A stretch of DNA of 64,000 nt, from NCBI RefSeq assembly GCF_039962115.1, contig NZ_JAMPKJ010000006.1, positions 62,001-126,000 of the forward strand, given 5' to 3'. The position numbers and the translations under genes are program-made. This DNA is from Funiculus sociatus GB2-C1. Lineage in GTDB: Bacteria; Cyanobacteriota; Cyanobacteriia; Cyanobacteriales; FACHB-T130. Positions 1 to 64,000 of this stretch are shown piece by piece (position 1 is the stretch's first letter; every line of letters begins with the position of its first letter). A model generated the notes under the pieces. That model worked only from the letters and a program-made list of their open reading frames with translations. It was not told where the DNA came from and did no database searches.

Positions 1-1
1 G

Positions 2-2527
2 GGCGAAGACTCTAAGGAGTCTGTTATCAGCCCTCAGATTTTTACAGTTAGCCGTGGAAATGAATTAACGGCAGATTTGCCAAATACCCAGTTGAGCTTA
101 CCTCAAGGTGAGAGTTTCCGTCAGGAAAACCCGGCTCCAGGCATCGCATCGATAGTGGTGAATCAGCAGGATGCCAACAGCATCCGGGTGATAGTGAGCG
201 GGGAAGACAAAGCACCATCTGGAGAAATTAGCTCGAATAAAGAACGAGGTATTACCTTAAGCGTTAACCCAGTTGTAGGTACAACAAAAGCCGCACTTCC
301 CACTCCAAACGACTCGGCACCAGTTAAAGATCCTCTTCCAGAGAAAGCAGCGCCAATTGCTCAGGCTGCACCGCCGCTAGCGCCACTTGCCCCGGCAGCA
401 CCACTTGCCCCGGCAGCACCGCTGGCTCCAGCGCCACTGCCGGGGCAAGCGGCTCCAGCGCTACCAGTAGTTCCTCCGGCTCAACCAGTTATAACCACCC
501 CCAACCCAGACGTTCTGGTGCCAAACCCGAAAATTACAATTGACGGGGTTCCAGCACCAGCAGCGGGGGCTGTGCAACCAGTTACTGCGGCACCGCCTTT
601 CTTACCGAGAGCGATCGCGCCCCCAGTCGGCGATATTACCATCTCCAACACCAACGCCGCCCCCACGGTCATCGATCTCGGTACAGCTGAGCGCGTACCC
701 CGCTTAGTCTTACGCGATGCTCCCGTCCGAGAAGTTTTAGGATTACTCGCCCGTTCTGCGGGTCTTAATCTTGCCTTTACAGGAGCTGCGGCACAAGGTC
801 AACCTGGACAACCCGCACCAGCTCCCGCTCCCGGTGGTGCAACCGCAGAAAGCGGACCCACAATTTCCTTGGATATTGAAAACGAGCCAGTTCAAGATGT
901 CTTCAACACCGTCCTCCAATTGAGCGGCTTAGAAGCAAACCGAGTTGGAAACACAATTTTCGTAGGTGCTAGACTGCCCGACGACGCTCGGAACGTGATC
1001 GCACGCAGCCTGCGACTCAATCAAGTTCCCGTCACAGCTGCGGCAAACTTCCTGACTACCCAAGGCGCAGAAACCCAAATCCCTACAGAGCAAATTCAAA
1101 TTCAGACGATTGGAGAGGGAGCTGCCGCTCGAACCGTTGAAATTAGAACGCCAAGTATATTAGCGCTCAGAGCGCAAGAGGGAAATGCTCCCTTATTGCT
1201 CAGAGGGGTAGCAGTGTCAGCCGACGAGCGACTGAATTCTATTACCCTCGTGGGTCCGCCTCGCAAAGTAGAAATCGCTACCAGTCTCCTGACCCAGTTG
1301 GATGCCCGCCGCCGTCAAGTTGCCGTAAATGTCAAGGTGGTTGATGTCAACTTATTAAACACCAGTGATTTTGGTACCAGCTTCTCCTTCGGGATCGGAG
1401 ACGCTTTCTTTAACGTAGACCGAGGCGCAGCAGTATTCAATTATGGCGGTGTCACTCCACCTACGGCATCGCAAACGCAGGCGAGTCAGGTTACTCCAAC
1501 TGTTATCCCAAACCCCTATGCAGGTGGAAATATTTTCCTTGATCCCACTAGGAGCACAGGCCCGATTCCGAATACGGGAGTAGACACCACCATAATTTCT
1601 CCTTTTGTTAATAACAACATCCCTACAACGATACCCGGACAGAATCTAACCTTTCTTCAAGGTAGAGCAGGGGTTTCAGGAAGTCCATTCCAAACAGGTA
1701 TCACAGATGTGACACCGGGAACACCCAACTTAGTTACCACCACCGTAACTCCTGGGACTCCTCAAGTTGGTACTCCTGGTCAGCCTAATTTTGTTCCTGG
1801 GACTCCTCCAACAACAACTACTACCGCCACGGCGGGAACTCGAGGGACAATTACTTCTGCTCTTCCCAGCTTCTTCCAATTCCCCAGTCGATTTCTCTCG
1901 GCATTGCGATCGCAAATACAAAGTGGTAATGCTAAGATTTTGACCGATCCGACGCTGGTTGTTCAGGAAGGACAGTCTGCTACTGTCAATCTCACTCAAG
2001 AAGTAGTTGGCAACGTCAGGAGCGAATCGGAAACAAGCGAAGGTGTTAGAACTACAACAGTAACCGCAGAAATTAAGCAAGCTGGTTTAGTTCTTAATAT
2101 CAGAGTGGAGCGGATTGATGATAATGGTTTCATCACTTTAGCTGTCAATCCCACAGTAACTGCGATTGGGGGTCAGCAAAATATAGTCGTTGATAATGAC
2201 ACCAACCAAATCGCTTTGCTGACGGTACGCAACCTTAACTCTGGACAAATTCGCCTGCGAGATGGTCAGACTTTGATTCTCTCAGGTATTATTCAGGACA
2301 CTGACCGGACTACTGTGTCTAAGGTGCCAATTTTAGGCGATATTCCGATCCTGGGTGCTTTGTTTAGAAGCACTAACCGCGTGAATCAGCGACAAGAGGT
2401 GATTGTGTTGCTGACACCTCAGATTCTAGATGACTCAGCTGGCTCCTCGTTTGGCTACAGCTACACCCCAGGGCAAAATGCGCGTCAGCTATTGGAACGT
2501 AGGGGTTTCCCCGCTCCGAGTCAGTAA
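2..2527 (+). CDS. pilQ: Type IV pilus secretin PilQ, 5' end missing
   Basis: Outer-membrane secretin through which the type IV pilus leaves the cell. The reading frame is open from base 2, so the gene starts outside the window and 841 residues are visible; the TTG at 77 is internal. The first ~60 residues end an AMIN domain (cell-wall binding). Then come a long Pro/Ala-rich linker with PLAPAA repeats, a secretin N1-type domain (starting LVLRDAPVREVLGLLARSAG), an N-domain, and the C-terminal secretin core (ILTDPTLVVQEGQSATV, then VPILGDIPILGALFR and EVIVLLTPQIL). A Thr/Pro/Gly-rich insert of about 130 residues interrupts the region before the core. PilM/N/O would normally lie upstream. Identification is firm. 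Confidence 0.95.
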   Translation, partial: GEDSKESVISPQIFTVSRGNELTADLPNTQLSLPQGESFRQENPAPGIASIVVNQQDANSIRVIVSGEDKAPSGEISSNKERGITLSVNPVVGTTKAALPTPNDSAPVKDPLPEKAAPIAQAAPPLAPLAPAAPLAPAAPLAPAPLPGQAAPALPVVPPAQPVITTPNPDVLVPNPKITIDGVPAPAAGAVQPVTAAPPFLPRAIAPPVGDITISNTNAAPTVIDLGTAERVPRLVLRDAPVREVLGLLARSAGLNLAFTGAAAQGQPGQPAPAPAPGGATAESGPTISLDIENEPVQDVFNTVLQLSGLEANRVGNTIFVGARLPDDARNVIARSLRLNQVPVTAAANFLTTQGAETQIPTEQIQIQTIGEGAAARTVEIRTPSILALRAQEGNAPLLLRGVAVSADERLNSITLVGPPRKVEIATSLLTQLDARRRQVAVNVKVVDVNLLNTSDFGTSFSFGIGDAFFNVDRGAAVFNYGGVTPPTASQTQASQVTPTVIPNPYAGGNIFLDPTRSTGPIPNTGVDTTIISPFVNNNIPTTIPGQNLTFLQGRAGVSGSPFQTGITDVTPGTPNLVTTTVTPGTPQVGTPGQPNFVPGTPPTTTTTATAGTRGTITSALPSFFQFPSRFLSALRSQIQSGNAKILTDPTLVVQEGQSATVNLTQEVVGNVRSESETSEGVRTTTVTAEIKQAGLVLNIRVERIDDNGFITLAVNPTVTAIGGQQNIVVDNDTNQIALLTVRNLNSGQIRLRDGQTLILSGIIQDTDRTTVSKVPILGDIPILGALFRSTNRVNQRQEVIVLLTPQILDDSAGSSFGYSYTPGQNARQLLERRGFPAPSQ

Positions 2528-2551
2528 GAGGCTAGATTTCGTGACTAGAGA

Positions 2552-2571
2552 AAGCCCGCGTAGGTGGGCTT
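2552..2571 (+). terminator. Hairpin after pilQ
   Basis: The stem AAGCCCGC / GTGGGCTT (one G-U pair) with a GTAG loop begins 24 bases after the pilQ stop and is followed by GGTTTAAGT. The T-run is weak, so termination is likely but not certain. Confidence 0.55.
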
Positions 2572-2604
2572 GGTTTAAGTACCAGCGACTTTAGTCGTTA
2601 GCCC

Positions 2605-2635
2605 GCCCCCTGCCCCTTGTCGGAAGACAGGGGGC
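2605..2635 (+). terminator. Second hairpin after pilQ
   Basis: The perfect 8-bp stem GCCCCCTG / CAGGGGGC closes a 15-base loop and is followed by TTATTTGT. It may back up the first hairpin. The remaining ~295 bases to hup show no gene; a small inverted repeat (GAAACT at 2796 / AGTTTC at 2815) lies in what is probably the hup promoter and leader. Confidence 0.5.
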
Positions 2636-2930
2636 TTATTTGTGGAATAGGGAGAGTTTTTGAACCCAAAACTGGCGTTGAGGACTCTAAGAAATACTCC
2701 ATTAGATAGACTTAATCAAAAAAAATCCTCAAATCCACATAACTTAAAGGTTTCAACGATCCATATCTAGCGTCCACACTTTAGAATAATGCAGTGAAAC
2801 TTCGAGGGCGTGGGAGTTTCAGCTTTTTTAAGGCTAAAATTCCTCTCGAAGAACCGTGCCTATAGCCCTTTTTTGAGACTGTAGAGGTGCAAAAAGCACG
2901 TTTTGTATAAACCGTTTGGAGTGATGAAAC

Positions 2931-3212
2931 ATGAATAAAGGTGAATTGGTTGATGCCGTGGCAGATAAAGCTAATGTCACGAAGAAGCAAGCTGACGCGG
3001 TTTTGAGTGCTGCTTTGGAAGCCATCATGGAAGCTGTTTCTTCTGGCGATAAGGTGACTTTGGTGGGCTTCGGCTCTTTTGAGTCACGGGAACGCAAAGC
3101 TCGTGAGGGACGTAACCCTAAAACTGGCGATAAGATGGAAATTCCCGCGACTAAGGTTCCAGCATTTTCTGCTGGTAAATTGTTTAAAGAAAAAGTCGCG
3201 CCTGAAGAATAA
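2931..3212 (+). CDS. hup: HU-family DNA-binding protein
   Basis: Small histone-like protein that bends and compacts DNA as a dimer. The 93 residues match HU along the full length: MNKGELVDAVADKANVTKK at the N-terminus, the GFGSFE turn, and the DNA-binding arm RKAREGRNPKTGDKMEIPA. The ATG is preceded by GGAG about nine bases upstream. A roughly 400-base leader separates it from pilQ, so it should have its own promoter. The downstream cobD gene starts only 26 bases after the stop and may be co-transcribed. Confidence 0.96.
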   Translation: MNKGELVDAVADKANVTKKQADAVLSAALEAIMEAVSSGDKVTLVGFGSFESRERKAREGRNPKTGDKMEIPATKVPAFSAGKLFKEKVAPEE

Positions 3213-3238
3213 CAGCTTATCTAAAGCGGCAAAAATCC

Positions 3239-4321
3239 TTGAGGCGACCTGTTCACGGGGGTAACTTAGCCTGGGCAGCTTCACTGGCAGGCTGTTCCCC
3301 CCACCTAATTCTTGATTTTTCGGCTAGTATCAATCCGTTGGGGCCTCCCCCAGCGGCACTTGCGGCTATTGAGGCGCATATTCAGTACCTGGGAGCCTAT
3401 CCTGACCCGGAATACCACGATCTGCGGCTATCTCTGGGTCAGCTACACCAACTTGCGCCTGATTGGATTCTGCCGGGTAATGGCTCGGCAGAGTTGCTAA
3501 CTTGGGCTGGGTGGGATTTGTCATCCCTTGCAGTAACTTGTCTGGTAACGCCTGCCTTTGGCGATTACTGGCGATCGCTGTTGGCGTTTAAGGCGGTAGT
3601 GCTGAATTGGGAATTGGGAATTGGAAATTGGGAATTGGGGCAAGAGATGCTTTTGCGTCTTGCCTCTTTCAACCCAGCTTCGGCTGGTTTATTAATTAAT
3701 AACCCGCACAATCCCACTGGTCGGATGTTTTCAAGGGATGAGATTATACCATATTTGGAACAATTTGCTTTAGTGGTGGTGGACGAAGCCTTTATGGATT
3801 TTCTGCCACCAGACCGAGAGCAAAGTTTGATTTCAATGGTAAAGGATTACCCAAATTTGGTGATATTGCGATCGCTAACTAAGTTCTACAGTCTGCCAGG
3901 GCTACGCTTAGGTTATGCGATCGCGCACCCCGACCGACTCCGCCGTTGGCAAACTCGGCGCGACCCTTGGCCTGTCAACACTTTAGCTGCTGCTGCTGGT
4001 ATAGCTGCGGTACAGGATACAGAATTTCAACAGCAAACTTGGAATTGGTTGGAACCCGCAAAGTTACAACTGTTTCAAGGGCTGGCGCATATCCCGGGGT
4101 TGCATCCTTACATGGGTGCGGCTAATTTTTTACTGGTTGAGTCAGAAGAACCCAGCCCACAGGTACAGTCCAAACTTCTCCAGCAGAGTAAGATTCTGAT
4201 TCGTGATTGTGTGAGTTTTCCAGAATTGGGCGATCGCTACTTTCGGGTGGCGGTGCGTTCCGAGGCGGAAAATCAGCGCCTAATCGCAGGTTTGGCAGCA
4301 ATCGGAGTAAATAACCATTAG
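3239..4321 (+). CDS. cobD: Threonine-phosphate decarboxylase-like aminotransferase (CobD)
   Basis: PLP enzyme of aminotransferase fold I. CobD makes (R)-1-amino-2-propanol phosphate for the cobamide nucleotide loop; histidinol-phosphate aminotransferase is the nearest alternative. The opening RPVHGGNLAWAASLAGCSP and DFSASINPLGPP is typical of CobD. Further marks are NNPHNPTGR, the PLP aspartate in VVVDEAFMDF, and the Schiff-base lysine in SLTKFYSLPGLRLGY. The start is a TTG at 3239 with no strong ribosome site, so the start is uncertain. Residues ~122-134 are encoded by a tandem heptamer array, an in-frame repeat insertion in a surface segment just before the NNPHNPTG strand. Confidence 0.85.
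   Translation: MRRPVHGGNLAWAASLAGCSPHLILDFSASINPLGPPPAALAAIEAHIQYLGAYPDPEYHDLRLSLGQLHQLAPDWILPGNGSAELLTWAGWDLSSLAVTCLVTPAFGDYWRSLLAFKAVVLNWELGIGNWELGQEMLLRLASFNPASAGLLINNPHNPTGRMFSRDEIIPYLEQFALVVVDEAFMDFLPPDREQSLISMVKDYPNLVILRSLTKFYSLPGLRLGYAIAHPDRLRRWQTRRDPWPVNTLAAAAGIAAVQDTEFQQQTWNWLEPAKLQLFQGLAHIPGLHPYMGAANFLLVESEEPSPQVQSKLLQQSKILIRDCVSFPELGDRYFRVAVRSEAENQRLIAGLAAIGVNNH
3605..3639 (+). repeat. Five tandem AATTGGG heptamers inside cobD
   Basis: Five consecutive copies of AATTGGG (the third is AATTGGA) lie inside the coding frame. This matches the short tandemly repeated repetitive (STRR) class known from filamentous cyanobacteria, which is usually intergenic. Confidence 0.9.
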
Positions 4322-4337
4322 CGATCGCTAATAACTA

Positions 4338-4403
4338 AGGTCAGACTGGCAATTGACAATTAGCAATTAGCTATTATCAATTAGCTACTGACAAATGACT
4401 AAT
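4338..4403. repeat. Heptamer-rich AT repeats between cobD and the flavoprotein
   Basis: Degenerate copies of AATTAGC / AATTGAC-type heptamers fill most of the gap between the two genes. They look like an STRR cluster and leave little room for a conventional promoter. Confidence 0.6.
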
Positions 4404-4404
4404 T

Positions 4405-5868
4405 ATGGCAGTTGAGTACGATTTAGTTGTAATAGGAGGTACACAGGCAGGGCGCTATGCGGCAATTGCTGCTGCCCATCTGCAAGCCCGCGTTGCCTTA
4501 ATTGAAAATACGCCGCCAGGGTTGTCCTTACATTCTGGTATCTACAACCAATCTTTAACTCAGGTTGGGCGAGTACTTCAGCAGACGAGTAACGCCGATC
4601 AATTTGGTGTTTATTGGGATCAGGCTGATGCAACTTCCCCACAGCAAATCCCGGAGATTCGATTTAGCGAGGCAATTAGTTGGGCATCGGGCGTTGTCTC
4701 CACCTTAGAAGAACAGAATTCGCCAGCAGTTTTGGCTTCTTTGGGCGTTGATGTAATTATTGGTGAGGGGGAATTTTGCCGCAAACCTTACCTCGGCTTT
4801 GTCGTCAACGGGCGGAGATTGCGATCGCGTGCCTACCTAATTGCCACAGGTTCAAATAAAGCAACAACCGAAATCGACGGACTACAATCTAGTGGCTATC
4901 TGACACCAGCAGATTGGCAGCAGAAATTCCCCGAAAAACTACCCAAAGAGTGGGTAGTGATTGGCGGCGGCGCAACTGGCACCGAAATGGCGCAGATTTT
5001 AGCGCGGTTGGGTGCAGATGTTACTTTGGTGGCGCGTAGTTCCCACATCTTAGCCAAAGAAGACCCAGAGGCGGCTAGGCTAATTCAAGCGCAACTGGAA
5101 GCCGAGGGTGTCCGCATCCTGACGCAAACAGACGTGACACAAGTAAAACAGATTGATGGCAGAAAGTGGGTTTTAGCTGGTAACAAAGCTATCGAAACTG
5201 ATGAAATTTTGCTGTGTACGCCATCATCGCAGCCCATCAAATCCTTAAATTTGGAAGGCGTTGGGGTGAAGATGAATCGGCATGGGATTCAGGTGAACGA
5301 GAAGCTACAAACCAGTAATCCCCGGATATACGCCTGTGGAGACGTTGCTGGTGGTCATCAGCTTCCTCACATCGCCCAGTACGAAGCCAGCATCGCCCTG
5401 AAAAATGCCTTATTTTTGCCCATCTTCAAAGCAAACTATCGCGGCATTCCCACAGCGGTTTTTTCTGACCCCATCTTGGCACGAGTTGGTTTAACAGAGG
5501 AGCAAGCCAGACGCATCTATGTTAAGGATGTCGTAGTGTTGCGGCAATATTTCAAATCTGCAAGTAAAGCCCAGATGTTGGGGGAAACCACCGGGTTTTG
5601 TAAACTTATTTTGCGTCGCAATGGGCAAATTCTCGGCAGCTGCATCGTCGGAACTCAAGCTGATGAATTGATTCACATCATTGCTTTGGCGATACAGCAG
5701 AAAATCAAGGTGAATGCTTTGTTGCAGTTGCCTCCCATTTCTTCCACCCTGTCAGAAATTATTTACCAAACCGCGCAAGAGTGGCATCAACAGCGACTCA
5801 GCAAGAATACTGGATTGCAAGATTTCCTCGAAGGCTTTTTTAATTTCCGGCGATCGCGTTCTTTTTAA
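4405..5868 (+). CDS. FAD-dependent pyridine nucleotide oxidoreductase lacking the redox disulfide
   Basis: A 487-residue protein with the fold of class I disulfide reductases (dihydrolipoamide dehydrogenase, mercuric reductase). FAD-binding motif VVIGGTQAGRYAA at the N-terminus, the second Rossmann motif VVIGGGATGTEMA near residue 190, the FAD motif RIYACGDVAGGHQLPHIA, and a C-terminal dimerisation domain are all visible. The place of the usual CxxxxC pair reads LSLHSGIYNQSLTQ, without cysteine, and the C-terminal HxHPTxSE motif is reduced to PPISSTLSE without histidine. It cannot perform standard dithiol chemistry; an FAD/NAD(P)H reductase of another substrate is the inference. Substrate unknown. 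Confidence 0.8.
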   Translation: MAVEYDLVVIGGTQAGRYAAIAAAHLQARVALIENTPPGLSLHSGIYNQSLTQVGRVLQQTSNADQFGVYWDQADATSPQQIPEIRFSEAISWASGVVSTLEEQNSPAVLASLGVDVIIGEGEFCRKPYLGFVVNGRRLRSRAYLIATGSNKATTEIDGLQSSGYLTPADWQQKFPEKLPKEWVVIGGGATGTEMAQILARLGADVTLVARSSHILAKEDPEAARLIQAQLEAEGVRILTQTDVTQVKQIDGRKWVLAGNKAIETDEILLCTPSSQPIKSLNLEGVGVKMNRHGIQVNEKLQTSNPRIYACGDVAGGHQLPHIAQYEASIALKNALFLPIFKANYRGIPTAVFSDPILARVGLTEEQARRIYVKDVVVLRQYFKSASKAQMLGETTGFCKLILRRNGQILGSCIVGTQADELIHIIALAIQQKIKVNALLQLPPISSTLSEIIYQTAQEWHQQRLSKNTGLQDFLEGFFNFRRSRSF

Positions 5869-5892
5869 ACACATCAATGTAATTTTTGCAAG

Positions 5893-6615
5893 CTAAGGAG
5901 CTAATTTTGCCTTGTGTGCGCGGTTGTCAGAATACCACTTAGCGATCGCTGGAGTCCATTCTTCAAAGTGAACCCAAATTAGTTCGCAAAACTTTTGTGC
6001 TTCTAGTTGAGCATCTTTTTTCCATCTCAAGTCTAGTAAATGAAGTAGCGATCGCACATTACAACTCAGTACGAAATGCTGTCTTGCATCAAAAGGAATA
6101 ATACTTCTAGCGTGTTCCTCAGAAAGCCCTTGATCAATTCGTTTTTTATAATGTTTGCAGGCATCTTTGCACCATTGCAAATCATCCTGACGTTGTTCTT
6201 CCGAATAGAAATAACGCTTTCCTTGACGATTAGTGTAGTTCCCAACTGGACGCATATAGAAAACTTCTTCTATGTCCAATTTCCCCTCTACTACATCAAC
6301 AACTCTCTGTCCTGTATAACGGAAGGATTGTACATCAAAAGATACTCCTACACGATGAGTACGGAGTTGCTGCATCATTGAGTGGGGGAAATAACCCACA
6401 TTCACTGTAATTTGAGGATGTTCTAGAGGGCCGTAATGACCGCGATCGCCTGATAATAAATGTTTAACAATCAGTTCGCCGCTTTGTTCTTCATCAGGCC
6501 AGCGATCGCGACCGTTCCAAACATATTCTTCTGCGTAATCTTGGTGCATTGCTGCCCAAATCACTTGTTGAGGATTAGGCGTGGCAGCAACTACGTCTAC
6601 CCGAAAATATTTCAT
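5893..6615 (-). CDS. thyX: Flavin-dependent thymidylate synthase ThyX
   Basis: Makes dTMP from dUMP using methylene-tetrahydrofolate, FAD and NADPH. The ThyX signature RTHRVGVSFDVQSFRY lies at residues 85-100, giving the RHRxxS-type motif; 240 residues is a normal length. It starts 12 bases after the stop of dcd, so the two are almost certainly one transcript, which is logical because dcd feeds dUMP supply. No thyA gene is seen here. It converges on the flavoprotein gene. Confidence 0.95.
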   Translation of the reverse strand: MKYFRVDVVAATPNPQQVIWAAMHQDYAEEYVWNGRDRWPDEEQSGELIVKHLLSGDRGHYGPLEHPQITVNVGYFPHSMMQQLRTHRVGVSFDVQSFRYTGQRVVDVVEGKLDIEEVFYMRPVGNYTNRQGKRYFYSEEQRQDDLQWCKDACKHYKKRIDQGLSEEHARSIIPFDARQHFVLSCNVRSLLHLLDLRWKKDAQLEAQKFCELIWVHFEEWTPAIAKWYSDNRAHKAKLAP

Positions 6616-6627
6616 ATTAGCATTACC

Positions 6628-7218
6628 TTATACTTTCGCTATTACTATTTTTTCAGGCTGATCCTGATACTTACCCTGACGAGATTCATAGCTTACCTCG
6701 CAAGGACTACCTTCAAAAAATAGCAACTGCACAATTCCTTCATTTGGATATATCCGGCAATCTGCACTCGATGAATTAGAAACTTCAAGAGTTAAATGTC
6801 CTCTCCAACCAGCTTCAGCAGGTGTCAAATTGCAGATAATACCGCATCGTGCATAAGTGCTTTTACCAATGCAAAGCACGGTGATATTTTCAGGTACTTC
6901 CAGCTTCTCCAAAGCCACCCCTAATCCATAGGTGTGAGCTGGCAGTATAAAATAGCTACCATTAGCGTCAGTGTGGAGTTTTGTTTGCTCCAAATTTTCA
7001 GGATTAAAGTTTTTTGGATCGACTATTGTGCCTGGAATATGCCTAAATATACGAAATTCCAAAGGCGATAGTCTGATATCGTAGCCAAAGCTACTCAAAC
7101 CAAAGGAAATAACAGGCATATCGTTGACACGACGAACCAATTTAGGCTCAAAAGGAGAGATAAGACCCTTCTGAGCCATTTGAGTAATCCAGATATCGTT
7201 CTTAATCACAGTTCGCAA
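6628..7218 (-). CDS. dcd: dCTP deaminase
   Basis: Deaminates dCTP to dUTP, the precursor of dUMP for thymidylate synthesis. The 196-residue protein carries FGLSSFGYDIRLS near the N-terminus, GKSTYARCGI (residues ~118-127) and TPAEAGWRGHLTLEVSN (132-148), whose TLE glutamate corresponds to the family's catalytic residue. It is somewhat divergent from the enterobacterial enzyme; a bifunctional dCTP deaminase/dUTPase cannot be excluded from sequence alone. It lies between a cobA-like gene (46 bases upstream) and thyX (12 bases downstream). Confidence 0.9.
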   Translation of the reverse strand: MRTVIKNDIWITQMAQKGLISPFEPKLVRRVNDMPVISFGLSSFGYDIRLSPLEFRIFRHIPGTIVDPKNFNPENLEQTKLHTDANGSYFILPAHTYGLGVALEKLEVPENITVLCIGKSTYARCGIICNLTPAEAGWRGHLTLEVSNSSSADCRIYPNEGIVQLLFFEGSPCEVSYESRQGKYQDQPEKIVIAKV

Positions 7219-7264
7219 GTAATCCCAATCGGAATACTAGGATATCGTGAAGTGAGTACATTTT

Positions 7265-7801
7265 TCAGGGTCTGTGACTCCGGCGTATCTCGGTAATTTG
7301 ATCTGCAACCTCCAGAAGCACGTGGGGCATTTCTGGCCCTGTCAAAATGATATCGACATGGGCGGGGCGTTTTTCTAAAAAAGCCAGTACCTCAGATTCG
7401 GGAATTAAGCCAAAGTTAATCGCCAAACTCAATTCATCCAGAACCACGAGAGAATATTTGCCCTCGTACACTACATTTTGTGTATGCTGCCATAACTGAA
7501 GTAACGAGTGAGTTTCTGCTTCTTCGAGGTGTGGCGTGTCAATACAACGGGGAAGATCGCAGCGAATCCAATCTAGATTTTGCCCTAGCTGCATCGGATG
7601 CTCGTGTCCCTGACCAATTCCGCCTTTGAGGAACTGTACCACTAAAACTGGAGTTCCTTGCCCCGCGATTCGTAGGGCTTGCGCCATCACGGTTGTAAAA
7701 AAATTGCGGTGAGAACTGGTGAATACTTGTACCAGCCCTTGAACGGTATAAGGTAAGCGTGGCGTGGAATTGAGAGTAGGGCTTTCTAACTGAGCAACCA
7801 T
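7265..7801 (-). CDS. CobA/BtuR-like P-loop protein with degenerate Walker A
   Basis: 178 residues related to ATP:corrinoid adenosyltransferases (CobA/CobO/BtuR). The conserved VLVVQFLKGG and YSLVVLDELSLAINFGLI segments are clear. The P-loop, normally GxGKGKTTA, reads SSHRNFFTTVMAQALR, so the glycines and the lysine needed for ATP phosphates are missing. Either nucleotide binding is altered or lost, or the protein has another role. It is the first gene of the leftward group with dcd and thyX. Function not assigned; family membership is clear. Confidence 0.75.
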   Translation of the reverse strand: MVAQLESPTLNSTPRLPYTVQGLVQVFTSSHRNFFTTVMAQALRIAGQGTPVLVVQFLKGGIGQGHEHPMQLGQNLDWIRCDLPRCIDTPHLEEAETHSLLQLWQHTQNVVYEGKYSLVVLDELSLAINFGLIPESEVLAFLEKRPAHVDIILTGPEMPHVLLEVADQITEIRRSHRP

Positions 7802-8026
7802 AGGGCGATGTTTAAGGGTACATGGCTTGCCAAAGAAAAATTATCAAGGGCAAACGATATGTAGTGTGCTTTTATATTTTGCATCATAATCAAACACTAG
7901 ATATATTTATCCGTCAATAGGTGGGTGTGATGTTGCTGCTTGCCAAAGCAGTCACGCTCGGTACGCGATAGATGGCAAAATAGCCAATACTTAAGCATGA
8001 TTTGATCGCAGCAGGAGCAAGGTGCA

Positions 8027-8581
8027 GTGAGACTGGTAATTTTGGGAGGGCCAGGGGCAGGTAAGGGAACACTGGCGGCACGGTTATGCAGCCAACTGAA
8101 TATCCCTGGCATTGCTACTGGGGACATCTTGCGACAAGCGATCGCTACTGCTACTCCACTAGGTCTAGAAGCCCAGCCTTATGTGGAAAAAGGCGAGCTA
8201 GTACCCGACCCAACTATGATTGAATTCATGCGCCAGCGCCTCCTACAGCCGGATGTAACGGCTGGTTGGCTGTTGGATGGATATCCGCGTACCGCTTTCC
8301 AAGCAGAAGAGTTAGATTTTCTCTTGGACGATTTGGGGCAACAACTGGACTGGGCAATTTGGTTGGAGGTGCCAGAATCAGTGTTGATGAGCCGTTCCTT
8401 AGAGCGATCGCGTCCCGATGATTTACCAGAAATCGTACAGCGCCGCATCGATTTATTCCAAGAGCGCACTATCCCCATATTGGAATATTACGAACATCGT
8501 CAGCGCCTGTTAACCGTCAACGGCGACCAAACTCCAGAGCAAGTACAGCACGAGATTTTACAAAAACTTAATCTTAGTTAG
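8027..8581 (+). CDS. adk: Adenylate kinase, short type
   Basis: Interconverts ATP + AMP and 2 ADP. P-loop GGPGAGKGT (residues 6-14), the AMP-binding segment GIATGDILR, LDGYPRT, and a LID-proximal arginine in SLERSRPDDLPEIVQRR. At 184 residues it lacks the long zinc-type LID insert, as is usual for short adenylate kinases. The start is GTG, preceded by a purine-rich AGGAGCAAGG. Close paralogues exist in cyanobacteria, and this may be a second adk apart from the ribosomal-operon copy. Confidence 0.92.
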   Translation: MRLVILGGPGAGKGTLAARLCSQLNIPGIATGDILRQAIATATPLGLEAQPYVEKGELVPDPTMIEFMRQRLLQPDVTAGWLLDGYPRTAFQAEELDFLLDDLGQQLDWAIWLEVPESVLMSRSLERSRPDDLPEIVQRRIDLFQERTIPILEYYEHRQRLLTVNGDQTPEQVQHEILQKLNLS

Positions 8582-8630
8582 CTTTCAGCAGAGAAGATTT
8601 TTAAACGCAGAGGTAGCGCTGTCGCTTCGC

Positions 8631-8673
8631 TAAGGCAAAGGTTCGCAGAGTCCTTTGCGAACCTTTGCGCTTA
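8631..8673. repeat. Large hairpin between adk and rph
   Basis: GCAAAGGTTCGCA (8635-8647) and its exact complement (8656-8668) form a 13-bp stem, extended by TAAG/CTTA with one bulged base. The sequence just before it (AACGCAGAGGTAGCGCTGTC...) belongs to a repeat type common between cyanobacterial genes. It could terminate adk but has no T-run. Confidence 0.7.
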
Positions 8674-8760
8674 AAAAGTAATTTAAGGCTGCAAACGATT
8701 AGTTACGCTAAACTGACCACTAACTGCTGTATTCTAATCAAGGATTTTGAGGCAAGTGCG

Positions 8761-9489
8761 ATGTCTTGGCAACGTCCTGATGGTCGGCAACCTGATCAAC
8801 TTCGTCCGATTCGTTTTGAGCGAATGTTCACCCGATTTGCCGCGGGTTCGGTTCTGACTAGCTGCGGCGATACCCATGTTCTGTGTAGCGTGACTATTCA
8901 AAAGGGTGTTCCCAAGTTCTTAGAAGGTAGCGGTAAAGGCTGGCTAACTGCTGAGTACCGAATGTTACCAAGCGCCACACCCCAACGCCAAGAACGGGAA
9001 TTTCTCAAGCTGTCTGGACGCACTCAAGAGATTCAGCGATTGATTGGGCGCAGTCTCCGGGCATCTCTGGATTTGGAGGCGCTGGGAGAACGCACGGTGA
9101 CTGTGGATGCGGATGTTTTACAGGCGGATGCGGGAACTCGTACAACGTCGATTACAGGCGGATTTGTGGCGCTTGCAGATGCCTTGGATAAATTGGTGCA
9201 GATGGGAGAGTTGGAGCGATCGCCTATTCGTCATCAAATCGCTGCTGTGTCAGTTGGACTTTTAGAAGGTGAGCCATTTTTGGATTTGAACTACGTTGAA
9301 GATGTTGGCGCTGAGGTAGATTTCAACGTGGTGATGAACGAACATCTGGGCGTAATTGAAGTTCAAGGAACTGCGGAGGAAGGAACTTTTAACCGCACTC
9401 AGATGAATCAAATGTTGGACTTAGCAGAAAAGGGTATTCAAGAAATGCTGATAGCACAGCGCGAAGCTTTAAAAACTGCATTTAGCTAA
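8761..9489 (+). CDS. rph: RNase PH
   Basis: Phosphate-dependent 3' exonuclease that trims tRNA 3' ends. [19 protein letters not shown] starts the family match, so the ATG at 8761 is chosen; the frame is open upstream to 8665 but that part matches nothing. [31 protein letters not shown] and the phosphate/metal-site segment [14 protein letters not shown] are typical, and 242 residues is normal length. Confidence 0.95.
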
Positions 9490-9490
9490 A

Positions 9491-9937
9491 TTAATTTTCT
9501 GCTAACAAGCTGTATTTTTCGTCAAATACCTCTTCCCAAGAAAGTGAGGTTAATTGACATTTCATTCCCATTTCCTCCTCAGCGTTTTTGACTGCTCTAC
9601 TAAAGGATTTATCCCAGATAGACTCAATAAAATTTCGATTCAAGCTAGGAACTTCCTCTTGAATATCTTCAATCTCTAGACGAGCCGAACGAATACTAAT
9701 GCTCCAACTAGCACTACGTAGCCCTGGTTGACACTTCCACTTAATTACGTGGCTCATCAGCCGAATTAGCTGACTTTTCAGCGCCAATCTTTTTGATTTT
9801 CCCATTGATTCAATTAAAAAAGCTAAACCCTCGCTTGCTTCCATCCATTTTTCCTCTCTCAAAAGTTCTTGGACTGCGATCGCAGTTTGATACTCAGAAC
9901 TTGCAGCAAGCCATTCCCAATCCTGTTTAGTTTGCAT
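9491..9937 (-). CDS. DUF29 family protein
   Basis: 148 residues with the DUF29 pattern: aromatic-rich N-terminus (DWEWLAA), ESMGKSKRLALKSQLIRLMSHVIKWK (split here into ESMGKSKRLALKSQ and LIRLMSHVIKW) and the Arg/Ser-rich QPGLRSASWSISIRSAR. DUF29 genes are abundant and often multi-copy in cyanobacteria; their function is unknown. It converges on rph with a single base between the stops. Confidence 0.8.
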   Translation of the reverse strand: MQTKQDWEWLAASSEYQTAIAVQELLREEKWMEASEGLAFLIESMGKSKRLALKSQLIRLMSHVIKWKCQPGLRSASWSISIRSARLEIEDIQEEVPSLNRNFIESIWDKSFSRAVKNAEEEMGMKCQLTSLSWEEVFDEKYSLLAEN

Positions 9938-10310
9938 TACGACCTCGTATCAGTTATCACGCTCTTAAGCTAATGAGCTGTTGACTTTTTAATATATTTA
10001 TGATTTTAAAATTGCTTCCACTACCGATTATATAGATATAAGCCTATAGTTACTATGGAAATACTAGGTGGTAATTGAAACGGAATGTGGAAAAAAATTA
10101 AGATTAATTGCGATGACAGGGAAGCGCGATCGCACTCAACAAAGCCTGTATCCCGCATTACAACCTCTTTTCCATGTTGACGAGGTTAACAATTTCTCTA
10201 AAGCACAGCCGCATTGATGTTTGAGAGAATCTGAGACAATAAGCCTTTGCAATCAACTATTTCAGCCGCCTCCAGACACAAAATTAGGAATCACCATAAG
10301 GGAGAACTCT
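9938..10310. other. Intergenic region between DUF29 and chlB
   Basis: About 370 bases without a gene. It should contain the divergent promoters of both neighbours. It is AT-rich on the left and has a HIP1 site at ~10127; I see no riboswitch fold or clear regulator site. The chlB ribosome site AAGGGAGAA (10298-10306) closes it. Confidence 0.5.
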
Positions 10311-11837
10311 ATGAAATTGGCTTACTGGATGTATGCAGGCCCCGCGCACATTGGCACTCTGCGGGTCTCCAGTTCCTTTAAGAACGTCCATGCGATCATG
10401 CACGCGCCGATTGGGGATGACTACTTCAACGTCATGCGCTCGATGCTAGAGCGCGATCGCAACTTCACCCCAGTTACCATCAGTTCCGTTGACCGGAACG
10501 TTTTGGCGCGTGGCTCCCAGGAAAAGGTGGTGGACAACATCACCCGCAAAGACGTTGAGGAACACCCAGACCTGATTGTTTTAACTCCCACCTGCACCAG
10601 CAGCATTCTCCAAGAAGACCTGGAAAACTTTGTAGAACGAGCTTCCATAGAAACCAAGTCAGACGTGATGCTGGCGGACGTGAACCACTACCGCGTCAAT
10701 GAACTGCAAGCAGCCGACATCACCCTGCGGCAAATCGTCCAGCTTTACATCGAGAAAGCCCGGAAAAAAGGCGATTTACCAGAAGGGAAAACTGAAAAGC
10801 CCTCAGTCAACATTCTCGGAATTTCCAGCCTCGGATTCCACAATCACCACGACTGCACCGAGTTAAAGCGGTTGATGGTTGATTTGGGAATTCAGGTAAA
10901 CGAGGTAATTCCCGAAGGCGCATCGGTTCACAACCTCAAGAATTTGCCGAAAGCCTGGTTTAACCTGGTTCCTTACCGCGAAATCGGGCCAATGGCGGCT
11001 CGTTACCTAGAGCAAGAATTTGGGATGCCTTATGTAGATATTACGCCGATGGGTGTGGTAGAAACAGCGCGTTGCATCCGCAAAATTCAGGAAATAATTA
11101 ACGCTCAAGGCGCAGATGTTGACTACACAGACTACATCAACGAGCAAACTTTGCACGTTTCGCAAGCTGCTTGGTTCTCCCGTTCAATTGACTGCCAAAA
11201 CTTGACAGGTAAGAAAGCTGTGGTGTTTGGCGACAGCACCCACGCCGCCGCTATCACCAAAATTCTGTCAAGAGAAATGGGAATTCACGTTGTTTGGGCG
11301 GGTACTTATTGTAAGTACGATGCTGAGTGGTTCAAAGAGCAGGTGGGCGAATACTGCGATGAAGTAATTGTCACCGAAGATCATGGTCAAATTGGGGATG
11401 CGATCGCTCGTGTGGAACCTTCTGCCATCTTCGGTACCCAAATGGAACGTCACGTCGGTAAGCGTCTAAATATTCCCTGCGGCGTCATTGCAGCACCGAT
11501 TCACGTGCAGAATTTCCCCATCGGTTACAAGCCATTCTGCGGTTACGAAGGCACCAATCAAATTACAGATTTGATCTACAATTCCTTCACTTTGGGAATG
11601 GAAGATCACCTCTTGGAAATCTTCGGCGGACACGACACCAAGGAAGTGATTACCAAGGGGATTTCTGCTGGTTCTGACCTCGGCTGGAATAAAGAAGCAC
11701 AAGCAGAACTCAACAAAGTTCCTGGTTTCGTGCGCGGCAAAGTGAAGCGCAACACCGAGAAATTTGCACGCGATCGCGGCTTCAACGTCATCACCCTAGA
11801 AGTGATGTATGCAGCTAAAGAAGCAGTCGGCGCGTAA
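10311..11837 (+). CDS. chlB: Light-independent protochlorophyllide reductase subunit B
   Basis: ChlB pairs with ChlN to form the catalytic component of dark-operative protochlorophyllide reductase, which receives electrons from Chl[21 protein letters not shown] is the family start, so the ATG at 10311 with GGGAGAA ahead of it is used, giving 508 residues. Conserved cysteine contexts such as [13 protein letters not shown] and [16 protein letters not shown], and the C-terminal part of the family ending [19 protein letters not shown], are present. chlL and chlN are not adjacent. Its last 70 bases reappear in decayed form at 12823-12892. Confidence 0.96.
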
Positions 11838-11861
11838 TTCGGCAGTCAGCCATTAACATTT

Positions 11862-11888
11862 AGCAGTCAGCCCTAAAAGCTGGCTGCT
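11862..11888 (+). terminator. Rho-independent terminator of chlB
   Basis: Stem AGCAGTCAGC / GCTGGCTGCT (one G-U) with loop CCTAAAA, followed by ATTTTATAAT, 24 bases after the chlB stop. Confidence 0.75.
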
Positions 11889-11896
11889 ATTTTATA

Positions 11897-11938
11897 ATAA
11901 ATTTAATATTAAATTTATGTCTTTTTTATTAATAAAAA
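11897..11938. promoter_or_regulatory. Two AT-rich perfect palindromes upstream of the Uma2 gene
   Basis: A 22-bp perfect palindrome (11897-11918, centre TTAATATTAA) is followed by a 16-bp perfect palindrome (11923-11938, TTTTTATTAATAAAAA). Both lie within 52 bases of the Uma2 start. They could be operators, part of an AT-rich promoter, or chance in a low-complexity stretch. Confidence 0.4.
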
Positions 11939-11948
11939 GGTAAGATAT

Positions 11949-12803
11949 ATGACTCAAACTCAAGTAGCAATTTCTAAAACATCCTACACTATCAAATGGG
12001 AAAAATTACCCGATGACTTTCAATTACCTGACGAGCCAGTGGAAAACATTTATCACCCTTTATTAGCATCGGCGCTGCGAGAAATTCTAGAAATTGCTGG
12101 CTTTATCACTGCATCCATGCTGATAGCTTCAAACTTTGGTATTTGTGCCAATGTGAACGAGAAAATAGTTGTAAAAGCACCAGACTGGGTTTACATTCCG
12201 AATGTGCCAGCCGTCGCACCTGGAGCCATTCGCCGCAGTTATACGCCTCATGCAGAGGGTGATATCCCAGCAGTTGTTATGGAGTTTCTATCAGATACCG
12301 AACAGGGTGAATATTCCGCTAAATCTACTTATCCCTATGGAAAATGGTACTTTTACGAGCGCATTTTACAAGTACCAATTTATGTAATTTTTGACCCTAA
12401 TCATGGGACATTAGAAGTCCATGACTTAGTAGAGGGACACTATCAACTGCGACAACCCGATGCGAATGGACGTTACTTGATCGCATCAATAGGTTTATTT
12501 CTGGGAGTTTGGCAGGGAACAAAGGCAGAAGTAACTGCTAATTGGTTACGGTGGTGGGATGATGGAAATATGCTACCTTGGGGAGTCGAGCGAGTAGAAC
12601 AGAGTTTACAGGAAGGAATTCAACAAGGAAAGTTGACAATTGTTAATCGTTTGCTGGCTCGAAGAATCGGCGCGATCGCTCCCGATTTACGATCAACAAT
12701 AAACAGCTTATCTGCAACTGCTCTCGATGAATTAAGCGAAGCGTTATTAGACTTTTCGGATGAAACAGAACTAGCCACTTGGCTAGCACAGCATCAAGCA
12801 TAA
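11949..12803 (+). CDS. Uma2 family (DUF820) putative endonuclease with DUF4351-like tail
   Basis: 284 residues. The N-terminal ~200 residues resemble Uma2, a PD-(D/E)XK-type nuclease fold very expanded in cyanobacteria: DWVYIPNVPAV, PAVVMEFLSDTEQ and the QVPIYVIFDP strand line up with the usual D...E...K core, though the spacing is divergent. The C-terminal ~60 residues (LLARRIGAIAPDLRSTI ... LSEALLDFSDETELATWL) look like DUF4351. Function of these proteins is not settled. The gene sits between chlB and a decayed duplicate of the chlB 3' end, suggesting it arrived as a cassette. Confidence 0.8.
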   Translation: MTQTQVAISKTSYTIKWEKLPDDFQLPDEPVENIYHPLLASALREILEIAGFITASMLIASNFGICANVNEKIVVKAPDWVYIPNVPAVAPGAIRRSYTPHAEGDIPAVVMEFLSDTEQGEYSAKSTYPYGKWYFYERILQVPIYVIFDPNHGTLEVHDLVEGHYQLRQPDANGRYLIASIGLFLGVWQGTKAEVTANWLRWWDDGNMLPWGVERVEQSLQEGIQQGKLTIVNRLLARRIGAIAPDLRSTINSLSATALDELSEALLDFSDETELATWLAQHQA

Positions 12804-12822
12804 ACGTTTTGGAGTTTGAACT

Positions 12823-12892
12823 GCGATTGCGGCTTTACCGAAATCATCTTAGAATTGATGTAAGCTACCAAAGAAGCTGTCGTCACTTAATT
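12823..12892 (+). pseudogene. Decayed duplicate of the chlB 3' end
   Basis: By eye this 70-base stretch aligns without gaps to chlB 11770-11839 with 54 identical positions. In the same frame it reads CGFTEIILELM-stop-ATKEAVVT-stop, against chl[21 protein letters not shown]-stop. The final TAATT is shared, and weaker similarity continues into the downstream GCAGTNAGC sequence. It has no start and an internal stop, so it is a relic. Confidence 0.8.
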
Positions 12893-12999
12893 AGCAGTTA
12901 GCGATTAGCTGATAATCATAAGGAATGAGGATTACTCTTCGTTCTTTACTTTTCTGAACAGCTTCCTGTTAGTATAATAATTTATTAAGGGTAATACTG

Positions 13000-13257
13000 A
13001 TGTCTGATAAATCACTATCAACTTCTTCAATAAATTTACAAAAAAAATTTATTAGAGTTGGCAATCGTATCATTAATCCAGATATGATTGCTACTGCTGA
13101 CTTGTCGGGGGAAAGTGTCATTATCATCTTAAAAACACATACTGAAGAACGTCTTGAGTTTTCCGGAGGTGAAGCCAAGGCGCTACAAGAATATTTCAGT
13201 AACCCAAGTCGCGTGGATAGGTTGCCGCCACAAAGACCTCCTTTAGAAGCAATATAG
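13000..13257 (+). CDS. Small hypothetical protein, 85 residues
   Basis: I do not recognise a named family. The protein starts with a Ser-rich stretch, then KFIRVGNRIINPDMIATADLSGESVIIILKT-like alternating strands (here shortened to the core IRVGNRIINPDMI and ESVIIIL), then an acidic helix FSGGEAKALQEYF and a Pro-rich end. The pattern suggests a small beta-barrel or beta-sheet domain. A ribosome-site-like AAGGGT lies eight bases upstream of the ATG, and codon use looks normal, so it is probably real. Confidence 0.6.
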   Translation: MSDKSLSTSSINLQKKFIRVGNRIINPDMIATADLSGESVIIILKTHTEERLEFSGGEAKALQEYFSNPSRVDRLPPQRPPLEAI

Positions 13258-13314
13258 ACTTCAGCTTGCATATAAATTTTTGTGCAATCACACAGACTGG
13301 TGCAGTAGTTGATA

Positions 13315-14097
13315 CTACTCAATCTCTCTTATCGCGGTTAATGTTTTTTGGTAACTGTCTATATTCCCTTGCTCAAGGAAAAGGTTTGCAGCCTTATGCA
13401 AGTCATCTACCGCACCTCTAGAGTCTTCTAAAGCAGCACGAACCAACCCACGGTATGTATATGCTGGAGCAAAATTAGGAGATAGCCTTAATGTCTGTGT
13501 AAAATCTTCAATCGCCCCTCTAACGTCTTCTACTTGACAATAGGCAAGCCCCCTATTGTAGTAAGCATCAGCACTGTTTGGATTGAGTTGCAATACCTGA
13601 GTAAAATCTTCAATTGCTTTTTTGTAATCTTCTAGTAGCGCGTAGGCAAGCCCTCTATTTATATAGGCTTCTCCTAGATTAGAGTTATTAATAACGGCTT
13701 CAGTAAAGTCTTCTATTGCTGTTGTGTAGTTACCCGATTTTAAATAGGCAAGTCCTCGGTTACAGCGAGCTAGTAGATGATTTGGATTGAGACCTAATAC
13801 TCGGTTAAAGTCCTCAACTGCTGCTTTATAGTTTTTAAGCTCAAGGTAAGCAGAGCCTCTATTTAAATAAGCTGTAACTTCATTAGGATTAATCCGTATC
13901 ACTTGGTTAAAGTCCTCTACTGCTCCTCTATAGTCTCCTAATTCAGTACGAAGAGACCCTCTCTTAAAGTAGGCAAGGTGATTGTCAGGATTGAGACTAA
14001 TTGCCTGATTGAGAGTTTGAATCGCTCCCTTAGCATCTCCTCTCTCTAAACTGCTGTCTCCCCACCCAGTTAAAAACACACTGAATAAATTTTTCAC
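13315..14097 (-). CDS. Tetratricopeptide repeat protein
   Basis: 260 residues made almost entirely of about seven 34-residue TPR units, each with the A-Y/N-R-G-x-A-Y-x-x-L-x-x-Y-x-x-A-I-E-D-F pattern and NP at the unit ends. It should be a protein-protein interaction scaffold. No signal peptide or other domain is seen, and neighbours give no hint of a partner. Confidence 0.85.
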   Translation of the reverse strand: MKNLFSVFLTGWGDSSLERGDAKGAIQTLNQAISLNPDNHLAYFKRGSLRTELGDYRGAVEDFNQVIRINPNEVTAYLNRGSAYLELKNYKAAVEDFNRVLGLNPNHLLARCNRGLAYLKSGNYTTAIEDFTEAVINNSNLGEAYINRGLAYALLEDYKKAIEDFTQVLQLNPNSADAYYNRGLAYCQVEDVRGAIEDFTQTLRLSPNFAPAYTYRGLVRAALEDSRGAVDDLHKAANLFLEQGNIDSYQKTLTAIREIE

Positions 14098-14277
14098 TTG
14101 CTGCTTTCCTATTATTGCTGTCGATATTATTAAATTTTATTCTTAATTCTATACCTGCTCTTCCAAAGCAATATATTGTAATTGATCTCATCTCCTGCAA
14201 GACGTGATCGCTCCTCCAACCCATCCAGCCAGCTATTATGTACTGGAAAGGTATACAGCATGAGGGAATCACCCACC

Positions 14278-14565
14278 ATGTCCAACCAGACAACGTTCAC
14301 TAATGCTAGTACTAACCTAGCCGAACTGTGCGATCACGTAGTTGCAGATCGAGATGTGGTGATAATTACTCGACACGAAGGTGAAAGCGTCGCCTTGATT
14401 GCTGCTGACGAATTAGATAGTTTGCTAGAAACAGTCTATTTACTTCGTTCACCTAAAAATGCAGCACGTTTGCTAACTGCTTTAGAACGAGCCAAAGCTA
14501 GAACTTTAGAACCACAGAGTATTGACAGCCTACGTCAGGAGTTAGGGATTGACTCAGAAGGATGA
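14278..14565 (+). CDS. yefM: YefM/Phd family antitoxin
   Basis: 95 residues from the ATG at 14278, matching YefM from its first residues: TTFTNASTNLAELCDHVVADRDVVIITRHEGESVALIAADELDSL (conserved cores LAELCDHVV and VVIITRHEGE), then LLRSPKNAARLLTALERAKA. The frame is open further upstream but that part is not family-like. It should bind the toxin and repress its own promoter. The toxin frame overlaps its 3' end. Confidence 0.85.
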   Translation: MSNQTTFTNASTNLAELCDHVVADRDVVIITRHEGESVALIAADELDSLLETVYLLRSPKNAARLLTALERAKARTLEPQSIDSLRQELGIDSEG

Positions 14566-14845
14566 ACCGCAACCCCAAGAAACAAAGGCTCGTGATGCGG
14601 TTTTTCATCCAGAATTTCGGGACGACCTCGCCTATTGGGTAAAGACAAACCGCAAAACTGCGCTGCGGGCCTTTAAGCTGATTGAAGATATCATGCGAGA
14701 TCCTTTTACAGGAATTGGTAAGCCAGAACCGCTGAAATATATGGACTCAAACGCATGGTCGCGGCGACTGACTGAGGAACACCGAATAGTTTACCTAGCC
14801 AGCGATGACAGAATTGATTTTCTCTAAGCTCTATATCATTATTGA
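14549..14845 (+). pseudogene. yoeB: YoeB-type toxin cut by a premature TAA
   Basis: The frame starts at a TTG overlapping the antitoxin end and reads FHPEFRDDLAYWVKTNRK, DPFTGIGKPEPLKYM and WSRRLTEEHRIVYLASDDRIDFL, clearly a YoeB mRNA interferase. It then meets TAA at 14825-14827. The next five codons in the same frame encode ALYHY followed by TGA at 14843. Family members end in a -YHY tail that contains the catalytic histidine and tyrosine, so one C-to-T change (CAA to TAA) has probably removed the active site. The 92-residue product should be inactive but may still bind the antitoxin. Confidence 0.8.
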
Positions 14846-14963
14846 AAACGCGATCGCATTCTCTCCAGCAAGACGCGATCACTTTATCCCGAATGATAGT
14901 TTTGTGTATTGGCTTTGGATAAAGAGGAGGAGCGATCGCCTCTCTCCCTATCCTTACAATTAG

Positions 14964-15746
14964 CTATTTTGTATCTTCTGGTAACTGTGGAGGTTCGTTG
15001 GGTAAAAGCTGAGCTGTAGTATCAATCGTTTGCACTATCTCAGTTGGTTGAGAAGTATCTTGTCGTTGTGCTTTTGCCTCAGAAAGTTTTTCTTTAGCAA
15101 TACCAGCCACCGTTTCAGTTGTGTCTTTGACTTGTTCGGCAATATTTTGAGCGCTGCGCTTTAGAGCTTCTAAATCATCCTGAGTTTTCTTATAGTCTTC
15201 TTTTAGTAACTCTGCCGCCTGAGTCATTTTTTGATTCAGTCCCTCGGCATACTGTTGAGGAGCTTGAATAATTGCATCTGAGACAATTACTCGTTTGCTT
15301 CCAGTGGAAGCGATCGCTTCTAACGGAAGCAGGTAAATCCCATCCAAAATCCCACGCCAACCACTAGAAACAAATAAGTAATTAACGATAGCGCCAGTTT
15401 GAGGATTGAAGAGATAATCTACTATTTTGCCAACCTTGTTACCTGCGTCCGTCCACACTTCATGACCAATTAAAGAAATCTTCTGAATTGGCGTTTCAGG
15501 TTCAATAACTTCAGGAGTGTTGTTGACAATAATACTATCGGTGCCAATAGTAGTAATTTGCTCCCAGCTAAACACCTGTTTCAGACTACCCAAAAATCCT
15601 GACTTGCAGGTAAAACCTATAACTTGGTGAGATTGAGGATTTAACCACAATTGATCTACACGACCGACTTCTTCTGCTGTACTGCGATTCAGCACCAGCC
15701 GATTGAGTAACTCACTTTGTCTAATAATCTGTGGTTGTGCGTTCAT
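14964..15746 (-). CDS. PRC-barrel domain protein
   Basis: 260 residues. Two PRC-barrel domains: residues ~8-75 (LLNRLVLNRSTAEEVGRVDQ ...) and ~85-160 (IGHEVWTDAGNKVGKIVDYL ...). A long charged helix (~170-225) with LKEDYKKTQDDLEALKRSAQ follows, then a Pro-rich tail. Such proteins are common in cyanobacteria and may be stress or envelope adaptors; function unknown. The ATG at 15746 with AAGGA upstream is preferred over a TTG two codons earlier. Confidence 0.8.
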   Translation of the reverse strand: MNAQPQIIRQSELLNRLVLNRSTAEEVGRVDQLWLNPQSHQVIGFTCKSGFLGSLKQVFSWEQITTIGTDSIIVNNTPEVIEPETPIQKISLIGHEVWTDAGNKVGKIVDYLFNPQTGAIVNYLFVSSGWRGILDGIYLLPLEAIASTGSKRVIVSDAIIQAPQQYAEGLNQKMTQAAELLKEDYKKTQDDLEALKRSAQNIAEQVKDTTETVAGIAKEKLSEAKAQRQDTSQPTEIVQTIDTTAQLLPNEPPQLPEDTK

Positions 15747-15952
15747 AACCAAAATCCTTAGAGATTTATCCAGTTGGCAACCTATGCTGCTTTAGGTTAG
15801 CAAGCGTAGGGAAGCGATCGCCTAAAACTAAGCTAGATCGTAAATTTCTATTAATCAAACTTGAAGTGAATAGAACAACGGGTTAACTACTGAGGATTGC
15901 TTGCCAAATGTAGCCTCGCAGACAAATGCTATTACTAATCAAAAAAAATTAA

Positions 15953-15994
15953 CTGGGTCATTGAGGAGCGAAGATACGCTCTTCAATAACCCAG
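15953..15994. terminator. Strong hairpin terminator, probably for the ABC1 gene
   Basis: An 18-bp stem with two mismatches that are G-U in one strand (CTGGGTCATTGAGGAGCG against CGCTCTTCAATAACCCAG) and a six-base loop. On the minus strand it is followed by TTAATTTTTTTTG, downstream of the ABC1 gene; on the plus strand it is followed by CCTTTTTT. It can work both ways. Confidence 0.8.
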
Positions 15995-16029
15995 CCTTTT
16001 TTACAATTACCCTTTGTAGGGGCGCAGCC

Positions 16030-18072
16030 TTATCTAAGGGCAGCAGGAGGCAAAGCTAAGCGTGGAGGTGTCTGCGGATATTCGCGGGGCTTGTGACCGT
16101 TCCGAGAGGCTTCTGGAGGCGTATCCTGAAGTAAAACGTCCCGGATCAGGCGCGCCGCTACTCGCTGCACCAAACCGCCAGCAATTTTTTGTCCCATGCG
16201 CTGAGTTTCTGGCTTCATCAACAACTGGGGAATCACAGGCAGCAGTTGCATCGCGTCAAAGCCCTTAGTTTCTTGGAGAATGTCCCAAATCCGTTTGATA
16301 TGATCCAGGCTTTGGGATGCCTCTACCGTTGGCGGTGCCTCATTAACCGTCATTCCCACCCGTTCGCGTAACGAGTATGTGAAATTTTGGAAAGACCGCC
16401 GTCCGAGCGTGTCTACACCCTTAACAATTTCATCAATCAGGTTTTCCCGGATAAACGCGCCCCGTTCCGAGAAAAGAAAATCAAGCGTTTGATTCAACAC
16501 CTGATTCAGGTCGTAATCGTCACTGTTACGGGCATTTTTTAACAGATTTTCCAGACGATTCCAGCGGAAACTGCCGTCTTTAAACAGCAGGTCGCGCAGA
16601 GATGTCCGTAACTCTGGCGAGGGGTCTGTCAAGAGGCGTTTGGCAACGTAGGGGTAGGCTTTACTGAGAACTTTGAAGTTCGGGTCAACATTAATGGCAA
16701 TCCCTTCTAGCGTAACCAGAGAGCGGATAATCAGCGCGTAGTAAGCTGGGACGCGGAAAGGGTACTCATACATCAAAGCCGACATATCGTCGGTGATGCT
16801 CTTGAAGTTCATCTCCGCGACGCTAGCTCCCAGTGCGTTGTTAAAGACTTTGGCAAGCGCTGGCATGATGGGAGTCAGGTCAGTATCCGGAGTTAAAAAC
16901 TCTAGCTTCACGTAGTCGCGGGCAAGTCCTTCAAAGTCGCGGTTGACCATGTGAACGACTGCTTCTATCAAGCCATATCGCTGATAAGGCTTGACCTCGC
17001 TCATCATGCCAAAGTCTAGATAAGCTAGCTGACCGTCAGTAGTTGCTAACAGGTTGCCAGGATGGGGGTCAGCGTGGAAAAAGCCATGTTCCAGCAATTG
17101 CCGCAGCGAACACTGGACACCGACTTCAATTAAATGAACCGCATCAATTCCTTGAGCGCGGAGTGTCTCTGGCTGAGTTAACTTGGTGCCATTGATCCAC
17201 TCCATCGTCAGGACGCGACGCTGAGTATATTCCCAGTAAATCTTGGGAATGTAAATATCTTGTAAGTGACCGTATAAAGAAGCAAAGCGCTCGGCGTTGT
17301 GTCCCTCTTGGGTGTAGTCCATTTCTTCATAGATGCGGGTGCCAAATTCATCCATGATGGCTACCAAGTCACTCCGCACCTGTTTGAGATTGTTTTGCGC
17401 CCACCCAGCAAGACCGCGCAGAATGTAAATATCTAGGGCGATGCGTTCTTTCAAACCGGGGCGTTGTACTTTTATCGCAACGGTTTCGCCTGTTTTCAGC
17501 TTGCCCTTGTAAACTTGTCCCAGTGAAGCTGCTGCTACTGGATCTGGAGTAATTTCAGCGTAAATGTTTTCCGGGCGATCGCCTAATTCTTCCTCAATAA
17601 ATCTATATGCCACTTCGTTCGGAAATGGTGGCAGCTGGTCTTGCAGCTGTGTGAGTTCATCTAAATATACCGGAGGAACTAAGTCAGGTCGCGTCGAGAG
17701 TGCTTGTCCTACCTTGATGTAAGCTGGCCCCAGTCTGGCGATCATTTGGCGCAACGCAATTGCCCGTTTCCGTTCATTTTGGGCAACCTTTCCCGTTTGC
17801 TTGTCCCACCACAAACTGAAGGCAAAGCGCAGCAATGGCACTAAAATGCCAATCAGTCGCCCCCATACTTGGAATGGTTGGTGCCGATAAATCTCGTTAA
17901 TGGCGACGGGATTGTAGCGCAGTCCTTCTGGTTGGATATAGCTTGTAGTAGGTACTGAAGACGGGATATACCGCGTCTCTACATCAACCTCAACAGGCGC
18001 TAAAGTATCTGTCTTTTCGATGACAACTGTGCCTGTCTGGTATGGGGCAGAGGAGACTGTTTTTACATTCAT
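16030..18072 (-). CDS. ABC1/AarF/UbiB-family atypical kinase
   Basis: 680 residues. Family hallmarks are in order: KVGQALSTRPDLVP (KxGQ motif), the Ala-rich loop AAASLGQVYKG, VAIKVQRPG (ATP lysine), EMDYTQEGHNAERF, FFHADPHPGNLL and LDFGMM. UbiB-like proteins support quinone or prenyl-lipid metabolism; in cyanobacteria and plastids several ABC1K members act on plastoquinone and tocopherol. An N-terminal extension of ~60 residues and a Pro-rich C-terminal tail are not conserved parts. Substrate not predictable. Confidence 0.92.
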   Translation of the reverse strand: MNVKTVSSAPYQTGTVVIEKTDTLAPVEVDVETRYIPSSVPTTSYIQPEGLRYNPVAINEIYRHQPFQVWGRLIGILVPLLRFAFSLWWDKQTGKVAQNERKRAIALRQMIARLGPAYIKVGQALSTRPDLVPPVYLDELTQLQDQLPPFPNEVAYRFIEEELGDRPENIYAEITPDPVAAASLGQVYKGKLKTGETVAIKVQRPGLKERIALDIYILRGLAGWAQNNLKQVRSDLVAIMDEFGTRIYEEMDYTQEGHNAERFASLYGHLQDIYIPKIYWEYTQRRVLTMEWINGTKLTQPETLRAQGIDAVHLIEVGVQCSLRQLLEHGFFHADPHPGNLLATTDGQLAYLDFGMMSEVKPYQRYGLIEAVVHMVNRDFEGLARDYVKLEFLTPDTDLTPIMPALAKVFNNALGASVAEMNFKSITDDMSALMYEYPFRVPAYYALIIRSLVTLEGIAINVDPNFKVLSKAYPYVAKRLLTDPSPELRTSLRDLLFKDGSFRWNRLENLLKNARNSDDYDLNQVLNQTLDFLFSERGAFIRENLIDEIVKGVDTLGRRSFQNFTYSLRERVGMTVNEAPPTVEASQSLDHIKRIWDILQETKGFDAMQLLPVIPQLLMKPETQRMGQKIAGGLVQRVAARLIRDVLLQDTPPEASRNGHKPREYPQTPPRLALPPAALR

Positions 18073-18345
18073 AAGCTTAGGAAGCGACTTCAGGGCGATG
18101 TAAAGTATTGTAACAATAACTGTTGTTAGGATAATGAAGCGCTAACGCGCCAAAGCTCGAAGCAATAGCGGGCAAGTCAATCTCCCGGTTTGGCGAAAAG
18201 TTTCGAGACTTGAAAGTAGACACTAAACTAAATTTGGTAGCTCAGTACCCGTTTTCTTTTCATTAATCTATTAGGTATGTGGCACTTGCCATTGTTCACT
18301 GGGTTGCCAGTGCCTGACCTCTCCCCTCAAGGTGAACTTTGCTCC

Positions 18346-20130
18346 ATGCTCCTGTCTCTACGGATTGAAAACTTTGCCTTGATAGACCAGCTAGAACTCG
18401 AATTCGGCGTTGGTTTGAATGTTCTTACTGGCGAAACTGGTGCCGGAAAGTCGATTATTCTGGATGCGATTGATGCTGCTTTAGGCGGAAAAGTATCTAA
18501 ATGGTCGATTAGAACTGGTGCTGAACGCGCGATGGTGGAAGCTACTTTTAAGGTAGACCCATTGATGAGTGACTGGCTGTTGGAGCAGGAGATTGAACTG
18601 CTCGACGACAATGCTATAGTTTGTTGTCGGGAAATTGCCTGCTCTCAGGGAAGTCTCCGCAGTCGATCTCGCGTGAATGGGGTTCTGGTGAACCGACAGA
18701 TGATGGATCGTCTGCGCGATCGCTTGGTGGAAATTACCGCTCAAGGTCAAACTGTACAACTTATGGCACCAGCTATCCAGCGCGAGTTGCTGGATGTCTA
18801 CGCTGGCGAAGCCGTACTTACACAGCGAGATGTCGTTCAAACTGCTTATCTTATCTGTCAACAAGCACAAGCTTTGCTTGACAACCGCCGCCAGTCTGAA
18901 CAGCAACGTTTACAAAGGCTTGACTTGTTAGAATATCAAGCTAAAGAATTAAACACCGCTTCTTTAAACGAACCGGACGAACAAGAACAGCTAGAACAAG
19001 AACTCCAGCGCCTCAGTCATGTGGTGGATTTACAAAAGCTGAGTTATCAGGTTTATCAAGCTCTCTACCAAAATGACTCCGGTGAGTCAGCGGGTGCTGA
19101 CTTGTTAGGACAAGCCGAGGCAACACTTAGTGATATGGTCACATATGATGCTAGCCTGCAACCAGTATTGGAAATGGTAAGTACCGCACTGGCGCAGGTA
19201 GTGGAAGCCGGACAGCAAATTAACGCCTACGGTGATAATTTGGAGGCAGATCCCCAGCGACTAACTGAGGTTGAGGAGCGGATCAGGGAACTTAAGCAGA
19301 TTTGCCGCAAGTATGGCCCGACTTTAGCGGATGCGATCGCATACCATACTCGCATCGGGGCAGAACTTGTAGAACTTCAGGGAGAAGGACAGTCTCTCGA
19401 AGAACTGGAAAAAAATTATCAAGCGTGTCAGGAAACCTTAACCGAAGTTTCTAGCAAACTCACAACTCTGCGCCGCGTTGCTGCTGGCGAACTAGAAACG
19501 CGACTGGTAGCAGAACTCAAGCCTTTAGCAATGGAAAAGGTGCAGTTTCAAGTTAAGATTTCGCCTATTTCCCCAACTGCAACTGGTGCAGACGCGATCG
19601 CCTTTTTCTTCAGTCCAAACCCCGGAGAACCACTGCAACCGCTGGCTGCAACTGCATCTGGAGGAGAAATGAGCCGCTTTTTGCTGGCTTTGAAAGCTTG
19701 CTTTTCGGCAGGAACACACGGTGATGCTACCCTTAACGCTCCGGGTACGCTAATCTTTGATGAAATAGATGTGGGAGTGTCTGGAAGAGTAGCGCAAGCG
19801 ATCGCAGATAAACTTCACCAACTTTCCCAACGACAGCAAGTTTTGTGCGTTACGCACCAACCCCTGGTTGCAGCAATGGCAGATCGACATTTTCGCGTCG
19901 ATAAACAAGTCATCGAAACCAATGGCAACGATAAATCACTTCATCCTTCATCCTTTATCCTTCCTCCCTCCGAACGCACTGTCGTTAGGGTAAGCGTTCT
20001 AGACAATCATCAAACTCGCCGCCAAGAACTAGCAACCCTAGCTGGCGGACACTCCGCCAAAGATGCGATCGCCTTTGCCGAGTCTCTTCTTACTCAAGCC
20101 GCCACGGTCAAACACACCTACCCTGGATAA
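18346..20130 (+). CDS. recN: DNA repair protein RecN
   Basis: SMC-like ATPase that acts at double-strand breaks. MLLSLRIENFALIDQLELEF is the family start, so the ATG at 18346 is used (594 residues; the frame is open from 18277). Walker A GETGAGKSII near residue 33, a central coiled coil, the ABC signature ATASGGEMSRFLLALK, Walker B LIFDEIDVGVSG and VTHQPLVAAMADRHF are present. Residues ~531-542 (NDKSLHPSSFIL...) come from a short-repeat insertion between VDKQV and ERTVVRV, in a loop near the C-terminus. Confidence 0.94.
   Translation: MLLSLRIENFALIDQLELEFGVGLNVLTGETGAGKSIILDAIDAALGGKVSKWSIRTGAERAMVEATFKVDPLMSDWLLEQEIELLDDNAIVCCREIACSQGSLRSRSRVNGVLVNRQMMDRLRDRLVEITAQGQTVQLMAPAIQRELLDVYAGEAVLTQRDVVQTAYLICQQAQALLDNRRQSEQQRLQRLDLLEYQAKELNTASLNEPDEQEQLEQELQRLSHVVDLQKLSYQVYQALYQNDSGESAGADLLGQAEATLSDMVTYDASLQPVLEMVSTALAQVVEAGQQINAYGDNLEADPQRLTEVEERIRELKQICRKYGPTLADAIAYHTRIGAELVELQGEGQSLEELEKNYQACQETLTEVSSKLTTLRRVAAGELETRLVAELKPLAMEKVQFQVKISPISPTATGADAIAFFFSPNPGEPLQPLAATASGGEMSRFLLALKACFSAGTHGDATLNAPGTLIFDEIDVGVSGRVAQAIADKLHQLSQRQQVLCVTHQPLVAAMADRHFRVDKQVIETNGNDKSLHPSSFILPPSERTVVRVSVLDNHQTRRQELATLAGGHSAKDAIAFAESLLTQAATVKHTYPG
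19937..19972 (+). repeat. CATCCTT-type heptamer repeat inside recN
   Basis: CTTCATCCTTCATCCTTTATCC followed by TTCCTCCCTCC repeats a heptamer (TTCATCC, TTCATCC, TTTATCC, TTCCTCC). This is a repeat family usually seen between genes, here kept in frame. Confidence 0.8.
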
Positions 20131-20274
20131 AAGCAGATGTCTAATTCCCAAAGAGAGATTAAACTGTTGAGTAGTATAATCTTTGCTCACCAGACACAAA
20201 AAATGTTTCCCTAAAATTTATAGGATACTTGCACCGCCTCCTCCCTTTCTCAACATCAGGCACCTGTAAAATAT

Positions 20275-22890
20275 ATGACATCTTCATCTACCACAATCAA
20301 TGGTTGGAATAACACCGATCAGGTAATTGACGTTGTTCCCCACCAAGATGAAAATTACTCAGGGCATCAAATGCCGCAAAATCATCAACATCAATCGGAT
20401 CGTGGTGGCTCATTAGCTACAAAAACCGGAAGTTTTACAGCGCTGCTCGCGCCGCTAAAAAAGGAAAGTTTTAAAGAAGTCGTTACAGGTGTTGAAGATA
20501 AACTTCGGGTAGTAAATCACACCCTGTCAATGCTGACAGACAGTCAGGGTTTTGAAGCCATTCTGCAAGAAATGCTGAATGCTATTACCTTGAAGACGGG
20601 AGAATTGCTAGGTGCAGACCGCACTACGATTTTTTTACTCGATGAAGAGAAGAACCAACTATGGTCAATTCTTGCCGAAGGAGATGAAGGGAAACCTTTA
20701 GAGTTGCGGATTCCTGCTGATAAAGGCATCGCCGGAGATGTAGCAACACGCAAGAAAAGCATTAATATACAGTTTGATTTCTACGACGATCCTCGGTCAG
20801 CGTTTGCCAAGAAAACCGACGAAAAAACAGGATACCGTACCTACACAATGTTAACTCTACCTTTGCTCAACGAGCAGGGAGATTTGGTGGCGGTAGTTCA
20901 ATTAATTAATAAGTTAAAGTTACCGCATGAACCAGAAAAAAAATTAGCAGAAAGAATCGATCTACAAGGATTTTCTAAAGAAGACGAAACAGTTTTTGAA
21001 GAATTTGCCCCCTCAATTCGCCTAATTCTGGAAAGTTCCCGGTCGTTTTATGCGGCGACGCAGAAGCAAAGGGCAAGTGATGCCCTAATGAAGGCGACGC
21101 GCTCCTTGAGCCATTGTAATTTGGACTTAGAAGACACCCTGGAACGGGTGATGGATGAAGCGAAGAATTTGATGAACGCAGATCGCAGTACCTTGTGGCT
21201 GTTAGATAGCGATCGCCATGATTTATGGACAAAAATATCTCTGGCTGATGGTTCCATGAGAGAACTCAGAGTACCACAAGGCAAAGGTTATGTTGGTAAA
21301 GTTGCCGAATCTGGTCAACCTTTAAATATTTCCTTTGACTTATACGACGATCCCGACTCTGGAGTTTCTAAACAACTCGATCAAGCTAATGGTTATCGCA
21401 CCTGTAGTTTATTATGTATGCCAATCTTTAATGCAGATAAAGAATTGATTGGTGTCACCCAACTTGTAAACAAGAAAAAGCAAGGAGAACTTCCCCCATA
21501 TAATCCTCAAAATTGGCCGGAACCACCTGAATGCTGGAAGGCAAGCTTTAACCAAAGTGATGAAGCCTTTATGGAAGCATTTAATATTCAAGCGGGAGTA
21601 GCGTTGCAAAATGCCAAGTTGTTTGCGACAGTCAAGCAGCAAGAACAAATGCAGCGAGATATTCTCCGCAGTCTTTCTAATGGAGTTGTGTCTACTGATA
21701 AATCTGGTTATATTATTGCTGCTAATGAAAGTGCTAAGAAGCTTTTAGGATTTAGCGAACAAGACCATCTAGAAGGTAGAAAAATTGATGACCTTATTCG
21801 TATCAAAGAAGGCGACTTTTCCAAATGGTTTGGCGCGGCAATAAAAGCAGCTGATGAAAAATGCCGCCGGCAATATTACCCGGATCAAACTTTATTGTCT
21901 ACTGGGGAGGAACAGCATAGCGTTCACCTATCGATTAACTCGATTGCTGATGCTAGCGACGCTAGCAATGTCTACGGTGCGCTGGTGGTGATGGATGATA
22001 TCTCTCAAGAGAAACGCCTCAAGAGTACGATGTATCGCTACATGACGCAGGAACTGGCAGAACAGCTAATCAATAGCGGTGAGGCTAAATTAGGAGGCGA
22101 TCGCAAGGAAGTTTCTGTCTTATTCTCAGATATTCGCAGCTACACCAGCTTGACCGAAAGAATGGAGGCGGAAGAAGTGGTGCAGCTGCTTAACGAATAT
22201 TTTGAGTCAATGGTAGATGCTGTATTTAAGCACAAAGGCACTCTCGATAAATACATTGGTGATGCGATCATGGCGGTATTTGGTTCACCCTTACCTCTAG
22301 ACGATCACGCCTGGATGTCGGTGCAAACAGCAGTGGAAATGCGCCATCGTTTGGAAGACTTCAATGAACGTCGTCTCGCATCCAAAAAGCAAGAAATCAA
22401 AATTGGTATTGGCATTAACTCCGACACGGTAATTAGTGGCAATATCGGCTCTAGTCGGCGTATGGAATTTACAGCGATTGGTGATGGTGTTAACCTGGGA
22501 TCTCGCTTAGAAAGTGCCAGTAAGCAGTACGGTTGCGATATCATTATCAGCGAAAGCACCTATCGACCCTGCAATGACAGAGTATGGGCCAGAGAACTTG
22601 ACCGTATTCGAGTTAAAGGCAAGAACCAACCAGTTAGTATTTATGAATTGGTGGGGTTACGTTCTGAGTCAATTCCCGATCAGAAGCAGCATACGATCGA
22701 GCTTTACCACAAAGCTCGCGAACTTTACCTCAATCGTGAATTTGCCTTCGCTATCGGCGAGTTTGCAAAAGTTATGGCACTTGATCCCCAGGATAAGGCA
22801 GCTGGCCTACACCTAGATCGTTGTAAGTATTGGCTCACCAACCCCGTCCCCAGTGACTGGGATGGCGTTTGGACGATGACGGAGAAGTAA
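20275..22890 (+). CDS. cyaB: Adenylate cyclase with two GAF domains and a PAS domain
   Basis: 871 residues with the GAF-A (~75-255), GAF-B (~275-450), PAS (~460-580), class III cyclase (~610-795) order of Anabaena CyaB1/CyaB2, whose GAF domains bind cAMP and activate synthesis. The catalytic metal aspartates are D619 (FSDIRSYTSL) and D663 (IGDAIMAVFG); KGKNQPVSIYEL and FTAIGDGVNLGSRLES complete the active site. Adenylate rather than guanylate specificity is inferred from the overall match. A short TPR-like tail (LYHKARELYLNREFAFA) follows. Cytosolic; no membrane segment. Confidence 0.9.
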   Translation: MTSSSTTINGWNNTDQVIDVVPHQDENYSGHQMPQNHQHQSDRGGSLATKTGSFTALLAPLKKESFKEVVTGVEDKLRVVNHTLSMLTDSQGFEAILQEMLNAITLKTGELLGADRTTIFLLDEEKNQLWSILAEGDEGKPLELRIPADKGIAGDVATRKKSINIQFDFYDDPRSAFAKKTDEKTGYRTYTMLTLPLLNEQGDLVAVVQLINKLKLPHEPEKKLAERIDLQGFSKEDETVFEEFAPSIRLILESSRSFYAATQKQRASDALMKATRSLSHCNLDLEDTLERVMDEAKNLMNADRSTLWLLDSDRHDLWTKISLADGSMRELRVPQGKGYVGKVAESGQPLNISFDLYDDPDSGVSKQLDQANGYRTCSLLCMPIFNADKELIGVTQLVNKKKQGELPPYNPQNWPEPPECWKASFNQSDEAFMEAFNIQAGVALQNAKLFATVKQQEQMQRDILRSLSNGVVSTDKSGYIIAANESAKKLLGFSEQDHLEGRKIDDLIRIKEGDFSKWFGAAIKAADEKCRRQYYPDQTLLSTGEEQHSVHLSINSIADASDASNVYGALVVMDDISQEKRLKSTMYRYMTQELAEQLINSGEAKLGGDRKEVSVLFSDIRSYTSLTERMEAEEVVQLLNEYFESMVDAVFKHKGTLDKYIGDAIMAVFGSPLPLDDHAWMSVQTAVEMRHRLEDFNERRLASKKQEIKIGIGINSDTVISGNIGSSRRMEFTAIGDGVNLGSRLESASKQYGCDIIISESTYRPCNDRVWARELDRIRVKGKNQPVSIYELVGLRSESIPDQKQHTIELYHKARELYLNREFAFAIGEFAKVMALDPQDKAAGLHLDRCKYWLTNPVPSDWDGVWTMTEK

Positions 22891-23080
22891 TTAATAATTC
22901 ATAGGTTTCTCGTTTCCAGGCTCCCTCTTGGGAACACAAGTTTTGGAGGCTCCCGCCTCCCCCAATGGCACTACGATTTTGTTAGTGCAATCAAACCGCC
23001 AAGATCGCCCAACCCTAACGCTAAATTGGGGGGCGTAGAAAATCAAGGCTTTGCCTGCCTTTTTAAAAGGGGATCAAATC

Positions 23081-23150
23081 CAATACAGTTTACTTAAAGC
23101 TAAAAAACCAAACCCTAAGTAGCACAACGGTTCTTAAGTGAACCGTATTG
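23081..23150. mobile_element. Candidate 70-bp MITE-like inverted-repeat element
   Basis: The left end CAATACAGTTTACTTAA is an imperfect inverted copy of the right end (TTAAGTGAACCGTATTG). A smaller perfect hairpin (ACGGTTC / GAACCGT) lies at 23127-23146. A solo right end, differing at few positions, occurs at 38092-38112. It has no coding capacity. Confidence 0.45.
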
Positions 23151-23173
23151 CATTATTAGCAACGAGAAATTTT

Positions 23174-23575
23174 TCAAATTTCAGTGGCACAATTAGACTT
23201 AACAAAACTGCCAACAACCTGACGCAATTGCTCCACATCGAAGGGTTTTGTCAAATATTCTGTAGCACCAGCAATCCGTCCTTGCACCTTGTCAAATACT
23301 CCATCTCTTGCTGTTAACATGATGATGGGTAGATGATGAAATTGTGGTAAGCTGCGAATGGTGCGGCAAAGTTCTAATCCATCAACTCCTGGCATTGAAA
23401 CATCTAGTAACAAAATTTCAATCGGCTGGTGGTATATCGCTGATAAGGCATCTACTGCGTTATCAGCTAATAAAACTTTGTATTTTTTCTCTAGCGCCTT
23501 TTTGAGCAGAGTTTGCATTACGGGACTATCATCGACTACTAGGATAGCGGGTACATCATTCAAGGTTGAAGGCAT
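23174..23575 (-). CDS. Stand-alone CheY-like response regulator
   Basis: 133 residues of a single receiver domain: acidic pair DD at 15-16, phospho-acceptor D58 in ILLLDVSMPG, LTARD with the switch threonine, and the lysine in YLTKPF. No output domain. It is transcribed away from the chemosensory cluster that begins 830 bases to the right, so partnership with that cluster's kinases is possible but not shown. Confidence 0.92.
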   Translation of the reverse strand: MPSTLNDVPAILVVDDSPVMQTLLKKALEKKYKVLLADNAVDALSAIYHQPIEILLLDVSMPGVDGLELCRTIRSLPQFHHLPIIMLTARDGVFDKVQGRIAGATEYLTKPFDVEQLRQVVGSFVKSNCATEI

Positions 23576-24405
23576 TTTTTTCCCCCAGGATTTAGGTTAG
23601 TAAAAGTTTAAAACTGCAAATAATATTCCCAGGCTATTACTAGCTAAACAAAAATAAGTTTTTTCTGGCATTAACTTTAGTAAGTAAAAGAGAACTGCAT
23701 TTTTGTATAAAATTATTTAATCACACTGTATACTGTAACATTACATTTTAATTCCCTTTGTTAACAATTATTTTTAACATAATCACTCTGTAAATTAATT
23801 TGCAACAGTTGATATATTTCGAGGCGTAGATCATACATACGCACTTTATCTCGATTGCGAGTGAGCGGCTAACAGCAAAATTACTGAACTATATATAAAT
23901 TATTGTAACAAAAATCTGAGAGCTGCTCTTCATTTGAGCTGGTGGAAGATTAAGTTGGGTGTAGAAAACGGCTTGGCGACTTTACGTTAATTTCTACCAC
24001 TATACTAAAAACAAAAAATCCAAAATATATCGATGGGTGATAGAAATATATCCTCTATGGGAACCCTAGATTAAGCAAGGTTGGGCTAAGTGGCTCATAG
24101 CGATCGCGTTAGCTCTTCTCTTGCGACAAGAGTGAGTTGAGGCGAGGATTCCTGTTTGTTTCTTACGTATCTGTGTAAAAAAATCTTTTATCTAGATACA
24201 AATGTTACATTTTTATTTATCTCACTTACTCGGTCTAAGTCCAAAGTGTCAAGCGATCGCCTGTGGCTTAAAGCCTTCAAAGATGCCTCTTTCCGCAGAT
24301 TTTTGAAGGGTATGATTAAAGAGCGTATTTAGAATATATATAAAAAAGTGTTTATTTATACTTGAATTGCTCAAAGGCGGATTTTAGAGAAGAGGGCGCT
24401 TAAAG
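23576..24405. other. 830-base AT-rich intergenic region
   Basis: No convincing gene. It should hold the divergent promoters of the response regulator and the sensor kinase. Visible items are a HIP1 site at ~24101, an imperfect hairpin CCTTCAAA...TTTGAAGG around 24275-24312 shortly before the kinase, and long AT-rich stretches on the left. A regulatory RNA or long leader is possible. Confidence 0.4.
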
Positions 24406-27400
24406 ATGAACCCATTTTTACCTAGAAACAAAGCTATCAAATTTGACGAGCTGCGCCAATGCCCGCTGTTAGACTCTTCTTTGAAAGCAGGTTTTGACAA
24501 TCTGACTCGTTTGATGACTGACATTTGCCAGACACCAGTAGCTTACTTGAGCTTGATGGATGACGAACAACAATGGCTAGTGTCAAAACTGGGTATTACC
24601 ACCACAGAAGCAGACAAGTATCTAGCTTTCTGCGCTAGCGCCATCTCGCACCCGCAAGAATGCGATTTGATAATCGTTCGGGATGCCCTTGGCGATCGCT
24701 CTTTGGCGAACCATCCTAGCGTGAAATCTGCCCCAAAGATTCGATTTTTTGCAGGTGTCCCCTTAGTCACGCCCTCCGGATTGATGATTGGAGTGCTATC
24801 TACCATTGATTATGTGCCGCGAGATTTAAGCGAGAAAGCTCAGGAAGCAATTAGGGCATTAAGGCAAGTAGCGATCGCGCTTTTGTCCCCATACGAAAAC
24901 TTAATAACAGCAGAACAAATTATTATGACTCACCAGCCGACAAACTTAGGGATGAGAGAAAGCGAATTTCAACTAAAAACTATAATTGAAAATAGCAAAG
25001 ATACCCAGGCAGTACAAGAGTGCCATCGGACAGACTTAGAAGTTTCTGACTTAGTTAAAGAAGTAACAGATATCAAGTTTGCATTAGATCAATCTTCAAT
25101 TGTGGCGATTACCGATCGTACCGGAACTATCACCTATGTAAACGATAAATTTTGCGAAATTTCTGAATACTCTAAAGAAGAACTTATCGGACAGAACCAC
25201 CGCATAATCAATTCCGGATACCATTCAAAGGAATTTTTTAAACAGATGTGGGCAACCATTAGCAGTGGCAACGTCTGGAAAGGGGAAATCAAAAACCGAG
25301 CTAAAAACGGAACTTATTACTGGGTATACACCACCATTGTTCCAGTATTGAATTGTGAAGGAAAACCACATCAGTATGTGGCGATTCGCCAAGATATCAC
25401 CGAGCGCAAACAAGCCGAAGAATCGCTACGGCAGAACGAACACCGTTTTCGCGCCCTAACCGAAATCATTCCCCAGCAGGTATGGACTGCCGAGCCAAAT
25501 GGCGCACTCGATTATGTCAACCAGCGCATTCTAGAGTATTTCCAGCGCACATATGAGGAAATGGTGGGTTGGGGATGGCAAAATGTACTGCATCCAGACG
25601 ATGTGCAAAACTGCATTGAACGTTGGTCGCATTCTCTGACAACAGGAGATGCTTACGAAGTTGAATTTCGCCTGCGGTATGCGCCTGATGGCAGCTATCG
25701 CTGGCACTTGGGACGCGCGCTACCTGTGCGCGATGACAAGGGGCAGATTGTCAGTTGGTTTGGGACGAACACTGACATCGATGAACACAAGCAAGCCGAG
25801 AAAGAGCGCATCCAACTTTTAGCACGAGAACAGGCGGCGCGAGAGGCGGCGGTTAGAAGTGAAAATATAACCAGAAATATTTTGGAAAGTATCGCCGATG
25901 CTTTCTTTAGCGTGGACAACGAGTGGCGATTTACTTACCTGAACCCGCGGGCAGAGCAGCTTTTGTTTAAAACAAAAGAGGAATTGATTGGTAAGTGTAT
26001 ATGGGATGAGTTCCCAGAAACAGTCGGTTCTACTTTCAAAAGCGAATCTTACCGAGCAGTTTCCTGTCAGGTAACGGTTCACTTTGAGGAATTTTATCAA
26101 CCTCTGGAAACGTGGCTGGAGGTGCGATCCTATCCTTATCAAGATGGTTTGTCGGTTTTTCTCCGCGATGTTACAACTCGTAAACAGTCAGAGGCAGCAC
26201 TGCTAGAGCGATCGCGTCTGTATACTTTAGAAGCAGAAATTGGCACCGCCTTGGGCGCTGGCGGCACATTATCAGAAAGGCTCAACCGCTGTACAGAAGG
26301 GATGTTGCAGCATCTGGAAGCGAATTTTGTCAGTATCTGGACATTTAACGAACAGAGTGTTGCAGAAGCTTCTACTTCAGAGGCTTTTCTGGAACAGCAA
26401 GCAATTGCCTTTGCAAATTCTCTTAGCCAAGTGTATTGGCAAGATTTATTGGCTGAGCGTCGCGTCTCTCTGGAGGGTTCCGTAATTGGCTTCGTTGCCC
26501 AAACCCGTCAACCCTACCTAAGTCAAGATAGCAGCCTGCGGTCGGCTGGGATGGAAGCGCGTCTTTATAACGGTGAGTTAGCGGAAAGCTGTTTGCTAAT
26601 CGCCAACAGTTATTTTGCAGGATATCCCTTGATTGTGGAAGATCGGCTAGTGGGCGCGATCGCTGTGGGCAGTCATTCGCGCTTTACTGAAGCAGTTAAT
26701 CATATGTTGGGGTGGGTAGCCAACGCCCTTGCGCTCGCCATCGATCGAAATTGGGCAAAAGAAGCACTCTTGGCGCGTCGGGAAGCTTTGCTTTTTGGCT
26801 TAGCAAGTCAGATTCGCGACTCTCTGGATCTAGATACCATTCTGGGAACCGCTGTCAAGGAGATTCGGAGTTTGTTGCAAGTTGACCGCTGCCAGTATTT
26901 GTGGTGCTGGTCGCTTCCCAATCAGCCTAGCTTGACAGTAACTCACGAAGCCCTGGCTAAGCCCAATCAACCGAGTTTGCTCGGAGACTGTCCGCCTCAA
27001 GAACTTTCCCAGCTGAGTGAAAAAATTCGCCAACTCCAGATCCTGCGAGTTGATGATGTCAAGAATGACAACAGCCTGGATGCCCAAACGAAAGAGCTGT
27101 TAACGCCTATGGGAATTACTTCCCTGTTGCTTTTGCCGCTAAAAACCCACGCCGGACATCTAGGAGCAATTGTTTGCAGTCATTGCAGTGGTGCTAAACC
27201 TTGGAGTAACAGCGAAGTGGAGTTGTTGCAAGCTGTGGTGGATCAGCTAGCGATCGCAATTGACCAAGCAGAACTCTACGCCCAAACTCGCGCCGCCGCC
27301 CTAGCCGCGCAAACCCAAGCTCAACAGCTGGCGACTGCTTTGAACAACCTCAAACAAGCCCAATCTCAACTAATTCAAACCGAAAAAATGTCCAGCCTGG

Positions 27401-28254
27401 GGCAAATGGTTGCAGGTATCGCTCACGAAATCAATAACCCAGTCAATTTCATCACCGGAAATCTTAGTCACACCAGCGACTACATCCAAGAACTACTCGA
27501 TTTAATCTGCCTTTATCAACAGCATTACCCCAATACTCACCCGGAAATTCTTCTCCGACAGGAAGAAATTGACATAGACTTCATCATTAATGACCTGCCA
27601 AAAATGCTGTCTTCAATGGAGATTGGTGCAGAACGTATCCGTCAGATTGTCCTGTCTTTGCGGAACTTCTCCCGACTCGATGAAGCAGAAATGAAGCCAG
27701 TAAATATCCATGAGGGAATAGAGAATACTTTACTGATTCTGCATCACCGCTTGAAACCGCACCCTAACCACAGCGGGATTCAAGTTATTAAGGAGTACGG
27801 CGAACTTCCTTTGGTGGAATGCTACGCCGGACAGCTTAATCAAGTGTTTATGAACATTTTAAGTAATTCTATTGAGGCTTTGGAAATAGGAACTGTTGAC
27901 TGGGGACTCAGGGAAAATGCCTCTTGTGCCCCTAATTCCCCATCCTCCATTTCCCCTTCCCCAGTCACCACTCAAGAGTCCCCAATCCCTACAATTTCTA
28001 TTTCTACCGAAGTGCGAAACAATAGAGTGGTGATTAAGATTGCAGACAACGGAGCAGGAATGACGGAGGATGTGAGAAAGCGCTTATTTGACCCTTTCTT
28101 CACCACCAAACCTGTAGGCAAAGGCACTGGTTTAGGTCTATCAATTAGCTATCAAATTGTAGTAGAGAAACATGGCGGGGCGCTGAAGTGTTTCTCAGAA
28201 CCTGGAAAGGGTGCAGAATTTTTGATTGAGATTCCTCTAGGACAGAGATTTTAA
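24406..28254 (+). CDS. Multi-sensor histidine kinase (GAF-PAS-PAS-PAS-GAF-GAF-HK)
   Basis: 1282 residues, soluble. An N-terminal GAF (~25-165, with [13 protein letters not shown]), three PAS/PAC units (~210-335, ~345-465, ~490-600; PAC ends DITERKQAE), two more GAF domains (~610-785 and ~800-965), then HisKA with phospho-acceptor H1007 ([15 protein letters not shown]) and a HATPase (N-box [16 protein letters not shown]-boxes DNGAGM and [12 protein letters not shown]). Inside the HATPase, residues ~1163-1195 are a Ser/Pro-rich insert encoded by repeat-like DNA. It heads the chemosensory cluster, with cheR 129 bases downstream. No receiver domain is attached, so the partner regulator is unknown. 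Confidence 0.92.
27890..27992 (+). repeat. Repeat-like CT-rich insert inside the sensor kinase
   Basis: GGAACTGTTGACTGGGGACT followed by pyrimidine-rich CCCCTAATTCCCC, CCATTTCCCCTTCCCC and AGTCCCCAATCCC blocks resembles the GGGGACTG / CCCCAGTC repeat family common between cyanobacterial genes. It encodes residues ~1163-1195, a stretch with no counterpart in the HATPase fold. Confidence 0.6.
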
Positions 28255-28383
28255 TAAGTAGGGGGATTTATAAAGTATCCCGTGATAGATCGTCCATCCT
28301 CAAGCGATCGCGTGGCCATGAGCTGACAAACATTGATGCTAATCCGCGTTCTCATTTACGACTTTAAATAAAAGGAGACCGAG

Positions 28384-29985
28384 GTGTCATTTCCTGGAGA
28401 ATTTAATCAGGCTTTACTAGAGCGTTTTATTCAACTTATTGCCACTCATACAGGCTTACACATTCGCCCAGAAGAAAGAGAAGCTTTAACCCAAAAAATT
28501 CGCTTACGGATGAAAGCATTCAATATATCCGTACCAGAAATATATTATTTACTATTAAAAGATTCCTCCCCCCAGAGTGATGATGAATGGCAAAAATTGG
28601 CAATTTCGTTGACCATTTGCGAAAGTTACTTTTTTCGAGATAAAGGACAGTTTTCTCTGCTGCGACATAAAATATTACCGGAATTAATAGCCAATCAAAA
28701 GTACACAAAAACTCTGCGGATTTGGAGTGCAGGTTGCTCAACTGGCGAAGAACCATATTCTCTGGCTATTCTTCTCAATGAGTTAATTCCAGATTGTGAC
28801 AGATGGAACATCTTTATTTTAGGAACAGATATTAATCAAAATGCGATTGAGCAAGCCCAGCAAGGAGTTTATAGTTCTTGGTCATTTCGTTTACTAGAGT
28901 CTCAACTACAAGAACGCTATTTTTTTCTGAAAGGGGACAAATGGCACCTTAATAAAAATATACGCGAACGAGTAATATTTAGAAATATAAATTTGGTAAA
29001 AGAGCAATTTGATAATTCAGCTTATGGTATTAAAACAATCGATTTAATTATTTGCCGTAATGTTTTTGTTTATTTTGAAAAGCCAGCAATTTCCTTAGTT
29101 TTAAATAAATTTAACAACACGCTTAAGCTTGGTGGATATCTTCTGACGGCTCATAGTGAACTTCAGGGACAAGATATAGGTTTATTGGAGGCAAAATTGT
29201 TTCCAGAATCAATTATCTATCAACGGCGTGAAAATTTGGAATTAGGGGCAGGACTTTGGGAAACCAAACCAAGCATATATCCCGAAACTAGAGAACAAAT
29301 ACTTTGTTCCTCCGCTCCCACAAATAATTTGGGAATGAACTTTGAACAATCCCTAGGTAACACTTCTCAGTTGATGAAACCAGAAATATTATGGCAAGAA
29401 GCAGCGGAAAAATTTAATAATACAGCCAAAGATTTGAGCAGTTTATCTGTTGCCAAACTAAACGAACAAAAAAATAATGATGCAGCGGTTACTACACTTC
29501 TGTTAGAAGCAGAAGCTCTTTTTAAAAATAAATTTTATGCTTTAGCTATTGAGAAAGCAGAACAAGCGATCGCTCTGGAATCTAAGCAATTTTATCCCTA
29601 CCATCTCCAAGCAGAAATCTACGCGAATTTAGGTAAATATGATAAAGCAATTCACTATTGCCAGATGGCTCTTAAAGTAAATCCTCTAGCAGACGAGCCA
29701 CTATACCTGCTAGCTCATATTGCAGATGAAAGAGGAGATATTAATGCAGCGAAATCTTTCTTAAAGAAAATTATTTACTTGGTTCCTTACTGTATCTACG
29801 CTTATTTAGAATTAGGCTATATTTATGATAAAGAAGGAGAGGGAATTAAAGCTACAAAAATGCGAACAGTTGCTTTAGAAATATTACAAAAATTACCTTT
29901 CAAAGCTACCTTAGAAAAACTAGATAACCTGACCGTTGAGGAACTTATAGCAAAAATTAATAAAATGTTACCAAGGCAGCTATAA
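28384..29985 (+). CDS. cheR: CheR methyltransferase with C-terminal TPRs
   Basis: Methylates glutamates on chemoreceptors using S-adenosylmethionine. 533 residues: an N-terminal helical domain, the SAM-binding motif RIWSAGCSTGEEPYSLA near residue 115, LGTDINQNAIEQA, and DLIICRNVFVYFEK. A linker leads to a C-terminal TPR block (~375-500), an arrangement known in CheR proteins of alternative chemosensory systems. The start is GTG, with AAAGGAGACC upstream. Its stop is five bases before the cheW-like gene. Confidence 0.93.
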   Translation: MSFPGEFNQALLERFIQLIATHTGLHIRPEEREALTQKIRLRMKAFNISVPEIYYLLLKDSSPQSDDEWQKLAISLTICESYFFRDKGQFSLLRHKILPELIANQKYTKTLRIWSAGCSTGEEPYSLAILLNELIPDCDRWNIFILGTDINQNAIEQAQQGVYSSWSFRLLESQLQERYFFLKGDKWHLNKNIRERVIFRNINLVKEQFDNSAYGIKTIDLIICRNVFVYFEKPAISLVLNKFNNTLKLGGYLLTAHSELQGQDIGLLEAKLFPESIIYQRRENLELGAGLWETKPSIYPETREQILCSSAPTNNLGMNFEQSLGNTSQLMKPEILWQEAAEKFNNTAKDLSSLSVAKLNEQKNNDAAVTTLLLEAEALFKNKFYALAIEKAEQAIALESKQFYPYHLQAEIYANLGKYDKAIHYCQMALKVNPLADEPLYLLAHIADERGDINAAKSFLKKIIYLVPYCIYAYLELGYIYDKEGEGIKATKMRTVALEILQKLPFKATLEKLDNLTVEELIAKINKMLPRQL

Positions 29986-29990
29986 ATTAT

Positions 29991-31049
29991 ATGGAATCCA
30001 AACAATATATTATCTTCAGGTTAAATGCTGCCCTTTATGGAGTAGAAGCACTTTCAGTACAAGAAATATTTTTTCTTCCTGAGTTAACGCCAATAGTGGA
30101 AGCACCGCCTGCTATAGTCGGCGCGCTGAATCTTCGAGGCGAAATTTTGCCAATAATGGATCTCCAGCTTCGGTTTGGTTATGAGTTGGAAGAATACCGC
30201 CTCACCGATAGCATCATCGTACTGCAATGCCAGAGGTTTCGGTTTGGCATCATCGTCAATCAAGTTCTGGAAGTGCAGACTATCTCCATAAATAAAATTA
30301 CAGCAGAACTATCTTATGGGCAAGAAGGCACCAATTCCTCTCATTTTGTTGCTGGTTTCGCCACAGTAGGGACAAATATTGTAAGATTGCTAAATCCTGA
30401 AAATCTAATTCAATTCTTCGATAGAGTTGAAGCTTTTACTTTAGAGGAAACGGTAGAAGGTAAAAGTAAAGAACTATATACTTCTCGTAATTCTTTTAAA
30501 GAAAATCGGGTCTTTTGCCCTAATGCCACCCCTGAAGAAAGAGCAATATTTCAGGAACGGGTAGCAAGTTTGATGCGACAACCTGAAATTCCAAATGTTA
30601 TCGGAAGTCGCCCGATTGCAGTTATTGGTTTAAATAACGAGTATTTTGGACTAGACTTAGCTGCGGTGCGGGAGTTTACTGATATTCGTCACTTACAGCC
30701 GATTCCCTGCTGCCCAGCTCATATTCTAGGTAATATGAACTTGCGTGGTGAAATATTAACATTAATTGATATTCGTATGGTCTTGAATTTACCAATTGCT
30801 AATGTAGTTACTGCATCTAAAGCGATGGTTGTTTACCTCGACGATTTAGTGGTTGGTGTCATGATTGATGCTGTATTTGACGTAATATACCTAAACCCGT
30901 CCCAGATGATGCCAGTACCTGTTGCCGCCCATTCTATGAATGATGAATATCTCCAGGGAACAGCTCTTTACGGGGAAACAATGATGTGTATTTTAGATTT
31001 ACCTAAAATCTTATTACAAGGCGGACTGATGGTTGATGAACAAGCGTAA
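29991..31049 (+). CDS. cheW: Double CheW-domain adaptor
   Basis: 352 residues with two CheW domains in tandem. The first (~1-140) has YIIFRLNAALYGVEALSVQEI and VGALNLRGEILPIMDL; the second (~205-345) has PIAVIGLNNEYFGLDLAAVREF and LGNMNLRGEILTLIDIR. A linker with charged residues joins them. CheW couples receptors to CheA; a double form may bridge or branch the array. It is translated five bases after cheR. Confidence 0.92.
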   Translation: MESKQYIIFRLNAALYGVEALSVQEIFFLPELTPIVEAPPAIVGALNLRGEILPIMDLQLRFGYELEEYRLTDSIIVLQCQRFRFGIIVNQVLEVQTISINKITAELSYGQEGTNSSHFVAGFATVGTNIVRLLNPENLIQFFDRVEAFTLEETVEGKSKELYTSRNSFKENRVFCPNATPEERAIFQERVASLMRQPEIPNVIGSRPIAVIGLNNEYFGLDLAAVREFTDIRHLQPIPCCPAHILGNMNLRGEILTLIDIRMVLNLPIANVVTASKAMVVYLDDLVVGVMIDAVFDVIYLNPSQMMPVPVAAHSMNDEYLQGTALYGETMMCILDLPKILLQGGLMVDEQA

Positions 31050-31203
31050 TTATTTATTGTTTACAGCTAATATTTACTAGCTGCTTGCTTAGAGAGAAAT
31101 GCTCCAATGGCATTACTAAAACTAAAGTAGACATCCAGAATATAAGTTAACCCCCTAAATTTAAAATTCACCGTTTAGTTCAGCATTAACCAGGGTAAAT
31201 ACA

Positions 31204-32784
31204 ATGTTTAAAAACTTAAGTTTACAGTCTAGATTGGTCGGCTCATTCCTATTAATGGGTTTGATTGTATTAGTAATTGGGATAGCGGGTTGGATCGGAA
31301 ACTCCAGCTTAAGCAACCATATTAATACTCTTAATAGTAATACCCTGCCAAGTGTTGTTGGATTGTGGAAAATTAACGAAGGGCAAACTCAAGTCCAGTC
31401 ATCAGAGAGAGCTTTACTCAATACACTTCTGAGCCAACAAAATCGGCAAGTTGAATTAACCAGAATCAAGCAGGCTTGGGAGCAGATTGAGGAGGGTTTT
31501 AAACAATACGAGTCAGCTCCACTGACTGAGGAGGAAAAAAATCTATATAAACAATTCCTTATAGACTGGGACAGGTGGAAGCAAGACCAAGAAAAATTTC
31601 TGCGACTTTATCAAAAATTTGAGGATATAGGTATCCCTAATCCTAGAGAAGTGCAGGTTGAACTTCTCAACCAAAATAACGGAAATCTCCCTCAAATTAC
31701 AGCAGCAAAAGTTGCTGTAAATCTTTTAAATGAGCTGAGCAAACTATCAGCAAATGAAGAGAGGACATCTTTTGACAAAGCCACAGAATCGATTATATCA
31801 GTTATGAATTACAGCGAACAATTTGGGGCAGCAGCCAAAAAAGCAGCTGACACAGATGTAGCTCAAACCACATTTTGGATCATCCTGGGTATGATTCTCG
31901 GCCCCCTCAGTGCCATTATCTTTGGCATTTTCTTCAGCATCACGATCGCCAAGCCGCTTAGTTCCAAAATAAGCGGAATCGTCAGCACTATTGTCTCTTC
32001 TTCATCAGAAATAGCTGCCACGGCAGAGCAGCAGGAACGCACGGCTGCTCAACAGGCGGCGGCAGTTAGCCAAACAACTACCACAATGGATGAACTCGGT
32101 GCTTCCTCAAGGGCTACAGCAGAGCAAGCTGAGTCAGCAGCAACGGGAGCACGACAGGCTATGGCTCTCACAGAGTCGGGGAGCCAAGCGGTAAACAGAA
32201 CCCTCGAAGAGATGGCAATGCTCAAAGAGAGAGTGGGAGCGATCGCTTCTCAGATTTTGCGTCTTTCGGATCAAACAAATCAGATTGGCAATATCTCTAG
32301 TCTGGTGAGTGATGTAGCCAACCAAACTAATATGCTGGCACTAAATGCAGCAGTAGAAGCTGTGCGGGCGGGCGATCATGGCAAAGGATTTGCTGTTGTT
32401 GCGGCAGAAATTCGCAAACTAGCAGATCAAAGTAAGACATCAGCTCAAAAGATTAGCACTCTGGTTGCCGATATCCAAAATTCCATTAATTTAACCGTGA
32501 TGGTTACAGATGAAGGAACGAAAACTGTGCAGGAAGGGGCTAAAACTGCACAAGGCACAGCAGACGCTTTCGCCGGAGTTGCGGATTCTATCCACAATAT
32601 CGCTGTGAACAGTCAACAAATCTCCTTGAGTGCCAAACAACAAGCGATCGCTATTCAACAAGTCGTCCAAGCGATGAATGCTCTCAATGTGGCAGCAACA
32701 GAAACTGCTAGCGGCATCAGTCAAACCAAGGTAGGCATCCAAAGACTAAACGAAGCTGCCTTAAATCTGAAAGTAGTTGTGTAA
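31204..32784 (+). CDS. Methyl-accepting chemotaxis protein
   Basis: 526 residues. A transmembrane segment at ~12-33, a periplasmic four-helix-bundle-type sensor of ~185 residues, a second membrane segment at ~220-247, then the cytoplasmic coiled coil with the hairpin tip [37 protein letters not shown] (core [15 protein letters not shown]). Gln/Glu-rich stretches on both arms are suitable methylation sites for the adjacent CheR/CheB. The ligand is unknown. The HAMP region is very short or degenerate. Confidence 0.94.
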
Positions 32785-33015
32785 AGAATACAAAAATTAA
32801 AATTGATTGGCAGAAGGCAATTTTTATAGTCCGCAAAATCGTCCAACCAATTAATCAGGTAGCTAATACAATTGTCAGCTCTTTACCGTACTCAATAACT
32901 GAACAAAGCCGCTGGGAATCTTAAAGCAGTGGTATAGCTAAAATCTATTAGCTTTTAGCTATAAAAAAAAAACACCAACACGTAATCCCCAATAAAATAA
33001 AACTAAAAGCTAGTC

Positions 33016-35472
33016 ATGATCGTAGAAGACGAAGAACTACGCAGCCTTTTTAAAACGGCAAGTGAAGAACATTTACAGAAACTAAATGACGGTTTACTGC
33101 ATTTAGAAAAGCACCCGGAAGACCAAGCCAGATTAGAAGAATTACTAAGAGAAGCTCACAGCCTCAAAGGGGATTCTCGAATGCTGGGCGTGCGCGATGT
33201 AGAAACCCTTACCCATCAACTAGAACATATTTTGGGATGTGTTAAACGCGGTGAGACACAGCTGACAGCCCAAACGTGCGATCGCTTGTATCAAGGCTTA
33301 GATGCTATGTGCAAACTGGTACATGAAGCCGTCACAGGCGAACCAGCAGGCATCAATACCTTTGGCGTCCTTGCCCACATGATGGGAGCTGATTCTATCA
33401 ATCCAGCCAAGCAAAACAATCACAACGATCGAGTTCAGGAAGAAGTTGAAGCAAATACCGTCACAATAGCCACAACTTCCGAAGCGCCCCCACTACAAAT
33501 AGATTTAGAGATATCGCCTGCACCATCACCATTAGAGACACTACTAGCACCTTCCTCACCACCCGCACCAGTAGAGGCGGCACCATTAGAAGTGGAGCCT
33601 CCCCGCCCCACTCCTGCCGACATTAAAGCCGAAAAGACCTTCTCCAACGGTAGAACCGCCACCGTACCACCCCCAGCAGCAAACGAACCCTACCGCATCG
33701 AAACAATTCGCGTCGAAACCCGCAATCTCGATGCCTTGCTCACCCAAGCAGGCGAACTAACCGTCACCAAAATCCGCATTGCTCATCGACTGGCGGAAAT
33801 TGAGGAAATTGTTGCCCTGTGCGAAGAGTGGAACCGCCCAACACTCCTGAGAACTTCAGCGCTGAATGTCCAGAAGGAAAAGCTAAAACCTGAGAGGCAA
33901 TTAAATCCCTCTACCACTCAGCACTCAGATATAGAGGCGCACAGCAGTGCGTCCTTAGAAACTAAAGCCTTTGGGGAGCGCATGGGAGTTCTAGTCAACC
34001 AGTTAAGAAATGCCATCTACGAAGACACCACCAGACTGGATACGATTGCTAGTGACTTAGAAGAGGGAATACGTACCCTACGCCTCTTGCCCCTATCGAC
34101 TATTTTTCAGATGCTTCCCCGGATGGTACGGGATCTAGCTAAACAGCAAAATAAAGAAATTGAACTAGCGATCGCAGGCGACCAAACCAAAGCCGACAAG
34201 CGCATCCTAGAAGAAATGAAAGATCCATTGATCCACATGATTCGCAATTGCGTAGATCATGGTATCGAAACACCAGCAGAGCGAGAAGCTGTAGGCAAGC
34301 CACCTACCGCCACAATTCGCGTCAGAGGCTACCAAACCGCCACGAATACTGTGATAGAAGTCGCGGACGATGGGCGAGGCTTAGATACTGCAAAGATTAA
34401 GCAGACAGCACTTAAGCGCGGAATCTGTCGGGAAGAAGAACTCGCCGCCATGACAACAACTCAAATTCACTCCTTGATTTTTGCCCCCGGCTTCTCCACC
34501 CGCACCTTTGTCACCGAAGTTTCTGGCAGAGGCGTAGGGCTGGATGTAGTTCGCACCAACGTCGAACGCCTGAAAGGAACTATACAAGTAGAATCTACCC
34601 CCGGAAGGGGATGCACGCTCCGAGTACAGCTCGGTATAAACCTAGCAACTGTGTCAGTGTTGATTGTGGAAGTGGGCGGCAGAGTTTATGCCCTGCCAGT
34701 GGAGTTTGTGCAACAAACGCGGTTGGTGTCTTCTGATGAAATTTTTTCTATTCAAGGCAGAGAAACTATTATTCAGGACAATCACCCTGTATCAGTAGCG
34801 CAGCTGATAGATTTGCTGGAATTGTCAGTAGTCAATGGCAAAACGACTGACAAGGGGCAACTGCTGTGCATTATTTTGCAGGTGGGAGAGGAGAGGCTGG
34901 GATTATTGGTAGATGCCTGTATAGATCAACAGGATGTCGTACTCAAACCTCAGAGTAAGTTACTCAAGCGGGTTCGCAATGTTGCTGGCGCAACTATTCT
35001 CGGAACTGGGGAAGTTTGCATGGTTTTAAATCCCCTAGATTTGATTAAATCTGTCCAAAAACGAACCGCAGCGATGACCCTGGCAAGAGCATTTGCCCAG
35101 GAGGAAAAAAGAAGATCAATTTTATTAGCGGAAGATTCTATCGCCATTCGCACTCAAGAAAAGCGCATTTTGGAGAATGCAGGTTATGAAGTGGTGACAG
35201 CTGTTGATGGATTGGATGCCTACAACAAACTAAGAACTCGTTCCTTTGATGCGGTGATATCCGATGTGCAAATGCCAAATTTGGATGGTTTGGGGTTTAC
35301 TGCCAAGATTCGTCAGCATCAGGAATATAACGAATTGCCAATAATTCTGGTGACATCTTTGGCATCAGATGAAGATAAACGTAGGGGTGCCGAAGCTGGT
35401 GCCAATGCTTATATCACCAAGGGTACTTTTAATCAGGAAGTGCTTTTAGAAACCTTGAGAAGGTTTATTTAG
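33016..35472 (+). CDS. cheA: Hybrid chemotaxis histidine kinase CheA with receiver domain
   Basis: 818 residues. HPt domain with H48 (LREAHSLKGDSRMLG), a Pro/Ala-rich linker (~150-230), a dimerisation region (VETRNLDALLTQAGELTVTK), HATPase (HMIRNCVDHGIETPAERE, DDGRGLD, SGRGVGLDVVRTNVE), a CheW domain (~550-680) and a C-terminal receiver with phospho-acceptor D750 (VISDVQMPNLDG). No P2/CheY-binding domain is obvious. The receiver may act as phosphate sink or output, since no separate cheY is in the cluster. Residues ~297-315 are repeat-derived. Confidence 0.94.
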   Translation: MIVEDEELRSLFKTASEEHLQKLNDGLLHLEKHPEDQARLEELLREAHSLKGDSRMLGVRDVETLTHQLEHILGCVKRGETQLTAQTCDRLYQGLDAMCKLVHEAVTGEPAGINTFGVLAHMMGADSINPAKQNNHNDRVQEEVEANTVTIATTSEAPPLQIDLEISPAPSPLETLLAPSSPPAPVEAAPLEVEPPRPTPADIKAEKTFSNGRTATVPPPAANEPYRIETIRVETRNLDALLTQAGELTVTKIRIAHRLAEIEEIVALCEEWNRPTLLRTSALNVQKEKLKPERQLNPSTTQHSDIEAHSSASLETKAFGERMGVLVNQLRNAIYEDTTRLDTIASDLEEGIRTLRLLPLSTIFQMLPRMVRDLAKQQNKEIELAIAGDQTKADKRILEEMKDPLIHMIRNCVDHGIETPAEREAVGKPPTATIRVRGYQTATNTVIEVADDGRGLDTAKIKQTALKRGICREEELAAMTTTQIHSLIFAPGFSTRTFVTEVSGRGVGLDVVRTNVERLKGTIQVESTPGRGCTLRVQLGINLATVSVLIVEVGGRVYALPVEFVQQTRLVSSDEIFSIQGRETIIQDNHPVSVAQLIDLLELSVVNGKTTDKGQLLCIILQVGEERLGLLVDACIDQQDVVLKPQSKLLKRVRNVAGATILGTGEVCMVLNPLDLIKSVQKRTAAMTLARAFAQEEKRRSILLAEDSIAIRTQEKRILENAGYEVVTAVDGLDAYNKLRTRSFDAVISDVQMPNLDGLGFTAKIRQHQEYNELPIILVTSLASDEDKRRGAEAGANAYITKGTFNQEVLLETLRRFI

Positions 35473-35518
35473 CTTATGGCTAATAGTAAGTGCAATTCTT
35501 CAACTAGCATTTGACAAA

Positions 35519-36628
35519 ATGGCAATAAAAGTTTTATTAGTAGACGATTCTCCTATTGCTATGACAATGCTGAAACGAATTCTGGCATTCTCCCCTGAAA
35601 TTCAAGTGGTGGGAACAGCCGGAAGTGGTAAAGAGGCATTGGCGCTGATTCCCAGTTGTTTGCCAGATGTGATTTGCACAGACCTCCATATGCCACAGAT
35701 GGATGGTCTGGAATTTATATCTGAAGTTATGGCAACGTATCCAAAACCAATTCTTGTGATTAGCACTTCAGTACAAAATGAGGATAAGCACAATGTTTTT
35801 CGGTTGCTAGAAGCAGGGGCGGTGGATATCTTCCCTAAGCCACGTGGTGGAAATGGTTCGGATTATGAGTTGGTAAAACAGGAGTTAATCAGTAAGATAA
35901 AAATCCTTTCTGGGGTTACAGTTTTTACTCATTATCGAAAGAAACCTTCAGTTGATACTATTCTTAATAATCGGGAAGCTGAGCCTCCCAACATTCGTTA
36001 CAAAGCTGATCCTGGTAACAAGAAATATTCGATTTTAAATGGCCAATCCAAAATCCGAAATCGAAAAGATAAAATTATCACAATTGGTGCGTCTACAGGT
36101 GGCCCGCAAGCTTTGTACGCAATTCTCACTCAGTTGCCGATGAATTTCCCGGTGCCAGTGATTTGTATTCAGCACATCAGCGAAGGTTTTTTGCAAGGAA
36201 TGGTAGATTGGTTGGCGGCTGAGTGTCAAATGCCTATAAAAATTGCTCGTGCTGGGGAGGTTCCAAAACCGGGAACTATTTATTTTCCCAGGGAGCGATC
36301 GCATTTGGAGTTTGATGCACAAGGCAGATTTTTGTATTCTTCCTCACCACCCCTGGGAGGGCATCGCCCTTCTGTAACGGTTACTTTTAAATCGGTGGCG
36401 AGTGTCTATGGTCAGGCTGCTGTAGGGGTATTATTGACGGGGATGGGTAGAGATGGTGCGGAGGGAATGCAGGCGATCGCGTCTGCTGGTGGTGTGACTA
36501 TTGCTCAGGATGAGGCGAGTTGTGTAGTCTTCGGAATGCCAAAAGAAGCGATCGCGCTTGGTGCAGTCCAGCATATTTTACCCATCGCTGAAATAGCGTC
36601 GATGCTCACAAGAGTTATTAGTCCTTAG
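35519..36628 (+). CDS. cheB: Chemotaxis-specific methylesterase CheB
   Basis: 369 residues: a receiver with D55 (ICTDLHMPQMDG), a linker, and the methylesterase domain with S192 in IGASTGGPQA, the histidine in CIQHISEGFL and the aspartate in LTGMGRDGAEGM. It removes methyl groups or deamidates receptor glutamines for adaptation. The linker (~171-182, SILNGQSKIRNR) is encoded by a short-repeat copy. It ends 14 bases before the convergent glycosyltransferase. Confidence 0.95.
   Translation: MAIKVLLVDDSPIAMTMLKRILAFSPEIQVVGTAGSGKEALALIPSCLPDVICTDLHMPQMDGLEFISEVMATYPKPILVISTSVQNEDKHNVFRLLEAGAVDIFPKPRGGNGSDYELVKQELISKIKILSGVTVFTHYRKKPSVDTILNNREAEPPNIRYKADPGNKKYSILNGQSKIRNRKDKIITIGASTGGPQALYAILTQLPMNFPVPVICIQHISEGFLQGMVDWLAAECQMPIKIARAGEVPKPGTIYFPRERSHLEFDAQGRFLYSSSPPLGGHRPSVTVTFKSVASVYGQAAVGVLLTGMGRDGAEGMQAIASAGGVTIAQDEASCVVFGMPKEAIALGAVQHILPIAEIASMLTRVISP
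36031..36062 (+). repeat. GATTTTA...AATCCAAAATC repeat in the cheB linker
   Basis: GATTTTAAATGGCCAATCC followed by AAAATCCGAAATC resembles the repeats at 60414-60442 and in the tRNA-Leu intron (54650-54706). It encodes part of the interdomain linker of CheB. Confidence 0.65.
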
Positions 36629-36642
36629 TCATTTCCAACTTT

Positions 36643-37851
36643 CTAATCGCTAATAGCTAATCGCTCATTAGTAGGGATTGGTTGTTCTTTGAGAATGGCG
36701 CTATAGGCAGAAGCAAGATTTTGTGCGACGCAAGGCCAAGAGTATCGACGGCTTACCAAGCGCCTACCATTTTCACCCAATTGCGATCGCTGTTTTGGAG
36801 AGTTGAGGAGTGAAGCGATCGCACCTGCTAAAGGCTCGACTTCTCCTTTAATAACCAGTCCAGCTTTTTCTGCGGCAATTTCTGGCGAAATTTGCACATC
36901 TGGAGTCACAATTACTGGTAATCCCGCCGCCATTGCTTCTGCTACAGCAACTCCAAAATTTTCCGAAAACGATGGCAAGACAAACATATCTGAACCTTGC
37001 AGTAGCAAATCTTTATCTTCACCAGTGACAAAACCTGTCATCGATGTGCGAGAAGCTAAGCCAAGCGATGACACTAAATTTGTTAAGTGTGTAATATAAT
37101 TTGACTCTCCTGAACCCGCTAATATTAGGTGAAAATCATCTTTTTGGGCGGCAAGTCTGCTTAGCGCGTACACCAGCAAATCTGGGCGCTTTTTATAATG
37201 AAGGCGAGACAGAAATAGCACCACTGGCGTAGTTGATGGTATGCCGTAAATTTGGCGTAGTTTTTGTTTAGCTTCAGGGGAAATAGTAGGTCTATCGACT
37301 CCTAAAGGTAGGGTAATTGTAGGAGTTTTAATTCCAAATTTACGGACATCCTCTGCTTCGCCAGCACAAGTACAATGGATTGCAGCGGCAGAATTCAAAT
37401 TGTGTCGCTCAATTAAAAAGGTGTAAATTTGTTTTTTCAGCTGACTTTGTGCCAATGCCCAAGGAGCCATCTGGCCTATAGTACGGACTATGTAGGGAAC
37501 GCCTTGCCATCTAGCGATCGCGCCAGCACAAGTAGAAGCATAGGAAAAAAGATAGTGAGTTTCTATGATGTCATAGTCGCGGATGTGTAACATGAGCCAG
37601 CGAGTGAGAGCCGCAGAAAAAATAAATTCTTTCATCGGTGGCGAAAACCGAGGCAAGAACCAAACAGGAACTTGCTCGTATTCAATCCGTTGATTTAAAG
37701 GTACATCTAACAGTGTTGAACCATTATCATTCGTGGTAGCAATTTCCGCGTCAATACCGCAGTCTCGTAAAGCTTTTACCAAATTTAAAACAACGTGACT
37801 TGGCCCTCCCAAAGATGGACTTACGGAGGGAATAACGTGTAAAACTTTCAC
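36643..37851 (-). CDS. Family 4-like glycosyltransferase
   Basis: 402-residue GT-B enzyme. N-terminal VIPSVSPSLGGPSHVVLNL, and the retaining-GT4 signature SENFGVAVAEAMAAGLPVI (EX7E) near residue 305. Transfers a sugar from a nucleotide donor at the cytoplasmic face. The last residues and the stop codon are encoded by TAATCGC heptamers (36644-36664). It is separated by 286 bases from the rest of the polysaccharide cluster and probably has its own promoter. Sugar unknown. Confidence 0.88.
   Translation of the reverse strand: MKVLHVIPSVSPSLGGPSHVVLNLVKALRDCGIDAEIATTNDNGSTLLDVPLNQRIEYEQVPVWFLPRFSPPMKEFIFSAALTRWLMLHIRDYDIIETHYLFSYASTCAGAIARWQGVPYIVRTIGQMAPWALAQSQLKKQIYTFLIERHNLNSAAAIHCTCAGEAEDVRKFGIKTPTITLPLGVDRPTISPEAKQKLRQIYGIPSTTPVVLFLSRLHYKKRPDLLVYALSRLAAQKDDFHLILAGSGESNYITHLTNLVSSLGLASRTSMTGFVTGEDKDLLLQGSDMFVLPSFSENFGVAVAEAMAAGLPVIVTPDVQISPEIAAEKAGLVIKGEVEPLAGAIASLLNSPKQRSQLGENGRRLVSRRYSWPCVAQNLASAYSAILKEQPIPTNERLAISD
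36644..36670. repeat. TAATCGC heptamers at the 3' end of the glycosyltransferase gene
   Basis: TAATCGC, TAATAGC, TAATCGC and TCATTAG follow one another. They supply the codons for the C-terminal residues ERLAISD and the TAG stop of the minus-strand gene. Confidence 0.75.
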
Positions 37852-38091
37852 AATTGCCTCTATCAGAATTGCTACCTACTGATACAGACTTTTGTTATGC
37901 CATCAGGACGAATGGTTTCGGAGGTGTTTATAAATTATGAAGCGAATATAACAATCCGAATTTAATTATCAAATTTGGACGTAGTGGGTGTACAGGAACA
38001 TGTATGTGTTGGGACAATTCAGGAATTGCCCTAACTTATACTATTTGACTTTATGCCTGCAACAGCAAAAAATCTAACTTCAACATACAAC

Positions 38092-38112
38092 TATTCTTAA
38101 GTTAACCGTATT
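38092..38112 (+). repeat. Solo copy of the TTCTTAAGTnAACCGTATT repeat
   Basis: TATTCTTAAGTTAACCGTATT differs at one interior base from the right end of the 23081-23150 element over TTCTTAAGT[G/T]AACCGTATT. It lies in the 286-base gap between two glycosyltransferase genes, which otherwise shows no gene. Confidence 0.55.
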
Positions 38113-38137
38113 AGGTATTACAGCGCTATATCACAGT

Positions 38138-39391
38138 TTAATTGTTCAAAAGCTCTTGCACCCGACTTGCCAATTTTTGCCGATATAAATCCCAAGTTAA
38201 TTGCTCAGCTTTTCGACGAGCTGCTCGTCCCATCTCTGCTAATTCTTGCGGATGGCAGTAGCACCACTCTAGTTTTTCCTTAATAGCTTCTACATCACGA
38301 ATTGGCACAATAAACCCTTCCACGCCATCTGTGACAATATCATAACCAGCCGTATTAGGTGTTGTAATAACGGGAATTCCACAAGCCATTGCCTCTAAAA
38401 GCACTAAACCAAATCCTTCAACTAAAGAAGGAAAAACCAGAACATTTGCCGAACTATAGTATTGATTCAATAAGGTATGAGGTACAGAGGAGACATACCG
38501 AAAAATATCAGTATATTGAGCTAACCAGCCAGCCGGAAACTCATTAATTCCTACTAATAATAATTCCGCTTCTCTAAGTCGCATTTTTTGCCAAGCTTGT
38601 AATAAGTAATGCACACCTTTACGCGGCCCTACCCGACCCACAAATAAAGCTCGAAAAAGTTTATCGCTTTTGGGTTGTGGATGAAAATAGTCAATAGGCG
38701 AACCGTAGGGAATAACGCTTATTTTTTCCGATTTCACGCCAATATCTAACAAAGATTTTTTGGTGATAGAAGATGCTACAAAAATATGGTCTGATAACTC
38801 GACTTCCTGCTGTTTGCGTTCGATTTTCCAAGCCGGTTCTTTAACTGCCTGTAACGCTGGTGCTAAATCGGGAAATCGTTCAGATTCTTCTACTTGAATA
38901 TCGCGACTCATGCGATAAAAAATAATTGGTAAATCGTATAAACAGAGAACGCCTTGCTGTTTGGCTGCTTCAAAGGTGACAGCGGCTCCATCTTCATAGG
39001 CATAAACTGCATGAATATTGCTAAGATGATGCTTAGCAACGTGGCAATCTAATGAACAATAGACCCAATTAATAGGCCCCTGATTTCCTAAACCTAATCG
39101 ATGGCTTAAACTCGTTTTTACTAGCGCCAACCGCATCGCTTCTTGCCAGGGATGGGTTCGCATTGGTATACCAGCGGGGGTAATCCATGTCCGTCGCCCT
39201 AATTCATGAGCAACACGATTTCTAATTTGTTTGGGTAATAGACTTAAGTAGCGTGATATAGAACCTTTTGGGTTATAGGCAATGGTAGTGATTACTTCGT
39301 GGAGTAAGTCGGCTTCCCATAAAGCGATCGCAGCATTGCGAGAAAATGGACTACTGGTAGGGTGAATCAGGGAAATACGTGGATGAGACAT
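38138..39391 (-). CDS. Family 4-like glycosyltransferase
   Basis: 417-residue GT-B protein: LIHPTSSPFSRNAAIALWEADLL at the start (core PTSSPFSRNAA), FVGRVGPRKGVHYLLQAW, and the EX7E signature LVEGFGLVLLEAMACGIPVI. It overlaps the end of the O-antigen-ligase-like gene by 41 bases, so the two are translationally linked. Role: polysaccharide assembly; sugar unknown. Confidence 0.88.
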   Translation of the reverse strand: MSHPRISLIHPTSSPFSRNAAIALWEADLLHEVITTIAYNPKGSISRYLSLLPKQIRNRVAHELGRRTWITPAGIPMRTHPWQEAMRLALVKTSLSHRLGLGNQGPINWVYCSLDCHVAKHHLSNIHAVYAYEDGAAVTFEAAKQQGVLCLYDLPIIFYRMSRDIQVEESERFPDLAPALQAVKEPAWKIERKQQEVELSDHIFVASSITKKSLLDIGVKSEKISVIPYGSPIDYFHPQPKSDKLFRALFVGRVGPRKGVHYLLQAWQKMRLREAELLLVGINEFPAGWLAQYTDIFRYVSSVPHTLLNQYYSSANVLVFPSLVEGFGLVLLEAMACGIPVITTPNTAGYDIVTDGVEGFIVPIRDVEAIKEKLEWCYCHPQELAEMGRAARRKAEQLTWDLYRQKLASRVQELLNN

Positions 39392-40757
39392 TTTCTTGCA
39401 ATAGTTGTTGTTCTCGATGCCAATTTTCTACTTGCTCTAATCGAGGTAAGAGAAAAATAAAACTACTGAGAAACCAGTAGTAAATTGAGAAAGTATGATT
39501 AAAAACCAGTTGACCATTAATCTGAATTACTTGAATGATAAAAGCTGCAAGTGCTAAGTGGCGCAAAAATGCTCGTTTCAATTTCCAAAAGACCAGCCAA
39601 AGAGCGATAATAATACTAACTCTTAATCCATACCAAAGAAAAAAACCAACAGGCCCTAATTCCAATATTACTCTGCCCATTTCCGATTCATAATAAGTGG
39701 GAATAACTTCACCGGATGGCAAACCTAATGCTTTCTTGAGGGCTGGGGCTGCTTGGTGTGTTGCACCAGTGCCATATCCGTCAAGTTCTTTGTATTTAAT
39801 AAACTCAAAAGGCTGTGTAAAACTGCCCACAATGCGGCCGGATACATCTTGGTTAGAAGTTGTACGCAGCCAAAAAGCATTGATTGCTGGACGAAACCAG
39901 ATAGGAGCAACAATAGCAACAACAATAGCCAATGGTAACAACTGTCTAAGGAAGCGCACCGTACTTATAGGACGGGTAAATGCCAGGAAGAATAAATAAC
40001 CAAACAAAAATAAAACTTCACCAATTATAAGACCGCGAGCGCCAGTCATAAATGAGTTAACGGTTAGCAAAAATATTTCTATAACAGATGCTAACTTCCA
40101 CCATTTGTACTGGGATGATGCCAGTAAGGGTATTAGTAAACTGAAGCATACTAGCAGGTAGACTGAGTAGCCACTTATGTAGGAGAAAGTTCCTGTAACC
40201 CTGACAGAAGATGTCACCCCGAATGTGGCTGCTGATGTCACTTCACCAGGAGCATAAACATTAAGAGGACTGGAAGCAGGAGCGAAGAATTGGGCAATAC
40301 CTAAGAGGCAAACTGGGACTAAAAATAAAAGATGCGATCGCAAAAACTTATATAGCTCTTCTTCTGACTGAAATAAGGTAGGAATTATCCACATTAAAGG
40401 AAGATAAAATAAATAGCCTCTCATTCCAAAAAATCCTACCAAAGGCGACCCTAAACTAGGATTAAAAGCCTGAAACAAGCACCAGGCGGCAACTAAAAAT
40501 ATTATGATAGTGATCGGGTCATTTTTAATCGGCAATCTTCTCGCAGAAACTGAGGAACCATAGTAGGAAAGATAAGCGCCTAAAAGAACAAAGTCTTTCA
40601 AAAAATAAATCATATCGCTAGCTTGGGGTAAAACCCATTTTCGCACTGCACCCTCAATAATTAAGAGCGCAAATAGAGCTTTAAGAGTGCGCCGCCAGCT
40701 GAGGGATGAAATATAAATTATGACTAAAATAGCTACCGCACCAATTAGCAGTTTCAC
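39351..40757 (-). CDS. O-antigen ligase/polymerase-like membrane protein
   Basis: 468 residues with about ten hydrophobic segments and a large loop (~300-370) between later helices (GRIVGSFTQPFEFIKYKELDG, core GYGTGATHQAAPALK), as in Wzy/WaaL-type proteins. It would polymerise or transfer lipid-linked repeat units outside the inner membrane. The start is a GTG overlapping the upstream glycosyltransferase stop (GTGA). Confidence 0.8.
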   Translation of the reverse strand: MKLLIGAVAILVIIYISSLSWRRTLKALFALLIIEGAVRKWVLPQASDMIYFLKDFVLLGAYLSYYGSSVSARRLPIKNDPITIIIFLVAAWCLFQAFNPSLGSPLVGFFGMRGYLFYLPLMWIIPTLFQSEEELYKFLRSHLLFLVPVCLLGIAQFFAPASSPLNVYAPGEVTSAATFGVTSSVRVTGTFSYISGYSVYLLVCFSLLIPLLASSQYKWWKLASVIEIFLLTVNSFMTGARGLIIGEVLFLFGYLFFLAFTRPISTVRFLRQLLPLAIVVAIVAPIWFRPAINAFWLRTTSNQDVSGRIVGSFTQPFEFIKYKELDGYGTGATHQAAPALKKALGLPSGEVIPTYYESEMGRVILELGPVGFFLWYGLRVSIIIALWLVFWKLKRAFLRHLALAAFIIQVIQINGQLVFNHTFSIYYWFLSSFIFLLPRLEQVENWHREQQLLQENVSSTYFPDSPYQ

Positions 40758-41791
40758 TTTTTTGCTGCCTCAATAACCTGTAAATATGCCTTGGCAACTT
40801 CTGCTTTTTTATGGCGTAATAAATGTGATTCGGCGTTTCTCCTGCAAGTCGATAATTTATCAGGATTAGTCAACAAGTCGAATAGCGCTTTCGTCAGTGC
40901 TTTAACATCTCCATTAGGAAAAGTCACTCCACAAGAACCAATGGCATCTTTTAGTCCGCCTCCCTCTGAACCAACGATTGCACAACCACAGGCAATACCT
41001 TCTAGTGCAACTACGCCGAAAGGCTCATCCCACAGTGAAGGAATTACCATAATTTGATGTTCATTTAGTATCTGTACTAATTCTTCTCCAATTTTTGAAC
41101 CTAGAAAAACGACTTGTTCTGCCAGTGCTAAATCGTTAGTTTTTTGTCGCAGCTTTGACTCCTCCACCCCAGAACCAATGATGGATAGCTGAGGCATCAT
41201 TCCCTGATGTTTCAATTCTGCCAATGCTTCAAGCAGCATCTCTACACCTTTGTCTGAAACTAGCCGTCCCAGAAATACAAATTCTTTGGTTTTGGCAATT
41301 TCAGGAATTACGCGGAATAAATTATCGCGGTATGGATTGGGGATAATTGTGGAAGGATGTGGCAAATGTTCAGCTATAGATTTGCTAATTGAAATTGATG
41401 TAGAAAATTTTACCAATAATTCTTTTAAATTTGCCTTCCAACCAGAAAAGTTACCACCAATATTATGTGGTAATTTAATCCAGGTCTGGTGCCTAATTAT
41501 CCAGGGTTTTCGGCATATCAGAAGCGGCCAAGCATCTTTCAAAATAATACCATTGTGGAAATATACATCGCACCATTTTACGAGTTGGAAAAGCTTGGCA
41601 GGGCTTGGTTGCCTAATCACATCAAATGGAAACTCTAAACCATCAGCATCAATATGGCTACCTGGAGTTTGAGTAACAACTTTAATTGCGTGTCCAAACC
41701 GGGTAAATTCATGTGCCAAGACTTCTATATCTGTTTCACTGCCCCCAATGCTCGGATAAAATAGGCGAGATGACATGAGAATTTTTACCAT
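40754..41791 (-). CDS. Family 4-like glycosyltransferase
   Basis: 345 residues from the ATG at 41791 (a GTG four codons upstream is possible). MVKILMSSRLFYPSIGGSET opens the GT-B fold; FLGRLVSDKGVEMLLEAL and WDEPFGVVALEGIACGCAIV carry the donor-site and EX7E features. Part of the leftward polysaccharide operon, overlapping the membrane protein start by a few bases. Confidence 0.88.
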   Translation of the reverse strand: MVKILMSSRLFYPSIGGSETDIEVLAHEFTRFGHAIKVVTQTPGSHIDADGLEFPFDVIRQPSPAKLFQLVKWCDVYFHNGIILKDAWPLLICRKPWIIRHQTWIKLPHNIGGNFSGWKANLKELLVKFSTSISISKSIAEHLPHPSTIIPNPYRDNLFRVIPEIAKTKEFVFLGRLVSDKGVEMLLEALAELKHQGMMPQLSIIGSGVEESKLRQKTNDLALAEQVVFLGSKIGEELVQILNEHQIMVIPSLWDEPFGVVALEGIACGCAIVGSEGGGLKDAIGSCGVTFPNGDVKALTKALFDLLTNPDKLSTCRRNAESHLLRHKKAEVAKAYLQVIEAAKK

Positions 41792-41849
41792 AATGCTTAT
41801 CACTTTGCCGAAATATTGGGTGCTTAATATAGTTAATGCGTAGGTTGAG

Positions 41850-42545
41850 CTACGAGATTGGTTTATGAGCGATTGCTAGTAAGTTATCGCTGTAACGAAT
41901 ACCCTTAAGCAGTCCTCCAGAAACTGTTTGCCATTGCAGCTTGGGAAAGTTGGGAATACCACCAACATTAGTAAAAACAAACTTTGGTGGAGAAAAGTTA
42001 GCTTCATTTAGAATGCGCTGAATGTCCTTGCGTAGAAGTGCGGTGATATGTGCCGGGTAACAAGTATCGCTGAAGGCGACAAAATGCCCTCGCAATAGAA
42101 GCGCTATCAAAGAACGCCAGCTTTCGTTATTAGGCGTACTAAAAATAAGTGTTCCACCAGGACGGAGTAATCGAAACCATTCCCTTGCTACGGATCTAGG
42201 GTTTTCCAGATGCTCGATGACTTCAGCTGATACAATCACATCAAATGATTGATTGGGAAGATGAATTTTATCGTTCAGATCCCAAGTGATCCATCTAATA
42301 GAATTATCTATGTCAACTGGACGCTGCATGATGTCAATGCCAGTGATGGAACTAAATCGATTTAATGTTTGAAGATGCTTAGTTAGATTGCCTGTACCAC
42401 CACCAAAATCCAGAAGATCACCTTTGAGATCGAGCTGCGCCAACACCTGCTCAAATGCTGTGTAGATTGGTTGACTACTTCTACCACCGCTGATATCTGA
42501 AGCAAATTGACGCTGGGCTTTGAGACTTTGATTAATGCTCAACAA
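41850..42545 (-). CDS. SAM-dependent methyltransferase
   Basis: 231 residues, class I Rossmann methyltransferase: DLLDFGGGTGNLTKHLQ (SAM loop, ~38-54), ITGIDIM (acidic ribose residue) and FDVIVSAEVIEHLENP (motif IV). It overlaps the end of the upstream glycosyltransferase gene by 14 bases. Probably O-methylates a sugar of the polysaccharide; the target is inferred from context only. Confidence 0.85.
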   Translation of the reverse strand: MLSINQSLKAQRQFASDISGGRSSQPIYTAFEQVLAQLDLKGDLLDFGGGTGNLTKHLQTLNRFSSITGIDIMQRPVDIDNSIRWITWDLNDKIHLPNQSFDVIVSAEVIEHLENPRSVAREWFRLLRPGGTLIFSTPNNESWRSLIALLLRGHFVAFSDTCYPAHITALLRKDIQRILNEANFSPPKFVFTNVGGIPNFPKLQWQTVSGGLLKGIRYSDNLLAIAHKPIS

Positions 42546-43632
42546 TTGTTTTCTCTAAGTGTGCGGCAAAAGTTTTTGCGTGTACCAACAAGTTATGGGC
42601 TTGATACCAAGTACGGGCATTGTCTGCGATCGCTTGCACCTCCACCCAATTTTTACAGTCTGTAGTCTCCTTATCCGGAACCCAGTAATGTTTTCCTGCT
42701 TCTATGCCATCAGTTGGCAGACTACATCGAGAACTGGCGGGAAGCACTCCATGAGCGCAGTAAGTAGCAAAAATGGTAGATTTCGCCAGGAAGTTAGGGT
42801 GGTAGTTAAAGAAACCTGCCAGAGAATTTAACAGGATGCTGCTGATTTCTGTAGCAGACATCTGTCCCATCTCAACTATCGGCACGCCATTAACGGAAGA
42901 TAAAGTTAGGCCTGTTGATGGCCCAATATCAAAGATTTCTGTAATTTCTAGCAGCTGACAGGCTAGCTCTAGTTCTGCCAGAGATTCTCGATAAACCTGT
43001 AGCCTTTTAGCGCGTCCTCCAAACACCACTAGGCGTCGGTTACGTTCTAGTAAAGGTGGCACCTGTGCTGGCTCCCCTATGTTGGAAAATACGGGGAGGG
43101 TGGAGATTTGGGTTTGTTTGCCTTGACTCAATTGATATAGTATTTCGGCATAGTGTTGTTTGCTGGTGAGACAGCGATCGCTAACTCTTGCCAGACGCGC
43201 CGCCAAATTTTTCTGTAGCGGCGATAACCAAAAGGAACTGTTCCAAAATGCACCAGAAGCATAAACTTCATGGAACATTGTTACTAAATACGTGTTATTT
43301 CCCGTACTCTTCCAACGTTCCAAGCCTTCAACTAACCAAGATGGACAGCCTCGTTTTGCATAGCCATAACCCACATAATGTAGCAAAACTGTGGCTGTAT
43401 CGTTGGACATTAAAGATAACAGCTCGCTAGCCGAATGCACCTTTATTTGGCTAACAGGAAATCCCTCAATTTGTGGGGAAACGATGATAGAGCGATCGCT
43501 TACAATAAAATGGGTTTTTATCCCGTAATCTTTACCCAGTTGCAAAGCTAAATTTAAAGCATAATCACCCACTCCATCAATTGCTGGAGGCAGGCGGGGA
43601 ACGATACAGATAATTGGTGATGAGGTGTGCAT
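42532..43632 (-). CDS. Putative GT-B glycosyltransferase
   Basis: 366 residues. CIVPRLPPAIDGVGDYALNLALQLG is a GT-B-type start (core PPAIDGVGDYALNLA), followed by a domain with FHEVYASGAFW and a C-terminal domain with RLVVFGGRAKRLQVY. The usual EX7E motif is not clear, so the class is less certain than for its neighbours. It sits between two methyltransferase genes, 31 bases after one and overlapping the other. Confidence 0.7.
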   Translation of the reverse strand: MHTSSPIICIVPRLPPAIDGVGDYALNLALQLGKDYGIKTHFIVSDRSIIVSPQIEGFPVSQIKVHSASELLSLMSNDTATVLLHYVGYGYAKRGCPSWLVEGLERWKSTGNNTYLVTMFHEVYASGAFWNSSFWLSPLQKNLAARLARVSDRCLTSKQHYAEILYQLSQGKQTQISTLPVFSNIGEPAQVPPLLERNRRLVVFGGRAKRLQVYRESLAELELACQLLEITEIFDIGPSTGLTLSSVNGVPIVEMGQMSATEISSILLNSLAGFFNYHPNFLAKSTIFATYCAHGVLPASSRCSLPTDGIEAGKHYWVPDKETTDCKNWVEVQAIADNARTWYQAHNLLVHAKTFAAHLEKTIVEH

Positions 43633-43663
43633 TACCTAAAATTTAAAAAAAGAATCGGTACTA

Positions 43664-44497
43664 TTAGCTAGTAATATCAGAGGAGCGTGATAGTAAACAA
43701 ATCATGCCAGTGTGTAGTTTTTTTCGCCAGTTAAGAGGTAGCGAGCGAGTAAAGCTTTCGCAAGCATCAACCCAGGTACGCGGCACAAGCTTGAGTACAG
43801 TCCCTAATTTTAAATACCCATTGGTGAGAGTATTGGTAAAAAGTCGGGTTTCTACAACAGTTAACCCCGCTTTTTTAGCCAGTAATTCAACTTCATCGAG
43901 ATGCAATAAAAAAATATGTCCATCTGCATTAGGCTGAAATTGTATTTCTTCAAACTCACTTGGATCGGGACAATCCGAAAACTTAGGTAAACGGTTCTGA
44001 AAATATTCACCATTAGGCGTACTCATAACAATGTATCCGCCCACTTTAACCAATTGAGCAATTCTATATAAAAAATCATCAGGATGGGCAACGTGTTCGA
44101 TAATTTCTGTAATTAGAATTACATCGAAACACCCTTTAAAACCAAGAGAAAAAATGTCTCCAGGTGCATAATGAATTACGCCGCGTTCCCACTTAAGCTT
44201 GACATAATCAACTAACTCTTCACGTAAGTCATTCCAAGTAACTTCATAGCCGAGTTCTGCTAAAGACAATGTAAAATTTCCCTGTCCGGCTGCTACATCC
44301 AATACTTTCGCCCCCGGTCGGGCAATTTTTTGAACTAATTCCAAAGTATGTTGGCGGCGATTTGCGTAAGCATAAACATATCCGCGATAACTCATCTCGC
44401 CATAGATTTCCAGCAAATCATATGGATAGCTATATTTCCAACTCTCACGCCAACTATCTTGCGGTTGAACTTTTTTCATAAGCCTGTTGAATATCAA
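43664..44497 (-). CDS. SAM-dependent methyltransferase
   Basis: 277 residues. VLDVAAGQGNFTLSLAELGY (SAM loop), DLREELVDYVKLKW and FDVILITEIIEHVAHPDDFL mark a class I methyltransferase. A C-terminal extension of about 90 residues follows. The gene is 22 bases from the acetyltransferase gene. Likely acts on a sugar or lipid-linked intermediate. Confidence 0.85.
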   Translation of the reverse strand: MIFNRLMKKVQPQDSWRESWKYSYPYDLLEIYGEMSYRGYVYAYANRRQHTLELVQKIARPGAKVLDVAAGQGNFTLSLAELGYEVTWNDLREELVDYVKLKWERGVIHYAPGDIFSLGFKGCFDVILITEIIEHVAHPDDFLYRIAQLVKVGGYIVMSTPNGEYFQNRLPKFSDCPDPSEFEEIQFQPNADGHIFLLHLDEVELLAKKAGLTVVETRLFTNTLTNGYLKLGTVLKLVPRTWVDACESFTRSLPLNWRKKLHTGMICLLSRSSDITS

Positions 44498-44519
44498 GTA
44501 AATTAACTTTAAAAAATAG

Positions 44520-45083
44520 CTAAAAAAATAACCGCTGGTAATTAGCGCTATACTTTAGATCATCAGGCCGGCTACCGATGGGCTTGGCAGGAACACCTGC
44601 AACAATTGTGAAAGGGGCAACATCTTTAGTTACTACTGCACCAGATGCTACAGCTGAGCCTTTACTTAAAGTAACTCCAGGTAAAACAATCGCTCGCGTC
44701 CCAATGAAGACATAATCTTCAATATTTACTGGACTATGGCGGCCTTTAAAATTACTACTTTGTAAATCATGATCTGCTGTCAGAATACATACCTCGGCCG
44801 AAATCGAAACATTGTCACCAATAGTGATACCGCCACGGTTATCCAATCGACATTTTTGATTGATTACGCTACTTTTACCCATTTTAAAGTTGCTTCTTGT
44901 ATCAAACCAAGCATCCATAAAGATGAGACTATCTGAACCAATTTCAAATCCCAGACAAAACCGGTAAAAAAACAACCGGATAAAATGGAAGGGGATATGA
45001 GCTACAAATCGATTAGTAAAATACAGAAGGCCCTCAAATAAAACTCTCTTTAGCGCCCTAATAGAAAGGGTGAATATTTTCAT
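44520..45083 (-). CDS. Hexapeptide-repeat acyltransferase
   Basis: 187 residues of left-handed beta-helix type, close to WcaF/maltose O-acetyltransferase. ITIGDNVSISAEVCILTADHDLQ contains the catalytic histidine context (TADHD), and AIVLPGVTLSKGSAVASGAVV and TIVAGVPAKPIG are classic repeat coils. It would acetylate a sugar of the polysaccharide. Its start overlaps the upstream glycosyltransferase stop by four bases. Confidence 0.9.
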   Translation of the reverse strand: MKIFTLSIRALKRVLFEGLLYFTNRFVAHIPFHFIRLFFYRFCLGFEIGSDSLIFMDAWFDTRSNFKMGKSSVINQKCRLDNRGGITIGDNVSISAEVCILTADHDLQSSNFKGRHSPVNIEDYVFIGTRAIVLPGVTLSKGSAVASGAVVTKDVAPFTIVAGVPAKPIGSRPDDLKYSANYQRLFF

Positions 45084-46234
45084 AAACCAACCTTAACTTG
45101 CATAGCCAGTTCATACAGTTGATTGAGTACATCCAGATGTTTCTGCATTGAAAATTGGGTAGGCACCATTTCCCTTCCTTCCTCTCCCAAATGTTTTGCT
45201 AAAGACCAGTCGAGAGCTAAACATTCAATATTTTGTGCCAATCCAGAAATATCATTTGGTTTTACAAGTAAGGTATGTTGTTGTTGGGCGATATACTCAG
45301 GTATTCCTCCTACTCGACTGGCGATGATAGGTCTACCAGCTGCGGCAGCTTCTATACTGACTATTCCTGCTGGTTCGTGCCACACTGACGGAAAAATGAG
45401 CGCCCTTGCTGCCTGGAGTAATTTAAAGATTTCCGGTTCATTTGCCCATCCATGAAATGTGACTTTTTTAGTAAGTCCTAGACGCTCTGATAAAGCTTGT
45501 ATTTCTGTTTTTTGATAGCCATCGCCAGCAATATCTAAGTGAACTGGGACGTTGACTTTTTGTATTGCTCGTAACAGCCAGTCGAGTCCTTTTTGTGGCA
45601 CAATACGTCCCATAAAAAGGAAGTGTGGCACCTCTTCTTGAGGTGGGGGGAAGTATTCCGGAAGTTTGGGAGCAGGGTAATAAAGGACATGAATCAGGTT
45701 CTCGGCGTAACCTAAACGAACCATTTGATCTTTGAGAAACTGGCTGTTTGCGATCGCATGAATATCAGACAAAACGCGCATCTCGTCCCAGGTACTCTGA
45801 AAATCAGCGTACAACTTATGCGGTCTAGCACTTCCACAGCGATCCACCAGATGTCCCCAGAGACACCCTGTGAGGCTGTAGATGCGATCGCACGGCTGAT
45901 TAGAGCGTTTTAGATACTTGCCACCACTGGGACAGTAAGGTTTATGTCCGTGAATGGTGCGGATGGTTGCAATACGCTCGTCTGGAAGTGTACTAATGTC
46001 AGTGTGCAAATGCAAAATATCCAGCCTCAGTGCCTTTGCCTGAGTAAATAAATCCCTGTCATCGCGCACAAATATCGGTAGTTCGGTTCCACTATTTGGC
46101 ACACTGGTAATTGGCTGATTATCCAGAAAATAAACAGCGTCACCTGCTGCAATTTGGGCGGCACTTAGACGGCGGATATAGGACGCAACTCCGCCTGGTT
46201 CCCAAATGCCGTACATATAATGTCCTATCCGCAT
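45080..46234 (-). CDS. Family 4-like glycosyltransferase
   Basis: 384 residues from the ATG at 46234 (a TTG six codons upstream is weaker). MRIGHYMYGIWEPGGVASYI begins the GT-B fold. A cysteine-rich insert (HGHKPYCPSGGKY ... CDRIYSLTGCLWG) is shared with a subset of cyanobacterial GT4 enzymes. FMGRIVPQKGLDWLLRAI and WHEPAGIVSIEAAAAGRPII provide donor-site and EX7E features. Confidence 0.88.
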   Translation of the reverse strand: MRIGHYMYGIWEPGGVASYIRRLSAAQIAAGDAVYFLDNQPITSVPNSGTELPIFVRDDRDLFTQAKALRLDILHLHTDISTLPDERIATIRTIHGHKPYCPSGGKYLKRSNQPCDRIYSLTGCLWGHLVDRCGSARPHKLYADFQSTWDEMRVLSDIHAIANSQFLKDQMVRLGYAENLIHVLYYPAPKLPEYFPPPQEEVPHFLFMGRIVPQKGLDWLLRAIQKVNVPVHLDIAGDGYQKTEIQALSERLGLTKKVTFHGWANEPEIFKLLQAARALIFPSVWHEPAGIVSIEAAAAGRPIIASRVGGIPEYIAQQQHTLLVKPNDISGLAQNIECLALDWSLAKHLGEEGREMVPTQFSMQKHLDVLNQLYELAMQVKVGL

Positions 46235-46317
46235 AGTATTATTTTCTAACAAATGGATTTAGACTATACAAAAAACTCTTGGTTTATCAATGAAAATCTG
46301 TGGAGCTTGAAGTAAGC

Positions 46318-47409
46318 TTATAAAGACTTGTTGTACAGCTCTAAATGCTTCTTGACTACTGTTGACCAAGTTAAGGCTTTTATCCACTCGTAGCAGCGAT
46401 TTTGATACTCTAAATATTCGGATGGGGATAAGCTAATAATTTGACGAAGAGCAGTAGCGATCGCTTCCCCAGAATTCTGTTTCACTACAAATCCCGTACT
46501 ACCATCATCAACAAATTCAGACATTGCGCCCGCATCGGTACAAATCGCAGGAGTGCCGCAAGCTTGAGATTCTAGCAACGTGAAACCCATTAATTCTGGA
46601 ACAGGGGTATAGCCACCATAACAGTTAGTATGAACAGAAGGTAAAACGGTAGCGATCGCTATACGATATTCATGCAGTAACCTCCTATCATCTGCATCGT
46701 GAACGAATTCTACAGGTAAACCAACTGCCAATTTTTTCAAGTCTTCGTAAAATTCTTCGTTATAGACTCTTCCAAGAATTGTTAACTTGTAATCTGGAAG
46801 ATTTAAGAGGCGGAAAGCTTCAAGTAAATAATTAATGCCTTTGTGGGGTAAAATCCGACCCACATACAAAATCTTTTTCTGTTTTTCTAAAGATATATCC
46901 GGATAAAATCGCTCTGTGTTCATGCCACCTTTAATTAGAACTCCTTTTTTTTGTAGTTCAGCAGGAAGAAAATTAAAGCCAAAGCGAGAGTAAGCGATCG
47001 CATTACAATAGCCTCGAAACACAGGCATTTTATGATTAATTACAAAATCCCCACCCCCACCGTAATCAGTCACAAAAACCCGCTTTCCTAGCCAAGATGC
47101 TGTCAAACATCCTAAATCGGAAATAAGTGTATTTATATGGTGGATGTGAACTACGTCAGCATCCCAAATTGAAGCAAGATATCGAAAAGTTAGGGGATTG
47201 ACCTTGTTATCATGAATAAAATAGTTAACCGGGTAAATCTCAATTTTGAGATTGTCTTGACAATAAGATTGGCGTTTTGAAGAAAAACTTACCAGCGTAG
47301 TATCTACAACCTCTGCCATAAAAGAAGCTAATTCTGTTGTATAGCGTTCACCACCACCAATGATTGATGAGTCATCGAAGTAAGTAGGGGTAATGTGAAC
47401 AACTTTCAT
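46318..47409 (-). CDS. Family 4-like glycosyltransferase
   Basis: 363 residues: MKVVHITPTYFDDSSIIGGG, YVGRILPHKGINYLLEAF and PVPELMGFTLLESQACGTPA (EX7E). The start codon overlaps the upstream methyltransferase stop (ATGA). Belongs to the polysaccharide operon. Confidence 0.88.
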   Translation of the reverse strand: MKVVHITPTYFDDSSIIGGGERYTTELASFMAEVVDTTLVSFSSKRQSYCQDNLKIEIYPVNYFIHDNKVNPLTFRYLASIWDADVVHIHHINTLISDLGCLTASWLGKRVFVTDYGGGGDFVINHKMPVFRGYCNAIAYSRFGFNFLPAELQKKGVLIKGGMNTERFYPDISLEKQKKILYVGRILPHKGINYLLEAFRLLNLPDYKLTILGRVYNEEFYEDLKKLAVGLPVEFVHDADDRRLLHEYRIAIATVLPSVHTNCYGGYTPVPELMGFTLLESQACGTPAICTDAGAMSEFVDDGSTGFVVKQNSGEAIATALRQIISLSPSEYLEYQNRCYEWIKALTWSTVVKKHLELYNKSL

Positions 47410-47945
47410 AAATTAAAATTAAATCCTTTGCTAGCTTCTAATTCCAAATAAAGATACCAAGCTGGAAAAATCCAAGCCCATCTTTGCTCATAGGTATGGG
47501 GAAATTTATTAGCTAACCGACTGATAATGGCTCTATTAAATCTACCTCCTTGAAATTGAATATGGCGGCGCTTAATAGTATATTTCGCATCTGAGTAGTA
47601 GGACAACTTGTGTTCCTGACAAAAGTAATCAAACGAAAAATAACTTAAATGCCACTTATGGGTTGGATCTACAAATGAATTAGCACAAGAAAAATGAGGT
47701 GTTGTTATTTTTAAAATTCCATTCGGTTCTAATATTCGATAAAATTCCTCCAATGTTTTAGGAATATCTTGTAAATGTTCTATCACATCAAAGCACTCAA
47801 TCTCCGAGAATATGGAGTCATCAAATGGATAGGGTAATTCATCTAAATCCCAAACTATATCTGGTTCTACTTCAGAAGATTTATCCAGTCTTATTACATC
47901 AGGTTCTGAGGATTTACGACCACACCCAACTGATAATATATTCAT
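47406..47945 (-). CDS. Small SAM-dependent methyltransferase
   Basis: 179 residues from the ATG at 47945 with GGATGAAG ahead of it. MNILSVGCGRKSSEPDVIRLD and SEIECFDVIEHLQDIPKTL are class I methyltransferase features; GILKITTPHFSCANSFVDP is typical of a subfamily seen near GT4 genes. The SAM loop is short. Role: modification of the polysaccharide or its carrier, by context. Confidence 0.78.
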   Translation of the reverse strand: MNILSVGCGRKSSEPDVIRLDKSSEVEPDIVWDLDELPYPFDDSIFSEIECFDVIEHLQDIPKTLEEFYRILEPNGILKITTPHFSCANSFVDPTHKWHLSYFSFDYFCQEHKLSYYSDAKYTIKRRHIQFQGGRFNRAIISRLANKFPHTYEQRWAWIFPAWYLYLELEASKGFNFNL

Positions 47946-47964
47946 TGCTTCATCCTGAAAAACC

Positions 47965-48702
47965 TTATACAGAGAAACTACGTGCAATCTTCTTCAAACC
48001 TCGATCTACCAAGTTATTTACCCGTTTCATAACAAACCGATAGTGAGGGTAATTATACCTCTGTGCTACAAACTGACGCAGATGAGCGTGAATATTATCT
48101 ACTCCATGAATTTGTGTCTCAGCAACATCAAAACTATCTTCCCAAAAAAGGTAAGAGATAGTTTCTGGGGGAGATAGTTTTTTAGCAAATGAATGGGGAA
48201 ATGATAGCTGAAAATCTCCGTTTATCATGTGGTACTTCATAGTAAATTGCACGCAATTATCAGTAATATCAACTAACCATCTGTGATGTGAAAGTCCAAC
48301 TATCCTGCTACTTTCTATTCCTCGACAAGATTCCACTAATCTTGACGGAACTTCTATATAGCCACGCTTCGATACTCTAATTAGCTCAGAGCAGACATAT
48401 AGTGGATCTCTGATATCTTCCAGAGTGTGGGAACAGATAGAAAAGTCGAAAAAATTGTCTTTAAAGGGCCAAGGCTCTTTATCACAAATATCTCTTTGAA
48501 CCCAAGTATCTCGATTAAAATATTCTTTTTCTCCTCCCTGGGCTTTGCCCATTCCATTTCTTGCGTAGAAACCTCTAGTTTCATAAGGTTCAGCATCAAT
48601 TACCCAGTTTGCCCGGTTAAATGGGCAAGCCCAACCACCTACATCAAGAACAAGGTCATTAGGTTTTATGCGTGATAAAACTTCTTCTACATTTCCTAAC
48701 AT
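47965..48702 (-). CDS. Putative SAM-dependent methyltransferase
   Basis: 245 residues from the ATG at 48702, six bases after the flippase stop region; a TTG further upstream would overlap the flippase. NDLVLDVGGWACPFNRANWVI resembles a SAM loop, and FFDFSICSHTLEDIRDPLYV matches motif IV. The middle (LSHHRWLVDITDNCVQF) is not typical, so its activity is tentative. Confidence 0.7.
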   Translation of the reverse strand: MLGNVEEVLSRIKPNDLVLDVGGWACPFNRANWVIDAEPYETRGFYARNGMGKAQGGEKEYFNRDTWVQRDICDKEPWPFKDNFFDFSICSHTLEDIRDPLYVCSELIRVSKRGYIEVPSRLVESCRGIESSRIVGLSHHRWLVDITDNCVQFTMKYHMINGDFQLSFPHSFAKKLSPPETISYLFWEDSFDVAETQIHGVDNIHAHLRQFVAQRYNYPHYRFVMKRVNNLVDRGLKKIARSFSV

Positions 48703-48707
48703 TTTAA

Positions 48708-49988
48708 TTACTCTTTTGCTACAACCGACCAATGCAATAAGTTAATATAAGTAATCGCACCACTACATATTAACCCTGGAATCACTGATACCATTGCCAG
48801 CAATAAAACTCCATAAGTGGTAGATAAATCTAGAAAGTAAGCCATAACAGCCTCAATCAAGATAATACACGGAATATTAAGCCAGTAATATTGTAACCAT
48901 CCTTTTGAAGTATTAATTGATAACATAATTGCTGAAAGACCATTTAGAACATTTATAACAACTATCAACAGCAATTCTTGTTTTAAGTGAGCATATTTTT
49001 GCCCTAATATAAACAATAGTTCTTTAGGAAAAAAGTTAGCAATTGCTATTAAACACGACCCAAAAATACAAAAAGATACTAGAACCTGCCAGTAGCGATC
49101 GCGAAACTTAATAACTGACTGACAACGAGAGAAGCTTGGCAAAATAATACTTTGCATAACCGCATAAATCAAGGAGAATATAACCCCTAACCGTCCTAAA
49201 GCTCCTACTTCAGCAATACTTTCCGTATCCCCAAAAATGCTGATCAACCAGATAGTAAGCTGTCCGTGAATGCAGAAGAATAAGGCATTGGGTGCTTGAC
49301 TTTTGACGATTTGTAAAATTTCTAATTTGTCTATTTCATAAACGGGTGCTTTTATATCAATGCTATGAATAACCCAACGGCTCAAAAACAATTGCTGCAA
49401 CCCCAAGGCAATTGATGCTGTCAAAATAGCTATAGCAGCATTCAAAAAAGTAAAGTAAGCAACAACTAAAATTGCTAGTCGAAAAATAGCAGAAATAAAA
49501 TCTAACTTCTGAACATAATTAAGCTGTGAATGTAATCGCGGAACTACACCTAATATAACAGTACTCAACTGGAAATTTAGCCCTGCCAGGACAGTAATAG
49601 TAATTAAAATTGCATATAAAAGCGATGTTCCGTTATTGAATAATAGCCACAGCAGAAGAGGCGTAACTAAAGCGATCGCAATTGTTGCCAGCTTGCGTCT
49701 CAACCGCATTGCAGTGTTGATCAATTGACCAAAACGATACCGATCCTGCCAAACCTTTCCTCCAATTGCCAACAGACCACTGCTAATACCCATGTCAGCT
49801 AATAAATTCATTGTCCCTTGCATAGTATTAGCAATAGTGAAATAGGCATATTCCTGTTTATCCAGTGTGCGAACCAGAAGAATTCCACTAGCCATACCTA
49901 TTGCTTGAATCACCAGTTGAATCGAGACAAACTTACTCAGAATATGGAGCCGATTGATTAGAACTGGTGGTAAAAAAGGCAAAGGCAT
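48708..49988 (-). CDS. Wzx-like polysaccharide flippase
   Basis: 426 residues with about twelve hydrophobic helices and the MATE/MOP-type start LSKFVSIQLVIQAIGMASGILLVRTL (core QAIGMASGILLVRTL) and LDKQEYAYFTIANTM. It would move lipid-linked repeat units across the inner membrane. It is the first gene of the main leftward operon; the promoter should lie in 49989-50105. Confidence 0.85.
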   Translation of the reverse strand: MPLPFLPPVLINRLHILSKFVSIQLVIQAIGMASGILLVRTLDKQEYAYFTIANTMQGTMNLLADMGISSGLLAIGGKVWQDRYRFGQLINTAMRLRRKLATIAIALVTPLLLWLLFNNGTSLLYAILITITVLAGLNFQLSTVILGVVPRLHSQLNYVQKLDFISAIFRLAILVVAYFTFLNAAIAILTASIALGLQQLFLSRWVIHSIDIKAPVYEIDKLEILQIVKSQAPNALFFCIHGQLTIWLISIFGDTESIAEVGALGRLGVIFSLIYAVMQSIILPSFSRCQSVIKFRDRYWQVLVSFCIFGSCLIAIANFFPKELLFILGQKYAHLKQELLLIVVINVLNGLSAIMLSINTSKGWLQYYWLNIPCIILIEAVMAYFLDLSTTYGVLLLAMVSVIPGLICSGAITYINLLHWSVVAKE

Positions 49989-50105
49989 CTAAAGGTTATT
50001 TAATATTTTTGTATCTATTTGTGCTTACAAATTATCAGACTATTTCACAATAAGCTTGAATTACAGGTTAAATTTAACGAAAGCAAAACTTAACCTATAA
50101 CTATT

Positions 50106-50765
50106 CTAATTTTGTGTGAGACATTTGGCACTAGCCAAAACATTACTAGAAGATGGACAGGTTTGATGACCGCCAACTCTGACAATAAAATCATCAAAGT
50201 CTCTTTCTTGTTGAGCCTTTACTATGCCAGTATCGTCCCAACGGATGAGATTACCACCCTTAGCAAGACTGTCTATCCCACCATTAAACTCAGTTTGTTG
50301 CCTGGTGTTAGGATTTTCAGTATTTGTTGAGTAGATGATGCCTACAGGTTTGCCATTATAAAAAGATTCTAAGTAAAAAGCATATCTTGTATTTGCCTGA
50401 AACTTAAACTCAGCTAACGGTTGCGGAACTGCATCACCAGGAGTTCCTAAAAAATCATTTTGGTTGCTTACGCCTGTGTCGTCCTGAAAATCGGATGGAC
50501 GGGAGATATCCTGTGGTTTATTCGAGGGTTTGGCTTCACTGATTAGGGGGGTTTTCTCACCTGTATCTAAATTAATAACGCCAAACGTTGACTGAAATGC
50601 TCCGTTTGATTCAACAAATTCAAATTCAATAATAGTGTCTAGGTCAAATTGAATGCCCTCATTACCAAAAGTTTCTAGGGCTTGGAGTGGGGTGGTAATG
50701 ATGCTAAATAATCCTAGCGCGATCGCGCTGATTAAAACCGGTGAAATTAGCTGATTAATTTTCAT
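50106..50765 (-). CDS. Secreted hypothetical protein
   Basis: 219 residues from the ATG at 50765, with GGAGAGG seven bases upstream. A signal peptide is visible (hydrophobic SPVLISAIALGLFSIITT, then PLQALE). The C-terminal part (NLIRWDDTGIVK ... ERDFDDFIVRVGG) resembles the acidic end of DUF4114-type extracellular proteins, a weak match. Two cysteines near the C-terminus may form a disulfide. It follows the next gene by 16 bases. Confidence 0.65.
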   Translation of the reverse strand: MKINQLISPVLISAIALGLFSIITTPLQALETFGNEGIQFDLDTIIEFEFVESNGAFQSTFGVINLDTGEKTPLISEAKPSNKPQDISRPSDFQDDTGVSNQNDFLGTPGDAVPQPLAEFKFQANTRYAFYLESFYNGKPVGIIYSTNTENPNTRQQTEFNGGIDSLAKGGNLIRWDDTGIVKAQQERDFDDFIVRVGGHQTCPSSSNVLASAKCLTQN

Positions 50766-50781
50766 GTTCCTCTCCAATTAA

Positions 50782-51234
50782 TTACCAAATTTCCAAAGCT
50801 CCACTAGCTCTCAATCTTTCGGCTTCCAAACTGTCCAAACTGCTGATAAATCTCTTCGTTTCTTCTAACAAGCTATTTAGTTGCTGACACTCCGGAGTGT
50901 TACAATCTACTGGAGAAATCGCTGCTCCTCTGGCAAATCTTCGCGGCAACTTAGCAACTGCCTCCGCAGAAGCAACACAAGCAGCATACGCATCATCTAA
51001 ATCTTTGGAAAGTCTTCTGGCAGTATTAATAATTTCAGGATCAAGCTTGCTACCTGAACCAAAGCGGGGCGCTGTATTATTCCAGATGTTAGTTCCCGTA
51101 TTATCTGATTGGTTGGGAGGATTGGCGTTAACAGGAAAAGACTGAAGAAGCCAAAAAGTAAAAGACAAAAGATAGAGAAGGATATTTGAATATTTGATTT
51201 TTGAATGTTGCCCTTTAGTTATCCAAAAGTTCAT
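50782..51234 (-). CDS. Small exported hypothetical protein
   Basis: 150 residues. A positively charged N-terminus and hydrophobic ILLYLLSFTFWLLQSFPVNA form a signal peptide. The mature part has a helical region with three cysteines (DAYAACVASAEA, SPVDCNTPECQQL). No recognised family. It lies 11 bases after the barrel gene stop, so the three genes form one transcript. Confidence 0.6.
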   Translation of the reverse strand: MNFWITKGQHSKIKYSNILLYLLSFTFWLLQSFPVNANPPNQSDNTGTNIWNNTAPRFGSGSKLDPEIINTARRLSKDLDDAYAACVASAEAVAKLPRRFARGAAISPVDCNTPECQQLNSLLEETKRFISSLDSLEAERLRASGALEIW

Positions 51235-51245
51235 AATATCACCAC

Positions 51246-52598
51246 CTAAAACTTGAAAGAAAACCCAGTACCCAATACAAACCGCGTTCCATCTCCTGCG
51301 CCAGTAATGTCACGCAGTGCAGGGGTAATTACTAGAGGAATATTTTTGAATGGAACAATTGAAACTCCCACTCCCAAATCTTGTCCCGTCCATTCCGCAA
51401 TCAAACTAACAGGACGAGCTACCCGCACTGCGACACTTCCAAAAACATTGATTCCACCTCTATCATCGTCAACAGCGCTTTCAGTGCGGAATTGTCCGTT
51501 TCCCACACCAGCTGTTACAGCGACTCGGCTAAAAGGCTGGTTGATATCGTCACGGGTTCGGAAAATTTTAGTGACAACGCCATAGACTGAGTTCTCAAAG
51601 TCGTTGTCATCGCCAATATTTAAAAATCCATTCCAGCCAGCAGCAATAGATAAATCTTCTGCTAACCGACGATGCACTTTGGTGTTAAATCCGCCACTAC
51701 CAAAATCTCGATTGCTGCCAAAACTAGCGATCGCATACGATAACTCTACACCCACCGACTTCCGAGCGTCGCCTAAGCCGACTCCAAAACCTAGCCCTCC
51801 ATCACTTACATCGGCGAATCGTGTCCGGGATTGATAGGTGGCGCTGATAAAACCAGTGTTATTATCTGCACCAAAACCTGTAGGAGTAACGATGGTAAGC
51901 GACGGCGAACCTCGATAAACATCGCCAAACTCAGCAGTTTTTTCTACCTCTCCAAGCTGCGACTGCAATCTGCGAATTTCCTCTAGAGAGGGTACATTTA
52001 TGGTTGGGTTATCGGGCAATTGTGCCAGCTGATTTGTTGAATCGGGTGAAATTTCTTCGCCTTTACTAACTGACCATTCTGGCGCTACTTGCGGAGTTAT
52101 CTGCAACGCCGCAGCTCGTCGTAATGAGGCGCTGGGAGCCCATTTATCCGCTTCCTCATATCTGTTACCAGTACCGACCCCCCCTGTATTTTGCTTTCTC
52201 AGTTCAGGCTGGGAACGAGGACTGGGAGGTGCGTCCTCCGCAGTGTCGAGAGAAATAATTTTTTTAGAGCGTAAAGCCTCCGCTTCGCTTTCAATTAAAG
52301 GAGATTCAGCTAAAGACTTTGTACCAGAGATGTTAGAGTCGTCAAGCTCTTCTGAAACCATAACAGTTTTTAGAAAGTCTTGACTTTTGACTCCTGACTC
52401 TAGCTGTTGTGCTACTAATTCTGGCGCTGCAATCGAGTCAGACGGATTTATTTCAACAGTCTTAACTGGAACAACAAAATTGTCGGTTTCTGGTTCCTTG
52501 ATCGGCAGGTTGGAACTAGGATTGGCATTAGCTTCCTGGGTGAGTTCCCTAGCAGTCAAAGCCGCTAAGGTACAAATAGCAACAGTCGAGACGCGCAT
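51246..52598 (-). CDS. Predicted outer-membrane beta-barrel protein
   Basis: 450 residues. The N-terminus is a signal-peptide-like start (STVAICTLAALTARELTQEANA). Residues ~30-210 are a low-complexity Glu/Pro/Ser region. Residues ~215-450 are alternating beta strands with Gly/aromatic patterns (GGLGFGVGLGDARKSVGVEL, SLIAEWTGQDLGVGVSIVPF) ending GTGFSFKF with the C-terminal phenylalanine typical of outer-membrane barrels. First gene of the three-gene leftward set. Function unknown. Confidence 0.65.
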   Translation of the reverse strand: MRVSTVAICTLAALTARELTQEANANPSSNLPIKEPETDNFVVPVKTVEINPSDSIAAPELVAQQLESGVKSQDFLKTVMVSEELDDSNISGTKSLAESPLIESEAEALRSKKIISLDTAEDAPPSPRSQPELRKQNTGGVGTGNRYEEADKWAPSASLRRAAALQITPQVAPEWSVSKGEEISPDSTNQLAQLPDNPTINVPSLEEIRRLQSQLGEVEKTAEFGDVYRGSPSLTIVTPTGFGADNNTGFISATYQSRTRFADVSDGGLGFGVGLGDARKSVGVELSYAIASFGSNRDFGSGGFNTKVHRRLAEDLSIAAGWNGFLNIGDDNDFENSVYGVVTKIFRTRDDINQPFSRVAVTAGVGNGQFRTESAVDDDRGGINVFGSVAVRVARPVSLIAEWTGQDLGVGVSIVPFKNIPLVITPALRDITGAGDGTRFVLGTGFSFKF

Positions 52599-52708
52599 GA
52601 ATGTAGCTGTGATGTGCTAGCTACTCATACTGATTTGAGTACGTCTATCAGGAAAATTTCTGTTTTGTCTGATAAATTTGCCAATTCTGCAAACTTTCAA
52701 TACAAAAT

Positions 52709-52738
52709 CTCGTTCTCAGACATATATCTGAGAACGAG
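52709..52738 (-). terminator. Perfect hairpin after trpA
   Basis: A 12-bp perfect stem (CTCGTTCTCAGA and complement) with a CATATA loop, 38 bases after the trpA stop; the minus strand continues ATTTTGTATTG. Confidence 0.8.
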
Positions 52739-52775
52739 CAAATCCTTATGGCTGATAGCTTTAAAGGTGCTACGC

Positions 52776-53570
52776 TTACAAAATCGCAGTTTTCAAACTT
52801 TGGCAAAACTGAGCGATCGCATCCAGTCCTTCTGCTGGAGTTCCTTCTGCTAACCGTTTCACAAAGGCACTACCCACAATTACTGCATCTGCTCCCCAAT
52901 CTTTCACCTGACGGGCGTGTTTTGGTTCGGAGATGCCAAATCCGACACCAATGGGTTTATCAGTTGCAGCCCGCAGATGCTTGAGTAAATCTTGCGCCCG
53001 GAAGTCCATTTCTGAGCGTATTCCTGTCACTCCAGTTACGCTGACTAAGTAAATAAATCCCTGAGACTGATGCGCGATCGCTTTTATTCTTTCCTCAGAA
53101 CTGGTGGGAGCTACCAACAAAATTACTTCAATTCCCAGACTAGCAGCAGTTTCAAGCAGCACCTCCGATTCCTCCAAAGGCAAATCGGGAACCACCAAAC
53201 CCTTTACCCCAGCACGACTTACCTGCTTTAAGTAAGTTTCAATTCCCCGGTTGAGAATTGGGTTGTAGTAGTTAAAAAGAATAATCGGCGATCGTATCTG
53301 GTGACTAACACCCGACACCATCTCCAGCACCTGATCGAAACGAGTTCCCCGTTGCAAAGCTCTCGTAGCAGCTGCCTGAATCGTCGGCCCATCTGCCAAC
53401 GGATCTGAGTAGGGAACACCCAGCTCAATCATATCCGCACCAGCGGCATCAAGGACTCGTAAAGCCGATTCCGTTGTCTCCAGATCCGGATCGCCAGCCG
53501 TGATAAACGGAATCAAAGCGCACTGGTGGCGATCGCGCAGAGACTCAAAACACTCTCGAATTGAAGTCAT
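52776..53570 (-). CDS. trpA: Tryptophan synthase alpha subunit
   Basis: Cleaves indole-3-glycerol phosphate to indole for TrpB. 264 residues with catalytic glutamate in [19 protein letters not shown] and aspartate in [20 protein letters not shown] forms the phosphate site. It follows ndhL and the DUF3007 gene on the same strand, a gene order seen in many cyanobacteria. Confidence 0.96.
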
Positions 53571-53583
53571 TTTTCAGTAGCCA

Positions 53584-53608
53584 ATAGTCATTAGTCATTA
53601 GTCATTAG
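53584..53608. repeat. Tandem TAGTCAT heptamers
   Basis: TAGTCAT repeated three times follows CCAA, just upstream of trpA on the minus strand. STRR-type array; adjoins the left end of the 53606-53718 element. Confidence 0.8.
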
Positions 53609-53718
53609 ACTTATTGCAAAAGTCCTTTTCACCCTCCCCGCTTTTCAAGGAGGGAAAAATTTCTTGCTCCCTCCCCGCTTGTCGAGGAGGGGTTCAAAAT
53701 ATTCTTGCAAGAGGTCTA
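53606..53718. mobile_element. Candidate 113-bp MITE-like element
   Basis: The left end TAGACTTATTGCAAAA and the right end (minus strand TAGACCTCTTGCAAGAA) are imperfect inverted repeats. Between them are two related hairpin units with CCCTCCCCGCTT...AGGAGGG. No coding capacity. The right-end TAG is the stop codon of the DUF3007 gene. Confidence 0.5.
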
Positions 53719-54030
53719 TTGCCTTTTCAGTTTCTTATCTTGTTCAATTTCAGCTTGCAGTTTAGCCAATTCTTCCGGAGTCAACTCTTCCAGCCGCTTT
53801 TGTAACACTGCGTCCTCATAGTCCTTCAGCTGCTGGTTATAAGTCATGTTTTTCGTCCCGACTCGGAACAGGTAAGTCAGCAGCCAGCCGACCAACCCTC
53901 CCACCAGCAGCAGCTGACTCCAAATACCCGCCTCCAGGCTATCTAGCCCCGCCAACTGCAAAACCAAATACGCTAACCCACCAGCAACAAAGATGCCGAT
54001 GCCAATCCCAATGATGTCAATTCGTCGCAT
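53716..54030 (-). CDS. DUF3007 membrane protein
   Basis: 104 residues: two membrane helices (IIGIGIGIFVAGGLAYLVLQ and LLLVGGLVGWLLTYLF) with a coiled, charged tail (KRLEELTPEELAKLQAEIEQD). The family is conserved in cyanobacteria and plastid-bearing organisms, next to ndhL, and its role is unknown. The stop codon TAG coincides with the end of a MITE-like repeat. Confidence 0.85.
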   Translation of the reverse strand: MRRIDIIGIGIGIFVAGGLAYLVLQLAGLDSLEAGIWSQLLLVGGLVGWLLTYLFRVGTKNMTYNQQLKDYEDAVLQKRLEELTPEELAKLQAEIEQDKKLKRQ

Positions 54031-54093
54031 TTTAAAGATATTTGCTTTCAGCTTTACAGCCTTCGCTGAGTATCAAAAGCTCTTATGTTAGCT

Positions 54094-54300
54094 CTACACC
54101 AGGCGACGCTTCGGCCGAAAATTCAAAAATGGGCTGAGCAGCAATAAACCAGGGAAGAAAAAGAAAACCATAAAATACATGAACCCGCGCTCAAACGAGC
54201 TGGCAACATACCACCGCTTTTGCAGGTAGGCATATAGGGCGAAGGGAACAACTATCAGGTAGGTTCCACTCAGAACTAGATACAATATCGCAACCAACAT
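54094..54300 (-). CDS. ndhL: NAD(P)H-quinone oxidoreductase subunit L
   Basis: 68-residue membrane subunit of the thylakoid NDH-1 complex, which supports cyclic electron flow and CO2 uptake. [21 protein letters not shown] and [21 protein letters not shown] are characteristic (two to three helices), and 68 residues is slightly short but normal. Start ATG at 54300. Confidence 0.9.
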
Positions 54301-54516
54301 ATTTTTTCTTGCAGTAGAAGAACCAGACAGTAGCAGTACCAGCGTCCGTGTGGGGACACCACAAACAGCCGCTTATATGCCCAACTAACTGTAAATATTT
54401 TACCCTTTGTTGGAAGCCGCTTAACCACCTTGTCAAAAAGATAGTTGCATTTATTAGCCATTTAGAGTGTAAGATATAAAATCGTACTAAATAAGAGATT
54501 ACATCTCTCCCAACAC

Positions 54517-54868
54517 GGGGGCATGGCGGAATGGCAGACGCTACGGACTTAGAAAACTGAGCCTTGATGAAGAAATTTGTCAAGTGACCGCTCTCAAATT
54601 CAGGGAAACCTAAATCTGGCAACAGATATGGCAATCCTGAGCCAAGCCAAATAATTTTAGATTTTAGATTGGGGATAAATCCAAAACCAATCCAAAATTC
54701 AAAATCATTTCGGAAGGTGCAGAGACTCGACGGGAGCTACCCTAACGTCAAGCCGAGGGTAAAGAGAGAGTCCAATTCTCAAAGCCTATTGGCAGTAGCG
54801 AAAGCTGCGAGAGAATGAAAATCCGTTGACCCGAAAAGGTCGTGAGGGTTCAAGTCCCTCTGCCCCCA
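54517..54868 (+). tRNA. trnL-UAA: tRNA-Leu(UAA) with group I intron
   Basis: Exons are 54517-54550 and 54818-54868. Joined, they give 85 bases with a 7-bp acceptor stem (GGGGGCA/TGCCCCC), anticodon stem ACGGA/TCCGT and loop CTTAAAA with anticodon UAA, a variable arm of the class II type, and T-arm GAGGGTTCAAGTCCCTC. The CCA end is not encoded. The interruption lies between U34 and A35, as in all cyanobacterial and plastid trnL introns. Confidence 0.97.
54551..54817 (+). ncRNA. Group I intron of tRNA-Leu(UAA)
   Basis: 267 bases, ending in the terminal G (GAGAGAATG). Conserved core elements are visible: CAATCCTGAGCCAAGCC (P/Q), GTGCAGAGACTCGACGGGAGC (P7 and guanosine site, here the GCAGAGACTCGACGG part) and AACGTCAAGCCGAGGG (S). 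It should be a self-splicing IC3 intron. The insert 54650-54706 is AT-rich repeat sequence forming an extended P6b-type hairpin. Confidence 0.95.
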
Positions 54869-54891
54869 TTTCCAAATTTTTAAACCGCAAC

Positions 54892-55146
54892 TTAAGCGTT
54901 TAGCAGATATTCTGGTAGGCGCTTGATGACACGCTTGAAGGGCGCAGTGTCATTAAGACCCCGCGCCAGCACGAGAGATCCCTGGATCTGCAAAATGGCA
55001 TCTTCGGCTTTTTGCCGTGCTGTGTCCGAATTAAATCCCGCCTCAATTAAAACCTGCGCCAAGGTATCGATCCAAAGGTTAAGGGCGCATCCAATCTGGG
55101 TCTGAAAAAGTTTCTCTCGAAGCTTATCCCTATGCGCTAACTTGGA
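54892..55146 (-). pseudogene. C-terminal remnant of a TetR-family regulator
   Basis: The minus strand reads an open stretch of 84 codons: LAHRDKLREKLFQTQ, ALNLWIDTLAQVLIEAGF, ARQKAEDAILQIQGSLVLAR and FKRVIKRLPEYLLNA, then TAA. This matches the ligand-binding C-terminal half of TetR regulators. A TAA directly precedes it, and only 61 bases separate that from the PNPOx-family start, so the DNA-binding half is absent. No start codon of its own. Confidence 0.75.
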
Positions 55147-55207
55147 TTAACCGGATTAAGCAACTACCAGGTTACGTTGGAATGCCCGGTTTGTAAGAGA
55201 GCTAGCA

Positions 55208-56107
55208 ATGACATCTATATATCATTCCGGAGAACTGGCGATTCAACAACGTGCGGGTGTCCAAGAAGCAGCTAAAGCTTTGAGTCACAATATTAGTCAG
55301 ATTGTTAAGCCAGCAGCTGTTGACTTTCTGCGTAGTCAACGACTAGCGATCGCCAGCACCGTCGATACAAGCGATCGCGTATGGGCATCCCTGTTGACTG
55401 GTGAACCTGGATTCATGCAGGTAGTGACAGGAACGGTGCGGATAGAAGCAGCACCAGTTAATAGCGATCCGCTCAACGAAAACTTGCGGGTGAGAGATGA
55501 CATTGGTATCCTGGCGATCGATCTGGCAACTCGCAGGCGCTTAAGGTTAAACGGTAAAGCTCAAGTTCAGCCTGATGGCAGCATTTATGTACATCCTCAG
55601 CAGGTGTATTTCAACTGTCCCCAGTACATCCAAATACGGCACTTAGAGAGCGATTTCGTCCAACCAAGTCTGCCTAGTATTCAAGACAGACAGACTCTCA
55701 GCGAAGAACAGCAGCAAAAGATTGCCCAGGTAGACACCTTCTTTATTGCCAGCTTCCACCCGGAGGCTGGTGCTGACGCATCTCACCGTGGCGGAAACCC
55801 AGGTTTTGTCAAGGTGTTGAGTGCCAACAAGCTGGTGTTTCCTGATTATTCCGGTAATAATATGTTCCAAACTCTGGGTAATATTTCGCTGAATCCCAAT
55901 ACTGGCTTATTGTTCGTTGACTTTGAACGTGGCAGCACCTTACAACTAACCGGAAAAGCTAAGGTAGTATGGGACGCTGATCGCCTAGCAGAATTTACTG
56001 GTGCCTTGCGTGTAGTGGAATTTGAAATCGATCGGGTAATAGCGATCGCTGCTGCTACCCCTCTGCGCTGGCGATTTGGACAATACTCCCCCTTTAATCC
56101 CAGATGA
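55208..56107 (+). CDS. PNPOx-family flavin-binding protein
   Basis: 299 residues of the pyridoxamine-5'-phosphate-oxidase-like split-barrel group. RVWASLLTGEPGFMQVV, VYFNCPQYIQIR and a second half with FFIASFHPEAGADASHRGG, GNNMFQTLGNISLNPNTGLLF (core NNMFQTLGNISLNP) and GRAxVVWD-like LTGKAKVVWD are visible. It probably binds FMN and may be a general flavin oxidoreductase; substrate unknown. The TetR remnant is divergently placed upstream, suggesting a former regulator-target pair. Confidence 0.85.
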   Translation: MTSIYHSGELAIQQRAGVQEAAKALSHNISQIVKPAAVDFLRSQRLAIASTVDTSDRVWASLLTGEPGFMQVVTGTVRIEAAPVNSDPLNENLRVRDDIGILAIDLATRRRLRLNGKAQVQPDGSIYVHPQQVYFNCPQYIQIRHLESDFVQPSLPSIQDRQTLSEEQQQKIAQVDTFFIASFHPEAGADASHRGGNPGFVKVLSANKLVFPDYSGNNMFQTLGNISLNPNTGLLFVDFERGSTLQLTGKAKVVWDADRLAEFTGALRVVEFEIDRVIAIAAATPLRWRFGQYSPFNPR

Positions 56108-56406
56108 ACCGGAGAGTAGAAAACATTGCATCATCAGCGAGTGAAACTTTCCTTTCACTTCCTCTCTATCGCGGACATCGGTAGTTGAGAGCAGTATCAC
56201 TCAACCCTTATACGGATGAGAATAGACTTACTAATTTGTTCCAATATATTGATGCTTTGAAGAACTGAGAAGTCCTTACAGTAGCACTTTACTTGCGCCT
56301 AAAAAGAGCTGAGGGCATTCCCTGCAACATTGGCATCATCCACGTAGAGTTCGCGGCTCGCCAAAGCCAACTAAATAAAATCTGAAAAACTTAATTTTTC
56401 CAGATT

Positions 56407-56871
56407 TTACAACTTATTTAGTAGCTTCTCCTTAGATTGACTCGTGTCTTCTCCCTCGTATAAACTCGGATCTATAAAAGTATCTTTATCTTTAGATTGA
56501 CCCTCTGTTTTGGGGGATGATTGCTTACCCGCAACCGTGTTTTGCTTGGACTTTGACTCTGTTGCTCCCATGCGAATCTGAATTTGAGGGCCAGAACTGG
56601 CTAAGCGAATAATCATCCCGTCCACCACTGGTGCTTGGGTGATACGTTTTCCTTCTAAATAAGTGCCATTAGCACCTAAACTAACAACTTCCCATTCATC
56701 ACCATGACGGCGTAGCTCGACATGGTGACGAGAAACAACGGCGCTATAGAGGATGACATTATTCTCAGTTGAGCGTCCGATCCGAATAACTGATTCGGAG
56801 GCAAAAGTCCAGTTTTGGACTGGAATAGATTGGAGAGGATGCAGCAGTGTCAGGGTAATCACCGATGTCAC
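56407..56871 (-). CDS. FHA domain protein
   Basis: 154 residues. The FHA domain spans ~15-95: VIRIGRSTENNVILYSAVVSRHHVELRR (core RIGRSTENNV and VSRHHVEL) and LGANGTYLEGKRI. The tail is Lys/Ser/Asp-rich with several Thr residues. FHA domains bind phosphothreonine, so it is likely a partner of a Ser/Thr kinase elsewhere. The 300 bases to its right side (56108-56406) hold no gene that I can see. Confidence 0.9.
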   Translation of the reverse strand: MTSVITLTLLHPLQSIPVQNWTFASESVIRIGRSTENNVILYSAVVSRHHVELRRHGDEWEVVSLGANGTYLEGKRITQAPVVDGMIIRLASSGPQIQIRMGATESKSKQNTVAGKQSSPKTEGQSKDKDTFIDPSLYEGEDTSQSKEKLLNKL

Positions 56872-57316
56872 ATAATTCTAAATATTTCCGCCTCTAGGCT
56901 TGGGAATTGTAACAGTCTGAACAGATGTAAGATCCTTCAATCAATAAATTGAGATTTATCTCTCAATTACTGGAGTCAGACTGCGAATTGGTACGACGTG
57001 AGCAGATGGAATAGACAAGCTTTTGACATCGTTCCACCAGTTTTTTCTGTCCTTAGTCTAGGATACCCACGGGCGTTACAATCGCATCGTACCATGACGG
57101 TGTTGAGTCCGTGTAACCTCTGAATTGATTCAGTAAGATTACCGCTCTCATACTTTTTAGGTTTAGGGGTGGAATTTACACAAACCTGATAGCGATGCTT
57201 ATTTATTTCCTCAAGCCTATCACTTAAAAAAACTGTCTGCAATTGCCCTGACCCCTCACCCCAAAGGCTTGCACAGCGTCCGTTTTGGCGCTTTTATGAG
57301 CAATTTGAAGACAGCC
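56872..57316. other. 445-base region between two FHA genes
   Basis: It holds only an 88-codon minus-strand frame (56976-57242) with no ribosome site, no recognised family and unusual composition; I do not accept it as a gene. It may contain a decayed gene or leader sequence. The promoter of the 154-residue FHA gene should be here. Confidence 0.4.
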
Positions 57317-58084
57317 TTAAGAAACTTGGAACAAGAATGTCACCTTGTCACCTTTGCCTAAGCTAATGCGATCGCCTGTTCTCAGACGGTGCCGATTACC
57401 ACTAGGCAGGGGATTATGGTTAACATATGTGCCATTAGAACTGCCAACGTCTTCAATGTAGTAGGCATCACCCTCTACACGGATATCGGCATGAATCCGC
57501 GAAACAATTTCTGAATTCGGAAAACCCGAAACATCAATATCAGGCGGAATCTGGTCATTTGGCTTGCCTATGTGAATTACCGACAATTGCGAAGGCAATT
57601 CTATCATCGTATCTGTTTGGGTATGCAGCAGGCGGGCGCTCTGCTGCTGTAGCTGAGTTTGAGAGCTACCAGGCATTGCCGCCCCACTCGCCCCTGTGCT
57701 GCGAGAAGAAGGCTCCGATGAGGATTCAGCGCTGCTCCCTGAGGCTGGGGGTTCATTGACCACAGTAGCTGGAACTGGTACTGGATCTGGTATGTCTGGA
57801 CTGGGGATAGATGGCGGAGTAACCTCTAAGGGATCGGGTGCTACCAACGGATCGGGGTTCATTAAGTCCGGTATGCTGGGCAGGGGGACTGGTGCTGCTG
57901 ATGCTACCTCTAAAGGGTTACTGGGTTTGAGGTTAGTGCCACACTGACCGCAGAAGGTGGCATCGGTTTGAACAGGCGCGCCACAGTTGGGACACGCTGT
58001 AGTAGCGGGTAAGGGAGTGTAGCAAGCCTCACACGCTTGCGCTCCATCAGGATTTTGGTGATTACAATTGGGGCAGACAATCAT
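57317..58084 (-). CDS. Zinc-ribbon and FHA domain protein
   Basis: 255 residues from the ATG at 58084 (AGGAGATTTT upstream); an in-frame extension to 58141 is unlikely. Two zinc ribbons: CPNCNHQNPDGAQACEAC (3-20) and CPNCGAPVQTDATFCGQC. A Pro/Ser-rich linker follows (~60-150), then an FHA domain at ~170-250 (IHIGKPNDQIPPDIDVSGF, EIVSRIHADIRVEG, VGSSNGTYVNHNPL). Probably an adaptor in Ser/Thr phosphorylation signalling. The two FHA genes point the same way. Confidence 0.92.
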   Translation of the reverse strand: MIVCPNCNHQNPDGAQACEACYTPLPATTACPNCGAPVQTDATFCGQCGTNLKPSNPLEVASAAPVPLPSIPDLMNPDPLVAPDPLEVTPPSIPSPDIPDPVPVPATVVNEPPASGSSAESSSEPSSRSTGASGAAMPGSSQTQLQQQSARLLHTQTDTMIELPSQLSVIHIGKPNDQIPPDIDVSGFPNSEIVSRIHADIRVEGDAYYIEDVGSSNGTYVNHNPLPSGNRHRLRTGDRISLGKGDKVTFLFQVS

Positions 58085-58165
58085 AAAATCTCCTTGCGGA
58101 CGGTATCCCTCCTGATTAGTGGAGTGGGAGGTCAGATTCAAATATATTCCGAATTGCGAGGGATT

Positions 58166-58888
58166 TTAACTTTTTAGCTCAAGACCAGCAGCTTCGTCCA
58201 AAAGCCACCAAAGTTCCCCTTGGGGCTGGATTAATCGGCTGGGATATTCCATGTCATCAGCAGTAGAGGCAAAAACTTGAGCTAAGGCGGGGCGTTTACT
58301 AGCACCAGCAACAACAAATACCACACAACGGGCATGATTAATCAGTGGCGCTGTAAAGGTGATGCGGGGCTGAGTGTCTTTGTCACCCACTGTTATCAGT
58401 TTTTCGCGTACTTGTAATGCTTCTGTGTGGGGAAACAAAGAAGCTGTATGTCCATCATCTCCCATCCCCAACAAAATCAGATCGAATGCCGGAAACTCTT
58501 TTGGTTGAACTTGAAAAAACTCCCGGAGGTGTTGAGAGTGTTTCTCGGCGGCGATTGCTGGGTCGGCTTCGTCGGTGGGTATGGGGTGGATATTGGTAGC
58601 TGGGATATTAACTTTGTCAAGCCAAGCGCTACGGGCCATGCGTTGATTGCTATCGGGATGATCAGGCGGTACGTAGCGTTCATCGCCCCAAAATACGTGA
58701 ATTTTGTCCCAAGGAAGATTTTGCGAAGCGATCGCTTCATACAGAGGCTTGGGAGTGCTACCACCGGATAAAGCTATAGTACAAAGCGATCGCTCATTTA
58801 TCGCCTTGTGAATTTGTTCTAGACATATTTCCAGCGATCGCTCTATCAGCGCCGTCCGCTCCGGTAAAACTTCAACAATTTTATTCAT
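58166..58888 (-). CDS. pgl: 6-phosphogluconolactonase
   Basis: Second step of the oxidative pentose phosphate pathway. 240 residues: TIALSGGSTPKPLYEAI, VFWGDERYVPPDHPDSNQR and LILLGMGDDGHTASLFPHT are diagnostic of the DevB/SOL family. Upstream of the zinc-ribbon FHA gene on the same strand, with an 81-base gap. Confidence 0.95.
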   Translation of the reverse strand: MNKIVEVLPERTALIERSLEICLEQIHKAINERSLCTIALSGGSTPKPLYEAIASQNLPWDKIHVFWGDERYVPPDHPDSNQRMARSAWLDKVNIPATNIHPIPTDEADPAIAAEKHSQHLREFFQVQPKEFPAFDLILLGMGDDGHTASLFPHTEALQVREKLITVGDKDTQPRITFTAPLINHARCVVFVVAGASKRPALAQVFASTADDMEYPSRLIQPQGELWWLLDEAAGLELKS

Positions 58889-59071
58889 TTGGATGTTTAT
58901 ATTGGGTCACACCATACCGAAAATATTACTGTTTCTTGTCTAATTGCACCCATCGATACCTATATCATCATTGAGAGCTTGGAATTAGGAGCCATACTAG
59001 CCGTTACATCAAAAAATCCTTATTCTGGTTGATTGACATAAATAACTTTTACAGCAGGGAGAATATCTGAA

Positions 59072-60406
59072 ATGGGAAGAATTTTTATTTCAGCAGGTCA
59101 CGGTGCTGGAGAGCCGGGCGCGAGAGTTGCTGGCACTACAGAAGCCCAGGAGATGATTTTACTGCGCGACCTAATTTTACAAGAATTGCGATCGCGCAAT
59201 TTTGAAGTTCTTTCTGTCCCCGACGACCAGACAATGGAGCAGACAATTTCTTGGATAAACGCCCGCGCTCGTAGCGGTGATGTAGCGCTTGAAATTCATG
59301 CCGATGCCATGTCCAACCCAGCGACTAGAGGCGCTAGCGTCTACTACATTGCCAACAACGACCAGCGCAAGAAAAATGCTGAACTGCTACTTTTGGCACT
59401 ACTGCGCCGCGTTCCCCAATTGCCCAGTCGGGGAGTTAAACCAGACACAGCCACAGGCGTAGGTCGTTTAGAATTTTGCCGCAACATCACTATTCCCTCC
59501 CTGCTAATAGAAGTTGGGTTTCTCACCAACCCAGATGACCGCTTTTTAATTCAAAATCGTCGCCGCGACCTAGCACTAGGAATAGCAGACGGACTTGCCT
59601 CATGGAGCCGAGGTGATGGTGGCACCGTTCCTGGCACTGATCCTACCTATGCTCCCATAAATATCAACATTAACAACCAGTTGTACGGGGAAAAAGGCAT
59701 CCTGATTAATAGCAACGCCTACATCCCAATTGACTTGGTAGACAGGCTCTCAATTGACTTGACAAATAACACCTCAGTCCGTCGCGTACCATATCGGGGT
59801 GTAGTCTATGTTAAAGCCGTCGAACTGCGGAGCTTTAATATTTCTGTGAGCTGGGATAGCGCCACCAGTACCCTGTTTTTGCGCTCCATTTTACCAATCT
59901 GCCCCGGTCAGTTTGACCGAATTATGGGACATGGTAATACATCTGAGGTACAGCTGATTATGTTCCTCAAAGCTAATAATGAGAACGCCCTCGCCCTGTT
60001 TCCCGACTTACCTAAACTCTACCGGGAAGAAGCAACCATCGAAGGCGTAAACTATGACATTGCCTTCTCGCAAATGTGTGTAGAAACAGGCTTTTTGCGC
60101 TTCGGTAGCGATATCAGACCTAGCCAAAACAACTTTGCAGGTTTGGGAGCTGTCGGCGGTGCTTCCGAAAGCGCATCGTTTCCCAGCGCCAGAATTGGTG
60201 TCAGAGCGCATATCCAACATTTAAAAGCTTATGCTAGTCTGGAGCCTTTGGTACAAGAACAGGTAGACCCCCGCTTTCGCTTTGTCACACGAGGGATTGC
60301 GCCTCTGATCCAGCAGCTAAGCGGACGTTGGGCAGCAGATCCACAGTACGGCGCTAGAATTGAGGCAACTCTCAGACGGCTTTATGAGTCAGCAGGCTTA
60401 CTGTAA
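59072..60406 (+). CDS. Two-domain peptidoglycan hydrolase (amidase_3 and glucosaminidase)
   Basis: 444 residues. Residues 3-185 form an N-acetylmuramoyl-L-alanine amidase (zinc residues H10 in SAGHGAGE, E24, H76 in EIHAD; catalytic E147 in LIEVGF). Residues ~200-280 form a small beta domain (ININNQLYGEKGILINSNAY, then TSTLFLRS) like stalk/copper-amine-oxidase N-type modules. Residues ~290-440 form a glucosaminidase-like domain (SQMCVETGFLRFG, SQNNFAGLGAVGG, SARIGVRAHIQHLKAYA). It has no signal peptide or membrane segment, which is odd for a cell-wall enzyme. Confidence 0.85.
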   Translation: MGRIFISAGHGAGEPGARVAGTTEAQEMILLRDLILQELRSRNFEVLSVPDDQTMEQTISWINARARSGDVALEIHADAMSNPATRGASVYYIANNDQRKKNAELLLLALLRRVPQLPSRGVKPDTATGVGRLEFCRNITIPSLLIEVGFLTNPDDRFLIQNRRRDLALGIADGLASWSRGDGGTVPGTDPTYAPINININNQLYGEKGILINSNAYIPIDLVDRLSIDLTNNTSVRRVPYRGVVYVKAVELRSFNISVSWDSATSTLFLRSILPICPGQFDRIMGHGNTSEVQLIMFLKANNENALALFPDLPKLYREEATIEGVNYDIAFSQMCVETGFLRFGSDIRPSQNNFAGLGAVGGASESASFPSARIGVRAHIQHLKAYASLEPLVQEQVDPRFRFVTRGIAPLIQQLSGRWAADPQYGARIEATLRRLYESAGLL

Positions 60407-60413
60407 GATTTTA

Positions 60414-60442
60414 GATTTTGGATTAGCAATAAATCCAAAATC
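60414..60442 (+). terminator. GATTTTGGATT hairpin after the hydrolase gene
   Basis: An 11-bp perfect stem (GATTTTGGATT / AATCCAAAATC) with a seven-base loop, eight bases after the stop. It belongs to the same repeat family as in the tRNA-Leu intron and cheB, so it may be a repeat that also acts as a terminator; there is no T-run. Confidence 0.5.
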
Positions 60443-60936
60443 GTCAAGCTATTTTGAAAAAGCGAATAATTTCCCGAACGTGGTAGAGAAATTGGCTTTC
60501 TGCACCATTGCTTTACCCAAGGTTTTAGGTTAGAGGTGTTACTACAAGGTGTAGTTACAAAATTCCCTAATGTAAGGGTTAAGGGGTGCTTGTGGGAATT
60601 TAAGCCCTGTAGAGACGTTCTATCTTAACGCTACCACGATTATCGCTTTGGCTTTTTTCCTTTAACCGAACAGTATTGCGGCTATTCTTTGCACCCCTTA
60701 AAAACGGGGTCGCCGTAGGCGGGGGAGCAAAACCTTATCCGAGATGTATCGACAGCATTCCCTTGTAGCAGCAACGCCACCTCCAGACGAGCTACATCAA
60801 ATTAAGCCGGATCTTTAGCATTTTCACACTGGACGATAGACGATAGAGGATAGACGATGGACTATAGACGACATTATTGTCTATAGTCCTGTGCCTAAAT
60901 AGAACTGTAATCACCCTAACCTTGTCAGCCCTACAA
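60443..60936. other. Non-coding stretch before the cyclase gene
   Basis: No gene seen. It contains GTGTTACTACAAGGTG / GTAGTTACA near-palindromes around 60536-60559, a TGTAGAGACGTTC-type repeat near 60608, a GACGATA heptamer array (60832-60868) and an 11-bp perfect inverted repeat at 60859-60889. Confidence 0.5.
60832..60889. repeat. ACGATAG heptamer array with palindromic end
   Basis: ACGATAG, ACGATAG, AGGATAG, ACGATGG and ACTATAG are consecutive heptamers. GGACTATAGAC (60859-60869) and its complement (60879-60889) then form a perfect stem with a nine-base loop. Confidence 0.8.
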
Positions 60937-63900
60937 ATGAGACTGCGAACGAAGACACTACTCGTCATTGGCGCGACCCTCGTAGGTCTAGTTGGGGTTC
61001 TGTATGCCACCTCCTCGACCATCTTGTTGCGTAGCCTCACCAGAGCAGAGGAACACAATGCCCGCCAAGTGGTTAAGGGAACAATTAATATTTTTGCGGA
61101 AACCGGAAACGACTTAAGCGTTACTGCTGTTGATTGGGCTAAGTGGGATGACACTTACAACTTTATCGAAAACCCAAACCAAGCCTATATAGAATCAAAT
61201 CTCATTCCAGAATCCCTCACCAACTTACGGGTTAACTTGGTGGTGTACATAGACAAAAACTCAAAAATTGTCTTTGGTACAGGTTTTGATTTAAAAAACC
61301 AGAAAAAAACCCCGATTCCAGCGCTGATTCGAGAACGCATTTCCCCCAAAGATCCGCTTTTACAACGTCCCCTATCTAATCGCAGTTTGGCGGGACTGCT
61401 GCTGCTTCCTGAAGGGGCAATGCTGATTAATTCGCAGCCTATTTTACCAACCAATGGCAAAGGAGCGAATCGCGGAGCCTTAATCTTTGGGCGCTATCTA
61501 GATGCTGCCGCTTTGGAAAAGATAAGTCGGATCAACCGTTTTCCCGTCACCATACACAGGCTAAATGATGCCAACATACCTGCCGACTTTCAAGCAGCGC
61601 AAAAAGCTTTGTTGCAGAAAGGACAGATTGCAGTCAACGCCACAAGCGATCGCACAGCCGGATACACCATACTAAAAGACATCTACGGCAAGCCGGCGCT
61701 GCTGTTGCGGGTGGATATCCCCAGAGAGATTTACCAGCAAGGCAAAATCCGCCTGCGCTATCTCATCGCATCCCTGCTAGTGGTGGGAGCGGTTTTTGGC
61801 GGCATAACCTTGCTGCTTCTGGAGCGATTAGTTTTGTCGCGGTTGGCTTCTTTGAACGCTGGGGTAAAGAAAATTGGCAACAGCAACGACCTTTCTATGC
61901 GCCTTGAAAGCCAGGGAAAAGATGAATTGTCCAGCTTGAGTGACAACATCAACTTGATGCTGGCAGCCTTAGAACATCAAGTGCGTCAGCGACAAGAAAG
62001 CGAAGAACGTCACCGCGCCGTGGTTGAGCAAGCCTCGGAAGGAATTTTTCTGGTTGATGTTGATACCAGACGCATTTTGGAAGCTAATACCGCCTTTGCT
62101 GAACTGGTGGGTTACACCTCCACGGCGTTGCTAGAACTGACAATTTATGATGTAATAGCCTCGCGTCGCGAAACCATTGACCAAAATATTCAGCGTATCC
62201 TGACAGAAAAACATCATGTCCTGGGAGAACGGCGCTACCAGCGGCAAGATGGAACTCTTGTGGATGTGGAAGTCTCTGCCAACCCGATTTCCTATGGTGG
62301 CAGAGAGGTGTTGTGTATCGTAGTTCGGGATATCACCCAGCGCAAACAAGCCGAAGCAGAAATTCGCCAGAAAGAGGCGACACTCCAAGAAAGCGAGACT
62401 CGGCTACGCAAACAGCAGACAGCGCTGTTGGATATGGCTAGGTGTCAGCCCATCTACGCCGGAGATTTGAGCGCTGCATGGCGGGAGATTACCGAGACAG
62501 CAACTAACACTCTAGACGTGGAACGTGCCAGTGTGTGGCTCTACAATTGGGGGCTCTCGACTGGCGACTGGGGAGAGAGGGAGAGTGGGAGCAGGGTAGA
62601 GGAAACAAACCAAAATCTAAAATTGGTTTGCGTTGACTTGTATGAATTGCGTAACCAGCAGCATACCAGTGGCGCAGAACTGGCAGATGTTGACTATCCA
62701 GGCTATTTTCAAGCGTTAGAAGCGGATCGCGTAATTGCAGCTGACGATGCTCACACCGATCCTCGAACTCAGGAGTTTTCCGTATCTTATCTCGCTCCTT
62801 TGGGGATTGCTTCTATGTTGGATGCGCCAATTCGGGTTGGGGGGCAAACAGTGGGGGTGCTTTGTCTGGAACACATCGGTACAGTTCGACACTGGGCGCT
62901 GGAGGAGCAGAATTTTGCTAGTTATTTGGCGTATATGGCTGCTTTGGCGATGGAAGCAAGCGACGCACGCCTTGCTGAAGCCGCACTCGCTACCAGTGAA
63001 GCTAAATTCCGCTCTCTGATTCTCAACAGTTCGGATTTAATCACTATTTTTGGAGCTGACGGCATTACCCGCTATCAAAGTCCTTCGGTTTTCAACATTT
63101 TGGGATACCAGAAAGAGGACTTAATCGGCATAAATACCTTGTTCATGGTTCACCCAAATGATATTTCTCGCGTTGCAGATACTTTCCAAAAATCTCTTGA
63201 CAACCCTCATATTGTTTTTTCTTGTGAATATCGTTTTCCGCGAAAGGATGGCTCCTGGTGTTTTCTCGAATCAACTGGTAGCAATCTACTCGACGATCCA
63301 TCAATAGCAGGTATGGTAGTTAACTCCCGCGATATCACCGAACGCAAGCAAGCTGAAGCAGCACTGCGCCAAGCCGAAGAGAGATATCGCAGCATCTTTG
63401 AAAACGCCGTTGAAGGCATTTTCCAAACCACTCTTGAAGGAAGCTATATCAGCGTGAATCCTGCATTAGCACGCATATATGGTTACTCTTCACCAGAAGA
63501 AATGATGGCGAAGATTACCAATGTTGAGCAGCAAGTTTACGTTGACCCTAACCGACGTGCGGAATTTATTGCTGCCATGCAGAAGGATAATTCCGTGTCT
63601 CGGTTTGAATCTCAAGTTTATCGTCAGGATGGTAGTATTATTTGGATTTCTGAAAGCGCACGCAACGTTAGAAATTCTCAAGGGCAAGTTTTGTATTATG
63701 AAGGCACTGTCCAAGATATTACTGAGCGCAAACTAGCAGAAGAAGCACTGCGCTATCAACAGGAACAATCTGAATTGCTGTTGCTCAATATTTTACCGAA
63801 GTTAATTGCTGAGCGGCTAAAAGGAGATGAAAGTACCATTGCTGACAGTTTTGCGGAAGTGACAGTTTTATTTGCTGATATTGTTGGTTTTACAGAACTT

Positions 63901-64000
63901 TCTGCTGATACAGCGCCAACTAAACTCGTAGAGTTGCTTAACGAGATATTTTCAGCTTTTGACCTACTAGCTGAAAAACACGGATTGGAGAAAATTAAAA
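60937..64000 (+). CDS. Membrane sensor nucleotide cyclase (CHASE4-like/HAMP/PAS/GAF/PAS/PAS), 3' end missing
   Basis: The frame is open from the ATG at 60937 to the window end (1021 codons). A membrane helix (~7-29), an extracytoplasmic CHASE4-like sensor (VDWAKWDDTYNFIENPN), a second helix (~272-292), HAMP, a PAS domain (~365-475), GAF (~505-695), two PAS domains (~700-815 and ~820-935, PAC ends DITERKQAE), then a class III cyclase start (VTVLFADIVGFTELSADT with the first metal aspartate). The second aspartate is beyond the window. Residues ~538-562 in the GAF are repeat-derived. Adenylate or guanylate specificity cannot be told. Confidence 0.9.
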   Translation, partial: MRLRTKTLLVIGATLVGLVGVLYATSSTILLRSLTRAEEHNARQVVKGTINIFAETGNDLSVTAVDWAKWDDTYNFIENPNQAYIESNLIPESLTNLRVNLVVYIDKNSKIVFGTGFDLKNQKKTPIPALIRERISPKDPLLQRPLSNRSLAGLLLLPEGAMLINSQPILPTNGKGANRGALIFGRYLDAAALEKISRINRFPVTIHRLNDANIPADFQAAQKALLQKGQIAVNATSDRTAGYTILKDIYGKPALLLRVDIPREIYQQGKIRLRYLIASLLVVGAVFGGITLLLLERLVLSRLASLNAGVKKIGNSNDLSMRLESQGKDELSSLSDNINLMLAALEHQVRQRQESEERHRAVVEQASEGIFLVDVDTRRILEANTAFAELVGYTSTALLELTIYDVIASRRETIDQNIQRILTEKHHVLGERRYQRQDGTLVDVEVSANPISYGGREVLCIVVRDITQRKQAEAEIRQKEATLQESETRLRKQQTALLDMARCQPIYAGDLSAAWREITETATNTLDVERASVWLYNWGLSTGDWGERESGSRVEETNQNLKLVCVDLYELRNQQHTSGAELADVDYPGYFQALEADRVIAADDAHTDPRTQEFSVSYLAPLGIASMLDAPIRVGGQTVGVLCLEHIGTVRHWALEEQNFASYLAYMAALAMEASDARLAEAALATSEAKFRSLILNSSDLITIFGADGITRYQSPSVFNILGYQKEDLIGINTLFMVHPNDISRVADTFQKSLDNPHIVFSCEYRFPRKDGSWCFLESTGSNLLDDPSIAGMVVNSRDITERKQAEAALRQAEERYRSIFENAVEGIFQTTLEGSYISVNPALARIYGYSSPEEMMAKITNVEQQVYVDPNRRAEFIAAMQKDNSVSRFESQVYRQDGSIIWISESARNVRNSQGQVLYYEGTVQDITERKLAEEALRYQQEQSELLLLNILPKLIAERLKGDESTIADSFAEVTVLFADIVGFTELSADTAPTKLVELLNEIFSAFDLLAEKHGLEKIK
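62550..62625 (+). repeat. GGGGA/GACTGG-type repeat inside the cyclase GAF domain
   Basis: GGGGGCTCTCGACTGGCGAC followed by TGGGGAGAGAGGGAGAGTGGG and AGCAGGG resembles the GACTGGGGA repeat family of cyanobacterial spacers. It encodes NWGLSTGDWGERESGSRVEE between two GAF strands (RASVWLY and KLVCVDLYE). Confidence 0.7.

Follow-up and report, generated by a model that had tools for sequence, protein, structure and literature searches.

How does a bacterial chromosome come to carry the 3′ end of one gene twice, with a single gene of the Uma2 nuclease family between the copies? The question is raised by chlB in the window, the 64-kb stretch of DNA analysed here (contig 6 of genome G000). We find that the second copy is probably what remains of the 3′ end of a resident chlB allele, stranded by an incoming block made up of a chlB end, a terminator and a Uma2 gene. 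The most likely route is one-sided recombination with its anchor in the gene; a driving role of the Uma2 nuclease is possible.

Architecture of the chlB locus

The features of the locus, in window positions, are as follows.

10311-11837, plus strand: chlB (light-independent protochlorophyllide reductase subunit B), intact ORF (Pfam Oxidored_nitro, 260.6 bits; PCP_red, 74.1 bits)
11770-11837, plus strand: proximal chlB tail, the repeated part, starting at GCGATCGC (sequence comparison)
11861-11889, plus strand: terminator-like hairpin behind the proximal tail (RNA fold of this stretch, -21.9 kcal/mol, z -4.4)
11897-11918, no strand: perfect AT palindrome, 22 nt
11923-11938, no strand: second perfect AT palindrome, 16 nt
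11949-12803, plus strand: Uma2 family gene, 284 aa, with a C-terminal DUF4351 domain (PF05685, 43.2 bits, cut-off 27; PF14261, 74.1 bits)
12804-12822, no strand: 19-base right end of the block, from the Uma2 stop to the displaced tail; G064 and G003 have almost the same bases here
12823-12892, plus strand: probable displaced chlB tail, decaying, one internal stop
12893-14849: flank unlike that of FACHB-40 (collinearity with L137 broken at 12881-14850)
13000-13257: 85-aa ORF in the flank
13315-14097, minus strand: TPR gene in the flank (Pfam)
14182-14565: Phd/YefM antitoxin ORF in the flank (Pfam)
14549-14827: YoeB toxin ORF in the flank (Pfam)

The chlB tail at 11770-11839 recurs at 12823-12892, as an earlier note on this DNA had stated, with 54 of 70 bases identical in an ungapped comparison; elsewhere in the window no ungapped match exceeds 34/70, and 300 mononucleotide shuffles of the 3 kb downstream reach 38/70 at best. 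With blastn, the repeat lengthens to 94 bases (76.6%). Translation bears out that the second copy stays in the frame of chlB, with a single stop inside it, reading DCGFTEIILELM*ATKEAVVT* (asterisks mark stops) where the chlB protein has its 21-letter end. Both copies begin with GCGAT(C/T)GC, and GCGATCGC, the start of the proximal tail, is the cyanobacterial HIP1 octamer. Compared ungapped with 53 chlB loci, the second copy finds its best match at 53/68 (L024; its own chlB, 52/68), and the stronger matches in one DNA search were chlB ends; across these comparisons it appears to fit a chlB tail.

The interval between the tails holds what had been claimed for it, a Uma2 gene as the sole filling ORF with two palindromes in front, both of them perfect, and neither the ORF list nor Pfam gives an integrase gene there. 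The Uma2 protein scores above the Pfam cut-off for PF05685; by eye, it shares PDW, MEFLS-type and YGKW stretches, candidates for the D, E and displaced K of a PD-(D/E)XK-like site, with six subfamily relatives, and its alignment with four typical members is poor. At chlB of the window, an ORF of an endonuclease family appears to sit behind an in-frame replacement tail, and the native tail adjoins this ORF, starting at the 20th base after its stop.

An empty site in a relative of FACHB-40

The same order of chlB, Uma2 and second chlB tail is found in Trichocoleus sp. FACHB-40 (G064, locus L061), in which the Uma2 protein is 96% identical in amino acids to that of the window and the second tail has no internal stop. 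In G002, the chlB end and the flank joined to it align with the FACHB-40 distal tail and the 132 bases that follow (209 bp, 80%); this genome has no Uma2 behind chlB, and its chlB runs straight into the terminator and flank found after the FACHB-40 second tail. FACHB-40 then carries a further insert of 1.57 kb, beyond which the next 62 bases of G002 resume (82%). Its proximal flank matches G002 for only 16 bases past the chlB stop, and the hairpin behind its first tail differs from that behind its second. At the position of the window hairpin (11861-11889), FACHB-40 has a stronger hairpin, and G002 has a different sequence directly after chlB. The second tail of FACHB-40 continues into the G002-type terminator and flank, which identifies this downstream copy as the displaced old end, with the Uma2 block on its upstream side.

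The earlier note had pictured a Uma2 cassette entering at the 3′ end of chlB, as integrating elements do, and had looked to strains without Uma2 in which chlB would continue directly into the sequence behind the second tail. The comparison of FACHB-40 with G002 supports the entry of a block with a chlB tail and the decay of the old one, but not a site-specific integrating element, as there is no integrase and the tail lengths differ. The uninterrupted strain was likewise found for the FACHB-40 flank, in G002, but not for the window's own flank after 12892.

The window and FACHB-40 are collinear at 9503-12881 (92%) and again from 14850 (95%), and 12881-14850 differs. After 12892, the window gave no match to the native flank of FACHB-40 above chance (score 24, which the best of 20 shuffles also reached); the FACHB-40 native tail, sought downstream in the window and in G004, was not found, and the window's second copy has 44/68 bases in common with it. 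The Phd region of the window has a 124-bp match (91%) in G004, behind whose chlB neither a uma2 match nor a second chlB tail was found. In G003, chlB is followed by the same terminator type and by only the last 142 bp of uma2; the apparent start of a distal tail is visible by eye and is not significant in the score test. The window flank beyond 12892 seems to have been replaced since, the window tail copy being seemingly another allele; G000, G064 and G003 each seem to have a different allele as their distal tail. With no native flank in the window and three differing distal alleles, later recombination, a right-side exchange, must therefore be assumed.

Second tails among chlB loci

Downstream chlB DNA was compared in 43 genomes, giving 53 loci (ten genomes occur twice) of mostly 1.3-6.3 kb, with two segments of <400 bp. 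An old two-copy arrangement, far back in the tree, had been named in the earlier note as evidence against the cassette. No such depth is seen among the 43 genomes, in which a clear second tail occurs in three, G000 (score 59), G064 (64) and G185 (133, with different cargo), the scores elsewhere being ≤26 and those of shuffles ≤32. Two further loci, L021 and L166, exceed their own shuffles by only 1 and 3 points and were left uncounted, and a second chlB match in G014 was taken as a frameshift in the same chlB, not a second copy. The score test misplaced the chlB end of G242, and probably also that of G014 (broken frames); the true end of G242 was taken from the alignment. Stray chlB tails elsewhere in the genome were seen in G059 and G037.

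In G185, chlB is followed by two nested inserts. A PIN-domain ORF and a DUF2281-like ORF (below the cut-off) come first, then a second tail; behind this lie a 90-aa ORF, an HNH gene and a third tail, which is partial. Two congeners have the corresponding empty sites: chlB of G247 is directly joined to the sequence behind the second tail of G185 (425 bp, 81%), and chlB of G242 to that behind the third (928 bp, 84%). The chlB end of G185 was therefore entered twice, by cargo other than Uma2. The second tail (B) is identical to the first (A) at 75/78 bases, and by eye tails A, B and C share bases that are absent from the congeners, which would fit copying within the genome.

The same anatomy at other genes

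We screened 76 Uma2 loci, of which 5 proved too short, along with those of G000. The earlier note had suggested a search for further Uma2 genes with duplicated 3′ gene ends on either side, and such cases exist at chlH, an rfbH-like gene and a DUF29 gene. Behind chlH of G000 lies a same-strand Uma2 gene, followed by a copy of the chlH end (182/225 bases); the arrangement recurs in G004 in a more decayed state, G003 and G064 have Uma2 behind chlH without a chlH tail copy, and G002 has two Uma2-like genes there (the first judged by eye). G001 has chlH with no Uma2 within 1.5 kb behind it, and a flank match to this empty site was looked for and not found.

In Microcystis aeruginosa LEGE 91341, a DegT/DnrJ (rfbH-like) gene has a displaced tail behind Uma2 (61/76). 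Among five further Microcystis genomes searched, G390 lacks a Uma2 gene immediately behind its rfbH-like gene, and its gene end matches the displaced copy at 94/110 bases; that of G392 matches at 86/109, and the copy's own proximal end at 73/109. Between Microcystis strains, the final 34 bases of the gene are variable. By these matches, the proximal and displaced tails are different alleles, at the rfbH-like gene only. A DUF29 gene in a MAG has a displaced tail of 58/68 behind Uma2.

In DNA alignments, the old tail starts 19 bases after the Uma2 stop at chlB (L061), 32 at chlH (L173), 12 at the rfbH-like gene (L076) and 5 at the DUF29 gene (L116), a tight right edge with p about 4e-4 under a simple uniform model. 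The displaced tails measure 68 (chlB), 225 (chlH), 69 (DUF29), about 110 (rfbH-like) and 85 and about 53 bases (chlB of G185).

Uma2 compared with other cargo

As a control, 1741 neighbour pairs were examined, in which the same-strand second gene is Uma2 in 193 and another gene in 832. Counted, after inspection, were single-copy displaced tails ≤60 bases from the stop with one gene between the copies; Uma2 calls relied on home-made profiles, genes on a longest-ORF rule and the final sorting on the eye. Displaced tails accompany Uma2 in 4/193 pairs (L061, L173, L076 and L116, as above) and other cargo in 2/832: a 710-aa orphan behind a duplicated Uma2 tail (L071) and a 482-aa gene (L316). One-sided Fisher tests give p 0.013, 0.049 without chlB, and 0.084 without chlB and with the weak L094 (37/45) as a control hit, so that the enrichment of Uma2 as cargo is weak to marginal. 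A two-gene, RelE-like module behind a duplicated Uma2 tail (L121; RelE below the cut-off) went uncounted because the rule allows one gene; hence non-Uma2 cargo is undercounted. In two genomes chosen regardless of the finding, G263 and G239 (100 regions, 132 Uma2 ORFs), 0/80 same-strand Uma2 pairs have a displaced tail; these pairs include one tandem copy of a gene tail with Uma2 (44/45).

Among rejected candidates, dispersed repeats were recognized by copy count in L266 (51 occurrences), L267 (10), L289 (81 and 22) and L348 (40 and 23) and by inspection in L392, and L091, L133, L329 and L191 are tandem Uma2 copies, not displaced tails; L263 is a tandem of gene tail and Uma2. L304 (one occurrence, opposite strand, post-stop) was dropped, and a further group was discarded without a copy count: L314, L322, L328, L283, L270, L327, L310, L301, L312, L349, L281, L318, L337, L273, L127, L069, L092, L109, L114, L098, L090, L167, L079, L083, L115, L131, L134, L225, L217, L102 and L093. 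L212, in which a TPR-gene end and a post-stop stretch surround Uma2, was left out, since this sequence is found beside the neighbouring ORF as well; counting it would raise Uma2 to 5.

Possible routes of entry

Four facts call for explanation: the duplication, the order of its parts, its recurrence at other genes and, in a relative of FACHB-40, an empty site. They lead us to infer a one-sided recombination with DNA donated by a close relative. The incoming block, a chlB gene end with terminator and Uma2 gene, would recombine with the resident chlB. Its left join would lie in homology inside chlB, leaving the gene intact with a new tail, and its right join inside the resident gene's own tail, so that the old tail would be stranded about 20 bases after the Uma2 stop and left to decay. 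On this reading, the ends of cyanobacterial housekeeping genes would be replaceable by incoming DNA while the gene stays intact.

What drives such an exchange is a separate matter, on which the varied cargo favours passive uptake, and the tight right edge and the nuclease family favour a route like that of fungal mORFs. Passive uptake is the strongest candidate, if short of an even prospect: homology-facilitated illegitimate recombination, with one homologous and one illegitimate end, would import during DNA uptake whatever lies behind the donor gene, and Uma2 would be common as cargo because it is a common gene. One homologous and one illegitimate end would fit the anatomy at FACHB-40 and at chlB of G185. 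Other cargo leaves the same footprint (the PIN-domain and HNH modules of G185, L071, L121 and L316), and the displaced tails vary in length. PMC3240628 reports this process from three species with natural competence, and PMC5361080 invokes it to explain displaced T6SS immunity genes and, hypothetically, the 3′ ends of Rhs genes. However, random right ends are unlikely to fall so often a few bases behind a single complete gene.

A nuclease-driven route, in which Uma2 would cut the 3′ end of a Uma2-less allele and repair from the Uma2-bearing allele would make it a tail-carrying homing element, is possible and held here only tentatively. It would account for the close spacing at the four loci, for the higher share of displaced tails with Uma2 than with other cargo, for the recurrence of one Uma2 lineage behind chlH (see below) and for an anatomy like that of fungal mORF genes, as the available text of PMC3630166 presents it. 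Against it stand the marginal enrichment with its undercounted non-Uma2 cargo, the two unrelated genomes that gave no displaced tail, and the same mark left by other cargo in G185. Still more tentative is the wider proposal that Uma2 lineages act as tail-carrying homing endonucleases, cutting conserved gene 3′ ends such as those of chlB and chlH, repairing them with their own copy and stranding the old end behind their own stop. The displaced tail behind Uma2 is a physical footprint that makes homing-like spread testable, as it names the chlB, chlH, rfbH-like and DUF29 genes as candidate target sites, with uninterrupted alleles available for cutting tests.

Local duplication is unlikely; here the chlB end would have been copied on the spot, for instance when a repair process switched templates, with Uma2 between the copies. 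The FACHB-40 copies have different terminators, only the distal one is joined to the G002-type flank, and the Microcystis copies are different alleles. The near-identical tails of G185, with bases that congeners lack, point the other way, and the proximal tails of chlB and chlH look native. For chlB, a check of the last 70 bp gave 0.86 for G029 and 0.84 for G002; for chlH, support around the relevant node is 45-55, and the tail trees of both genes are too short to place the tails. Neither proximal tail being measurably foreign, local duplication therefore retains some probability at these two genes.

Integrating islands typically restore gene 3′ ends by duplicated gene tails, and here too the gene end is restored by an incoming copy and both chlB copies start alike, but integrase-type site-specific integration is highly improbable, as the Uma2 block has no integrase gene and no fixed core, the junction position differing between loci and the displaced chlB tails of G000 and G185 in length.

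Comparison with known systems

A close parallel to the layout at chlB is found in the mORFs of fungal mitochondria, which, in the accessible part of PMC3630166, form gene hybrids with atp6, atp9, cox2 and nad3 in Glomus and with atp6 in Allomyces, in the order gene body, inserted C-terminus, endonuclease ORF and native C-terminus close behind. The chlB-Uma2 locus has the same sequence of gene, in-frame tail, endonuclease-family ORF and old tail close behind, and an uninterrupted allele in a relative, as for mORFs, is found in G002 for FACHB-40 but not for the window's own flank. Unlike mORFs, the locus lies on a bacterial chromosome and carries a Uma2 gene (PD-(D/E)XK-like) in place of LAGLIDADG or GIY-YIG; a tail from a different allele is seen here only at the rfbH-like gene, and the cleavage role of Uma2 is putative.

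As in Rhs C-terminal displacement and displaced T6SS immunity genes, described in the available text of PMC5361080, a constant 5′ part is followed by a replaced 3′ part, with old 3′ modules stranded downstream. In contrast to those toxin and immunity modules, the targets here include housekeeping genes and the stranded tail is decaying.

The Uma2 family and its sites

The same family was discussed by Feder and Bujnicki in 2005 as COG4636 (PMC551604), in an account whose accessible part proposes a selfish, homing-like, recombination-driven spread, notes the family's abundance and reports no mode of movement. Insertion was there judged virtually random from annotated neighbours. In another proposal, as far as the text of PMC2701414 was available, Uma2 is a likely solo toxin. 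The available portions of PMC2701414, PMC1274311, PMC551604 and PMC9403480 contain no mention that we found of duplicated gene ends beside Uma2/COG4636 genes.

In a search of 388 genomes, 30 of the closest homologues of the chlH-side Uma2 were given a locus; 12 of these follow chlH at ≤1.5 kb on its strand and come from six families, in some cases with other ORFs in between. In eight chlH-side homologues outside the window's family, a second chlH stretch was not found in the DNA examined. The chlH-side Uma2 of G000 matches that of G120, from another family, at 82%, versus 75% for that of G002, from the same family. A FastTree tree with G002 added, in which G002 groups with G006, makes the chlH location old and paraphyletic (13/31 tips, four label changes), and would fit ancient synteny with loss of paralogues as well as recurrent transfer from one chlH locus to another.

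No tblastn match to Uma2 was found in phage records at 1e-5. The window Uma2 has no PADLOC hit and no sequence match in the PDB; the chlH-side Uma2 gives PDC-S03 hits in PADLOC (E about 7e-7) and matches 1wdj in the PDB (TT1808, E 2.7e-37). Uma2 genes are among the most multiplied genes of cyanobacteria.

Tails at chlB and their flanks

The chlB gene of genome G185 carries three tails, and the cargo between them is of other kinds than Uma2.

L138 (G185:C57:118000-127000), chlB with three tails
L137 4714-6279, 1.57-kb insert in Trichocoleus sp. FACHB-40
Window 14182-14827, Phd/YefM-YoeB toxin-antitoxin pair

The first and second tails of L138 enclose a PIN-domain/DUF2281-like pair, and the second and third enclose a 90-aa open reading frame (ORF) together with an HNH gene; two empty sites for these inserts were found in congeners of G185. 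The FACHB-40 insert, which contains several small ORFs, separates the chlB flank from the next native 62 bases. The toxin-antitoxin pair of the window lies within the replaced flank behind the displaced chlB tail, and its match to genome G004 is limited to one antitoxin stretch.

Stray chlB tails of roughly 32–42 codons lie away from chlB in genomes G059 and G037 (L139 3452-3577; L140 3959-4054). One and the same histidine-kinase-like gene, named by eye, adjoins the stray tail in both.

Uma2 at other genes

One Uma2 lineage was found downstream of chlH across several cyanobacterial families.

L389, L396, L400, Uma2 adjoining chlH
L388, L391, L392, L397, L399, Uma2 at most 1.5 kb from chlH
L263 (genome G263) 5023-5773, reverse strand, tandem copy of AAA-domain gene tail plus Uma2
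L071 4687-4757 and 7004-7075, two copies of a Uma2 3′ end
L121 4691-4752 and 5477-5538, two copies of a Uma2 3′ end

ORFs resembling XisH/XisI by eye lie between chlH and Uma2 in L391. The L263 tandem unit comprises the final 45 bases of the AAA-domain gene (44/45 identical) and Uma2. The duplicated Uma2 3′ end encloses a 710-aa orphan with no Pfam match in L071, and a two-gene module in L121, whose second ORF is RelE-like with a score below the cut-off; in both loci the gene with the duplicated 3′ end is Uma2 itself.

An array of short repeats, translated as AGKYLKPYQGLK/RKIPKTLSGIET (L314 6785-9316), looks like a candidate CRISPR array.
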